Assembly: GCA_003599755.1 (NCBI GenBank)
Contig: QZJO01000009.1
Coordinates: forward strand, 214,362-263,839
DNA from: Candidatus Parcubacteria bacterium
Lineage (GTDB): Bacteria; Patescibacteriota; Minisyncoccia; Sungbacterales; SURF-37
Length of the DNA: 49,478 bases
Direction of reading: 5' to 3'
The notes under the pieces are model-generated. The model was given only the letters and a program-made list of their open reading frames with translations. It was not told where the DNA came from and ran no database searches. The translations under genes were made by a program, and so were the position numbers. Below are positions 1 to 49,478 of the stretch, in pieces (the first letter of the stretch is position 1; each line of letters begins with the position of its first letter).

Positions 1-195
1 GGACGGAATGCGCTCGCACAGGAGCGACTCCACGCCTGCTTTCAAGGTCAGCTGCGACAGCGGGCAGCCGCGGCAGGTGCCGAGCAAGCGGACGCGCACC
101 ACGCCGTCCGATACGCCGACGAATTCGATATCCCCGGCGTGGCGCGCGAGGAGCGGACGGATTTCAGCCAATGCGTGTTCGATCTGTTCTTCCAT
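1..195 (-). CDS. NifU C-terminal domain (Nfu-like) protein, partial at window start
   Basis: Minus-strand translation MEEQIEHALAEIRPLLARHAGDIEFVGVSDGVVRVRLLGTCRGCPLSQLTLKAGVE... with CxxC (CRGCP) motif; open at the window edge. Confidence 0.85.
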   Translation of the reverse strand, partial: MEEQIEHALAEIRPLLARHAGDIEFVGVSDGVVRVRLLGTCRGCPLSQLTLKAGVESLLCERIPS

Positions 196-209
196 GAATC
201 CCGACGATC

Positions 210-449
210 TTAGGATAACGAAGGACTGAAGCGGGCAAGCAGCATGAGCGCGATGAGACCCCATGCACACGCGAAGACGGTCACCACCCGCCCCTCTTTC
301 CGCAGATCCGGCTCAGAAAGCATCAATAATCCGACAATGATACCGCCGAATATGGGATTCAGCGTGGCAATCACCACGGCCCAGAAGAACCAGCGATTCT
401 TCCGAATGGATGCGCGTTCCCCGGCTGCGTGCTCCTGTTGATCTACCAT
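210..449 (-). CDS. small membrane protein (two predicted TM helices)
   Basis: MVDQQEHAAGERASIRKNRWFFWAVVIATLNPIFGGIIVGLL...; internal ATG start chosen. Confidence 0.6.
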   Translation of the reverse strand: MVDQQEHAAGERASIRKNRWFFWAVVIATLNPIFGGIIVGLLMLSEPDLRKEGRVVTVFACAWGLIALMLLARFSPSLS

Positions 450-465
450 ACCGATGATGCATTGG

Positions 466-1044
466 TTACTGCGCCAGGCGGCCTGCGACGACTTGCCAAT
501 CGATCGCTTTGAAAAATGCTTCGATGTAATCGGCGCGCTTAATGCCATAGTCCAGCATATACGCGTGTTCGAACACATCAAGAATCAGAAGCGGCGTGCA
601 TCCGGCCAGATGCCCCATATCGTGCTCGTTTACCCAGACATTGAACACCTGCTTCCCCACCGGATCAAAATACAGCACTGCCCAGCCGATGCCGCGCATC
701 GCGCTTACTGCGCGGAAATCTTTCTCCCATTGCTCGAAGGAACCATAGGTGCGCATCAGTTCGGTTTTGAGCACGCCGTCGGCGAACGATGTGCCGGTTT
801 TTGCCATATTGCCGAAATAGAGCTCATGCAGGCGCACGCCATTCCATTCCCAGCCGAATCGCCGCTTTATCTCCGCATAGGCCTGCGTCCCCGCCTTTCC
901 TTCCTTCACCAACGCATCCAAATCTTGGAGCATGGTGTTCACGTTTTTCACATAGCCCTGGTACAGCGTGAAATGGTTTTGCAACAGCTGATCGCTGAAA
1001 CCGGGCGTGCCGAGCAGATGATCGAAATTTTTCGGTTCGTACAT
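466..1044 (-). CDS. sodB: superoxide dismutase, Fe/Mn family
   Basis: MYEPKNFDHLLGTPGFSDQLLQNHFTLYQGYVKN...GWAVLYFDPVGKQVFNVWVNEHDMGHLAGCTPLLILDVFEHAYMLDYG...; DVFEHAY metal-binding motif. Confidence 0.9.
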   Translation of the reverse strand: MYEPKNFDHLLGTPGFSDQLLQNHFTLYQGYVKNVNTMLQDLDALVKEGKAGTQAYAEIKRRFGWEWNGVRLHELYFGNMAKTGTSFADGVLKTELMRTYGSFEQWEKDFRAVSAMRGIGWAVLYFDPVGKQVFNVWVNEHDMGHLAGCTPLLILDVFEHAYMLDYGIKRADYIEAFFKAIDWQVVAGRLAQ

Positions 1045-1104
1045 AGCACTCGTTAATGACTTAGTAGCCAATGACTCACTACCTTAAATGACGCAATGAC
1101 TCGC

Positions 1105-1401
1105 CTACGGATACAGCTGATTCCCTTCGTCATCGTATAAGTAAATCGCCTGCGTAGGGCAGGATTGCGCGGCGAGCATCAGGGTATCGTCGTCGATCGC
1201 CTGGTCTTCCAGTTCTTCGCGCTTGGTTTCATCCGAGGTCGGCGGCGCTTGCTTGCGGCGCAGCACGGCTTTGTTCTCGGCATCGAGCTCGAAGGTTGAG
1301 GGCGCGACTGCCACGCACGAGGCAGCGCCGATGCACAAATCCCGGCGCACGACCAGTTTCGCTACGCGCGATTTCTTTTGTCCGTTGGCTTGATTTTCCA
1401 T
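1105..1401 (-). CDS. ferredoxin (single-cluster type)
   Basis: VVRRDLCIGAASCVAVAPSTFELD...AAQSCPTQAIYLYDDEGNQLYP. Confidence 0.8.
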   Translation of the reverse strand: MENQANGQKKSRVAKLVVRRDLCIGAASCVAVAPSTFELDAENKAVLRRKQAPPTSDETKREELEDQAIDDDTLMLAAQSCPTQAIYLYDDEGNQLYP

Positions 1402-1454
1402 CTGATTCGGGGAAATATGATTGCGGCTGTTCACTTCAGATTTGAGGAGGGCAC

Positions 1455-1844
1455 ATGCCCCTGCTGAGCGAAGTACTCGGTTTCGTCGCGATCGTCGCCG
1501 TGGTGGTCGGACTCGGAAACGTGCAGCTCCTGATCCGCGCGGTCATCTGCGGCATGAGCTTGGTCATCGTCGGCTTCATCCTCGCCAGAACCCATCGCCT
1601 CGCCGAGCCGCATCTCCGGAAGCTCTTGACCGTTCGCGGCATGCCCACGCGCCTGCAACTCGTCGTCCTCGTGCCGCTCAATCTCGCTCTGATCGCCATC
1701 CCGAGTATCGGCGATGCGATCCTGGCGTGCCTCGTCGGACCATTCTACACGATGAGACTGCTGTACGCGTCGATCCGGTTCTGGCTGGCAACCGCCGGCA
1801 AGCAACTGGCGCGCACCGCGCTTTCCGTCCGCACCTGGCTCTAG
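1455..1844 (+). CDS. hypothetical membrane protein
   Basis: Hydrophobic segments; preceded by gaggaggg SD-like sequence. Confidence 0.6.
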   Translation: MPLLSEVLGFVAIVAVVVGLGNVQLLIRAVICGMSLVIVGFILARTHRLAEPHLRKLLTVRGMPTRLQLVVLVPLNLALIAIPSIGDAILACLVGPFYTMRLLYASIRFWLATAGKQLARTALSVRTWL

Positions 1845-1977
1845 GAACGCCGTGTTCCCGGGGCTCCCTCCTCCGCTCGCGACCCTTCAGCCGAAGGGTC
1901 GCGTATCTTTTAAGAACTATCCGTAGTATTTCTCCGTCGCCCCGTTCCGGCACTCCCCTTGCGGGAACATAGTATGG

Positions 1978-2652
1978 CTAACCATAATACTTTTCCTTAT
2001 AAAACCGGATCAGCTGTTCGATCTCCGGGATCAGGTCCGGCGAACCGATGCCGACCTTCAATTTCTTCTGTACGGCATCCAAGTCCGTCGCGCCCTCTAG
2101 TACCGCTTCTTCAATGTCATGATCGGTAATGTTCAGCGTAGGGTCAATGACGCGCGCACCCTCCACAATCACCCGCTCATGCTGCCCGCTGCGATGGAAA
2201 TAGTCGTTGGCCGCTTTGCGAAACGCCTTGTCCGCGAGCACCGAGCAATGGATCTTCCGGTTCGGCAGTCCGCCGAGGCGCTTCATGATGTCTTGCGGCT
2301 TAACCTTGAGCGCATCGGCGATCGGCAAGCCGCCGTTCTCGGTCACCATCACGGAAAACATCGACGTCGCGGCAATGGCCGAGGCGCAGCCGAACGTGCG
2401 CCACTTCAGATTCTCAACGCGCTCGGTCCCCGAATCGATCTTGAGCCAAATTTTCATCATGTCGCCGCATGCCGGCGAGCCGACCATGCCGATGCCGTTG
2501 AACTGCGCCTCGTCCGGATCCTCTAACATAAGATTTTGCGGATTGAAAAAGTGTTCTTTGACGATGTCGCTGTAGTACCATCGTTCACCGGTGTACTGAT
2601 TCATTACATCGGCCGGCTGTTTTACTTCTTTTTTCTGCGATGGGCTTGACAT
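1978..2652 (-). CDS. IscU/NifU-like Fe-S cluster scaffold protein
   Basis: Cys motifs GSPACGDMM, TFGCASAIAATSM, KIHCSVLADKA characteristic of IscU/NifU N-terminal family. Confidence 0.9.
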   Translation of the reverse strand: MSSPSQKKEVKQPADVMNQYTGERWYYSDIVKEHFFNPQNLMLEDPDEAQFNGIGMVGSPACGDMMKIWLKIDSGTERVENLKWRTFGCASAIAATSMFSVMVTENGGLPIADALKVKPQDIMKRLGGLPNRKIHCSVLADKAFRKAANDYFHRSGQHERVIVEGARVIDPTLNITDHDIEEAVLEGATDLDAVQKKLKVGIGSPDLIPEIEQLIRFYKEKYYG

Positions 2653-2667
2653 GGAGGAATTTTTACC

Positions 2668-3039
2668 TTAAGTATTCGTGCATGGGGCGAGAAAGTCGTG
2701 AGGTGTAGTACCGTGGAAGTCATCAAGGAGATCCGAGTCACTGTTCTCGACGGTCCGCCGGAGCTTCATCTGCAGATCGAGAGCGGCCTGGCTGCATGTC
2801 CAGGCCTCCCGCGGCCGGAACAGCCGCCATCGGTCTACCGGACCCAGCACATCCGGGTTCCCGAGCATCGGCTCGAGGAGGTCCTCGCTGTCATCAGGAG
2901 GAAGCAGAACGCGGTTCCCGGTCGCCACCACGCCCAGATAACCGTCGTGGACGCGCCCGTCCCAGTCCCAACCTCTTACCCTCACCCCGTTCTTCCCGCT
3001 CTTCAGGAGCTGCCCCGCGCCGCGTAGCACGCTGCGCAT
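2668..3039 (-). CDS. hypothetical protein
   Basis: Open frame in a minus-strand gene run between iscU-like and iscS-like genes; no recognised domain. Confidence 0.4.
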   Translation of the reverse strand: MRSVLRGAGQLLKSGKNGVRVRGWDWDGRVHDGYLGVVATGNRVLLPPDDSEDLLEPMLGNPDVLGPVDRWRLFRPREAWTCSQAALDLQMKLRRTVENSDSDLLDDFHGTTPHDFLAPCTNT

Positions 3040-3085
3040 CCCTTTTGCTCCGCCTCGGCCCGTGCGCCGGGGCGGACTTTTTTAA

Positions 3086-4354
3086 TTATTTGTACGTGCG
3101 GCCGCCGACTTTTATCTTTGAGCCTTGTCCGGCAAACGCTTCGGGGTGCGATACTTCCGTTTGGCCGACTTCCATTTTGATCGGACTGATCGCGCGAAGC
3201 TTCTCGACGATCTCCGGAAACACGTCCATCAGATAATCCAAATCCTCTTTCGCAGTCGAGCGGCCGAGCGTAAAGCGCAGGGAGCTGTGCGCATACTCAT
3301 ACGGCCGGCCGATCGCGAGAATCACATGCGACGGATCGAGCGTGGTCGAAGTGCAAGCCGAGCCGGTCGAGATCGCGATGCCCTTGGCGTCCAAATACAG
3401 AATCACGGCCTCGCCCTCGATATCGAGCACCGACACGTTGATGTTGGACGGCAGACGCGTGGTCGGGTGCCCGTTCAGCACGGTTTTCGGAATTTCGGTC
3501 GTAAGCCGCTGGATCAGATAATCGCGCAATTCCGTCAGGCGCGCAGATTCAGCTTCGCGCTCGGCCTCGGCGATTTCCAGCGCCTTGGCAAAGCCCACGA
3601 TCAGCGGCACGTTTTCCGTGCCCGAACGCAAATTCTGCTCCTGCCCGCCGCCCTGGAATATCGGCTGCAATCGCGTACCCGAGCGGACATACAAGCATCC
3701 GGATCCTTTCGGTCCGTAGATTTTGCCGCCGTTGACGCTCATGAGATCCACGCCGAGCGCTGCGGTCGAGAGCGGCAGGAAGCCCGCTGCCTGCGATGCG
3801 TCGCAGTGAAACGAAATCGGCAGCACGCCGCCGCCCTGCGCGCGTTCATTTCGGACTCGTTTGACGATCGCGCCGATCTCGGCGATCGGCTGGATCGTGC
3901 CGATCTCGTTGTTCGCATACATCACCGAGACGAGCACCGTGTGCGGCCGGATGGCTTTCTCGACCGCCTTGGGATCCACGATACCGTCTTCGCCGATCGG
4001 CAAAAACGTTACTTCCCAGCCGTCGCGCTCCAGCGCTTCGAACGAACGGAGCCCCGCGTGGTGTTCGAACGCCGTGGTGATCAGATGCTTCCCCGGATGC
4101 AGCCGCGCGGTGCCGAGGATCGCGATGTTATCTGCCTCGGTTCCGCCGGCGGTAAATATGATTTCGCTCGGCCGCGAGCCGAAAATCTTGGCCACGGTTT
4201 CGCGGGCCTCATCCACGGCGGCTTTCGCAAGCCGGCCCTGGCGATAGAGCGCCGCGGGATTGCCGTAGCGCGCGTCCCAAAACGGCTCCATCGCGGCTTT
4301 GACGCGCGGATCCATCGGGGTTGCGGCGGCATGATCGAGATAAATTTCTTTCAT
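3086..4354 (-). CDS. cysteine desulfurase (IscS/NifS family)
   Basis: MKEIYLDHAAATPMDPRVKAAMEPF...TGGTEADN...SFHCDASQAAG...SGSACTS-like STGSACTSTTLDPSHV. Confidence 0.93.
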   Translation of the reverse strand: MKEIYLDHAAATPMDPRVKAAMEPFWDARYGNPAALYRQGRLAKAAVDEARETVAKIFGSRPSEIIFTAGGTEADNIAILGTARLHPGKHLITTAFEHHAGLRSFEALERDGWEVTFLPIGEDGIVDPKAVEKAIRPHTVLVSVMYANNEIGTIQPIAEIGAIVKRVRNERAQGGGVLPISFHCDASQAAGFLPLSTAALGVDLMSVNGGKIYGPKGSGCLYVRSGTRLQPIFQGGGQEQNLRSGTENVPLIVGFAKALEIAEAEREAESARLTELRDYLIQRLTTEIPKTVLNGHPTTRLPSNINVSVLDIEGEAVILYLDAKGIAISTGSACTSTTLDPSHVILAIGRPYEYAHSSLRFTLGRSTAKEDLDYLMDVFPEIVEKLRAISPIKMEVGQTEVSHPEAFAGQGSKIKVGGRTYK

Positions 4355-4755
4355 GAAAGTTTCGCGACCGTCATTTTATTGAGTGCCGATTCAACGTCGC
4401 GCGCGACGCGCTCCCATGCCGCGCGCGTGTCGCACGAGGCATCATCCGGGCAAGGACAGAGCTGCTCGGAGCGCAGGCATCCGAGCGCGAGCGGCTGCTC
4501 GCCGAAGAGCTTCGCCACCCCGCCGAGCGAAAGCTTCTTCGGGTCGCGGAGCAATCGGTATCCCCCGGCGGCGCCCGCTTTGGCGCCGATAATATTCTTT
4601 TTGCGGAGCGTCCCCGCGACTTTTTCCAAAAACGGCAGCGGCAGGCGCTCTTTGGCCGCGATCGCGCGCAGCGAAACATGCTTCCCCGAGGCAAAGCTCG
4701 GCTTAAGCGCGGCAAGGAGGATGCAGGCGTAATCGATTTTACGCGAAATGCGCAT
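4351..4755 (-). CDS. Rrf2-family transcriptional regulator
   Basis: MRISRKIDYACILLAAL...VSLRAIAAKERLPLPFLEKVAGTLRKKNIIGAKAGAAGGYRLLRDP; overlaps the cysteine desulfurase start by 4 nt. Confidence 0.88.
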   Translation of the reverse strand: MRISRKIDYACILLAALKPSFASGKHVSLRAIAAKERLPLPFLEKVAGTLRKKNIIGAKAGAAGGYRLLRDPKKLSLGGVAKLFGEQPLALGCLRSEQLCPCPDDASCDTRAAWERVARDVESALNKMTVAKLS

Positions 4756-4960
4756 GGGCTCGGATAATTCGGATCGCTATGGTCCGAATTCCAGCATAAT
4801 CCTCTGCATTGCACGGTCAAGTTGACGCATGCTCTGACGCGCGAAATCGCTGCAAGGGGATCAGCCATACATCCGTCGTCTCTGCGGCGAAACAGAATCG
4901 CATCGTCGCCGGTACCACATGCGGCGAGCGAAAAACGGTTCTTTCGGAAAGGAGAGTCCA

Positions 4961-5640
4961 TGAAGCTTCGGGATGTAACGACGCTGCCGCGGAACATCGG
5001 CCGAGCAGCGCTGGAGTTCAGCGTCCGACCTCATGCGCCCCTGGCCGTGGGGCAGGTCATCACGCTGCCGTATGAAGACGACGCCGAGCTCCTGCCGTTC
5101 GGCAGCCGTGGCGAATTCTTTTACGTGCGCCCGCGGTTTCGCGCGGTCTACTACGGCTCCGGCGGCGGGGCCGCGCCGTTCGTGGCCTATATCCCGCGCG
5201 GATTCCTTCGCGTCTTCCGCCAATGGGGCGAACAGCGATTCCGCGCCCTGCTTGCGGCCGTGCGCGAACCTTTCGTCATCCGGGCCGCACAAGAGCGCTG
5301 GGGTACGCAAAAGACCCTCGTCTACGGCGACGTCTACGCTTACCCCCTCCCCTGGCTCTGGGATAAGTTTCTCGAGCTGGGTTGGCATGAGCTCGGAACC
5401 GCCTGCAACGCCGGCAAAGACCAGATACACCGGACTCTCGACGATACGCGCTGGATGGTGGTCGGCTGCTCGGCACGCATCAAGGATGCCGATCGCAAAT
5501 TCATCACCCAGGGCGCCGGAGAGTTTCTCGTGTTCTCAGGCTCGCTCCGGCGCGCGGGCATAACCGCGGAATACCTCGAAGGACCGCACATCATCGCCGT
5601 GGCGCGCATCGTGTTCGAGCCGCCAATCAAGTACGCGTAG
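4961..5640 (+). CDS. hypothetical protein
   Basis: aaaggagag SD upstream of ATG; MKLRDVTTLPRNIGRAALEFSVRPHAPLAVGQ... Confidence 0.6.
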
Positions 5641-5651
5641 ACAACGCAATT

Positions 5652-5678
5652 CCCCGGTCTGCCCAGAGCGGACCGGGG
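5652..5678. terminator. hairpin terminator-like (ccccggtc...ggaccgggg)
   Basis: Inverted repeat just after the stop at 5640. Confidence 0.5.
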
Positions 5679-5700
5679 ATCGCTTTTTGGCATCGCCGGA

Positions 5701-6255
5701 TCAGACCGGTATGGTGGCGATCGTCATGTAGCGCGCGCCACCCGGCGCGCGCTCGGATTCCATCACGCTGACCTCCCCCACTGGCGCGACCAGGCGCACC
5801 TCCTCGAGCACGTTCATTTTTACTTCGAGCTCGGTCAGCGCGCCGGGCTCAAATCGCGCAAGCGTCACATGGGCATTCCGCTCACGCTCGTCCGCTTCGA
5901 ACGGCGGCATGCCGGACGTTTCCTTCCATATTTCGCCGATACGCTCGGCTAGCTTCCCAAGTTCCGGCGGCGTGGGGCCGGAAAGCCATATCATGCGGCT
6001 CGGCTGGTTCGGCGGCGCGAGCATGATTTTATCGAACCGAAAAGAAAACGCCCCGCCGAGGCGCGCGTTGCGCAGCGCGGCGACCAAAGCATCGCATTGG
6101 GCATCATCCAAACCGACGGGCGGGATGACCGTCACGTGCCACTGTTCTTCCGGAATCCACCGCAACGGCAGCCAGCGCCATTGCTGAATAAGCTCGGCGA
6201 GCTTGGCTTTCAGATCTGGGGGAAGCTCGATGGCGATGAAAATCCGGCGCTCCAT
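5701..6255 (-). CDS. thpR: RNA 2',3'-cyclic phosphodiesterase (2H family, ThpR-like)
   Basis: MERRIFIAIELPPDLKAKLAELIQQW...WHVTVIPP...NAHVTLARF: two HxTx motifs. Confidence 0.88.
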   Translation of the reverse strand: MERRIFIAIELPPDLKAKLAELIQQWRWLPLRWIPEEQWHVTVIPPVGLDDAQCDALVAALRNARLGGAFSFRFDKIMLAPPNQPSRMIWLSGPTPPELGKLAERIGEIWKETSGMPPFEADERERNAHVTLARFEPGALTELEVKMNVLEEVRLVAPVGEVSVMESERAPGGARYMTIATIPV

Positions 6256-6290
6256 GGATAGATCGTAGCATGGCGTCTCATCAAAAAGTG

Positions 6291-6320
6291 AAGACCGCTC
6301 GGCTGCTGCCGAGCGGTCTT
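6291..6320. terminator. hairpin, 12-bp arms (aagaccgctcgg/ccgagcggtctt)
   Basis: Perfect inverted repeat in intergenic space. Confidence 0.7.
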
Positions 6321-6416
6321 GAAAATGCAGGGTTGGTGTCTACGGAGCGCCGAGATTAAAATCGAACCGCTCCGAGCTATCGAGCCGCGGAGCGGTGAAC
6401 GCTGCCCTGATCTTCC

Positions 6417-6614
6417 CTATCGATCGCGAAGGATCGCCTCGACGATAGCGGGATCTTCCTTGTCGATCCACCTTCTTTCGCCTCGATCGTCGCAGACGAA
6501 GTACTTCGTTGACGTCTCATCGATGACTCTCCAGTCGTGGAGACTGGCATGTTTTCGGTCATCAACGTCCGTGTCGTACATCACATCGTAACGGACGAAA
6601 CGCGCCATCGGCAC
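6417..6614 (-). CDS. small hypothetical protein
   Basis: MPMARFVRYDVMYDTDVDDRKHASLHDWRVIDETSTKYFVCDDRGERRWIDKEDPAIVEAILRDR; aggaggtgc SD at 6612-6620. Confidence 0.55.
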   Translation of the reverse strand: MPMARFVRYDVMYDTDVDDRKHASLHDWRVIDETSTKYFVCDDRGERRWIDKEDPAIVEAILRDR

Positions 6615-6648
6615 CTCCTGCTACGGTTTGATATACTGCATCAACTCC

Positions 6649-7305
6649 TTACGGCACAATCTGCAGCGCCAGTTCTTCGAGGTGGTCAACCACGAGCGCC
6701 GCGCCCGCTTCCGTGAGCACGTCGCGCGTATCATACCCGCGCGTCATGCCGATCGGGATGAGCCCCGCGGCGCGCGCGTCTTGCATGTCGCAGGCAAGAT
6801 CGCCGACGTAGCAAGCCGCGCGGAACGGGATGGCGAGCGCGAGGCAGGCGTCTTCGAGCAGCCGCACTTTCGGCCTGCCGAAGCTCGAGACGACGTGCGC
6901 GAAGTACTCGTGGATGCCGTGCTTCACGAACCACTCGAACTGCAGCTGGATGCGCACGCCGCTGACGACGAACGCGGGAAGCCCGCAGGTATCGATGTAC
7001 GCGAGGAACGAAGCCACGTCATCGAACGGCGCGGTCGCGTCCTCGGCATACTGCAGAATGCCGCGGTACACTTCGGTGATTCGTTCGACCGTATGGCTGA
7101 CGCCGCAAGAGCGGTAGAATCCGAGAAAGTCGTGCGAATACTGCCGCACCCACTGCACGTAGCTTGGCGGCGTACCGCCGAGCGTTACGATGGTCTGAGC
7201 CAGCGTCCGATACGCCAGATACGCCGTATCCCGCTGCACGCCGTCGATGTCCAACCCGACGGCGCAAATCTCGACCGGACCTTCGGGCAAGAACAGTGTT
7301 GGCAC
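6649..7305 (-). CDS. HAD-superfamily hydrolase
   Basis: AVGLDIDGVQRDTAYLAY...AFVVSGV...GRPKVRLLEDACLAL...CYVGDLACDMQDARAAGLIPIGMTRGY. Confidence 0.8.
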   Translation of the reverse strand: MPTLFLPEGPVEICAVGLDIDGVQRDTAYLAYRTLAQTIVTLGGTPPSYVQWVRQYSHDFLGFYRSCGVSHTVERITEVYRGILQYAEDATAPFDDVASFLAYIDTCGLPAFVVSGVRIQLQFEWFVKHGIHEYFAHVVSSFGRPKVRLLEDACLALAIPFRAACYVGDLACDMQDARAAGLIPIGMTRGYDTRDVLTEAGAALVVDHLEELALQIVP

Positions 7306-7472
7306 GGTGGCCTCCTTTCGCTGATTTGGTTATTGGAGTTGCTTGGCCGCAGCTGAACGCAACGCGTGCGTGCAATTGGGGCCAAAAAAACCGATGAAAA
7401 GAGCAGTGCTAAAGTAGCATGTTTTGCTGATAAGTCAACCCGAGCTGCTGCAAACTTATATAAATATTGTAA

Positions 7473-7497
7473 CCGCCCCGTGCAGCGCACGGGGCGG
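7473..7497. terminator. hairpin ccgccccgtg/cacggggcgg
   Basis: 10-bp perfect inverted repeat with 5-nt loop downstream of the 7516-7944 minus gene. Confidence 0.6.
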
Positions 7498-7515
7498 AGT
7501 GATGCCGAACGAACT

Positions 7516-7944
7516 TCAGTTGCGGGCCCAGATGTCCGCGTTCTCGCCCTTGGGCCAGAGGGCCACGAAACACCGATCGAGATGCAGCGGCGGGTTCCAG
7601 TCCGAGTACTCGAACGTGATACGGGTCCTGCGCTCGAGCTTCCCGATCATCCGAAGCTCGATGGTGAGCTCCGCCTGATCCGCGAGGTACTGCCACCGCT
7701 CGAGCCGATCACGGTTCCGCCGCCGCAGGTTCGCGACGCGGAACACGCAGTTCTCGCCTTCGCACTCGACCGCACGGATCTCGGCCAGCACCTGCACCGA
7801 CTCACGGCCGCGCGCGTGCTGGATGAACTGGATCTGGCCGCCGATGTAGTCCGGCGCCCACCGACGGAAGTCGGCGTAGCGCTCGCGACGGATGCGATCG
7901 AGGTCAGCGACGGTGTGGCGCGGGTAGCGGTTGAAGCGACCCAT
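7516..7944 (-). CDS. hypothetical protein
   Basis: MGRFNRYPRHTVADLDRIRRERYADFRRWAPDYIGGQIQFIQ...; aaggaggaagtc SD upstream of ATG. Confidence 0.6.
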   Translation of the reverse strand: MGRFNRYPRHTVADLDRIRRERYADFRRWAPDYIGGQIQFIQHARGRESVQVLAEIRAVECEGENCVFRVANLRRRNRDRLERWQYLADQAELTIELRMIGKLERRTRITFEYSDWNPPLHLDRCFVALWPKGENADIWARN

Positions 7945-8186
7945 GACTTCCTCCTTCGAGGCGGTGTGCGGTTCGTGCCGCACCCCTCTCTCGGAAGAGA
8001 GCCATGTACTGCATGAGTGCGACGTCAGTTCTTCAAGAATGAGTCGCTAACGTTGGTAATGCATGAGCTTTCCTCCTTTCTAATTATATTATATACTTTT
8101 ACAATAAATAGTCAATATATCGCCTCTGTCGAGTTTGAAAGACGGCAAGCGATATTCTATAGTAGCTAAGCTGCGAAATTGATATT

Positions 8187-8256
8187 CCGGGATCGTCTAG
8201 TGGTAGGACGCCGCGCTCTGGACGCGGAAACTGGGGTTCGAGTCCCTGTCCCGGAG
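8187..8256 (+). tRNA. tRNA-Gln (anticodon CTG)
   Basis: tccggga/tcccgga acceptor stem, ccgcg-ctctgga-cgcgg anticodon arm, ggggttcgagtccc T-arm. Confidence 0.92.
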
Positions 8257-9906
8257 GAGAAGGCGTGATTTCGGGTCAGAATCCCGGAATCGTGCCTTAG
8301 CAAGAGGGTTTCTGGAGGTTCGAATTTTCTTTCGAGGCTCCTGTGACTCCATGATAGATTTATCGGGCGCTGTTACAGCAACGCCAGACAGGACGCCCTT
8401 TTCGGGGGTGTTTTGTGTTGGTTCGAATTTTTCGGCATCCAGCTTCTCTTGTACGCGCCTCGCAAGGCGTTCTACTGGCTCCGAGAGAGTATACGCAACC
8501 TTCTTATCCTTCAGCATCAAGGCGGAAAAGATGTAGCCAAGCAGGAGTCGCCGTTCGTCTGGTGTGCGTTTTTCATAGATTTCCCTAGCCCGGCGGGCTA
8601 AATCGATTACATCGAGCCAAAGTTCAAAATAGCGTGACTCCTCGGATTTGAGACGAGTCATCTGCTCACGGATTTGCTCTTGCTCATTATTAATTTCACC
8701 TTCTTTCCGTTTCCATACCTCATTCGAGACGCCATCATCTAGTCGAATTTCGAAAAGGCGGTCGAGTCTCTTCTGCAAACTTTCGTATCGAGCAGAGAGT
8801 GCGCGTAAAGCATTTTCCTTGTATTCAATCTCCTCTGCGTGGTCAGCCTTGATGCCGTTTCGTATAGCGTCTGCCTCCGCTGGCGTGATTGCTTCGAAGA
8901 GTTCGAATACCCCCTTAATTTGACCCTCGATTTCTTCCTCACGCACAAATGCCGTCTGCTTACATCCGCGATAATGATTGCAGTGGTAGTAAACGTGGCC
9001 TTTTTGAATTTCACCTGTGATAGTTCCACCACATTCGCTACAAGTCAAAGTTTTCTTGAAAGCAAAAATATGTTTTCGGTACTTGGGGCCTCCTCCGCGG
9101 ACAAGACGTTGTTGAACAACATCAAAAAGCTCCTTCGTGATAAGTGCCGTATGCTTGCCATTTGGATGAACTTCACCATTCCAGCGCATAGCCCCATAGT
9201 AAAAAACTTCTTTCAGCAACCTTTCGATTGCACTCTTTACTACCATCCTTCCAGAGCGGGCGCGAAAACCTTCAGTGTATAATTTTTCCGTCAAAGATTT
9301 CAGCGAATAATTCCCCGAGGCATATAACTCAAAAGCCATCCTCACAAACGGTGCGCGCTCATCGTCTATGATGTGTTCTTTATGACCCCTGTCGCCCGTG
9401 GTTTTATAACCAATTGGCGGCTCTGCGGGCAACCATCCCTGTTCTAGTTTTTCACGATGACCCTTTCTCACCTCTTCAGATAGGTTTGTAATCTGTTTCT
9501 TTGCCAAAACAATCTCGATGTCCCAACGAAACTTTTCGTCGGAGGTAGCATTTCGATGTATAACCAAATTCTGTTTCACAAAATGAACTTGGCGTTCTGG
9601 AGCAATTTCTATCCAATCATTCACTACGACCGCTTCTTTCATATTACGCGTGAGTCGGTCAACTTTTTCGCAAAGCAAATTTTGGATTTGGTAGTCTTCA
9701 ATATACTCCATCATCGCAGAGAAAACTTGGCGTTGCTTTCTTCCGCTAGCAGATTCTGATATTGAGAAGATATTCGCAACTTTGAATCCTTTTCGTGCGG
9801 CATAATCTTTGAGTAATCTTTCTTGCGCTGGAAGCGAATAACCAGTTTCCTCTTGCTCGCGCGAGGAGACGCGACAGTAGAGAACTGCGCCGTTGTTTTT
9901 ATTCAT
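8197..9906 (-). CDS. large serine recombinase / site-specific integrase
   Basis: AVLYCRVSSREQEETGYSLPAQERLLKDYA resolvase start; KTLTCSECGGTITGEIQKGHVYYHCNHYRGC Zn-ribbon; coiled-coil C-terminus; reads into tRNA-Gln antisense. Confidence 0.93.
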   Translation of the reverse strand: MNKNNGAVLYCRVSSREQEETGYSLPAQERLLKDYAARKGFKVANIFSISESASGRKQRQVFSAMMEYIEDYQIQNLLCEKVDRLTRNMKEAVVVNDWIEIAPERQVHFVKQNLVIHRNATSDEKFRWDIEIVLAKKQITNLSEEVRKGHREKLEQGWLPAEPPIGYKTTGDRGHKEHIIDDERAPFVRMAFELYASGNYSLKSLTEKLYTEGFRARSGRMVVKSAIERLLKEVFYYGAMRWNGEVHPNGKHTALITKELFDVVQQRLVRGGGPKYRKHIFAFKKTLTCSECGGTITGEIQKGHVYYHCNHYRGCKQTAFVREEEIEGQIKGVFELFEAITPAEADAIRNGIKADHAEEIEYKENALRALSARYESLQKRLDRLFEIRLDDGVSNEVWKRKEGEINNEQEQIREQMTRLKSEESRYFELWLDVIDLARRAREIYEKRTPDERRLLLGYIFSALMLKDKKVAYTLSEPVERLARRVQEKLDAEKFEPTQNTPEKGVLSGVAVTAPDKSIMESQEPRKKIRTSRNPLAKARFRDSDPKSRLLLRDRDSNPSFRVQSAASYH

Positions 9907-9907
9907 C

Positions 9908-10315
9908 TCAATAAATTTTTATATTACCAAGCGCATTGACCTCACCGACGACCCTACCGCTCGTGTAATCACGCGCTTTGAGCAGAAAATTACCAGTGGC
10001 GGTGCGGTGTAAGGTTGATATCGCCGATAATGTTTTGGTTTTCTGTTCATAGGTAAGTAGATACCAGTCCGGCCCGACGAGGATTTCGAAACTCGACGTT
10101 CCAATGTCTTTCACATTCGTGATTACGTCATCCTCCGCAGCAGCCTCGAGCAACCTTTTTAATTCACTACTCGCCGCTACTTTTGCCTCGGGCGATGCCT
10201 CCTTCTGCGAGGAACTAATATAGACGCCAACCACGATAAGCGAGAGAACTAATATACCGACCAGAAGCGGCAACTTGCTTTTGCTTGCCGCCGCACCGAT
10301 TGTTTTTTCGTCCAT
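9908..10315 (-). CDS. membrane-anchored hypothetical protein
   Basis: MDEKTIGAAASKSKLPLLVGILVLSLIVVGVYISSSQKEAS...: single N-terminal TM helix; stop adjacent to LSR start. Confidence 0.65.
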   Translation of the reverse strand: MDEKTIGAAASKSKLPLLVGILVLSLIVVGVYISSSQKEASPEAKVAASSELKRLLEAAAEDDVITNVKDIGTSSFEILVGPDWYLLTYEQKTKTLSAISTLHRTATGNFLLKARDYTSGRVVGEVNALGNIKIY

Positions 10316-10351
10316 AGATATTTTTATGAATAACAAAAAGGGACAGCCGAC

Positions 10352-10480
10352 CTGCAACCCACATCTTGGAAGCGGTGAAGCCCTCAATTGTGGAGGTACG
10401 ACTGCCCCTTGCTGCCCGCAATTGGGCAAAGAAGCTAGTCGCTTCACCGCTGAATAAATAAAATAAGATGTGGGTTGCAG
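10352..10480. other. nested inverted-repeat element (candidate structured RNA or cruciform)
   Basis: Perfect 16-bp outer IR ctgcaacccacatctt (10352-10367)/aagatgtgggttgcag (10465-10480); perfect 11-bp inner IR agcggtgaagc (10371-10381)/gcttcaccgct (10441-10451); two internal hairpins. Confidence 0.8.
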
Positions 10481-10634
10481 ATAAATTATAGCATAACTAC
10501 AAGCATTTTGAAGGGGTGACACTTTGGATTGCGATTGCCTTTTCGCAACATTCTCCAAACTCTTATATCCATACATCTGGGATGTATGTACTAACTCCGA
10601 GGTCCTATTACACGCTTTATCTCTTAGAAGAAGA

Positions 10635-11156
10635 TTATTCTTCATAGGGAGTCTTATTAGTGGTTGATTCTGACATTATCGGCGATGTAGATTCGGCACT
10701 ATCTAGCGACTCGCTCTGAACGGACACCAGAAACATAAACTCGTCGTACTGCCGCTGAGTTATTTTGCCCGTCTGGAGCAGTGCCAATTTTTCACTATCA
10801 ATAATGGCCTCCAATTTGCGCCACAAGCCATCGAGGTCGTAAACATAGGTGTGATATGGACGACCCGCTAAACGGCGAACAGAGAGGTACCCTAGGCGCT
10901 TCAGGTGTTCTTTAGAACGAAAGATGGTCCGTCGAGTTATCCCACTCTCTCGGCTCATCCGCTTAATACTTGGAAAAATTTCACCGTTTTGTCTTTTATA
11001 CGAAAGCAGATGTGAAAGAAAAACAAAATCTGACGAGCGTAATCCCAATGCTTTCGTGTTCCTCAAAAGGGCATTAGGAATCATCGTAAAACCGCTATGA
11101 GAAATCCGGTAACGGTACAATTTTCCAAATTTTTCCTCACTCGGATTTTTGTTCAT
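10635..11156 (-). CDS. helix-turn-helix protein (replication-initiator-like)
   Basis: FTMIPNALLRNTKALGLRSSDFVFLSHLLSYKRQNGEIFPSIKRMSRESGITRRTIFRSKEHLKRLGYLSVRRLAGRPYHTYVYDL winged-helix pattern; ATG at 11156 overlaps the upstream small ORF. Confidence 0.65.
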   Translation of the reverse strand: MNKNPSEEKFGKLYRYRISHSGFTMIPNALLRNTKALGLRSSDFVFLSHLLSYKRQNGEIFPSIKRMSRESGITRRTIFRSKEHLKRLGYLSVRRLAGRPYHTYVYDLDGLWRKLEAIIDSEKLALLQTGKITQRQYDEFMFLVSVQSESLDSAESTSPIMSESTTNKTPYEE

Positions 11157-11286
11157 TCCCCATTTTCTGATTCCGATTGTCCTCAGAATCAAAACGCGCT
11201 AAGAGGTCGAAAAATCCGACAAGAGCTTCGACAATACGCTTGTCTGCAAGTGGAGTTTCTTCTTTTTTCGTTTCGTCTCGAGGCAT
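11137..11286 (-). CDS. 49-aa small ORF overlapping the HTH gene start (not in supplied ORF track)
   Basis: MPRDETKKEETPLADKRIVEALVGFFDLLARFDSEDNRNQKMGNEQKSE; counterpart at 27376-27543 in element 2. Confidence 0.6.
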   Translation of the reverse strand: MPRDETKKEETPLADKRIVEALVGFFDLLARFDSEDNRNQKMGNEQKSE

Positions 11287-11292
11287 AAAAAT

Positions 11293-11360
11293 CCGCTAAT
11301 CGCTGGACGGGTTCAATGGGGAAGCGGACCCGTCAAGCGATTAACGGACACCCCCATTGA
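11293..11360 (-). promoter_or_regulatory. structured leader: P1/P2 hairpin plus loop-complementary upstream strand
   Basis: P1 11293-11304/11336-11347, P2 11306-11312/11328-11334, loop tcaatgggg 11313-11321 complementary to ccccattga 11352-11360. Confidence 0.6.
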
Positions 11361-11407
11361 TTTACCGCACGCGAAAAAACCGCAGTCTCACGACTGTGGT
11401 GCTAAGC

Positions 11408-11457
11408 AAAATGGCTGCCACGCACCCCACACTCGTGAGATAAGTGGCAGCCATTTT
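11408..11457. terminator. 14-bp perfect inverted repeat aaaatggctgccac/gtggcagccatttt
   Basis: A-run on one side and T-run on the other; candidate bidirectional terminator. Confidence 0.6.
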
Positions 11458-11544
11458 CCTGCCGTTCGCCCCCGTCAAAGGGTAGCGACTCAAAGGAGGT
11501 TCCCATCCTCCGGTAACACGCACTCTAACTTGGAGAGTAGCGTT

Positions 11545-11604
11545 CTCTGAATCAGTAATCCCTCCCACGGAGGAGATTGCTTTTGAACCGAATCGGATTC
11601 AGAG
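11545..11604. repeat. nested inverted repeat ctctgaatc/gattcagag with inner hairpin
   Basis: 9-bp outer arms enclosing aatccctcc-cac-ggaggagatt. Confidence 0.5.
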
Positions 11605-11767
11605 TAGGTGACTAAATTTTATTCCTCTAAAATGCTCTGTCAAGCACAATCCGATTTCGTCGAATTTCAGATTTTTATGCCACCGTTGCTTCACCGCGAG
11701 CGAAGCATTTTTTAACTTTTGGCGTATTTGCTTACATTTTGAAAATCGCCATACCACCAAGAATTTT

Positions 11768-12160
11768 TTAGTCGTATGCGATGTGGCAGATAGACACGCC
11801 GTGCTCCCAAAGCGCTGGTTCAAGGACGGTATATCGGTGGCAACGACGTGGGTCTGCCTCCGCACACATCACGCAAACCCTAACTCCGTTCCTAGTCATT
11901 CGGACGAGTTCGCGAATGGCACCCTCGAAATTATTGTTTACGCCGCGACCACCGAGGTTTCGTCCTCGGATGAGGTATTGGATGTTTTCCGCTACAAGTG
12001 CTCTACCAAGGGGCATAGCGTTGAAATGCGGAGAGAAGCGTGAGGAGGGATAGGTGCGGACATCCACTAGGATGGCGATTCTGTATTCTTTCAGCTTTTC
12101 GAGAAACACCAGGAGTGTTTTGTTACTATGACCGATAGAAAAGGCAAGTGGTTTATCCAT
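11768..12160 (-). CDS. DUF488 family protein
   Basis: FSIGHSNKTLLVFLEKLKEYRIAILVDVRTYPSSRFSPHFN...VCVMCAEADPRRCHRYTVLEPAL. Confidence 0.85.
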   Translation of the reverse strand: MDKPLAFSIGHSNKTLLVFLEKLKEYRIAILVDVRTYPSSRFSPHFNAMPLGRALVAENIQYLIRGRNLGGRGVNNNFEGAIRELVRMTRNGVRVCVMCAEADPRRCHRYTVLEPALWEHGVSICHIAYD

Positions 12161-12266
12161 ATTGTCTGGAACCTATCCAGAGCGCGAGGCCAAGTCAAAC
12201 AATCCAAAAAACGCTTGAAATTTTAAGCATTTCGCTGCATAATCGCAGAAACACCAGAACTAATGG

Positions 12267-14063
12267 ATGGGGATGAAATATACAAACTTTCGAGTCGAAA
12301 ACTTCAAAGGAATTCAGTCGCTCGAACTCAATTTAGCCCCGGAACGCGATTTAAAAATCTTTACTCTAGTGGGGTTAAATGAGAGTGGCAAAACTACCAT
12401 TCTCGAGGCTATAAACTTTTTTCAAAATGACATCCCAGAGGATAAGCGCCATACACTTATTCCTAAAAGTAAAAAATCAAATTTCAATGGTGCTGTTAGT
12501 GTTGAGGCAATACTCGTTCTAGATGCCGAAGACGAAGAATCTATAAAAATTTTCTCTAAAAATAATGGGTTTATCATCACGCAGGACATTAAAAGTATAA
12601 CCCTCACTAAGAAATATGTTTTCCTCCGTTCCGAATTTCAGAAAGTCGAGTGGTATTGGAAGGCACAAATCATCGGGAAGAAAAAGCGCTCAAATCAAAT
12701 AAAAGCCCTTTCTGCTACAGGACCGACGTTTCTTCTGATTGCTCAAAACCATATCCGGAAGTTATTACCAAGATTGGTATACTACCCAAATTTTCTATTC
12801 GACTTCCCTAATAAAATTTATTTGGAGGAGGCGGAAGGAGAATCCCAAGAGCAGCAGTTTTACCGTCAAGTTTTTCAAGATATTTTAGACTCATTAGACG
12901 GTGGCCTTCGACTCGATGAGCACGTTTTGAATCGCCTAAAATCCAGCACAGAGCAAAATCGAGAAGCTCTCGATTCGACCATTAACCAGATGGGTTCCAA
13001 GATAACGAAAACTGTCTTTAAGGCCTGGGAAGAATTATTCAAATCACGCGGAAAAGAAATAATCATCAAACCAGATTTTGAGACTATCGAAGGCGGCGAG
13101 AAAAAGTATTTTATCGAACTTAAATTAAAGGCTGGCTCGGAACAGTATCAGATTTCGGAAAGGAGTCTCGGCTTCAAATGGTTTTTTGCTTTCTTACTCT
13201 TCACTGAATTTAGAAAAAATAGGGCTGCCGATAAGGGGGAGATTTTATTCCTCCTAGATGAACCGGCTTCAAATTTACACTCGACCGCACAAATGAAATT
13301 GGTGAAAACATTTCAGGAACTCGTAAGCAAAAGTAAACTTATCTATACAACACACAGTCATCACTTGATAAATGGCGATTGGCTGGAAGGCGCTTTTATT
13401 GTTCGGAATAGAGCGCTGGATTATGAAAATGAATTTAACTACGACGCCTCTCAAACTGACATAAGTGCGGTTCCTTACAAACAGTTTGTTGCAAAGCATC
13501 CAGAGCAACAGACTTATTTTCAGCCGATACTGGATAGTCTTGATTACAAGCCGAGTTCCCTCGAGATGGTTCCGGATATAGTCATCGTTGAAGGGAAAAA
13601 TGATTTTTATACCTTCAAATACCTAAATGAGGTTATTCTGAATAGGAAATTTACGCTCAACTTTTACCCAGGTAACGGCGCGGGGAAAAATGGTCAGGTC
13701 ATTAAATTGTACCTCTCTTGGGGTAGAAAATTTGTGGTCATTATGGATTCCGATGTAGCAGGGAGAGAGGCAAAAGAAAAGTATCTCTCAGATTTTGGTA
13801 AAATCATTGATGGCAGAGTATTTACGCTCGCAGACGTTAATTCACGGTGGAACAAAATTGCTACAGAGGGGATGTTTGCGAAACGGGAGCGAATAAAAGT
13901 TATCCAAACTCTGGACGATAAGTTCAAGCAGGATAGCAAACAGAAGTTCAATTTGGCTATGCAAAATTTAGTATTTTTTGGGAGACCGATGGTCTTCGGT
14001 GATACGACAAAAAAGAAATTTGAAGATTTGTTCAATTTCTTAACAACTAAACTTCAATCGTGA
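12267..14063 (+). CDS. OLD-like ATP-dependent nuclease (AAA ATPase plus TOPRIM)
   Basis: Walker A GLNESGKT; signature-like SLGFKWFFAF; Walker B ILFLLDEPASNLH; switch TTHSHH; TOPRIM IVEGKND and MDSDVAG. Confidence 0.8.
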   Translation: MGMKYTNFRVENFKGIQSLELNLAPERDLKIFTLVGLNESGKTTILEAINFFQNDIPEDKRHTLIPKSKKSNFNGAVSVEAILVLDAEDEESIKIFSKNNGFIITQDIKSITLTKKYVFLRSEFQKVEWYWKAQIIGKKKRSNQIKALSATGPTFLLIAQNHIRKLLPRLVYYPNFLFDFPNKIYLEEAEGESQEQQFYRQVFQDILDSLDGGLRLDEHVLNRLKSSTEQNREALDSTINQMGSKITKTVFKAWEELFKSRGKEIIIKPDFETIEGGEKKYFIELKLKAGSEQYQISERSLGFKWFFAFLLFTEFRKNRAADKGEILFLLDEPASNLHSTAQMKLVKTFQELVSKSKLIYTTHSHHLINGDWLEGAFIVRNRALDYENEFNYDASQTDISAVPYKQFVAKHPEQQTYFQPILDSLDYKPSSLEMVPDIVIVEGKNDFYTFKYLNEVILNRKFTLNFYPGNGAGKNGQVIKLYLSWGRKFVVIMDSDVAGREAKEKYLSDFGKIIDGRVFTLADVNSRWNKIATEGMFAKRERIKVIQTLDDKFKQDSKQKFNLAMQNLVFFGRPMVFGDTTKKKFEDLFNFLTTKLQS

Positions 14064-14767
14064 AAAGTTCACCACTGCGTAACCTCGATGTAATAAAGAC
14101 CTGGGTTAAGGATATATACGCTGATTTTGCGTTTGATATCATTGGATTTGCCACGAAAAGCGGCAAGGCAATCCCCCTGAACCTAGAGCCGGGTACACTA
14201 GGGAATGTAATCGAGGGCGTTCTCATCGCGCACCTAAATCAAAAAGTGAACGGGGATACAAATATCTCGGTTACAGAAGGGGGTTTCCGATACTACCCAG
14301 ACCTCGAACTCACGGGACCTTTATTTGACAACCAATTAATAGCACTTGATATAAAAGCGGCTCGCCGAAGCGAGAGAAACCAAAACCGAACACAATCTCG
14401 AATCACACTTTACAGTTTTGGAACTTATCTTAAATTTCAGGATAAAAAATTCCCGCAGACCATAAGGCCGTTTGCAGATTATAAATATCACCTTGACCTC
14501 ATCGCGATTTTCGATGTGAACCCAAAGGAGAAAAGCGTTGGCAACTTTGAGTTGCTAATTGTAGAACCCTGGAAGATTGCTTCCAAAACTGCCTCTAGCG
14601 CTACCAGAGACTATGTAGGAGCAATTATGGAGATTGATAAAATAAAGAATGAAACAGGCGGCGAGTTTAAAACCCAGAAGGAATTTTATGATTTCTGGGC
14701 TTCAATCCCTCGTCGTGGTCAAGCGGCGAAGGAGCGTGGAATAGATTCTACGCAAGCTGCTCCTTAA
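14060..14767 (+). CDS. EcoRV-like PD-(D/E)XK restriction endonuclease
   Basis: GTG start overlapping the upstream stop by 4 nt; FRYYPDLELTGPLFDNQLIALDIKAARRS gives a PD..DIK active site as in EcoRV; convergent with an m5C MTase. Confidence 0.75.
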   Translation: MKSSPLRNLDVIKTWVKDIYADFAFDIIGFATKSGKAIPLNLEPGTLGNVIEGVLIAHLNQKVNGDTNISVTEGGFRYYPDLELTGPLFDNQLIALDIKAARRSERNQNRTQSRITLYSFGTYLKFQDKKFPQTIRPFADYKYHLDLIAIFDVNPKEKSVGNFELLIVEPWKIASKTASSATRDYVGAIMEIDKIKNETGGEFKTQKEFYDFWASIPRRGQAAKERGIDSTQAAP

Positions 14768-15812
14768 CAGCCATACCGAGTACCTCGCTCAATCTAGCAG
14801 GAACTGCATTGCCGATTTGTCGTTGGACAGATGATGCCTTCCCAGCGAACTTGTAATTATCTGGGAATGTTTGAATCCTCTTTTTTTCTTCGAAGGTCAA
14901 ACGTCTATTTTCCCAATGGAATGGCCCAACATAAGGTCCGGGCTGTGCCTGTATCGTCCAAGATGGTTTATTGGGAGAGAGTTTTAATAAAAATGTCCAG
15001 TACCTCGAGCGCCATTCAAACAAGGGATTGGGATGTCCCCTTTTTCTAGTGAAGTAGAGGTAATTTTCTCCGGGTGGAACCTCGGATAATAGATGCCCCC
15101 ACTTACCACCAACGAGAAGTTCCTTCGGAGTATCTCGCCAGAAGTGCCTAAGGCCATCGAAGGCCTGGCGGGCAGTCACGAACGGGACTAATTTTTGCGC
15201 AAATAAATTGCCAGAGCCAACATTTTTTGAAGAATCAACGTGAGTAGTTTTAGGAAATTCTAACCTTTTCTTTTGGGACCCTAGTATTATTAATCTCTGT
15301 CTGATTTGTGGAACCCCATACTCTGCCGTGTTTACAACCTGATATGTAATTTCGTACCCGAGTTTATCAAACCCCCCTCTTAAAAATTCAAATGCGTCTT
15401 GGTTGTTTTTATAGGCGAGGCCAAAAACATTTTCCAAGAGAAAGGCGCGTGGTTTTGTCTCTTTCAACACTCTTATATATTCGCGTAAGGTCACCGCACG
15501 CGGGTCTTTTAGCCCCTGGGAACCATTCCAGAACGCCGATTTAGAGAATGGCTGGCAGGGCGGGCCACCAACTAGGAAATCCACTTCCCCTTTCTTTAGA
15601 TTTCCCGCTTCGAGAATTTTTTTTGTTGATATTTTAGTTATATCGCCTTCCAAAACGGCAGTGTCTGGAAAGTTTGCGCGAAGGGTCTCGCAACTGTCGT
15701 GGTCGAAATCCAGAGCGACGGCAATATCGAAACCGGCTCGTTTGAGACCAATATCAAGACCCCCAGCACCAGAATATAAACTTATAACCTTTGGCTTACT
15801 ACCCTTCTTCAT
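14748..15812 (-). CDS. DNA (cytosine-5) methyltransferase
   Basis: VISLYSGAGGLDIGLKRAGF...LVGGPPCQPFSKS...PRAFLLENVFGL...QIRQRLIILG...RQIGNAVP. Confidence 0.95.
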   Translation of the reverse strand: MKKGSKPKVISLYSGAGGLDIGLKRAGFDIAVALDFDHDSCETLRANFPDTAVLEGDITKISTKKILEAGNLKKGEVDFLVGGPPCQPFSKSAFWNGSQGLKDPRAVTLREYIRVLKETKPRAFLLENVFGLAYKNNQDAFEFLRGGFDKLGYEITYQVVNTAEYGVPQIRQRLIILGSQKKRLEFPKTTHVDSSKNVGSGNLFAQKLVPFVTARQAFDGLRHFWRDTPKELLVGGKWGHLLSEVPPGENYLYFTRKRGHPNPLFEWRSRYWTFLLKLSPNKPSWTIQAQPGPYVGPFHWENRRLTFEEKKRIQTFPDNYKFAGKASSVQRQIGNAVPARLSEVLGMAVKEQLA

Positions 15813-15979
15813 AGTCCTAGGCCTATTTTAATGCATCCGTAGCATTTTTTAAAGCAAGAAGGTGCTTTGCCTAAGAGCCTAAAAGCTGCTTAATTTGAGT
15901 TGAGGCAGTCGAAGGGAAAGGATAGACTTCTTCCCATTTGATGGTTCGAAAATCGTCCCTAAGAGTGAGTTCGGAAATT

Positions 15980-16018
15980 CAAATACCCTCCCGGCGGAGG
16001 GTTTTTGAATTTTCGATG
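15980..16018. terminator. near-perfect inverted repeat attcaaataccctcccggcggagggtttttgaat
   Basis: About 15 bp arms with one T/T mismatch; coordinates approximate. Confidence 0.55.
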
Positions 16019-16028
16019 AACGCGGGCA

Positions 16029-16178
16029 ACAGGGACTCGAACCCGGGAAAGGGGTCGGGGAAACGGTAGTTTTCCCGCGGTGGAAGTATTGAAACCGCAA
16101 GGTTTCAAGGAGCGGTGTTAGCGCACGCAGGTGCGCGTGCCGCGACGGGTTCTAGGCGCGTAGCGCCGGAGTCCCTGT
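16029..16178. other. multibranched structured region at right end of element 1
   Basis: acagggactc (16029-16038)/gagtccctgt (16169-16178); gaaccc (16039-16044)/gggttc (16147-16152); hairpins gaaacc-gcaa-ggtttc, gcgcac-gcag-gtgcgc, ggcgc-gta-gcgcc. Confidence 0.6.
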
Positions 16179-16370
16179 CCCGGAGTTGCAGAAACAAAAT
16201 GCCCCTTGCGGGCATTTTTTGTTTTCTGTGGAATCTTTGAAACAGGGGCGAGAAGGGAATGCCAGTCGGCATTCCCAGGGCTTTTGCGAGGGGCAAAAGG
16301 AGTCCCTGTCTTCCTTCAGGAATTGCGGCGACGGTTCTAGGCGCGCAGCGCGGGAGTCCCTGTCCCGAAG
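16141..16370 (+). repeat. two imperfect ~44-bp att-like direct repeats
   Basis: 16141-16185 and 16327-16370 share gacgg(g)ttctaggcgcg(t/c)agcgc..ggagtccctgtcccg(g/a)ag; a shorter copy ggagtccctgtc lies at 16299-16310. Confidence 0.7.
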
Positions 16371-16501
16371 ATTTTGGTTTGACTCTGGGACAGGGACTCG
16401 ATCTGTCTGAAACCACCTATATCGTATAACGGTAATAATTTATTGATATACAATATAACTTCCGCTAAGCTGTAAACATTAGTATCAAGGACGCAATTTC
16501 T

Positions 16502-16990
16502 ATGAAAAAGGGCTCCACAGTATTTCTTCAGATAGTCATTGCGCTCATCGGCATCGGCGTTCTCGCTCTCATGCTTTGGGAGCCCCATCTTGAGGGCGTA
16601 AACGCCGAGGCCACCACGCTCTATGAGATATATTTCGACGATCCCTTCTTGGCCTATGCGTATATAGGATCCGTCCCTTTTTTCGTGGCGCTCTATAAAG
16701 CGCTCAAGGTATTGGGCTACGTGAGACAAAACAAGACATTCTCGCAGGCAACCGTGAATGCGTTGCGGATTATCAAATACTGCGCGCTCATGACCGCGGG
16801 TGCTATCGTGGCGGCAGATGCTTTCCTCATGATAAATACGCGCAGCACGGGAGAGGATGCCGCAGGTGCGGTTGCACTGGGTATCATGGCCACCTTCGCT
16901 TCGATCATTATCGCCACTGCAGCAGCGGTATTTGAACGGGTTTTGCAGAATGCCGTGGATATAAAGTCCGAGAACGACTTAACGGTTTAG
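16502..16990 (+). CDS. DUF2975-like membrane protein
   Basis: Four hydrophobic segments; followed by a YozG-like HTH gene, a common pairing. Confidence 0.7.
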   Translation: MKKGSTVFLQIVIALIGIGVLALMLWEPHLEGVNAEATTLYEIYFDDPFLAYAYIGSVPFFVALYKALKVLGYVRQNKTFSQATVNALRIIKYCALMTAGAIVAADAFLMINTRSTGEDAAGAVALGIMATFASIIIATAAAVFERVLQNAVDIKSENDLTV

Positions 16991-16995
16991 TTGGC

Positions 16996-17208
16996 ATGGC
17001 AATCATCATCAACATCGATGTCATGTTGGCGAAGCGGAAAATGAGCGTCACCGAGCTCGCCGAGAAAGTCGGCATCACGATAGCCAACATTTCCGTCTTG
17101 AAAAACGGCAAGGCAAAAGCTATTCGATTATCGACGTTGGACGCTATCTGCAAGGCCTTGGAATGCCAACCGGGAGATATTCTGGAGTATAAGAGCAGGC
17201 CAGCATAA
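16996..17208 (+). CDS. YozG/Xre-family HTH transcriptional regulator
   Basis: MAIIINIDVMLAKRKMSVTELAEKVGITIANISVLKNGKAKAIRLSTLDAICKALECQPGDILEY. Confidence 0.9.
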   Translation: MAIIINIDVMLAKRKMSVTELAEKVGITIANISVLKNGKAKAIRLSTLDAICKALECQPGDILEYKSRPA

Positions 17209-17237
17209 CAATGCTGAACTCGTTCTATCCGAGAGGC

Positions 17238-17277
17238 ACCAAAAACTATCGTTCACTATCGAGCGATAGTTTTTGGT
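17238..17277. terminator. bidirectional terminator, 14-bp perfect stem
   Basis: accaaaaactatcg/cgatagtttttggt between convergent genes. Confidence 0.85.
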
Positions 17278-17290
17278 ATGAGCACAAAAC

Positions 17291-17836
17291 TTACCGCATC
17301 GTCGAGAGTACAGAATCCAATTCCGGTTGCTCGCGAAAGACAATAAGATGCATAACCCTAATTCCGCCGCTATCTAGATACGAGAAGATATAATACCCCC
17401 TTCCCGGCCCCATTCCAACTTCGTCCGGATTTTTGTACCAAAAAATTTTGAATCCATTCGAATTGGGAATTTCAATCGCTTGCTTATTCTTCAATAAAGA
17501 ATCTCTGAGCTCTGATAAATCTCCCTCACCATTTTGGCGACCGTAATATTGGAGCTGCGCAAATTTTTCAGTTTTCCCAGCAAGTGCAAAATTAATATCT
17601 CCAATGGCCTCTTGATCAAGCGGTCCTGCATCCAAAGTATCGCTTATTGTCCACGTATCAGGATAATCAAAAGTGATCTGGTATTGCCTATTACTAAATG
17701 TTTTCCAATTTTCAGGCGGTTGAAATGCTTTAGATTCCTCGCTAATCGAATTGGTATAGAGATAATAACCACCACCCAATATCGCAAGAATAGCCGCAAA
17801 GCCTATCACTCCAGCAGCGCCGCTTATTTTTTTCAT
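17291..17836 (-). CDS. membrane-anchored hypothetical protein
   Basis: N-terminal TM helix then QITFDYPDTWTISD; resembles PsbP-like lipoproteins by eye only. Confidence 0.65.
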   Translation of the reverse strand: MKKISGAAGVIGFAAILAILGGGYYLYTNSISEESKAFQPPENWKTFSNRQYQITFDYPDTWTISDTLDAGPLDQEAIGDINFALAGKTEKFAQLQYYGRQNGEGDLSELRDSLLKNKQAIEIPNSNGFKIFWYKNPDEVGMGPGRGYYIFSYLDSGGIRVMHLIVFREQPELDSVLSTMR

Positions 17837-17970
17837 ATTGAACAAACTATATAATATTTCTCCAATGCGACTAACGGTTTTTATTCACTGCGCGAAGACA
17901 CAGATTTCTGCTTTCAGCGATGGGAACTAGATCAAACGTGCATATGCATGCTGTATATACAATTTTATAT

Positions 17971-20427
17971 TTACACCCCTGTTTCTTCGGCCGGCGGCGC
18001 TTCCGGCACTGGCGGCTCCAATGCAATCGTCTCCCCTTTCTTATACTTGCCCGCGATGATGTCTTTGGCCAACGGCGCCTCGATCTTATCCTGAATGACG
18101 CGCCGCAATTCGCGCGCGCCGAAAGTCGCCGAATAGCCGGTCTTCGCGAGCCATGCAAGCTCGGCATCAGACCACGACAAGCCGTAGCCCTCTTCTTCCA
18201 AACGCGCCCGCAATTTGCCAAGCATGAGTGCGGCAACTTGCTTTACTTCGTCGAGCTTGAGCGGCGCATAGGCGATCACCGCATCGAAGCGATTAACGAA
18301 TTCCGGTCGGAAAATATTTTGCCGGAATATTTCGTCGATCAGTTTTTTCTGCAGCGCGGCATAATCCATGCCCGCATCGAGCGATTCGCGGATCAATTCC
18401 GAGCCGGCGTTGGACGTCGCGATGATAAACGTATTCGTAAAATCGATCGGCTTGCCGAACGCGTCGGTCGCGCGGCCTTCGTCGAGCACGCGCAGGAACA
18501 GGTTGAGCACGTTGGGATTCGCTTTTTCGATCTCATCGAACAACAAGAGCGAAAACGGTTTGGCCCGCACGCGCTCGGCAAGCAGGCCGATAGTTTTGGC
18601 GGCGGCCGATCCAATGAGCCGCTCGATATCCCCCGGATTCTGGTATTCGGTCATATCGAAGCGGATCATGGCGTCCTCGGAGCCGAAATATATGGCCGCA
18701 AGCGCCTTGGCTGTCTCGGTTTTGCCCACGCCGGTCGGGCCGAGGAACAAAAACGATGCGATTGGCTTGGATCCGGCCGCCACGCCGGTGCGCTTGCGGC
18801 GCACGGCATCCGCAATGGCATTCAAGGCGGCATCTTGCGCGATGACGCGCTCGTGCAGCGACGCTTCCAAATTTTCCAACAGTTTCTTTTCGCGCTCGTC
18901 AAGGCCGCCGACCACGGCGCCGAATTTATCGCGCAGCACCCCTTCGACCGCCTCGGGTTCGAGCTCGCGATTGCCTTTGGCCGCGGCCGCGATCGCCGCT
19001 TCTTCGAGCAACGTGACGGCTTTAGCGGGAAACGGCTCGGCTGCGAGATATGACTTTGAAAGTTCGTACACGCGCTTCAGGGTTTGGAAGCGCACGAAGC
19101 AGCCGTAGCGGCCTTCGAGTACGAGCGCGACATCCGCGAGAATCTTCATGACCGTCTCTTCGTCCGGCTCAACAAGCTGGATCGCATGGAAGAGCGACGA
19201 GGCGGCCGGATATGCCGTAGTCATCGCCGCGTAGCCCTCGGGCGTGGTCAGGCCGATAACGTGCACGCGCGGCGAACGGAAGAACGGCAGCAAAAGATCG
19301 GCCACGCTTGTTGAGCGGCCGGGTACTACATACAGCTCCAAATCCTCGATCACGAGAATAAGATTTCCAGCGCGCTCAACGTCCTGGAAAATCCGCTCGA
19401 AGGTTGCGGCCGCATTGCCGCCCTGCTCGCCGAGAATCTCGCCCATGGAAAGGCGCACGACGCGATCCCAGTTCAGTTCGGGACGCGAACGGCCGGTGCG
19501 CGCCCGCACGGCAAATCCTTTGATTACGGTCAGTTTCCCGACGCCGGGCGGGCCGACGAGGATGGCGTTCGCCGACGTAGAGCGCAGGAGCGCTTCCTCG
19601 AGCTCGCGGATGGCATTTTGATGCGTGACGACATGCAATTCATCCTCGCGCATGCGGCCGAGCGGTTCGCTGCGGCTGTCGAGAAACACGGTAAACCCGA
19701 AATGCCAATCCTTCCCAATGCCTGGGCTTGCCAGAAGGCGCTCGACGAAATGCGGCGCGCGATGGTGCTCGGCGAGAATATCGAGCCAGTGCGAAATATG
19801 GTCCAGATCGCGCGGCGAAAGGTCCCGCGCGCGAAGCGAGCGCTGGAGCGCGGGATCGGCCGCGGCAATCGCGCTCAAGAGGTCGGCCGGCCGGATCGCG
19901 GCGTGCTTGCGCTCGATCGCGATTTTCGCCGCGCGGCGCGCGAGCTCGGCGACCGGCATGCGCGGCCCGACTTCGCCGCCCAATCCATCCATAAGATCGC
20001 CGACCGCGATGCCGGTACGCTCGGTAAAAAATTTGCCCATGGACGAGCTGAAAATTCCCTTTAATACGGCATGCGCATCATCAGGGTCGCCGACCGTCGT
20101 TAAGAGCGCGGCCGCGGAAAATTCGAGGTACGCGGGCCATTCGGCCTCGAACGGAATTTTTTCCCATGCCACGATATCGCCCGGCAACGGCGTGATGCTG
20201 CGGCCGATATAGTAGCCGATAAACCCCGCACACCACGCGACCGGGATGAAAAACGCGAAGATCAACAGCGCGACGCCGAGCCACGCGGCCGATCCGGTCG
20301 CCACGGCCAGTACGACGAACAAAAGCGCGGTGCCGCCCAGAAGCAGCCGCGCGGCGGCAAGGTCTTCTGCCGCGATGACGCGCTCGAGCGCGGCAGCTTC
20401 GAACAGCGGGTGCCGAGGAAATCGCAT
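17971..20427 (-). CDS. membrane-anchored Clp-type AAA+ ATPase (ClpC/ClpB-like)
   Basis: N-terminal TM segments; D2 FLFLGPTGVGKTETAKALA, LLLFDEIEKANPNVLNLFLRVLDEGRATDAFG; C-terminal Clp D2-small domain. Confidence 0.88.
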   Translation of the reverse strand: MRFPRHPLFEAAALERVIAAEDLAAARLLLGGTALLFVVLAVATGSAAWLGVALLIFAFFIPVAWCAGFIGYYIGRSITPLPGDIVAWEKIPFEAEWPAYLEFSAAALLTTVGDPDDAHAVLKGIFSSSMGKFFTERTGIAVGDLMDGLGGEVGPRMPVAELARRAAKIAIERKHAAIRPADLLSAIAAADPALQRSLRARDLSPRDLDHISHWLDILAEHHRAPHFVERLLASPGIGKDWHFGFTVFLDSRSEPLGRMREDELHVVTHQNAIRELEEALLRSTSANAILVGPPGVGKLTVIKGFAVRARTGRSRPELNWDRVVRLSMGEILGEQGGNAAATFERIFQDVERAGNLILVIEDLELYVVPGRSTSVADLLLPFFRSPRVHVIGLTTPEGYAAMTTAYPAASSLFHAIQLVEPDEETVMKILADVALVLEGRYGCFVRFQTLKRVYELSKSYLAAEPFPAKAVTLLEEAAIAAAAKGNRELEPEAVEGVLRDKFGAVVGGLDEREKKLLENLEASLHERVIAQDAALNAIADAVRRKRTGVAAGSKPIASFLFLGPTGVGKTETAKALAAIYFGSEDAMIRFDMTEYQNPGDIERLIGSAAAKTIGLLAERVRAKPFSLLLFDEIEKANPNVLNLFLRVLDEGRATDAFGKPIDFTNTFIIATSNAGSELIRESLDAGMDYAALQKKLIDEIFRQNIFRPEFVNRFDAVIAYAPLKLDEVKQVAALMLGKLRARLEEEGYGLSWSDAELAWLAKTGYSATFGARELRRVIQDKIEAPLAKDIIAGKYKKGETIALEPPVPEAPPAEETGV

Positions 20428-20429
20428 AG

Positions 20430-20813
20430 TTAGCGAAACGCGTCAGCAACGAGTATCACGCCCCAGGCGGCGATCGCCGGCACTGCGGCGGGCAAGAAGA
20501 GCCAAATGCCGAGCCACGCCGCGCCGATAACGGCCGAAACAACGGTCGCCGCGAGGCCGAACGCGATAACGAAGATCCGCACGATCGCGCCGGCCAGGCG
20601 CGATACGAAATTTTCGCCGATCGCGGTGAAGAATGCCGCCGGATCGAATCCCCGGCCGCGCGGCGTAAGAATGCGATGCCACGGCGCCAGAAGCGTGCGC
20701 GTAAGCGTGGCAACAGAAAAGTAGCGAAACATGCCCACGGGCAAATACAGGGCATTGGACGCGGTAAAGCGGAGCCCGGGACCGTAGTGCCACGCGATCA
20801 GAGTGAAGAACAT
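20430..20813 (-). CDS. hypothetical membrane protein
   Basis: MFFTLIAWHYGPGLRFTASNALYLPVGMFRYFSVATLTRTLLAPWHR...; adjacent to the Clp ATPase gene. Confidence 0.65.
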   Translation of the reverse strand: MFFTLIAWHYGPGLRFTASNALYLPVGMFRYFSVATLTRTLLAPWHRILTPRGRGFDPAAFFTAIGENFVSRLAGAIVRIFVIAFGLAATVVSAVIGAAWLGIWLFLPAAVPAIAAWGVILVADAFR

Positions 20814-20900
20814 AGCTAAGCCGAAGTGCTTTCAGTATACCCCGGCCGTGCGCTCGTATTTAAATCATTTATGCGCAGCGCCCGGAAGATTAAAATAGAA

Positions 20901-20924
20901 GGGACCGGCGTGCTCGCCGGTCCC
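20901..20924. terminator. hairpin gggaccggcg-tgct-cgccggtccc
   Basis: 10-bp perfect inverted repeat downstream of the 20934-21347 minus gene. Confidence 0.7.
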
Positions 20925-20933
20925 TTGAACTTC

Positions 20934-21347
20934 TCAAGCGGGTACTGCGTCCGTCTCTGCGTGTCGCCGCAGCATGTGACCGTTCTGCCCGTTGCGCCTC
21001 CCGCGCAGCATGCGACTCATGAACTCGTCGTACGGTTCACCCTTCTTCGGGCTATAGAAGAGCGGCGCCGGCTCGATATGCGTCGACGTGCAGCTGCCGC
21101 AGCGCTGCGGAGCGCTCGACATGTACGTTCCCGCGCCGCAGACGCAGATGAAGATGCGCCAGGGGTCGGGAATGATGATGGGTTCTTCTGCCCGATACTG
21201 GCTGAGCTCGTAGAACGTCACGGATCGGGCCCAGGCGTCCCGGAACGGCCGGCACAGCTGCCGGATGGGGCTCTGCACGATCTTCTCGAACCACCGCGAT
21301 ATCCACTGAACGAACCGGTTGCGGCGCTTCCTCGAAGGTTTCCTCAC
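20934..21347 (-). CDS. hypothetical protein with Cys pairs
   Basis: IFICVCGAGTYMSSAPQRCGSCTSTHI; ggggaggagtc SD-like upstream. Confidence 0.5.
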   Translation of the reverse strand: MRKPSRKRRNRFVQWISRWFEKIVQSPIRQLCRPFRDAWARSVTFYELSQYRAEEPIIIPDPWRIFICVCGAGTYMSSAPQRCGSCTSTHIEPAPLFYSPKKGEPYDEFMSRMLRGRRNGQNGHMLRRHAETDAVPA

Positions 21348-21494
21348 TGACTCCTCCCCTACCTACAAAGATGTGCTACGACTGTATATTTTACATATTA
21401 TTTATATTATGTCAAACTATCGTTAACTACGAGAAATGCCGCGAGGAATTGATTGCCAAGCAAATCGATTCTGATATACTTTTCCTGCAATAAT

Positions 21495-21567
21495 GCCTGC
21501 GTAGCTCAGTGGTAAGAGCGTGGCACTCATAACGCCAAGGTCGGTGGTCCGATTCCACCCGCAGGCA
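21495..21567 (+). tRNA. tRNA-Met (CAT), elongator type
   Basis: gcctgcg/cgcaggc acceptor; actcataacg anticodon loop; ggtgg-tccgatt-ccacc T-arm. Confidence 0.85.
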
Positions 21568-21576
21568 CTTTCGAAG

Positions 21577-21612
21577 AACAAAAACGGTCCGCCCAAGGCG
21601 GCCCGTTTTTGC
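21577..21612 (+). terminator. hairpin downstream of tRNA-Met
   Basis: aaaaacggtccgcccaaggcggcccgttttt. Confidence 0.75.
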
Positions 21613-21632
21613 GATACTCAGATACTTACGCG

Positions 21633-22544
21633 CTAGCGCAGATCCATATTCCGGATGACGCCCGCATCAATGGTAGTGCCGTCGGCAACGCCGTAGACGC
21701 GAATATGATGGCCGGATTGGAAGTTCGAAAGATTCGTCAGTTCCAGCCAACTACGCGTATAGATTTTCGTGTCGGTTTCCACCTTGACCGTGTATTCGCG
21801 GTTGCCGAAGCGCACGACCATCGTGGTTGGCGGCGTTGTGGACGACGACAGCGACTGAAGCCGGCCGTTTTCGAACGTGCGCCGCTCTTCGACGTAGATC
21901 TTCACCTGCTCAGCGTTCAGCGTGTTGGAGCTTTGGTCCCAGACGCCGGATACCGTAACAAGATCATTTACCTTGAGCGTCGAAAAAGTCGTGGTCGCGC
22001 TGCCGGCTTTCATAAACGTGGTCGAATCCGATACCGCGACGGTGACATTGCCGCGATCCCGCTGATCCGCTTCCACGACGAACCTCTTGGCGCCCGCGTC
22101 GATGGATATCACTCTGCCGAGCTGATTGATCCGAACCCGCTGGAGCGACCAGCTGCGGATCACGTCCGGATCCACCGTGAATGGCGACGCGGTGTTTTGC
22201 ACCACATTGCCGCTGAAGCTGATGATATGGCCGACTTGAATATCCCCGATTCCGCCGCGGCCGCCGTTATAGCGGACGAATTCCGTGCCGCCGTCGTGCT
22301 GCAAGGTCCAGACGATTTGGGCCGAGCCCCATTTGGACGCGGCGGTAACGGTGCTCGAAGCGACCGATGTCACTTCCGCGCCGCGAACCAGAATCTTTCC
22401 ATTATTATTAATGCTTACCGATGCCGGCGGCGTAGGAATGCGCTTGAACACCCCATTCTGAGCTCCCGCGGCCAGCGTTACCGCAACTAATGCCGCCGCT
22501 ATGACACCCGTTCCGATAATACGATTCCGTAATACAGTACTCAT
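21633..22544 (-). CDS. secreted DUF5666-like protein
   Basis: Signal peptide MSTVLRNRIIGTGVIAAALVAVTLAAGAQ; repeated short beta-rich units. Confidence 0.65.
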   Translation of the reverse strand: MSTVLRNRIIGTGVIAAALVAVTLAAGAQNGVFKRIPTPPASVSINNNGKILVRGAEVTSVASSTVTAASKWGSAQIVWTLQHDGGTEFVRYNGGRGGIGDIQVGHIISFSGNVVQNTASPFTVDPDVIRSWSLQRVRINQLGRVISIDAGAKRFVVEADQRDRGNVTVAVSDSTTFMKAGSATTTFSTLKVNDLVTVSGVWDQSSNTLNAEQVKIYVEERRTFENGRLQSLSSSTTPPTTMVVRFGNREYTVKVETDTKIYTRSWLELTNLSNFQSGHHIRVYGVADGTTIDAGVIRNMDLR

Positions 22545-22751
22545 ACTCGCAAAACCTTAGTGATGAATGTCCTCTCAGGGCTGACGACCATGCCGCCCAA
22601 ACGGCGCGCCCGCGCGGGGCGCTGCCTATCTTTACTGATAGTACGAGAATCCGGCCTTTTCGCTACAGCGGCAATCCACCCGCCACTGCAGCCCCATTAT
22701 ACGGACGGTACGTCAACAGAGGTCTTACACGCTCTTACTTGCGCCGCAAAA

Positions 22752-22775
22752 TAGTTAAGATGATCGTCTTAACTA
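22752..22775. promoter_or_regulatory. palindromic site tagttaaga-tgatcg-tcttaacta
   Basis: 9-bp perfect arms about 50 bp upstream of the 22825 CDS. Confidence 0.4.
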
Positions 22776-22824
22776 ATCAAAGAGCGCATACCCGCCTTGC
22801 TATTCCCGCTCTATAATAGCTGGA

Positions 22825-23103
22825 ATGGACTCCTTCACCCGCTTCAATTTTATCGAAGGATCGGTCTGGATCGTATTTAGCGCAATCAGTTGGATCGCGA
22901 GCGATCTGGTACCCAAGCACTATCGCCGCTTCGCGTGGATTGCCGCGCTGACGTTCGTACTCTTCGGCATCTCGGATCTTCTCGAGATACGTACGGGTGC
23001 CTTCTTTCTTACTCCCTGGCTTTTCGCGTTGAAGATTATCTGCGTCGCGACGCTCGCCGCGCTCGTGGTGTGGTATATCCGCCTGCGCGCCCAATCAATT
23101 TGA
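22825..23103 (+). CDS. small membrane protein
   Basis: MDSFTRFNFIEGSVWIVFSAISWIASDLVPKHYRRFAWIAALTFVLFGISDLLEIRTG... Confidence 0.7.
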   Translation: MDSFTRFNFIEGSVWIVFSAISWIASDLVPKHYRRFAWIAALTFVLFGISDLLEIRTGAFFLTPWLFALKIICVATLAALVVWYIRLRAQSI

Positions 23104-23305
23104 ACCGCGGCCCGCGATAGTGATATTCGGGCTTCACCACGCGTTCGAGAAACATCCTCTTCGGCCGCACCTCCAAGCGAAAACTTGCATAGAGCCGCGT
23201 ATAAAGCACCATCGTTTCTGGCGTTTCGGAATGAATCGCCTCTCCGAGCACGAGATACTCGTTTCCTTTGTAGTGGCGGTACACGCCCGGCCGGATTGAT
23301 TTCAT
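23036..23305 (-). CDS. DUF1653 family protein
   Basis: IRPGVYRHYKGNEYLVLGEAIHSETPETMVLYTRLY...PKRMFLERV. Confidence 0.8.
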   Translation of the reverse strand: MKSIRPGVYRHYKGNEYLVLGEAIHSETPETMVLYTRLYASFRLEVRPKRMFLERVVKPEYHYRGPRFKLIGRAGGYTTPRARRASRRR

Positions 23306-23499
23306 ATATCTGCATCTTAGCTCCTCTGTATTTAAATGCGTGAGCCCCGGCCGCTGGCCGGGGCTCGTGAGTCGTTGCTACTTGCCGGGAGCCAGAAGAA
23401 CCGGAAGCGAAACGCCATCCGGGCGGAGCTCGATACGCAGCCTGCCCACGAGCAACCGCACCACCATACGCGCCTCCTTATTAGCGTCTATCGATAAAA

Positions 23500-23529
23500 C
23501 AACAAAAGCGCCCTTGAGGCGCTTTTGTC
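23500..23529. terminator. hairpin acaaaagcgcccttgaggcgcttttgt
   Basis: 10-bp inverted repeat with T-run. Confidence 0.75.
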
Positions 23530-23542
23530 AATTCATTTGATG

Positions 23543-23618
23543 CGCGGGCGACCGGATTCGAACCGGCGATCTCCACAGTGACAGTGTGGCGCTTTAAACC
23601 GGACTAAGCTACGCCCGC
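23543..23618 (-). tRNA. tRNA-Asp (anticodon GTC)
   Basis: Reverse complement GCGGGCGTAGCTTAG...CCACACTGTCACTGTGG...GCCGGTTCGAATCCGG.CGCCCGC. Confidence 0.92.
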
Positions 23619-23652
23619 TTATTTGCGAGGCTCGCCCACAGGGCGGCCCGCA

Positions 23653-23820
23653 TTATTTCTTTCGAGGCCGTCGGCGGATATTCGGATGCTTTGCAGCGTA
23701 CTTGAAAAATTCCACCTGGCGCAATCGCTTCTTAGCCTCGGCCAAGGTCTTGTAGCTGCCGAATGATCGGCCGGTGCTCTCCGAGAGGACAACGTACTTG
23801 CCTTTGATCTTTTTGATCAT
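23653..23820 (-). CDS. small basic hypothetical protein
   Basis: MIKKIKGKYVVLSESTGRSFGSYKTLAEAKKRLRQVEFFKYAAKHPNIRRRPRKK. Confidence 0.65.
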   Translation of the reverse strand: MIKKIKGKYVVLSESTGRSFGSYKTLAEAKKRLRQVEFFKYAAKHPNIRRRPRKK

Positions 23821-23922
23821 AAGCACCGCTAGTTTACGCAATTTATGGCAACAGGGCAACCGTTAAATGATTCGAGCCGCGACCTCGCTGGGCCGCGGCT
23901 CCGAAGCTCCTGGGTGTCTTGT

Positions 23923-24183
23923 TCAGGACGCCCGTCGCTGCGCTTGCTGCTCTTCGTCGAGCTTCTTGCGCAGCTCGCGGATGTGGAACGGAGACGTGCC
24001 AAGCTGGAATTCGTATGGGTGCCGCTTCTGGATATCCTGGATCTCAGCGAGAAGCCTAAGGAGTGAAGCCTCGGGATCTTGCCGTGCGATTCCCCGCCGT
24101 TCTTCTGCGCGTCGAGGATCGCCAGAGGTAGCGAAGATATCTTCGAGCAGTTTTTGTACTTTCGGCGACAGTTCCATGATCAC
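23923..24183 (-). CDS. hypothetical protein
   Basis: MIMELSPKVQKLLEDIFATSGDPRRAEERRGIARQ... Confidence 0.55.
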   Translation of the reverse strand: MIMELSPKVQKLLEDIFATSGDPRRAEERRGIARQDPEASLLRLLAEIQDIQKRHPYEFQLGTSPFHIRELRKKLDEEQQAQRRAS

Positions 24184-24186
24184 CCC

Positions 24187-24966
24187 TTACCGCGCGGTTT
24201 CTTCCACGCGCTTGACGATGTTGAGGTGCGCGTTCCAGAAGCTGACGGCCCAGATCTCTTCCTCGCGCAGCTGGCGCGTGACTACCACTTGCCAGAAGCG
24301 GCGGATGAGGTAGCCAAAGACGAATAGGCCGGTATCGTCCACCCACTTCTGGACTTCCTTGGCGAGCGCCTCATAGTGCTGTTCCGCAAAGGCGCGCTTG
24401 GCGGCAGGCCACTGGCCATGTTGTGCAAAGAACCTAGATTGCTCGCCCTGACTCCACGGCAGTATACCGTTCACTCGCGGCATGTCCATGACCCAGCGGA
24501 TGATGACTTGCAGGACATCGCTGCATTCGGCCGCTCGCGCGACTTCCGTGAAAGAACTTTCAAGCCGGAAGATGAGGCGGATGACCTGCGTTCGCTCGTC
24601 ATATACCTGGCCGGTCTCTTCACTTGAAAACACGCCGTCCGCTTCGTACATAGACCAGCCGCGGAAGTGGGACTGATACATCGCCACACGCTGGAGCGCC
24701 TGCTCTTCCGTGATCACTAGATCTTCGGACCATTCGTTCCGCTCGTATTGCAGAGGATCGAAGAGATGGCGATAATCGCGCATCTCTCTCATCAAGGCAT
24801 TGATATCTTCCTGAAGGTAGTCCTTCACTTTTTCCTCTGATAATCCGTTTTCAAGCGCCCCGTAGATTTCGCGCTGGTACACTACCTTCTTAGGGAACAA
24901 CACCTCGGCAAAGATGCTCTGCTGGCTGCGGGTGAACAGGTATGATGGCGACGGTGTCGTGGCCAT
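24187..24966 (-). CDS. hypothetical protein
   Basis: MATTPSPSYLFTRSQQSIFAEVLFPKKVVYQREIYGALENGLSEEKVKDYLQEDINALMREMRDYRHLF...; directly upstream of the 23923 CDS. Confidence 0.65.
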   Translation of the reverse strand: MATTPSPSYLFTRSQQSIFAEVLFPKKVVYQREIYGALENGLSEEKVKDYLQEDINALMREMRDYRHLFDPLQYERNEWSEDLVITEEQALQRVAMYQSHFRGWSMYEADGVFSSEETGQVYDERTQVIRLIFRLESSFTEVARAAECSDVLQVIIRWVMDMPRVNGILPWSQGEQSRFFAQHGQWPAAKRAFAEQHYEALAKEVQKWVDDTGLFVFGYLIRRFWQVVVTRQLREEEIWAVSFWNAHLNIVKRVEETAR

Positions 24967-25091
24967 TCCGATCCTCCCTCGTTTGCTTGTGCAGATTTCT
25001 CAGTGATGAGAAATCTTGCACTAGAATTGCGGTTTGTCAAACGATGGTCTTGTGCAGTGCTTGCGTAAATACTCTAAATCTGATACGGTGT

Positions 25092-26663
25092 TTATGCGGG
25101 ATGGACGAGTAGTACGTCGGGGGGCTCATAACCCCCAGGCCCCGGTGCAATTCCGGGTCCCGCAACTAGACCGGACTCATTGCCTGTAAATCGTTGCGAA
25201 AGTTCGAAAACAGGCGACAGAACAGCGGTGCAAAATGCACCGGCTGTTTTGTCATATGTAAGCCCTTCCGGGAACACCACGTTTTGAATTCGCTGTTTAA
25301 CTTTGATATCTGTTGCTGCAACCCAATTATTGGAGATGTCCGCAATAAATCTCGTGCCGAAATTAACCACAGCCTCCGCATCGAGCTCGTCGATAGCACT
25401 TTCGTTCTGCGATATCCGAAGGCCGACTATCTGGTTTTCGATGGAATCCTTATTTGAAGTGAATTCTTCACGGCTTATCTCGCCGTTCATCCGCATTTGC
25501 AGCAAGCGGTCCTTGCGCATCTCCAGCCTCTTCATTTCCTGCTCGTAGAATTCCCGGGCCTTGGAAAGTGTCTGTCGCTGGTTTTCCCATCGATCTAACA
25601 GAATGATCCGGAAGGCTTGCAGGAAGCGTTCCTTGGGCGCAATTTGCCCCAGAAGGGCAACGAACATATCTTCCAGGTCTTCGCGGATGATATTCAGACC
25701 GCAGTTTCCGCAGGAACGATTTCGGCAGTTATAGTACGCGTACTTTCGAGATCGGCCCTTTCGCCAGCCACCCGTAAGCCGTACTCCGCACGTGCATTTT
25801 ATGAGTTTTCGGAGTGGGAAATCAGGATTGTCGCTCAGATGCGCCGCCCCTCGTTTGAACGATCCATTCTTTATCCCTTGAATCCGCTCAAAATCGTCCA
25901 GCGAGATCATCGCCTCATGTCGGCCTTGATATTCCTTGCCAGTCCATGGATCGACAAGCACACCCGCGTAAAATTTATCTCGGAGCATCGTTTCGACCAG
26001 CTGCTTGCGCATCGCCTTACCCGTACGCGTCCTCAGGCCCCAGTCGGTATACGTCTGTGTCAGACGCTCGATTGTGTAGCCGCCCTTGGAATACTCCAGT
26101 AGCCCTCGCTGGACTAAGAAAAACCGTTCAGGATCTGGCTCATCGGCGATCGTTTTCCTGCGGTCCAATCTTTTCTTAGAGTTAATGTACCCGATTGGCG
26201 GTTGCCATGGACGTATTCCTTCTTCGATGCGCCGTCGAAGACCGCCTTCGCATCGTTGGCGTCGGATGTCATTTTCGAACTGCGCGTAACCGGCCAAAAC
26301 AGCCTCCGTCATCTTGCCGATTGGATCATCGCTGATCGGTTCGGTCACGGAGTGGAGTCGTACACCGTATTTCGCCAACTGCGCTCGGAGCCCGTAGTGA
26401 TCCGTTGTATTCCGTGCGAATCGGTCAATCTTCCACACAATGAATCCCTCGATTTTCTGTTTGGATTCGCGGCAGAAATCAAGGGCCCGGATAAGTTCAG
26501 TCCGATTTGCCGCAGTCGCCGATTCTCCGCGCTCGACAAATACGCGAGCGATGTCTATTCCATGCGCGGCGGCATAGTCCGCGCATGCCCGTTTTTGATT
26601 TTCGAGAGATGTTCCGTGCGTTTGTTCTTGCGAAGAAACGCGTACGTAGACGATACCGTTCAT
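25092..26663 (-). CDS. large serine recombinase / site-specific integrase
   Basis: MNGIVYVRVSSQEQTHGTSLENQKRACADYAAAHGIDIARVFVERGESA; KLIKCTCGVRLTGGWRKGRSRKYAYYNCRNRSCG Zn-ribbon; C-terminus encoded antisense through tRNA-fMet. Confidence 0.93.
   Translation of the reverse strand: MNGIVYVRVSSQEQTHGTSLENQKRACADYAAAHGIDIARVFVERGESATAANRTELIRALDFCRESKQKIEGFIVWKIDRFARNTTDHYGLRAQLAKYGVRLHSVTEPISDDPIGKMTEAVLAGYAQFENDIRRQRCEGGLRRRIEEGIRPWQPPIGYINSKKRLDRRKTIADEPDPERFFLVQRGLLEYSKGGYTIERLTQTYTDWGLRTRTGKAMRKQLVETMLRDKFYAGVLVDPWTGKEYQGRHEAMISLDDFERIQGIKNGSFKRGAAHLSDNPDFPLRKLIKCTCGVRLTGGWRKGRSRKYAYYNCRNRSCGNCGLNIIREDLEDMFVALLGQIAPKERFLQAFRIILLDRWENQRQTLSKAREFYEQEMKRLEMRKDRLLQMRMNGEISREEFTSNKDSIENQIVGLRISQNESAIDELDAEAVVNFGTRFIADISNNWVAATDIKVKQRIQNVVFPEGLTYDKTAGAFCTAVLSPVFELSQRFTGNESGLVAGPGIAPGPGGYEPPDVLLVHPA
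25095..25165 (+). tRNA. initiator tRNA-fMet (CAT)
   Basis: tgcggga...tcccgca acceptor with T1:A72; ggggg-ctcataa-ccccc anticodon arm with G:C pairs at the loop; cccgg-tgcaatt-ccggg T-arm. Confidence 0.85.
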
Positions 26664-26760
26664 AACTATTACGTATACCTAATCCGTCCAAATTAAAAGC
26701 TAAGCCAGCGAGCGAAGCGAGCTGAAGTTAAGTTGGTGTCCTTCGTCGGTGTCCTTACGT

Positions 26761-27243
26761 TCATGTCCTTATCGTTTCATTTCGGCTACCGGGTGGTTCT
26801 GCCGCGGGTACGCCGGAGTTCTCCCGCGCTCCCTTCGGAATTTCAATCCTGTTACGAGGGCTAGGCATTAAGGCGCCATCATCAGCCGGACCAGTGAACG
26901 CAGATGTATCAACTTCTGGCCAATAATGGAGATCGTAGAACGTGCGCCCCGCTGCGTCCCGGAATTTATTGAGATACCCTTTTTGTTGTAAGTTACTCGA
27001 CAATCTCGATACGCTGGCTGCTTTTTGCAGGCCCATTAGCCGAGCCAATCGCCTGCGCGCGGGGAACACTAGGCTTTTCGACTTGAAGGCGAAGCAGGCC
27101 AAGATCATCCATAGGCGTCGTTCCGCCTCCGTAAGGCGTTGGTCCGCAAGCAACGCCTTAGGGATGCGGACGTAGAATTCATCATCGAACTGATCTTCCT
27201 CAAGGCGTCTGAGGAATGACCTGTAGCTGCGGACAGTGACCAT
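26761..27243 (-). CDS. helix-turn-helix protein (replication-initiator-like)
   Basis: RIPKALLADQRLTEAERRLWMILACFAFKSKSLVFPARRRLARLMGLQKAASVSRLSSNLQQKGYLNKF; positional counterpart of 10635-11156. Confidence 0.6.
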   Translation of the reverse strand: MVTVRSYRSFLRRLEEDQFDDEFYVRIPKALLADQRLTEAERRLWMILACFAFKSKSLVFPARRRLARLMGLQKAASVSRLSSNLQQKGYLNKFRDAAGRTFYDLHYWPEVDTSAFTGPADDGALMPSPRNRIEIPKGARENSGVPAAEPPGSRNETIRT

Positions 27244-27245
27244 TT

Positions 27246-27425
27246 CTATTCAACTGCGTTCCTAATATCGATGGTCCAGATGTCGCCCTTGTTGGTCGCT
27301 TCATGGCCTAAGATGCGCGCGCCCAGGGCAAGCAAGGTGAAGCAGGTCTTCCAGTCGCGAACGAGAATGACTTCACTACCGATCCGTAGATATTCCAGTT
27401 TCGATGGTTTTTTTCTTTTGTTCAT
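27246..27425 (-). CDS. small hypothetical protein
   Basis: MNKRKKPSKLEYLRIGSEVILVRDWKTCFTLLALGARILGHEATNKGDIWTIDIRNAVE. Confidence 0.55.
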   Translation of the reverse strand: MNKRKKPSKLEYLRIGSEVILVRDWKTCFTLLALGARILGHEATNKGDIWTIDIRNAVE

Positions 27426-27543
27426 TGGATTTTGGCAAGCTTCCCAAGACCAAATCAGCAAGCTGTGACAGGGCTTCGAATATCTGCTGTGCTTCGGCGT
27501 CAGAAAGATCGCCGGTTAGATTTTTGAGTTCGTCGAGGGTCAA
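27376..27543 (-). CDS. 55-aa small ORF with TTG start (not in supplied ORF track)
   Basis: (M)TLDELKNLTGDLSDAEAQQIFEALSQLADLVLGSLPKSNEQKKKTIETGISTDR; G-rich SD-like tract ggggga upstream; IxEAL..DL segment shared with 11137-11286. Confidence 0.55.
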   Translation of the reverse strand: MTLDELKNLTGDLSDAEAQQIFEALSQLADLVLGSLPKSNEQKKKTIETGISTDR

Positions 27544-27551
27544 ATTAAATC

Positions 27552-27624
27552 CCCCTATTTCGAAGGCAGGCTTCTGATGCCGGATGGCACCTGCCCTCGA
27601 AATAAGGGGTAGTCGGCATCAGAA
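27552..27624 (-). promoter_or_regulatory. structured leader: P1/P2 hairpin plus loop-complementary upstream strand
   Basis: P1 27552-27563/27597-27609, P2 27565-27570/27590-27595, loop ttctgatgccg 27572-27582 complementary to cggcatcagaa 27614-27624. Confidence 0.6.
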
Positions 27625-27672
27625 ATTTCTGCGTGCGGATGCCGGATAGGCGGGAATCGACCCTGAAAAAGG

Positions 27673-27759
27673 AAAACGGCTTCAATCCTTTCAACAGCAA
27701 TATATCCCAGGCCTCCTGGCCCGCTGGATGCATTGCCTCTCTGAGATTGAAGCCGTTTT
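27673..27759. terminator. 15-bp perfect inverted repeat aaaacggcttcaatc/gattgaagccgtttt with structured loop
   Basis: Inner gcaat/attgc and ccagg/cctgg pairings; T-run on + side. Confidence 0.6.
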
Positions 27760-27838
27760 TTAAGCGACGGCTGAACGCTCCTCGCGGAGACGCTGCTATT
27801 CAGTTGTCGCGCTTACCGTAGTACTCGCTTAGCGGCTG

Positions 27839-28183
27839 TCAAGTCTGAATATCCGAGTCTTTACGATCCCGTTCAAGCGCGTCGAAAAGGTCGCTTACGG
27901 AGAAGCCCGCCTGGATGGTTTGATCTACGCGCGCCTGGTCAGGAAAGATCTTCTGAAATATTGCGAGCAGCAGACGGTCGTTACCAGCGTGTGCGCGGCT
28001 GATCATCACGTCCTTGAGACTATACCTCCCGCTCGCCATTTTTGTCCGGATATCTTGGACCGACAGGTCATCGCGGAAGAGGTCCCATAGCAGGGCGGCA
28101 TCGGCGCGCTCTTGATAGGCTGATTTGCGTCCGCTTCGGCCCTTCGCACCGCTTCCATTCCTGTTGCCCAGTGGGGCTCCCAT
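27839..28183 (-). CDS. hypothetical protein
   Basis: MGAPLGNRNGSGAKGRSGRKSAYQERADAALLWDLF...; N-terminus resembles terminase-small-subunit-type phage proteins, not conclusive. Confidence 0.6.
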   Translation of the reverse strand: MGAPLGNRNGSGAKGRSGRKSAYQERADAALLWDLFRDDLSVQDIRTKMASGRYSLKDVMISRAHAGNDRLLLAIFQKIFPDQARVDQTIQAGFSVSDLFDALERDRKDSDIQT

Positions 28184-28251
28184 AGATAGAAATTAAATAT
28201 AATTCAGGCATATTCTATGCGAGCGATACACTCGCGCAACTGTGAATTAGT

Positions 28252-28920
28252 ATGTGTGGCCGATATATTCTCGTCGAAGAACCCCAAGAGCTAGAAGCGC
28301 GGTTCAGCGCGTCGATGGACGCTGTGCCTTATCGTCCTAACTACAACGCCGCACCGACCGAGGTGATGCCGGTAGTGTCGAGCTCCGATCCGGAAAAAAT
28401 TGTCGCGATGAAATGGGGAATTCGTCCGCCCTGGTTTCGCGGAACAAGAGGCAGAAGCGATGGTATTATCAATGTCCGAGCGGAAAATTTGTGGGATAAA
28501 CCAACGTTCAGACGCGCCCTAGCTGAGCGGCGATGCCTGGTCCCCGCCGACGGCTTTCATGAATGGCAGAAGACTTCAGGCGGCAAGAAGATCCCTTTTC
28601 GATTTTTCCGGAAAGATGAGGACATTTTCGCTTTTGCAGGTATATGGGAAGCGGACACGGCAAGTGACGGTTCGCTCGTACGGACGTTTGCGATACTTAC
28701 GACAGAGCCGAATGAATTGGTCGCGCCCGTTCACAATCGGATGCCCGTGATCCTACCGCTTGCTGCCGAGCGTCAGTGGCTTGATCCAGGTGAGCGTCCC
28801 AATGTTCTCTTGGACTTGCTCCGTCCCTATCCAGCCGCCGAGATGTTGAGCCATAGGGTTTCTCTTGCAGTGAATAAGGCTTCAAATAACGGTCCCGAAC
28901 TGATTAAGCGGATTAGCTGA
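28252..28920 (+). CDS. SRAP / HMCES-YedK family abasic-site-binding protein
   Basis: MCGRYILVEE (catalytic Cys2), RPNYNAAPT, CLVPADGFHEWQK, VHNRMPVIL. Confidence 0.95.
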   Translation: MCGRYILVEEPQELEARFSASMDAVPYRPNYNAAPTEVMPVVSSSDPEKIVAMKWGIRPPWFRGTRGRSDGIINVRAENLWDKPTFRRALAERRCLVPADGFHEWQKTSGGKKIPFRFFRKDEDIFAFAGIWEADTASDGSLVRTFAILTTEPNELVAPVHNRMPVILPLAAERQWLDPGERPNVLLDLLRPYPAAEMLSHRVSLAVNKASNNGPELIKRIS

Positions 28921-30229
28921 CTTCCCCCATAAACATTGGGATACCGAGATGGCGGCGCCTGGACTCTCCTCTCAGGAGGGAGCTTTTTCTTTCTGGCGTA
29001 TCGCCGCGTTCGCCCACGTGTTGAGCAAACTTATTTGCATAGTGGCTAGAGCCGAGATATAGCGTATGTTTTCCAAACTTCGCCCGCATCTGGTCCACGG
29101 CGCGATAGAGTTTTTGCATTTTCTGTATTTCCACGGATGCGCCAAAAAGGTCCAGCTGCCCAGATTGGTCCGGCACTAAGTTAAAAAGGACAACGCCGGT
29201 GGAGCGGTACCACGATCCGGCGCGGAATAATCTTGGATAAACTACTTCGGCCATTTTGATGAAGTCGTTCGGCGCTGCGGTCGGGCGGGAAAGACGCACC
29301 TCCACGCCGTAGTCTTCAAATTGCTGCGTTCGAAGAAAAAATACCGCCTCTGCAGCCGCGAGTTTATATCGGCGCACTTTCATCGTGGCATTTTCGATGT
29401 TCTTGGACAGTTGTGAAAAAACAAACGCCGGATCATTGGAGGCCGGGCTGAATGTTTTCATTTTTTGAATCGATTCGTACGACTCTTTGGGTTTTGTATC
29501 GATCGGGATTACGTATTTCCCATGAAGCTCCTCCCAGATATCGAAGATGGGGCGGGGGAAATAGTGTCGGATCCATTCAGGCTGTCTGCGAGCGAATTGC
29601 AATGCCGTAAAAATATTTTGCTTAGCAAGAAAGGCGGTAGTTGCTGGTCCGATGCCCCATAGTTTATCGACAGAAAGATTTTCGATGTATTTATGGATTC
29701 GATTTCCTGGGATGGCGGTCAGGCCGGAGGGCTTCTTCCATTTCGAACCAATCTTGGCTACGACCTTATTGGGTCCAAGGCCGACAGAAAACGTAAATCC
29801 GAGTTCGGTATCCAGATCCCGCTTTATGGCCTCTGCGATTTTTATATACGGCATTCGGAACGGCCTTCGGAGGCCGGTCAGATCAGCAAAACATTCATCG
29901 ATGGAGTATTCCTCAACGTCCGGCGTGTAGCGTTTTACGATTGCGTAGAATCTTTTTGAAAGCAAGGAATAGGTTTCGTAGTCCGAGGGCAGCATGATGA
30001 GCTCTGGGCAGGCCTTTTTGGCCTCTAAGAGACGCATGGCGCGCGTTATGCCTAGCGCTTTGGCCTCATAGCTCATTGATGCAACGATACCCCGCTCCTT
30101 GCCGGTTATAAGGGGCTTTCCACGGTATTGGGGATTCCTCGACTGCTCGCAAGATGCGAAAAAAGCATCTCCATCGATATGGAGAATCGCTCGCGGAAAA
30201 TGGAAAATTGCCATCGGTTCGTTACCCAT
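28913..30229 (-). CDS. dinB: Y-family DNA polymerase (DinB-like)
   Basis: ILHIDGDAFFASCEQ, GIVASMSYEAKALGI, EEYSIDECFADLTG. Confidence 0.92.
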   Translation of the reverse strand: MGNEPMAIFHFPRAILHIDGDAFFASCEQSRNPQYRGKPLITGKERGIVASMSYEAKALGITRAMRLLEAKKACPELIMLPSDYETYSLLSKRFYAIVKRYTPDVEEYSIDECFADLTGLRRPFRMPYIKIAEAIKRDLDTELGFTFSVGLGPNKVVAKIGSKWKKPSGLTAIPGNRIHKYIENLSVDKLWGIGPATTAFLAKQNIFTALQFARRQPEWIRHYFPRPIFDIWEELHGKYVIPIDTKPKESYESIQKMKTFSPASNDPAFVFSQLSKNIENATMKVRRYKLAAAEAVFFLRTQQFEDYGVEVRLSRPTAAPNDFIKMAEVVYPRLFRAGSWYRSTGVVLFNLVPDQSGQLDLFGASVEIQKMQKLYRAVDQMRAKFGKHTLYLGSSHYANKFAQHVGERGDTPERKSSLLRGESRRRHLGIPMFMGEVS

Positions 30230-31040
30230 GTCTCGCCTTCCGTGCCCCCGACCTATATTCAAATAAGATGCTATCTCCAATACTCCCTGCCTCTCTTTTA
30301 AATATTTCAAGCGAGCCTTCAAGGTGGTTTTCATCTATAACATCAATGAGAAAAAACTCATTTCTGCTGCGTGCCGCCTCTTTGTAAGCATAATTAACTT
30401 CCAGCTGGAATGGGTCTTTTATTTTTCCGATAATGTTTTCAGCATCGGAAATGCTCACCGAGAATAATTTATCGAAACTATTACAAACCACTAAAGGGTA
30501 TGGAAGTATCGTCTTTCGATGGGCATATCCCGAGTGTTGTGGGAAGAGGTCGCTGTCCTCTCGATGGTAAATTAGTCCGTTCAGAACCTGGTTGATCGCT
30601 TTTGCTATTGGCTCCGACTCTTCCCCTCGCTTTTTCTCGGATGCGAATAACTTCGCAACATTTGCAGTAGACAGGTAATGGTGTCCGCTATCTGTAAAGT
30701 TCCGCGGATCCAATCTCGTCATACTGAAAACTTTTTTGCGTGCTTCGCTTTCATTTCGATGATCAAACCAAAATATCGTCTCTTCTGTTATGTACTTACA
30801 CTCGATGAAAAGTCGTACATAAATTATCTCTAAAACCTCGTTCGTGATTTCGTGAATAGGAAATGGTTTCTGCGCAATAATATCTATCTCCCGCGGTTTT
30901 TCTGTAAAGCTATCATTGTAGTAAGGGCTTACCAGGACCTCCCACCTAAGATTCCGGAGGAGTTGGATGATTCGAACGTGAAAACTATGGCCGCTAGATG
31001 CAATTATTTCTCGCGCCTTTGATTTTGGCTTTTTGGTCAT
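30222..31040 (-). CDS. predicted PD-(D/E)XK-type nuclease
   Basis: PREIDIIAQKPF...VRLFIECKYI: E/D...ECK motif; overlaps the dinB start by 8 nt. Confidence 0.6.
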   Translation of the reverse strand: MTKKPKSKAREIIASSGHSFHVRIIQLLRNLRWEVLVSPYYNDSFTEKPREIDIIAQKPFPIHEITNEVLEIIYVRLFIECKYITEETIFWFDHRNESEARKKVFSMTRLDPRNFTDSGHHYLSTANVAKLFASEKKRGEESEPIAKAINQVLNGLIYHREDSDLFPQHSGYAHRKTILPYPLVVCNSFDKLFSVSISDAENIIGKIKDPFQLEVNYAYKEAARSRNEFFLIDVIDENHLEGSLEIFKREAGSIGDSILFEYRSGARKARHG

Positions 31041-31051
31041 CTTTGGAGTGC

Positions 31052-31618
31052 TTAGTATTTCCTAATTACCGCCTTTACGATCGCCGCGACCTTAAGATCT
31101 TCCTTGGGGAAGATCGGCTTAAATTGTTTATTAGCTGGTTCCAAGAAAATTGAGCGGCCCTGCTTGCGGAAGTACTTCATCGTCCATTCTCCATCTACTT
31201 CGGCAATGACGATATCGCCGTCTTTCGGCTGTGGCCCTCGTTCAACGAGCACCATATCGCCTTCCAGAATACCCGCGTCGTGCATCGAATTCCCTTTTAC
31301 CTTCAGGATGTAGGTCGCCTCTTTATTTTGGATAAGAAATTCATCCAGGCTCATCGTATCGATGAGCTCCTCCTCCGCGGGGGACGGCCATCCCGCTTCC
31401 ACCGTTCCCAAGACACGCGCCTCGCCGTATGCCTGCTTCGGTATGAGGCGCCCGCGCGCATCTCGTTCGAGATATCCTGCTGAGATCATTTTCTCGGCAA
31501 GCTTCCGCGCAGCGGTCCGCGATTTAAATCCCACGAGCTTGGCAATTTCCGAATGCGTGGGCATACGGCGTTTCTGGCGATAGAACGAGAAGATTTTACC
31601 GAAGTAGAGGCTCGTCAT
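31052..31618 (-). CDS. lexA: LexA-like repressor (S24 family)
   Basis: Winged HTH PTHSEIAKLVGFKSRTAARKLAEKMISAGYLERD; cleavage Ala-Gly in VEAGWPSP; GNSMHDAGILEGD Ser; EWTMKYF Lys. Confidence 0.9.
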   Translation of the reverse strand: MTSLYFGKIFSFYRQKRRMPTHSEIAKLVGFKSRTAARKLAEKMISAGYLERDARGRLIPKQAYGEARVLGTVEAGWPSPAEEELIDTMSLDEFLIQNKEATYILKVKGNSMHDAGILEGDMVLVERGPQPKDGDIVIAEVDGEWTMKYFRKQGRSIFLEPANKQFKPIFPKEDLKVAAIVKAVIRKY

Positions 31619-31632
31619 AGTACGGACAGTAT

Positions 31633-31652
31633 AGGTGTCCAAATGGACACCT
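31633..31652. promoter_or_regulatory. LexA operator candidate aggtgtcc-aaat-ggacacct
   Basis: Perfect 8-bp palindrome arms 15-34 bp upstream of the lexA ATG. Confidence 0.8.
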
Positions 31653-31783
31653 GTCAATAGGCAGCCGAAAATTTCATAGATCGAAACAAAAAATATCCCC
31701 GGGGATGGGGTGGCCATATACGGGGGTAGTGCCTTGACTCGAAATGAAAAACATTGTTGGATGAAACCAATATGGAGTGGCTC

Positions 31784-32089
31784 AAAAAATATGGCGCAGG
31801 AACGGCTCTTATCGCGCTGTTAGTTATCGGGGGCATCAGTTGGCTTACAGACGATGCACCTCAACCCGCGTCTGGTGTCAACTCGCTTCAAAACGCGAAG
31901 GGAACGTTTGAGCGCAACGACAACCCCGCAGTTGAGCGGTCCTACGCGCAGTATGGTGACCGGGACTGCACCGATTTTGCCACGCAAAATGAGGCGCAAG
32001 AATTCTTTGAAGATGCAGGCGGTCCGGGGTCCGACTATCACAATCTCGATCGTGATGGAGACGGCGTAGCATGCGAAACGCTGCCATAA
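31784..32089 (+). CDS. membrane-anchored Excalibur calcium-binding domain protein
   Basis: N-terminal [45 protein letters not shown]. Confidence 0.88.
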
Positions 32090-32091
32090 TA

Positions 32092-33231
32092 ATGCGCAAA
32101 GCCTGGTATTTTCTTATAGCCGCAACACTCGTTTGGGTGCTGATGCTGATTTCTGTTCCCGGCGATGCGGGCGCATTCGGTGAATGTGATCAATACGGAG
32201 TGATGTCACTCTTCGATCCGATTTCGAATAGTTGTAAATGTATGAGCGGTTATGTGTTCAGCGATGACTACTATGGGAACTCGACCTGTAAATTAGGAAG
32301 TTCCGTTTGCCAAGAAAAATATGGTCTATTTACTACCTATAACTCGTATAGCAAATCATGCGAATGCTCATACGGTTATACTTTCGGCAAAGGTATTCTT
32401 GGTGAAACTCAATGCGTTTCGCGCGATTCGCTTTGTCGCGATCAGCTTGGCATAAATTCGCGCTACAATTCCGCTTTCGATAAATGCGAATGTAGCTACG
32501 GCTACGTCATAGATGGAGGAAAATGTACTGACGGCGATCTTGTATGTCGCTCTCGGCACGGATATCGCTCTTCATTCGACGAATCTATTTCAAGGTGCGA
32601 ATGCGATATTGGATATACGTTTAATGACTCAAATCAATGTGTAGAAAAGCAGAATAACGTTTATTTCACTCTACGCGAGCTGGACACGGATGACCGAAAA
32701 GCAATCATCAGAAGTGACTATGACAGTCGGGACTACATCGTTGGATACGGGTACGGCTGTAACAGCACTTCCTTCCGTCGGTATCTTGGAGGAAGCATTG
32801 TAGTAAATCTCGGAACGGACTTTGACTTGGAGGTTTGGGATAAGATTGTCCTCCCGGACGAACATGAAGTTTGCGCTATCACGGATGTAGAGAGGGCGAA
32901 TTTAAGCTCAACACTTTTTGAGGAAGTAGAGGAAACAAACTTTCTTCCTGTTTTTTCGCCGTCACCAATCAATCCGCTTGCGCCAGTGCCCGCCCCTAAA
33001 GTAGTCCCGCCTCAGTCTACGCCTACTCCAAATAAGTCACTAACACCCAATCCGACTCCCCAAAGAGCTACGATAGACTTTAGATCCATGACTGCATTCG
33101 CGACCGAAGAAGCTACTGGCACGATAGCTGCTCAATCAACTAGCGTTGAAGAGAATAAGAACTCCGGACCAAGACTTTCGTGGATTCGGCGCATGGGTGC
33201 GATCTTGCTCAGCTTTCTCGGTATCCTTTGA
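32092..33231 (+). CDS. secreted Cys-rich tandem-repeat (EGF-like) protein with C-terminal TM
   Basis: Signal peptide; four units C..YG....F/Y.S....C.C..GY.F......C; Pro/Thr-rich linker; C-terminal hydrophobic segment. Confidence 0.75.
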   Translation: MRKAWYFLIAATLVWVLMLISVPGDAGAFGECDQYGVMSLFDPISNSCKCMSGYVFSDDYYGNSTCKLGSSVCQEKYGLFTTYNSYSKSCECSYGYTFGKGILGETQCVSRDSLCRDQLGINSRYNSAFDKCECSYGYVIDGGKCTDGDLVCRSRHGYRSSFDESISRCECDIGYTFNDSNQCVEKQNNVYFTLRELDTDDRKAIIRSDYDSRDYIVGYGYGCNSTSFRRYLGGSIVVNLGTDFDLEVWDKIVLPDEHEVCAITDVERANLSSTLFEEVEETNFLPVFSPSPINPLAPVPAPKVVPPQSTPTPNKSLTPNPTPQRATIDFRSMTAFATEEATGTIAAQSTSVEENKNSGPRLSWIRRMGAILLSFLGIL

Positions 33232-33265
33232 TACGCGAGTATTTCAAGGGGGTAGGAGCTCGTTT

Positions 33266-33697
33266 ATGCAAAAATTCTACTCATACATCGAAGTTTGCTG
33301 GGTGGTCCTGCGGTCCAATCCATGGCCGTTTGTCTTTCTTCTCCTATTCGTTGGATGGGCAACAGCACCGTATGTAATTAGATCTCACTCCATAGAGGGA
33401 TATTTTGAGGATCCGCGGGACTACCGCGTCGTGCATCACGTACATCTTTATCCAGATGCAGGAGAAACAAGAAATTATCGGGTCGATGGCTTGGTCTCTA
33501 GACCAGAGGGCGAATGTAGTGACTTTGGTGAATACAACGACTGTTGGCGATATACCTGGCTACTCGAAGTAACATGGCCGAACGGTGGCAAGTCGTATTT
33601 CGATGATTGCGATCTGACCGAACGGAGTAATACTTGTTTTGATACTCAAGATCGCTATTGGCGCGTAGAACTCGGTGAAAGAATAGAATCAAAATGA
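33266..33697 (+). CDS. membrane-anchored hypothetical protein
   Basis: taggag SD; MQKFYSYIEVCWVVLRSNPWPFVFLLLFVGWATAPYVIRSHSI... Confidence 0.65.
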   Translation: MQKFYSYIEVCWVVLRSNPWPFVFLLLFVGWATAPYVIRSHSIEGYFEDPRDYRVVHHVHLYPDAGETRNYRVDGLVSRPEGECSDFGEYNDCWRYTWLLEVTWPNGGKSYFDDCDLTERSNTCFDTQDRYWRVELGERIESK

Positions 33698-33939
33698 TCT
33701 CCCAATGGATAGAGCAGCATCGAGTGTTAGTGGCAGTTCTATTCTGGGGCGCTTTTATCCTGCTCATAACCGTAATTGCTACCGTTCGTGATATTCGAGG
33801 AGACTACGATTATGCCGAATATTGCGGTCACCTCAAGGGCCTAGAAAGGGAGTTCTGTATTCAAGAGATGGACTTGGACAGGAACGCGCGCGATCGATAC
33901 TATGACTCTTCTGGAACAGGTCATCCCCTGTGGCCCTAG
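33694..33939 (+). CDS. small membrane protein
   Basis: ATGA overlap with the preceding gene; MISQWIEQHRVLVAVLFWGAFILLITVIATV. Confidence 0.6.
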   Translation: MISQWIEQHRVLVAVLFWGAFILLITVIATVRDIRGDYDYAEYCGHLKGLEREFCIQEMDLDRNARDRYYDSSGTGHPLWP

Positions 33940-34020
33940 GTAAAACTCTAGCTTAGAAGCGAAAGGTCTCGGAGACTAGCAAGGACCTGGTGCAAATTCC
34001 GTCCGACTTCCGCAATGTCC

Positions 34021-34053
34021 GACAAAAGCCGCTCGGTAATGGGCGGCTTTTGT
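34021..34053 (+). terminator. hairpin gacaaaagccgc...ggcggcttttgtc
   Basis: Inverted repeat with T-run right of element 2; likely the displaced tRNA-fMet terminator. Confidence 0.75.
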
Positions 34054-34093
34054 CATGCTCGCTTTCTTACGGGCAGCGCCCTACAATTCGGGC

Positions 34094-35242
34094 ATGGCTC
34101 AGGATTTCAATCAGATCAAAAAGAAGGCCCTCGCGCTACACAAAAAATCGCACGGCAAATTCGCGATTACCTCGAAGGTGCCGCTGCGCAACCGGGCCGA
34201 CCTCAATCTCGTCTATACGCCGGGCGTGGGCGCGGTGAGTTCCTACGTTGCCGCGCATCAAAAAGAAGCACGCGAATACACCATGAAGGGCAACAGCGTG
34301 GCCGTGGTGTCCGACGGCTCGGCCGTGCTGGGCTTGGGCAACATCGGGCCCTTGGGCGCGCTGCCGGTTATGGAGGGCAAGTGCCTGTTATTTAAGAAGT
34401 TTGCAAACATCGATGCCGTGCCGATCGTGCTCGCCGCACAGGACACCGAGGAGATCATCGCGACGGTCAAAGCCATCGCGCCTGCGTTCGGGGGCATCAA
34501 TTTGGAAGACATTTCTGCCCCGCGCTGCTTTGAAATCGAAGAGCGCCTCAAACAAGAGCTCGATATTCCGGTCATGCATGACGATCAGCACGGCACGGCG
34601 ATTATCGTGCTTGCCGGCCTGTTGAACGCGCTCAAAGTCGCGGAAAAGAATTTGAGTCGCGCAAAAATCGTGATCAGCGGCGCGGGTGCTGCCGGCGTTG
34701 CCATCGCGAAACTTTTGAAACAAGCCGGCGCGAAGAACATTCTTCTCACTGACCGCCAAGGAATCATCGTGGCCGGCCGCAAAGGGCTCTCCGGCATCAA
34801 AGCGGAATTGGCACGCATGACAAATCCCGCCCGAGAAAGAGGCGATCTTACTAATGCACTGCGGAGAGCCGACGTATTCGTCGGCGTCTCGGGGCCGAAC
34901 ATAGCGACCGATACCATGGTCCGCTCGATGAATGAGCGCGCAATTGTCTTCGCGCTTGCCAACCCCATTCCCGAGATCATGCCCGATGCGGCAAAACGCG
35001 CCGGAGCGCTCATGATTGCTACCGGCCGTAGCGATTTTCCGAACCAACTCAATAATTCGCAAGTGTTTCCCGGCGTGTTTCGCGGCGCGCTGGATCACCG
35101 CGTGCGCGCGATCACCGATACGATGAAACTCCGGGCTGCCGGCGCCATTGCCGCGCTCGTCCCCCGCCCGACGCCAACAAGTATCGTGCCGGATATGTTT
35201 GATCGGCGGCTTGTGCCCACGGTCGCTGCAGTAATCCGCTAA
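34094..35242 (+). CDS. NAD(P)-dependent malic enzyme
   Basis: VYTPGVGAVSSYVA, VAVVSDGSAVLGLGNIGPLGALPVMEGK, MHDDQHGTAIIVLAG, ISGAGAAGVAIAKLL. Confidence 0.93.
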   Translation: MAQDFNQIKKKALALHKKSHGKFAITSKVPLRNRADLNLVYTPGVGAVSSYVAAHQKEAREYTMKGNSVAVVSDGSAVLGLGNIGPLGALPVMEGKCLLFKKFANIDAVPIVLAAQDTEEIIATVKAIAPAFGGINLEDISAPRCFEIEERLKQELDIPVMHDDQHGTAIIVLAGLLNALKVAEKNLSRAKIVISGAGAAGVAIAKLLKQAGAKNILLTDRQGIIVAGRKGLSGIKAELARMTNPARERGDLTNALRRADVFVGVSGPNIATDTMVRSMNERAIVFALANPIPEIMPDAAKRAGALMIATGRSDFPNQLNNSQVFPGVFRGALDHRVRAITDTMKLRAAGAIAALVPRPTPTSIVPDMFDRRLVPTVAAVIR

Positions 35243-35542
35243 AATATCGCTATTTTGGATGGGCCTCCGAAGCGGTCTGTCTTTTGCTATTGACATAAAT
35301 ATAGTTTTTATGTATACATTATTTTGGCTGGAAAAACGTCCTTTCCCTGTTTTGGTGTCCGCCTCCGCTATGGGGCGCGGGAATATAGGTTGCAGTTCAA
35401 TGAGGTCTATCTACTTTTTCTTCAGACCTTCAAAGATCTGATGACCTGCTCTGACATGGTGTCGGAGCGCCCCGCGAACCCCAGCCCCGTGCGCGCAAGC
35501 GCATGGGCGGTCCGGCGCAAGCTGGACCACAGGAGGCCCGCC

Positions 35543-35884
35543 ATGGCCACGACCTCGCCCGCCGTCCCCGCGAAGCTCGAGGGCGACCTCGCTTCCTTCG
35601 CCAACAACGCATCCGCCCGCTGGGTGGACGCGTCAGGCAAGGAGCGGACTCTCACGAGGGTGCGACTGGAGTATCGGCCGTACCTCGTCGGGACCGAGGG
35701 TGCCGATCGCGATGACGTTCCGCTCGGGAACGTCATCGCGATCGACGTCGACCGCGTGGGCGGCTGCGAGAATCCCTGGAGCCAGACCGAGTTCTGGCAC
35801 CGGCGATGCTCGCACTACCCGCTCGTGGTCGCCCACTGGCGCCGTGCGCCGTGGGGCGAGCTGATCCGGCTTCGGCCGGAGTAG
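35543..35884 (+). CDS. hypothetical protein
   Basis: caggagg SD 7 nt before ATG; MATTSPAVPAKLEGDLASFANNASARWVDASGKERTLTRVRLEYRPYLVG... Confidence 0.6.
   Translation: MATTSPAVPAKLEGDLASFANNASARWVDASGKERTLTRVRLEYRPYLVGTEGADRDDVPLGNVIAIDVDRVGGCENPWSQTEFWHRRCSHYPLVVAHWRRAPWGELIRLRPE
35705..35743. repeat. perfect 17-bp inverted repeat with 5-nt loop inside a CDS
   Basis: gatcgcgatgacgttcc-gctcg-ggaacgtcatcgcgatc. Confidence 0.95.
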
Positions 35885-35939
35885 CTCGCACGTACAGGTC
35901 TTCGGAGAGCTACCTGATTCAAATGCTCTCCACCACACC

Positions 35940-36012
35940 GGCGAAGTCAGTGACTTCGCCCGCAGTTCCGAGTTTCTGGATCCGACAAGCTCACCAGAGA
36001 TTCGGAACTGCG
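35940..36012. repeat. two adjacent inverted repeats
   Basis: ggcgaagtca-g-tgacttcgcc (35940-35960); cgcagttccga (35961-35971)/tcggaactgcg (36002-36012) with inner tctgg/ccaga. Confidence 0.85.
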
Positions 36013-36021
36013 ATACTCTCT

Positions 36022-36049
36022 ATATACGTATTTTCATATACGTATTTTC
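36022..36049 (+). repeat. tandem 14-bp direct repeat atatacgtattttc x2
   Basis: Exact tandem duplication. Confidence 0.9.
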
Positions 36050-36062
36050 GAAACGATAAAAT

Positions 36063-36108
36063 GTTCACGTACTATTACTACGCTATAGCGTAGTAATAGT
36101 ACGTGAAC
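36063..36108. repeat. perfect 46-bp palindrome
   Basis: gttcacgtactattactacgcta|tagcgtagtaatagtacgtgaac, no spacer. Confidence 0.97.
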
Positions 36109-36181
36109 GATGACACGGTTTAGCACCGGGCATGGACGAAGTCGCTTTGTCGGAAAACGCATTTTTTATTACAATCGGCGC

Positions 36182-37240
36182 ATGCATGACGAGCTCAAAC
36201 ACATCGAAAACGCGGCAGAAACCGAGATCCGCGCGGCCAAGACGCTGGACGAACTCGAGGAACGGCGCATCCAGTTCCTCGGCCGCGAACGCGGAGCGCT
36301 AACCCTGATCCTGCGCCAGCTCAAGAATCTCGCGCCAGCCGAGCGCGCGAACGTCGGCAACGAGGCCAATCGCCTCCGCGAAAAAGTTGAGCGCCTGATC
36401 GACGAACACGCCGCTGTTCTGCGGAGTTCCGCCCGCGAATCCATTTTGGAGCGCGAGCGCATTGACGTCTCGCGCCCCGGCAAGCGGCCGCCGCGCGGGC
36501 ATCTGCATCCGCTGACGAAACTCATCCGCGAGATCGAGCAGATTTTCCTCTCGCTTGGATTCGCCGTGGCCGAAGGGCCGGACGTAGAGACCGAGTGGTA
36601 CAACTTCGACGCCCTCAACATCCCGGCGCACCATCCGGCGCGGGATATGTGGGATACCTTCTGGCTGCGCCAGAAAATTCCAAGCACCAAGCACCAAGAT
36701 CCAAACAAATCAAAAATAAAAAATTTAGAAACACCACGGCTGCTCTTGCGGACGCATACGAGTCCGGTGCAAGTGCGCTATATGGAGAAACACCAACCGC
36801 CGTTGCGTATCATCGCGCCCGGCGTCGTGTACCGCTACGAAGCGACCGACGTGACCCATGAGATCCAATTCCATCAGCTCGAAGGCCTGATGGTCGACCG
36901 CGATATTTCGATCGCTAATTTCAGATACGTCATCGAGCAGTTCTTCACGCGCCTGTTTGGCAAGGCCATGGAAGTCCGCCTGCGGCCCAGCTACTTCCCC
37001 TTTACCGAGCCCTCGTTTGAAGTAGACATGCGCGCCAAGGGCTCTAAGGGCGCATGGCTCGAAATTTCGGGCGCGGGCATGGTGCACCCCAACGTTTTCA
37101 AAGCGGCCGGGCTCAACCCGAAGCAATGGCAGGGGTTCGCGTTCGGCATGGGCATTGAACGGCTTGCACTTTTGAAATGGAAGATTCCTGACGTGCGCTT
37201 GTTCCATAGCGGTGATATCCGGTTTTTAAAACAATTCTGA
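36182..37240 (+). CDS. pheS: phenylalanyl-tRNA synthetase alpha subunit
   Basis: GHLHPLTKLIREIEQIFLSLGF, PARDMWDTFW, LLLRTHTSPVQVRYM, RPSYFPFTEPSFEVD, FAFGMGIERLALLKW. Confidence 0.97.
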   Translation: MHDELKHIENAAETEIRAAKTLDELEERRIQFLGRERGALTLILRQLKNLAPAERANVGNEANRLREKVERLIDEHAAVLRSSARESILERERIDVSRPGKRPPRGHLHPLTKLIREIEQIFLSLGFAVAEGPDVETEWYNFDALNIPAHHPARDMWDTFWLRQKIPSTKHQDPNKSKIKNLETPRLLLRTHTSPVQVRYMEKHQPPLRIIAPGVVYRYEATDVTHEIQFHQLEGLMVDRDISIANFRYVIEQFFTRLFGKAMEVRLRPSYFPFTEPSFEVDMRAKGSKGAWLEISGAGMVHPNVFKAAGLNPKQWQGFAFGMGIERLALLKWKIPDVRLFHSGDIRFLKQF

Positions 37241-37266
37241 GGTCTCGAAACTGATTGAACGGAATT

Positions 37267-38058
37267 ATGGACATTTTTCTTCTCGCAGTCGCGGTTTTCG
37301 CTCCCGTTATTTTCTATCTCATCGTTCTCATATCTACTCGCCGGAGGGTGAATGCCGTAGGACACGATCTTATCCTTATTCCGATCTTGAGCGCCGTGGC
37401 CATGGTGGTCGGCATGCTTTTAATTCCGGACATCCGCGACGTACTGTCTTGCGGATCATTTACCGCAGAAGACATCTCCGCGTTTGTCCGCGAAACTACC
37501 GCCAAAACCTACGGCGGTTGGATACTCGTTGCGCTGGGCACGGGAACGTTTCTTGCCGCCCTTCTCTATGCGTGGATTATGTTCTTTCGCCGAAAAGACA
37601 GAATGTATCTCGCTATCGGTATCGCATTCTTGGGGCTCGCGCTATTATCTGCTCTCATGATGAGCTTGCTGCAGACGGCACGCGCATCGTCGCCTGACGC
37701 TCGGCGCATTTCGACGCTCAAGCAGGCGCAGTTAGCTCTGGAACTCTATGCGGATGATAACGACGGCATGTATCCTATCGTCATCGATGACACTACGGCA
37801 AACGCGCGTTGGCAGGCCCTCAGAGCGAATCTTACGCCTCATTACATCCCCGACCTTCCGGACGATCGGTGCTATGCGACGGCGCCCGGCAGGCAATATG
37901 ATTACCGCAGCGATGCGGCCGGCACTGCGTATGTACTCCGAGCGCTTCTGCAAGATCCAAATATGATTGCGTTGTCCATCAATGAGCTGGATGGTGACGT
38001 ACTCGATATGTGGTGCGGCGAACCAGAAAAAGAAATCGAATATTGCCTTGCGCCATAA
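37267..38058 (+). CDS. membrane protein with C-terminal pilin-like segment
   Basis: Multiple TMs then DARRISTLKQAQLALELYADDNDGMYPIV. Confidence 0.65.
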   Translation: MDIFLLAVAVFAPVIFYLIVLISTRRRVNAVGHDLILIPILSAVAMVVGMLLIPDIRDVLSCGSFTAEDISAFVRETTAKTYGGWILVALGTGTFLAALLYAWIMFFRRKDRMYLAIGIAFLGLALLSALMMSLLQTARASSPDARRISTLKQAQLALELYADDNDGMYPIVIDDTTANARWQALRANLTPHYIPDLPDDRCYATAPGRQYDYRSDAAGTAYVLRALLQDPNMIALSINELDGDVLDMWCGEPEKEIEYCLAP

Positions 38059-38096
38059 ACGTTTACTCGAATGACGCGGCGAATCATTCTACAGCA

Positions 38097-40178
38097 ATGA
38101 AATTTTCCTACGCCTGGCTCAAGGAATTCGCGAAACTCAAAGAATCGCCCGAAGCGCTGGCGGAGTTTTTGACTCTACGCGCGTTCGAGGTTGAAACGAT
38201 CGCCAAGACCGGCAAGGATTGGGCCCTCGATATCAAGCTCCTTCCCAACCGCGCCGCGGATGCCTCCGGCCATGTCGGCATGGCGCGCGAGATCGCGGCT
38301 TTAAAAAATTCGAAATTTGCCGCGCCGACAACGAAAATCACCGAGGCGAAAGAGCCGGCAAAAAACGCAGTCGGCGTCCGCATCGAGAACAAAACCGACT
38401 GTCCCCGCTATACCGCGCGCGTCATGCGCGGCGTGAAGGTCGGGCCGTCACCCGCATGGCTCCGCGAACGCCTGGAAACGTGCGGCATCCAGAGCATCTC
38501 AAACGTCGTGGATGCGGCCAACTTCGTCATGCTCGAACTTGGCCAGCCGCTCCACGCGTTTGACGCGAAAAAGCTCAACGGCGGCATCACCGTGCGCCGC
38601 GCCAAACAAGGCGAGAAGCTCGAAGCGCTCGACGACAAAACCTACGCGCTGAATCCCGAAATCCTCGTGATCGCTGACGACGCGGGCGCGATCGCCATCG
38701 CCGGCATCAAGGGCGGCAAAGCATCGGGCGTGCACCAGGGTACGACCGACCTCGTGCTCGAATCCGCGAATTTCGATCCGGTGCGCATCCGCATCGCGTC
38801 CCAGCGGCTCAATCTCAAAACCGACGCGTCGTGGCGCTTTGAACGCGGCCAAGATCCGAATCAAACCGCGCTGGCAGTAGATCGGCTTGCCGCGCTGATC
38901 CAAAACATCGCCGGCGGCGATATTCTTACCGGCCGCGCGGATCAGTACCCCGCGCCCGCCAAACCAAAAACCATTCTTTTGCGCGCGGCGTATTTGGAAC
39001 GGCTTTCGGGCATGGTCATACCGGCTAGATTCATTGCCAATGCGCTCGGCCGCATCGGCTGCCGCATCAAGAAACAGTCCAAAGACGGCTGGATGATCGA
39101 AGCGCCGACCCAGCGGCAGGATCTGGCCATTGAAGAAGATCTCATCGAAGAGATCGTGCGCCTCTGGGGCTATGACAAGATCAAGGCCGTCGCTCCGCGC
39201 ATTCCCCTTGCTCCGAGCCCGCTTGCCGAGGAAGAGGCCGAAAGCCGGCAATGGCGCGAACGCGTCCGCGACCTCTTCGTTGCCGCGGGTTTTACCGAGA
39301 ACTACCAGTACCATTTCACCGGCGAAAAATTGCTCGCGGCCTTCGGCGTCTCTGCCGAGCGGCTCTTGGAGCTGGAGAATCCGGCCAGCGCCGAGTTCAC
39401 CCACCTGGCGAACCATCCGGCGCATCGCCTCGTGTGGCACGCGGCCGAAAATCTCCGCCATGCCGAGCGCGTCGCGCTCTTTGCCGTAACCAAAGGGTTC
39501 GAGCGCCGCGATAATCCGACGCCCGCCAAGCCCGCGGATGAAACGTCCTATCTCGCCGCCGTGATCGCGACCAAACAGGACCGCACGCCGCGCCAGGAAG
39601 AGGCGTTTCTCGGGCTCAAAGGCGCGCTCGATGAAGTCCTCGAACGACTCGGCATAGCTGACCATTGGTATGATGACGCGCTCACCGTCGGCGAGCGCGC
39701 GGCATTTCCCGCGATGCATCCCTACCGCGCGGCCAAGATCATGGCCGGCGAGCAGGCGGTGGGAATGTTCGCCGAATTGCATCCGGATGTCGCCGAACGG
39801 CTCAAACTCAAGGGCCGCGCCGCGTTTGCTCAGATCCGGCTTGATGCATTGGCCCGCGCGGCCGAAGAAGAATATTCCTTCACCGCACCGCCCAAATTCC
39901 CCGCCGTCGTGCGCGACTTGGCGGTGGTCGTGCCGTCCGACGTGCGCGCCGACGATGTGGAAGAAATCATCCAGGCCGCCGGCGGGAAGCTTCTGGCCGA
40001 TACCGACCTTTTCGATTACTTTGAGAGTGACGAGCTCGCGGCCGAAGGCAAAAAATCCCTCGCGTTCCACCTCGTATTCCAATCGCCCGAGCGCACGCTC
40101 ACCGACGCGGAAGTATCCAAAGCATTAGCCGCAATCAGCGCCGTACTGACCGAGAAGGACTGGGAAATGCGGACATAA
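38097..40178 (+). CDS. pheT: phenylalanyl-tRNA synthetase beta subunit
   Basis: MKFSYAWLKEFAKLKESPEALAEFLTLRAFEVE...; B3/B4, B5 and FDX-ACB domain motifs (KFPAVVRDLAVVV). Confidence 0.96.
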   Translation: MKFSYAWLKEFAKLKESPEALAEFLTLRAFEVETIAKTGKDWALDIKLLPNRAADASGHVGMAREIAALKNSKFAAPTTKITEAKEPAKNAVGVRIENKTDCPRYTARVMRGVKVGPSPAWLRERLETCGIQSISNVVDAANFVMLELGQPLHAFDAKKLNGGITVRRAKQGEKLEALDDKTYALNPEILVIADDAGAIAIAGIKGGKASGVHQGTTDLVLESANFDPVRIRIASQRLNLKTDASWRFERGQDPNQTALAVDRLAALIQNIAGGDILTGRADQYPAPAKPKTILLRAAYLERLSGMVIPARFIANALGRIGCRIKKQSKDGWMIEAPTQRQDLAIEEDLIEEIVRLWGYDKIKAVAPRIPLAPSPLAEEEAESRQWRERVRDLFVAAGFTENYQYHFTGEKLLAAFGVSAERLLELENPASAEFTHLANHPAHRLVWHAAENLRHAERVALFAVTKGFERRDNPTPAKPADETSYLAAVIATKQDRTPRQEEAFLGLKGALDEVLERLGIADHWYDDALTVGERAAFPAMHPYRAAKIMAGEQAVGMFAELHPDVAERLKLKGRAAFAQIRLDALARAAEEEYSFTAPPKFPAVVRDLAVVVPSDVRADDVEEIIQAAGGKLLADTDLFDYFESDELAAEGKKSLAFHLVFQSPERTLTDAEVSKALAAISAVLTEKDWEMRT

Positions 40179-40344
40179 TTCCGCTTGTATCCCGGTCCGA
40201 AATCTGCTACGCTAGAAACGTGTTCAATCGAGAAACGGGCGCTTAAATACTTGAAGTTTCACCATCCGTCCCGATCGTTCCGGGACGGCATTCGTGTTAA
40301 ATTCTGCGCAAGATTGAGAATCATAATCAGACGTATTAAAAGAG

Positions 40345-40434
40345 ATGGCTAAAGCGGAGGAAAACAAAGCAACGCTCGCAGGGCCTTCGGGCATCACCGG
40401 AAAAGCCAGCCCCGTTAGAAACTACCCCGCATAG
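40345..40434 (+). CDS. 29-aa candidate leader ORF upstream of gyrB
   Basis: MAKAEENKATLAGPSGITGKASPVRNYPA; not in the supplied track (below size cutoff). Confidence 0.35.
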   Translation: MAKAEENKATLAGPSGITGKASPVRNYPA

Positions 40435-40457
40435 ATCTACGAAATCCTAAGAACGCC

Positions 40458-42527
40458 ATGGCTAATAAAGCCCAAGCAAAATCCAATATCGAAAAAGTTT
40501 CTAACGGGGCCAGCTACACCGCCAAGGACATCTATGTCTTGGAGGGGCTTGATCCTGTCCGCAAACGGCCGGGCATGTATATCGGCTCGACCGGCATCGA
40601 CGGGCTGCATCATTTGATTTGGGAAGTCGTGGACAACTCGATCGACGAGGCCATGGCCGGTTTTGCCAAGAACATCGCCATCACCCTGTTACCGCAAAAC
40701 CGCGTCATGGTAGTGGACGACGGCCGCGGCATCCCGGTCGAGACGCATGCCCAGACCAAAAAGTCAGCGCTCGAGACGGTCATGACCACGCTCCATGCCG
40801 GCGGCAAATTCGGCGGCGAATCGTATAAAGTCGCCGCAGGCCTTCACGGCGTGGGCGTATCGGTAGTCAACGCCCTTTCGACCTGGCTCAAGGCCGAGGT
40901 CTGCCGCGACGGCAACCAATACGTCCAAGAATACAAGCGCGGCAAGCCAGCGGGCGCGGTCAAGAAAGTCGGCAAATGCAAAGGCTCGGGCACGGCGGTG
41001 ACATTTGAGCCAGACCCGGAAATTTTCCACGAAATCCGCTTTGACTGGGACCGCATCCTCGAACGCCTCCGCCAGCAGGCGTATCTGACCAAAGGTATTA
41101 CCCTGATGCTCCGCGACGAGCGCGAGGCGGGCAAAGCCAAAGACGGCTCCCCGCTCGTTCCGTCCTATACGTTTTCATTCGAGGGCGGCATCGTTTCATA
41201 CGTTCAGTATTTGAATCGCAACGAAAAACCAAAGCACCAGAAAATTTTCTATGTGGAAAAGGAAACCGCGGTCAACGGCGGGCGCAAAATTCTCGTGGAA
41301 GCCGCATTCCAGTACACCGAAGACATCCAGGGCAAGGAGCTCTCGTTTGCGAACCACGTGCATACGCCCGAAGGCGGCATGCACCTGACCGGCTTTCGCA
41401 CCGCGCTGACGCGCATGCTCAACGACTATGCCAAGAAAAACAGCTACTTCAAGAAAGACGACGAAACGCTGACCGGCGAAGACGTGCGCGAAGGCATTAC
41501 CGCGGTCATCTCGGTAAAGCTCCAAGAAGCGCAGTTCGAAGGGCAGACCAAGGCCAAGCTCGGCAATCCTGAAGCCCGCACGGCCGTGGAATCCGTAGTG
41601 GCCGAAGCGCTCGAAGATTACCTTGAACAGAATCCTACGGATGCCGAGGCCATCATCGGCCAGGCACTCCTCGCTCAAAAAGCGCGCAAAGCCGCAAAGG
41701 CAGCCAAGGAAACGGTGCTCCGGAAAGGCGCCTTGGAAGGCATGACGCTGCCGGGCAAACTCGCCGACTGCCAGACGAAGAATCCCGAGGAAGCGGAACT
41801 CTTCATTGTCGAGGGCGACTCGGCCGGCGGATCGGCCAAATCCGCGCGCGACCGCAAGTTTCAGGCCATCCTGCCGCTGCGCGGCAAAATTTTGAATGTC
41901 GAAAAAGCACGCTTGGACCGAGCGCTCACCTTCGATGCCATCAAGGCGCTCATCATTGCGCTGGGCGCGGCGATCGGCGAGGAATTCGACGAGGCAAAAC
42001 TGCGGTACCACCGCATCATCATCGCGACCGATGCCGACGTGGACGGCGCGCACATCCGCACGCTCTTGCTCACGCTCTTTTTCCGCTATTTCCCGATTGT
42101 GATCGAACGCGGATTCCTCTATATCGCTCAACCGCCGCTCTACAAACTGCAGGCGGGGAAAACCATCCGCTACGCGTATTCGGATCCGGAAAAGGACCGC
42201 GTCATTGCCGAGCTGCAGAAACTGAAAAGCGCCAAGGGCCAAAAAGCCGAAGTCGAGGAGGCAAAAGACGAGTCGGCCGAAGATATTTCATCCGACCAAA
42301 AAATCAAAGGCATATCCGTGCAGCGGTACAAGGGCTTGGGCGAGATGAACCCGTCCGAACTCTGGGAGACGACCATGGATCCGACGCAGCGCGTCATGCG
42401 CCAGGTTGCAGTCGCGGATGCGGCCGAGGCCGACCGCATTTTCGATATTCTCATGGGCGATGAGGTGCTGCCGCGAAAGAAATTTATCGAGACGCATGCC
42501 AAGACGGTGAAGAATCTCGATATTTAG
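40458..42527 (+). CDS. gyrB: DNA gyrase subunit B
   Basis: YVLEGLDPVRKRPGMYIGSTG, VVDNSIDEAMAG, LHAGGKFGGESYKVAAGLHGVGVSVVNALS, EGDSAGGSAKSARDRKFQAILPLRGKILNVEKA, RYKGLGEMNPSELWETTMDP. Confidence 0.97.
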   Translation: MANKAQAKSNIEKVSNGASYTAKDIYVLEGLDPVRKRPGMYIGSTGIDGLHHLIWEVVDNSIDEAMAGFAKNIAITLLPQNRVMVVDDGRGIPVETHAQTKKSALETVMTTLHAGGKFGGESYKVAAGLHGVGVSVVNALSTWLKAEVCRDGNQYVQEYKRGKPAGAVKKVGKCKGSGTAVTFEPDPEIFHEIRFDWDRILERLRQQAYLTKGITLMLRDEREAGKAKDGSPLVPSYTFSFEGGIVSYVQYLNRNEKPKHQKIFYVEKETAVNGGRKILVEAAFQYTEDIQGKELSFANHVHTPEGGMHLTGFRTALTRMLNDYAKKNSYFKKDDETLTGEDVREGITAVISVKLQEAQFEGQTKAKLGNPEARTAVESVVAEALEDYLEQNPTDAEAIIGQALLAQKARKAAKAAKETVLRKGALEGMTLPGKLADCQTKNPEEAELFIVEGDSAGGSAKSARDRKFQAILPLRGKILNVEKARLDRALTFDAIKALIIALGAAIGEEFDEAKLRYHRIIIATDADVDGAHIRTLLLTLFFRYFPIVIERGFLYIAQPPLYKLQAGKTIRYAYSDPEKDRVIAELQKLKSAKGQKAEVEEAKDESAEDISSDQKIKGISVQRYKGLGEMNPSELWETTMDPTQRVMRQVAVADAAEADRIFDILMGDEVLPRKKFIETHAKTVKNLDI

Positions 42528-42529
42528 AT

Positions 42530-42585
42530 ACCGAAGCACCAAGTACCAAACTGGGTTTGGATATTGGAATTTGGGATTTCCATAG
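42530..42585 (+). repeat. Parcubacteria-style CCAAGxACCAA / TTGGATATTGGAATTTGGGATTT interspersed repeat
   Basis: gaagcaccaagtaccaaactgggtttggatattggaatttgggatttcc; related sequence in pheS at about 36675-36730. Confidence 0.6.
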
Positions 42586-42638
42586 CGTTGGTGATACGCT
42601 CGAAGCACGCGGTTTCGCGTTACCAGGAGGAAGAGGAA

Positions 42639-42995
42639 GTGGTGAAAGCAAAGGCCGTCTCACTCCCGGAGATCTACGTCGAGATCCTCCAGTTCGCCCG
42701 CCGATCGCCGGAGCGCATGAGAAGCGAACTCGTGCTCTTCGTCATCGCCGCCGGGTGCACCCTGCAGGACCGCAGCGGGGCCTGGGCTCCCCCGCTCAAC
42801 GCCGAGCGGGAACTGGTGGACTTTTGGCAGAACAAGATTCTGCCTCAGATCGACCGTCACGCGCTCTCGCCCGACGGCGCCCGCCGAACGATCCTCGAGC
42901 TCATGCGGCGCCTCATCGAGGTCCTTGAAGATCTCGACCGCGGGGCCCGCATCGCCAGCGCGACGGCCGGCAACGGCGCGCACGCGCTCACCTAG
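42639..42995 (+). CDS. hypothetical protein (GTG start)
   Basis: aggagg at 42625-42630; VVKAKAVSLPEIYVEILQFARRSPERMRSELVLFVIAAG... Confidence 0.6.
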   Translation: MVKAKAVSLPEIYVEILQFARRSPERMRSELVLFVIAAGCTLQDRSGAWAPPLNAERELVDFWQNKILPQIDRHALSPDGARRTILELMRRLIEVLEDLDRGARIASATAGNGAHALT

Positions 42996-43003
42996 ATCCT
43001 CGC

Positions 43004-43030
43004 ACCCCGGCAGCCGCTGGCTGCCGGGGT
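43004..43030 (+). terminator. hairpin accccggcagcc-gct-ggctgccggggt
   Basis: 12-bp perfect stem after the stop at 42995. Confidence 0.8.
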
Positions 43031-43129
43031 CACATTTTTGGGGCAATACCCCCATCGTCTTGACACCTCCCTGGACGAGCGTATCATTGGGAAAAAGGCC
43101 TGCGGGCCTTTTAAAAATTCAGAAACGCC

Positions 43130-43318
43130 ATGTTCGAGGGAGTACTCACGTATCTGCGCGAGGCGCGCACAGAGATCCGTAAGGTCTCGTGGCCGACGCG
43201 CCAGCAAACGATCCGTTACACGATCGCGGTGATTGTCATGAGTTTGGTCGTCGCCGCGTTCCTCGGCGGACTCGATTTCGTATTTAGAACCATATTGAAT
43301 CGCGTGCTGCTCCGCTAG
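43130..43318 (+). CDS. secE: preprotein translocase subunit SecE
   Basis: VLTYLREARTEIRKVSWPTRQQTIRYTIAVIVMSLVVAAFLGGLDFVF; upstream of nusG. Confidence 0.93.
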   Translation: MFEGVLTYLREARTEIRKVSWPTRQQTIRYTIAVIVMSLVVAAFLGGLDFVFRTILNRVLLR

Positions 43319-43358
43319 GGCCGTAGCCGAGCGGCGCCGAACGCGATTCCGCTTTTTT

Positions 43359-43904
43359 ATGCCAAAACAAACATCGGAATTCGGGCGCAACTGGTATGCG
43401 GTGCATACCTATTCGGGCTACGAGGACGCGGTCGCGCGGAATTTGCGCCAGCGCATCGAGTCCATGGGCATGGAGGACAAAATTTTCACGGTCCTGGTAC
43501 CGACCGAGAAAAAAATCCGCATCAAAAACGGCAAGCGCCGAGTCTTGGAGGAAAAGGTATATCCCGGCTATGTCCTCGTGGAAATGGTCGTGACGGACGA
43601 CTCGTGGTACGTGGTGCGCAATACCCCCCGCGTCACGGGATTCGTCGGCTCCGGCACGACGCCCACGCCGCTTTCGCCCGAAGAAATCGCCGATTTGCAA
43701 AAGCGCATGGGCGTTGAGGAGCCGAAATTCAAGCTCGATGTCTCGGTTGGCGACGCGGTAAAGATCACCGATGGACCGTTCAAGGATTTCGACGGCAAAA
43801 TTTCCGAATTCGACGAAGAAAAAGGCAAAGTGAAAGTACTCGTCTCCATGTTCGGCCGCAATACGCCGGTGGAGCTCGACTCGCTGCAGATCAAAAAGCT
43901 CTAG
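43359..43904 (+). CDS. nusG: transcription termination/antitermination protein NusG
   Basis: NWYAVHTYSGYEDAVARNLRQRIES..., YPGYVLVEMVVTDDSWYVVRNTPRVTGFVG, KOW domain. Confidence 0.97.
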   Translation: MPKQTSEFGRNWYAVHTYSGYEDAVARNLRQRIESMGMEDKIFTVLVPTEKKIRIKNGKRRVLEEKVYPGYVLVEMVVTDDSWYVVRNTPRVTGFVGSGTTPTPLSPEEIADLQKRMGVEEPKFKLDVSVGDAVKITDGPFKDFDGKISEFDEEKGKVKVLVSMFGRNTPVELDSLQIKKL

Positions 43905-43969
43905 CGCACCACGCGGAAGTTTTCCCCGTCGCGCGCCGAATTTCAGTGCCGAAGGAGTATACTGGATCC

Positions 43970-45376
43970 ATGGATCCTGCGGCGTGGCTCGACATGCATA
44001 CGTGGGTGGAGGCACTTCGCTCGGGTGCTGTGATACAAACGCTTGGGCGCGGATTTTCCATCGTCTGGCACGCATTCAACGCCTTCCTCGGCGGATTCAC
44101 CGGTTTGTTTTTGTTCGCGAGCATCGTGCTCGCGATTTTTCTTATCCTCGCCCAGCGGCGCATGGGGACGCTCGCACGCGAACGCGGCCGGGAACACGCC
44201 TATATCCGGGCCGTACTCGCGAATCTTACCGATGGCGTGATCGAGTACGTACCCGGCGGGCAGATTATCTCGGCTAACCCCGCGGCCGAAAGGCTTTTGG
44301 GCCTGCCGATCGGCAGCATCGCCAAGAAGCAGCTGGGAGACCTCAAGCGCGATCCGATGTTTGCCTCGCTCGCCAAGGTCTTCCCCGATCCCGAGCCACC
44401 CGCATCTCCTTCGACGGGCTCAGGACAAGCCGGCCCGGGCGGCCCGCTTCGCCCGCCTAGACTCGGCGAGGCTGGCCAGAGCGTCAGCGAGGCGAGCGAT
44501 CCGGCGCGCGTCGAGATCACGCTTACCGAACCGGTGGAGCGGATCCTCACCGTCGCGACGATCCCGCTTCCCACGAGCCCGGGGGTGTGGCCGACGGCCA
44601 TCAAACTCATCCGCGACCATACCCGCGAACGGCTGCTCGACAAAATGAAATCGGAATTCATCTCTATTGCCGCGCACCAGCTGCGTACGCCGCTGTCGGG
44701 CGTGAAGTGGACGCTCCGGGCCCTTCTGGCGGGCGATCTGGGGAAGCTCGACGAGCTGCAAACCAAGTACATCCAGCGGGCCTGCGACTCGAACGAACGC
44801 ATGATCCAGCTCGTCGGCGACCTATTGGATGCGTCGCGCCAAGAGCAGGGCCGATTCGAGTATGAATTTGAAATCCGCGACTTCCCGGCGTTTTTGAAGG
44901 CGCTTGTCGAACAGCAGCGGCCGCAGTTCGAAGCCAAGGGTCTCGCGCTCGAGGCCGACATTCCCGACATTCACGTTCAGCTCTCCTACGACCCGGAACG
45001 CATGGCGCTGGTATTCAACAATCTTCTTGAAAACAGCTTACGCTATACCAACAAAGGCGGCCGCGTCAGCGTACGCCTCGCGGACGAAGAAAAACAGGTG
45101 CGGGTCGACGTTGCCGACACCGGCGTTGGCATCCCGAAGGATCAGATGCCGAAGCTCTTTACGAAATTCTTCCGCGCGGACAACGTCGTGCGCATGCAGA
45201 CCGAAGGCACGGGCCTGGGCCTCTTCATCGTCAAAAACATCGTCGCCGCGCACAACGGCGATATCGCGCTCCAGTCCCAAGAAAACGTCGGCACTACCAT
45301 CACCATTACCTTGCCGCATCTGCCCGACGAAGTGCTCCGCAAACAGCAATTCGTCCCCGTGCGCGACGGCGCGTAA
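43970..45376 (+). CDS. membrane-associated PAS-containing sensor histidine kinase
   Basis: FISIAAHQLRTPLSGVKWTLRALL H-box; NNLLENSLRYTNKGG; VADTGVGIPKDQM; GTGLGLFIVKNI. Confidence 0.95.
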   Translation: MDPAAWLDMHTWVEALRSGAVIQTLGRGFSIVWHAFNAFLGGFTGLFLFASIVLAIFLILAQRRMGTLARERGREHAYIRAVLANLTDGVIEYVPGGQIISANPAAERLLGLPIGSIAKKQLGDLKRDPMFASLAKVFPDPEPPASPSTGSGQAGPGGPLRPPRLGEAGQSVSEASDPARVEITLTEPVERILTVATIPLPTSPGVWPTAIKLIRDHTRERLLDKMKSEFISIAAHQLRTPLSGVKWTLRALLAGDLGKLDELQTKYIQRACDSNERMIQLVGDLLDASRQEQGRFEYEFEIRDFPAFLKALVEQQRPQFEAKGLALEADIPDIHVQLSYDPERMALVFNNLLENSLRYTNKGGRVSVRLADEEKQVRVDVADTGVGIPKDQMPKLFTKFFRADNVVRMQTEGTGLGLFIVKNIVAAHNGDIALQSQENVGTTITITLPHLPDEVLRKQQFVPVRDGA

Positions 45377-45422
45377 CCCGGTAAACCTTCACCCCTTCAT
45401 TCTACCCGTGGTATCGTAACCA

Positions 45423-45881
45423 ATGACTATGGACGCACCAGCATCATCGGGCGAATCCGCCCAGCCAACCCAACCGGCGGCCCCGAGCCCCGCGGCCCAG
45501 CCGTCGCGCGGCAGCATTCTCATCGTCGAGGACGACCGGCTGTTACGCGAGCTTCTAATGGAGAAGCTCACCCGGGCCGGCTTCAGCCCGCGCGAGGCGA
45601 TCGATGGCCAGCAGGCACTTGCGGCGATCGAAGCCCAGACGCCCGATCTTGTCCTGCTTGATCTGGTGCTGCCGGGCATGGACGGCTTCCAGATTCTGCG
45701 CGAAATCCGATCGCGGAAATCCCCCATTGCGGATATACCCGTATTCGTGCTATCCAATCTGGGTGATCGCTCCGATTTCCAGCGGGCAAAGGATCTCGGC
45801 GCGAACGAATATTTCATCAAGGCGCACTTCTCGCTCGACGAAATCGTCGATTCGGTGAAGTGGCGCCTCCAGCAATCCTAA
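45423..45881 (+). CDS. CheY-like response regulator
   Basis: SILIVEDDRLLRELLMEKLTRAGF...DLVLLDLVLPGMDGFQILREIRS...VLSNLGD. Confidence 0.94.
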   Translation: MTMDAPASSGESAQPTQPAAPSPAAQPSRGSILIVEDDRLLRELLMEKLTRAGFSPREAIDGQQALAAIEAQTPDLVLLDLVLPGMDGFQILREIRSRKSPIADIPVFVLSNLGDRSDFQRAKDLGANEYFIKAHFSLDEIVDSVKWRLQQS

Positions 45882-46076
45882 TTAACGGCACCCCGCCCCA
45901 ATTTTGGTAAACAATGTCATGGCGAGGCGCTTCGCCCGGGGAGGGATGCGCTATTCGCGCACGCGCCTCGCGAGCAGATGCAGTACCTCTTGAATAACAT
46001 TTTCTATTTGCTCATAATCCCAAAATTGGAGCGGGATGCTCATATTTGTAGCTACTCGCTTCGCTCATAGACAAAT

Positions 46077-46502
46077 ATGGCAAAACCGATCAAAACCGTT
46101 CTCAAACTGCAGCTTCCCGCCGGAGCGGCCACGGCTGCCCCGCCGGTCGGCACCGCGCTCGGGCCCCACGGCCTCAACATCGGGGACTTCGTAAAGCGCT
46201 ATAACGAAGCTACCAAAGCGCAGGCCGGCGAAATCGTGCCGGTGGAAATCACGGTCTATGAAGACCGGACGTTTGATTTCGTATTGAAGACCCCGCCCGC
46301 GTCCGATCTTTTGCGCAAAGCGGCGGGCATCGAGAAAGGATCCGGCGTGCCCAATCGCGACAAAGTAGGCGCGGTAACGAAATCCCAAATCGCCGAGATC
46401 GCCAAAAAGAAAATGCCGGATCTCAACGCGACCGCACCCGAGATGGCCGAGCGCATTATCGAGGGTACGGCCCGCTCGATGGGCATTGAAGTGAAGAAAT
46501 AA
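46077..46502 (+). CDS. rplK: 50S ribosomal protein L11
   Basis: [42 protein letters not shown]... Confidence 0.97.
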
Positions 46503-46537
46503 GAATCCCCTCCGGCACCGCGCGCGATCGAAGAACC

Positions 46538-47113
46538 ATGATCCTTTCCGACCGCGATCTCAAAGCCGCCATCCGCTCCGGGCGACTGAAATTTTCTCCC
46601 GAGCTGCTCCCTGCTCAAATCGGGCCGGCGTCTATCGACCTTCGCCTGTCTACTGATTTCAAAGTATTCAAGACGAGCTACGTCGCACTGTTGGATCCCA
46701 AAGAAGGATTTCCCGGCGACATCATGCTTGATGCCCGCCGCGTGCCCGCGACCAAACCCTTTATCCTGCATCCGGGCGACTTCGTGCTTGCCAGCACCAT
46801 GGAGCGCATCACCGTGCCTGACGACATGGTCGTGCGCGTGGAAGGAAAAAGTACGCTTGCCCGCATGGGAATCCTCGTCCATACCGCCGGATTCGTGGAT
46901 CCCGGATTTTCCGGCAATATCACGCTCGAGATTTCCAACCAATCGAACGTGGCCATCGCACTGTATCCGGGCATGTATATCTGCCAGGTCGCCGCGCACC
47001 GGTTGAGTTCGCCCGCCGAAGTCCCCTACAACAGGCGCAAGCGCTCGGCCTACCGCACGGCGAATGCCAAAGGCACGGTGGTTGCAAGCCCCAAAAACCT
47101 CTTCCCGAAATGA
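46538..47113 (+). CDS. dcd: dCTP deaminase
   Basis: MILSDRDLKAAIRSGRL...IGPASIDLRLSTDFKVF...VEGKSTLARMGILVHTAGFVDPGFSGNITLEISN. Confidence 0.95.
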   Translation: MILSDRDLKAAIRSGRLKFSPELLPAQIGPASIDLRLSTDFKVFKTSYVALLDPKEGFPGDIMLDARRVPATKPFILHPGDFVLASTMERITVPDDMVVRVEGKSTLARMGILVHTAGFVDPGFSGNITLEISNQSNVAIALYPGMYICQVAAHRLSSPAEVPYNRRKRSAYRTANAKGTVVASPKNLFPK

Positions 47114-47156
47114 CCCCCGAGTCCGCCCCGACGGACTCGTTTGCTATACTGGATCC

Positions 47157-48701
47157 ATGGACCGGACGCTCTATCTTCCCGGGAAATATCGACTGGTCAC
47201 CGGCGGCGGCGGCGCCGGTTTTTGCACGATTTGGTCCGATCCCGACATTGTGCTCGCCCAAGCGCCCGAACTCAAAGAGCATGCGGCGCTGGTCGGCACG
47301 CTCTACAGCCGCGAAGGCGCCAATATTATCCTCCGCAACCTTGCGCTGAATCCCGACATCCGGCATCTCGTGCTCTGGGGCAACGCCCCGCTTTCGAAAA
47401 CGCCGTTCGGCCTTATGGGCAAAAGCGTAATTACCGCGCTCTGGGAACAGGGCTTCGACGCTGAAGGCAAAGTCATTGGCCAGAATTTTCCGCTGCATGC
47501 CGAATTCGATTTGAATGTCATCAAGATCATCACCAAAGAAGTCCAGCTTTTGGATCTTTCGGAGCAGCCGCTTGCCGAAGCGGTCGCCGCAGTACGTGCG
47601 CTTGAATCGCGCGAACCGTACATGGCGCCGCAGGATTTTCCCGAGCACAAGCTTGAAGAAGGCGCGCCGTTTCCGTCCGAACACATCGGATTCGTCGTGC
47701 GCGACCGGGGCATCATCGGTGCCTGGACTAAGGTCCTGGACCGCGTGATGCGCTACGGCGTGATCAAGGAAACCGAGTACGGCAACAGACAGCGCGAGCT
47801 CATCGCGCCGCAATGGGTCATTACCGAAGAATTGACGCCGCACGCGGCGTTCCCCGATTGGCCGGACGAGCTCAGGCAAGTCACCGGCGCTTCGCCCGCA
47901 GCAATCGAGCAATACTATCCGGAATTCATGTCGGCCGAGCTGCCGCCGGGCACCTCGTACACCTACGGCCAGCGCATTTGGGCCTATGGCGCCGCGCAAC
48001 AGGGCGGGCGCACGGTGTCGCAGATCGAAAAAGTCATTGAACACCTCAAAGATTCTCCGGTAACCCGCCGCGCCGTCGCTACCACGTGGGATCAATACAC
48101 CGATGCCGACAAAGCGACCAAAAACCCGCCCTGCTTCATCACAGTCCAATTCCTCCAGACCAACGGCCGGCTCCACGCCATGGCCGTGTTCCGCTCCCAC
48201 GATATATTCAAGGCGGCCATTCCCAACGCCTTCGGCCTCCGCCGGCTCCAGGAACACGTGGCGGCCGCGACGGGATTCGAAGTCGGGGCGCTTTCTATCA
48301 CCTCGAACTCGGCGCACATCTATGAGGAGGACTGGGATCAGGCCAAGAAGCTCCTCCAATGCGCCCTATGGGAGCGAGAGCCGAGTTTGACGTTCAACCA
48401 AGACACGGACGCCGACCCGCGGGGCATTGTCGTGATCCGCGTCGAGGGTCCGGAAATCGTCGCCGAAATCGGCGCGCCGGATGGGACCGCGCTCGTCGTC
48501 CTGCGCGGCAAAACTGCGAAGCACGTGTACAAGAAACTCGCCCAGCTCGAGCTCATGTCGCGGACCGATCACTTGCTCGACATCGGGGCTGAGCTGCAAA
48601 AAGCGGAGATCGCCGAGCGCCTGGGACTACCCTACAAGCAAGATCAGCCCCTCATCATCTCCCGACGCAATACAGCGGATAATCCAGAGACAAATAAATG
48701 A
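47157..48701 (+). CDS. thymidylate synthase-like protein with N-terminal DUF4346-like domain
   Basis: Nucleotide-pathway operon with dcd and tmk; YTYGQRIWAYG...RRAVATTWDQYTDADKATKNPPCFITVQFLQTNGRLHAMAVFRSHDIFKAAIPNAFGLRRLQEHVA...SNSAHIYEED. Confidence 0.8.
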   Translation: MDRTLYLPGKYRLVTGGGGAGFCTIWSDPDIVLAQAPELKEHAALVGTLYSREGANIILRNLALNPDIRHLVLWGNAPLSKTPFGLMGKSVITALWEQGFDAEGKVIGQNFPLHAEFDLNVIKIITKEVQLLDLSEQPLAEAVAAVRALESREPYMAPQDFPEHKLEEGAPFPSEHIGFVVRDRGIIGAWTKVLDRVMRYGVIKETEYGNRQRELIAPQWVITEELTPHAAFPDWPDELRQVTGASPAAIEQYYPEFMSAELPPGTSYTYGQRIWAYGAAQQGGRTVSQIEKVIEHLKDSPVTRRAVATTWDQYTDADKATKNPPCFITVQFLQTNGRLHAMAVFRSHDIFKAAIPNAFGLRRLQEHVAAATGFEVGALSITSNSAHIYEEDWDQAKKLLQCALWEREPSLTFNQDTDADPRGIVVIRVEGPEIVAEIGAPDGTALVVLRGKTAKHVYKKLAQLELMSRTDHLLDIGAELQKAEIAERLGLPYKQDQPLIISRRNTADNPETNK

Positions 48702-49345
48702 GAACGGCCGGATTTTTTATTGCATTCGAAGGCATCGATGGCAGCGGCAAATCGACCGCGATTGCCGGCCTGGTAAAACATCTCCATAGCCGCGGTATCG
48801 CGGCCCTCGTGACTGAGGAGCACACCGGCGGACCGATCGGCCGACGGATCGAGCGGATGCTGCATGGCCAGGAACCGATGGTGGAGCCCCGGGAACTCCA
48901 ACGCTTGTTCGTGCTGGATCGCAAAGATCATATGGTCAATATCATCGAGCCAGCGCTCGAAGAGCGCATGATCGTGATTACGGATCGGTTCTGGTTCTCG
49001 ACGCTTGCCTACGGGATGCTTACCGGCGCGCTCGAGGAATTCATCGCGCTGCATGAAACCATCCTCGGTCCGGGATTCCGAAAACCGGACCTTACCCTGC
49101 TGCTCGATATTCCCGCAAGCGTCGCCATGGAGCGGATTGGCCACAACCGTACGGATCGCACGTGGTTTGAAAAAACCGAAAAATTGGAACGCATTCGAGC
49201 CAACTATCTCCAGCTCGCTGCCGCGGGCCTCGCACCCGTCGAGATCATTGATGCCGCCGCGCCGCCCGAAACGGTCGTGCAGGCAATCGTCGAACTCATA
49301 GAACCCGCGCTGGATATACGCGGGTTCTCGTCCGTCCGAAACTGA
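48698..49345 (+). CDS. tmk: thymidylate kinase
   Basis: FFIAFEGIDGSGKSTAIAGLVKHLHSRGIAALVTEEHTGGPIGRRIERML...VITDRFWFSTLAY. Confidence 0.93.
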   Translation: MRTAGFFIAFEGIDGSGKSTAIAGLVKHLHSRGIAALVTEEHTGGPIGRRIERMLHGQEPMVEPRELQRLFVLDRKDHMVNIIEPALEERMIVITDRFWFSTLAYGMLTGALEEFIALHETILGPGFRKPDLTLLLDIPASVAMERIGHNRTDRTWFEKTEKLERIRANYLQLAAAGLAPVEIIDAAAPPETVVQAIVELIEPALDIRGFSSVRN

Positions 49346-49351
49346 TGGGGG

Positions 49352-49478
49352 CTATTGGAACGGATTCGGAAAATCAGTCGGGATAAATCCGGCCTCGCCG
49401 AACTCCCGGCGCCGGTCCCGAATGATTCCGGCCGCGCTCTGGATCATTTCTTCCCGCACGCGGATCGTCTCGGCACGA
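49352..49478 (-). CDS. C-terminal fragment of a CDS running off the window
   Basis: ...RAETIRVREEMIQSAAGIIRDRRREFGEAGFIPTDFPNPFQ*. Confidence 0.55.
   Translation of the reverse strand, partial: RAETIRVREEMIQSAAGIIRDRRREFGEAGFIPTDFPNPFQ

Follow-up and report, generated by a model that had tools for sequence, protein, structure and literature searches.

Interleaved candidate leader structures at the head of serine recombinase operons in two tRNA-inserted elements of a Candidatus Parcubacteria bacterium, with a proposed strand-exchange mode of action

The genome of the Candidatus Parcubacteria bacterium considered here measures 929 kb, with an estimated completeness of 100%, a small size that together with the relatives found fits Patescibacteria, and the window analysed is a stretch of 49,478 nucleotides from contig QZJO01000009.1 (forward strand, 214,362 to 263,839), whose own numbering is used throughout. 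Two integrative elements lie within it. Element 1 ends at a tRNA-Gln gene (8185-8257) and element 2 at a tRNA-Met gene (25095-25166), and in each case a large serine recombinase reads into the tRNA, such that the final residues of both recombinases are encoded by the complementary strand of the target tRNA. At many related loci, recombinase ends are likewise overlapped or abutted by tRNAs. The 3' end of tRNA-Gln, GAGTCCCTGTCCCGGAG (8240-8257), occurs again at 16169-16185, and a version with a single change at 16354-16370; these copies sit inside 38-nt repeats, 185 nt apart, and by their sequence are two possible right ends of element 1. The cargo of this element (12267-15812) comprises an AAA_15 ATPase, an EcoRV-like nuclease/restriction enzyme and a C5 methylase, and is likely a restriction-modification or defence cassette. 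In both elements, the minus strand carries a leader, a small ORF, an HTH gene and the recombinase, in that order, with other ORFs interspersed:

11137..11286, minus strand: 49-aa ORF, type-b member of a conserved small-protein family
10635..11156, minus strand: HTH_36 / DnaD_N protein of copy 1, replication-initiator-like by family match
8197..9906, minus strand: large serine recombinase 1, 3' end overlapping tRNA-Gln
27376..27543, minus strand: 55-aa small ORF of copy 2, type a, TTG start
26761..27243, minus strand: HTH_36 protein of copy 2, by family match
25092..26663, minus strand: large serine recombinase 2, 3' end overlapping tRNA-Met

The leader of element 1 (copy 1, or c1) consists of a strand A, a hairpin B and a strand A' in the loop of B that is the exact complement of A, so that the four pairing segments interleave as A-B-A'-B' on the minus strand. 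Its parts, those found directly upstream and the corresponding parts of the element 2 leader (copy 2, or c2) are as follows:

11643-11616, minus strand: promoter-like TTGACA-16-TAAAAT, 11/12, about 255 nt upstream of strand A (shuffled expectation 0.01 for at least 10/12)
11405..11460, minus strand: long upstream hairpin AAAATGGCTGCCAC...GTGGCAGCCATTTT, from sequence repeats and folding
11457-11386, minus strand: c1a, a second interleaved structure (A 14 nt, L1 3, B 14 pairs)
11374..11396, minus strand: intrinsic-terminator-like hairpin CAGTCGTGAGACTG then CGGTTTTTT
11360-11352, minus strand: strand A, TCAATGGGG, from sequence and topology scan
11348-11292, minus strand: hairpin B with its loop, about 20 pairs, from folding and topology scan
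11348-11336 and 11334-11328, minus strand: 5' arm of B, TCCGTTAATCGCT then GACGGGT
11321-11313, minus strand: loop strand A', CCCCATTGA, from sequence and topology scan
11312-11306 and 11304-11292, minus strand: 3' arm of B, ACCCGTC then AGCGATTAGCGGA
11287-11291, minus strand: T-run TTTTT separating hairpin B from the ATG (11286)
27614..27624, minus strand: copy 2 strand A, TTCTGATGCCG, 11 nt, from sequence and topology scan
27551..27609, minus strand: copy 2 hairpin B, 20 pairs, with loop strand A' CGGCATCAGAA, from folding and topology scan

The pattern of upstream strand, hairpin and loop strand in copy 1 had been pointed out in an initial annotation of this DNA, and its letters and the exact A:A' complementarity are confirmed here with small corrections. 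The mismatch described within the outer stem is a U.G wobble, that between the two stem segments, G/A on the plus strand, is U.C in the transcribed orientation, and the hairpin ends 5 nt, not 6 nt, before the ATG. As described, the 49-aa ORF (11286-11137) runs into the HTH gene, whose start lies at 11156; the overlap is 20 nt. The second copy, also proposed earlier, exists and is the stronger of the two, with an 11-nt A, an L1 of 4, an L3 of 1 and a 20-bp stem free of mismatches. Two features were absent from that annotation: the promoter-like site, which by its sequence would start the copy 1 leader, and c1a, which adjoins copy 1 directly upstream and whose B' overlaps the terminator-like hairpin. 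The minimum free energy (MFE) of copy 1 has a z of -3.6 (101 nt), and that of the leader of about 320 nt that would run from the promoter-like site a z of -7.3 (327 nt).

The leaders do not align, and a topology scan therefore took the place of the covariance model that had been suggested for the two copies. The scanner seeks the order A-L1-B-L2-A'-L3-B', with A exact and B permitted wobble pairs and two mismatches, and returns a single score. When the host genome was scanned in stretches, the three highest scores belonged to c1a at 11457 (42.0), c2 at 27624 (41.0) and c1 at 11360 (38.5), which are also the top minus-strand matches within the window and which all head operons of the two tRNA-inserted serine-recombinase elements. 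The next-best genomic scores were 35.5 and 35.0, and dinucleotide shuffles (two rounds, 1.86 Mb) reached 37.0 once and otherwise 33.5. From this ranking it follows that the interleaved structures are real and, at these scores, confined to the two elements of this genome.

At least 12-14 other elements, nearly all from Patescibacteria, show the same layout in unrelated letters, usually placed between an intrinsic terminator that directly precedes it and a small gene downstream. A search with the element 2 recombinase yielded 61 loci (one genome per species) and a further 80 from IMG/VR. In 1.24 Mb of loci scanned there were 23 matches scoring at least 32, against none in 0.59 Mb of shuffles, and the strongest patescibacterial ones (loci L096, L079, L074, L072, L147, L111 and L094) lie on the operon strand just before the operon. 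Further leaders were found at L311, at L322 and, among loci adjacent to LOOT RNAs, at L324, L388, L390 and L391; the leader at L137 comes from a Bacteroidia bin, and at L324 inspection of a short stretch revealed no ORF. Four of the 16 leaders (L094, L390, L391 and L322) score 30-32.5, near noise, and were accepted for position or motif, since a small ORF or shared motif follows directly. Among viral serine-recombinase loci (L154-L231), the topology scan gave no match of at least 36. Rejected as leaders were L103:1151 (a different conserved hairpin), L080 (an AT-rich repeat), L101 (no downstream gene), L305 (AT-rich) and L346:1335, which scored 42.5 and was excluded as repetitive. At L071 (= L105) the standard layout is absent, and two hairpins with competing arms precede its small ORF.

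No similarity between leaders was detected by blastn, in which a subset of the leaders served as queries, and Rfam gave no match above its gathering score (24.9 bits at most, to a hairpin family with a cut-off of 90). A and A' nonetheless match exactly in each leader, over 7-12 nt, despite unrelated sequence. This outweighs column covariation, since each copy is a fresh solution of the same pairing.

Two other RNA features were encountered at these loci. Several of them (L103:1150-1200, L104:1180-1225, L099 and L306:1998-2041) have in common a different hairpin, TTTAGTGAAT...ATTCACTAAA, which is conserved and whose loop (about TAAAATGGGTC) is conserved in part. LOOT RNA (Rfam RF03000) lies, divergently, some 0.3-1.4 kb from the leader in most leader-bearing elements checked (LOOT at L079:4834-4954, L074:4848-4965, L096:2183-2299, L147:1180-1300, L105:2051-2175 and L072:3105-3223); it was not found in the window. 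Within the class, 106 of 387 genomes have a match, against none of 14 controls; this distribution and the proximity to leaders suggest that LOOT belongs to these integrative elements.

The 49-aa ORF scores 24.0 bits against a leave-one-out HMM of its family, compared with a best of 8.7 among about 2000 shuffles, and the 55-aa ORF of copy 2 scores 27.6 bits against 8.0. Profile searches place this family upstream of the recombinase and on the same strand at about 40 recombinase loci, mostly patescibacterial with a few from Bacteroidetes and proteobacteria, and with or without an HTH/Rep gene. Accordingly, the earlier reading of the 49-aa ORF as a leader peptide stands insofar as the ORF exists and overlaps the HTH start, and falls insofar as it made the product nothing more: the small ORF is a conserved protein, found, as the leader structure is, in other elements. 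Pfam and NCBIfam returned no convincing family for it; its predicted structure is two helices at modest confidence (pLDDT 76), and one might guess at a recombinase partner or directionality factor. At L085 and L086, a type-b small ORF overlaps one of type a in a tandem arrangement, which suggests that the two types are related partner proteins. Many small ORFs of the family have no A-B-A'-B' leader, and the leader is therefore an optional control added to the operon.

Behind the small ORF stands an HTH / DnaD_N gene in copy 1 and an HTH_36 gene in copy 2, and the description of the former as Rep-like is borne out by its family match and by its relation to proteins of 3-5 kb enterobacterial plasmids, so that a replication role for the element is conceivable. 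An IMG/VR search with the HTH protein gave no matches. In two small enterobacterial plasmids whose HTH protein is related (L010:680-775 and L011:4830-4960), the HTH gene is immediately preceded by a terminator-like hairpin and then a palindrome, nearly perfect and at least about 20 bp long.

Folding predictions supply an order of events. In the MFE fold of the prefix ending at A', strand A is paired with A' in all 16 leaders (with at most 1 nt of A unpaired), and in that of the full leader the B hairpin is present in all 16. Among the first 11 leaders, predicted energies run from -15 to -23 kcal/mol for A:A' and from -7 to -31 kcal/mol for B below its top seven pairs. Complete A:A' pairing and a full B of 13-29 pairs cannot, on geometric reasoning, coexist, since L1 spans only 0-6 nt, and a pseudoknot form can by the same reasoning retain only the top of B. 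The proposal that the leader has two competing folds is thus upheld at the level of prediction. A hairpin acting as an attenuator would be expected to have an earlier alternative that excludes it, and such a structure is predicted in 16 of 16 leaders. It would also be expected to be stable and to end in a U-run before the gene, as is seen in 11 of 16: a T-run of at least four, found at 12% of random positions, lies at the base of B in these 11, copy 1 included, and is lacking in copy 2 and four others.

The non-Watson-Crick pairs of B bear on which nucleic acid is at work. Across the 16 leaders there are 30 G.U against 11 A.C pairs when both are allowed equally (p = 0.004), and 19 against 4 in the first 11 (p = 0.003); the scanner favours G.U over mismatches, a bias that this symmetric recount lessens without removing. 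Because DNA would give the two in equal number, the excess points to a leader that acts as an RNA of the coding strand.

Taken together, these observations lead us to give roughly even chances to the reading that the copy 1 region encodes a leader RNA acting in cis, which uses co-transcriptional strand exchange to hold down transcription, translation or both in the integrase operon. Its basis, namely complementarity, recurrence, position and predicted folding order, is computed; its function we infer, including transcription from the upstream promoter, an effect on termination and translation, and any trigger. Strand A would emerge first and pair with A' before B' is made, yielding a transient A:A' hairpin; as B' emerges it would pair with B and, since A:A' and the full B stem cannot coexist, displace A:A'. 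The closed B hairpin would turn the operon down, by terminator-like action in most leaders, where a U-run follows its base, and by start-site blocking in most, where the stem reaches the start codon. As five leaders lack the T-run and the start codon lies more than 10 nt from the stem in five, neither effect alone fits all. Where A:A' persists, RNA polymerase would pass and ribosomes load. Expression of the small ORF, the HTH gene and the recombinase would thereby be tight, low or conditional. Neither a ligand nor a protein that triggers the leader was found, and without any trigger it would simply fix expression at a low level.

An unlikely alternative holds that the leader is a passive shield of the IS200/IS10 kind, in which a terminator and a start-blocking hairpin stop transcripts from outside expressing the recombinase operon. 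Structure at the 5' end of the mRNA is a recognised control of transposase genes (PMC8450116), 12 of 16 leaders have a hairpin with T-run 4-53 nt ahead of A (weak at L390, and followed by TTTG at L147), and the stem reaches the start codon in many. A shield leaves unexplained, however, the exact A:A' pairing in every leader. Moreover, copy 1, L147 and L094 have promoter-like sites matching at 10-11/12 positions 217-283 nt upstream (shuffled expectation 0.01-0.10 each), that is, upstream of the terminator, so that the leader would be part of the operon's own transcript; sites of at least 10/12 occur in only 3 of the first 11 leaders.

Less probable still is autogenous control, whereby the small protein, the HTH protein or the recombinase would bind the A:A' form, here a pseudoknot with a partial B stem, and repress or activate its own operon. 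Such topology at the head of an operon invites this explanation, as does a first gene that often encodes the conserved two-helix protein, yet no loop or stem letters are conserved for a protein to read, and first genes vary between elements.

Copy control of the plasmid type by a counter-transcribed RNA (IncFII / IncI), the logic originally proposed for this locus, fares poorly and is in our judgement very unlikely. The initiator-like HTH / DnaD_N protein with its plasmid relatives, the small ORF overlapping the HTH start in copy 1 and loop sequences unique to each element all recall such systems. However, a consensus scan for antisense promoters of at least 9/12 came up empty at both c1 and c2 and gave a single one among 11 leaders, where shuffles predict 2.3; the small ORF is a conserved protein; and no rep-like gene was recognised in the operons after the L074, L079, L096 and L311 leaders. 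A DNA-level site of interleaved inverted repeats (a replication origin, transfer origin or recombinase site), which would suit a mobile element and could work in single-stranded DNA, is highly improbable given the G.U excess on the coding strand, the orientation of the structure toward the operon and mostly then a T-run or start codon, and target tRNAs lying about 3 kb (element 1) and 2.4 kb (element 2) away.

Beyond this locus, we think it plausible, at somewhat short of even chances, that patescibacterial integrative elements share a sequence-independent class of leader RNAs (terminator, A, B, A', B', gene), strand-exchange timers or attenuators that would evolve by total sequence turnover with strict compensation, like plasmid incompatibility loops. 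If so, RNA control of mobile-element genes would be widespread in a bacterial group whose regulation is nearly unknown, alignment-based RNA discovery would miss the class since no letters are conserved, two helices that exclude each other topologically without shared bases would become a testable case, and the leader would be tied to a small, conserved protein that partners serine recombinases. Topology-based exclusion without shared bases, sequence-free recurrence and a link to patescibacterial elements were not found in searches of Rfam and of open-licence papers.

Competing folds in leader RNAs are themselves well known. In the countertranscript attenuators of the pT181 type, on which PMC10724649 lists a reference, alternative folding in the rep leader involves an intrinsic terminator; in the leaders described here, by contrast, no countertranscript is seen, and the pre-empting strand pairs with the loop instead of the terminator's 5' arm. 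In IS200 and IS10, the leader of a mobility gene carries a terminator and a start-blocking hairpin, an anatomy seen in many of our leaders, which differ in heading a serine recombinase operon, in the extra pairing of the loop with an upstream strand and in having no antisense promoter seen. Control of transposase mRNAs through their structure has been discussed (PMC8450116). With the IncFII tap/repA and IncI repY/repZ leaders, the literature on which is listed in PMC10724649, the locus shares a structured leader, a small ORF overlapping an initiator-like gene and the idea of a pseudoknot, whereas its strand A lies upstream of the hairpin and not beside the rep start, no antisense promoter is seen, the small ORF is conserved and the rep gene appears optional. 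The fluoride riboswitch first folds into a pseudoknot, which a terminator then disrupts (PMC11077080). The present leaders likewise set a first pairing of pseudoknot type against a later hairpin with a U-run; unlike that riboswitch, they have no conserved aptamer, and A:A' and B share no bases, such that their exclusion would be steric and topological.
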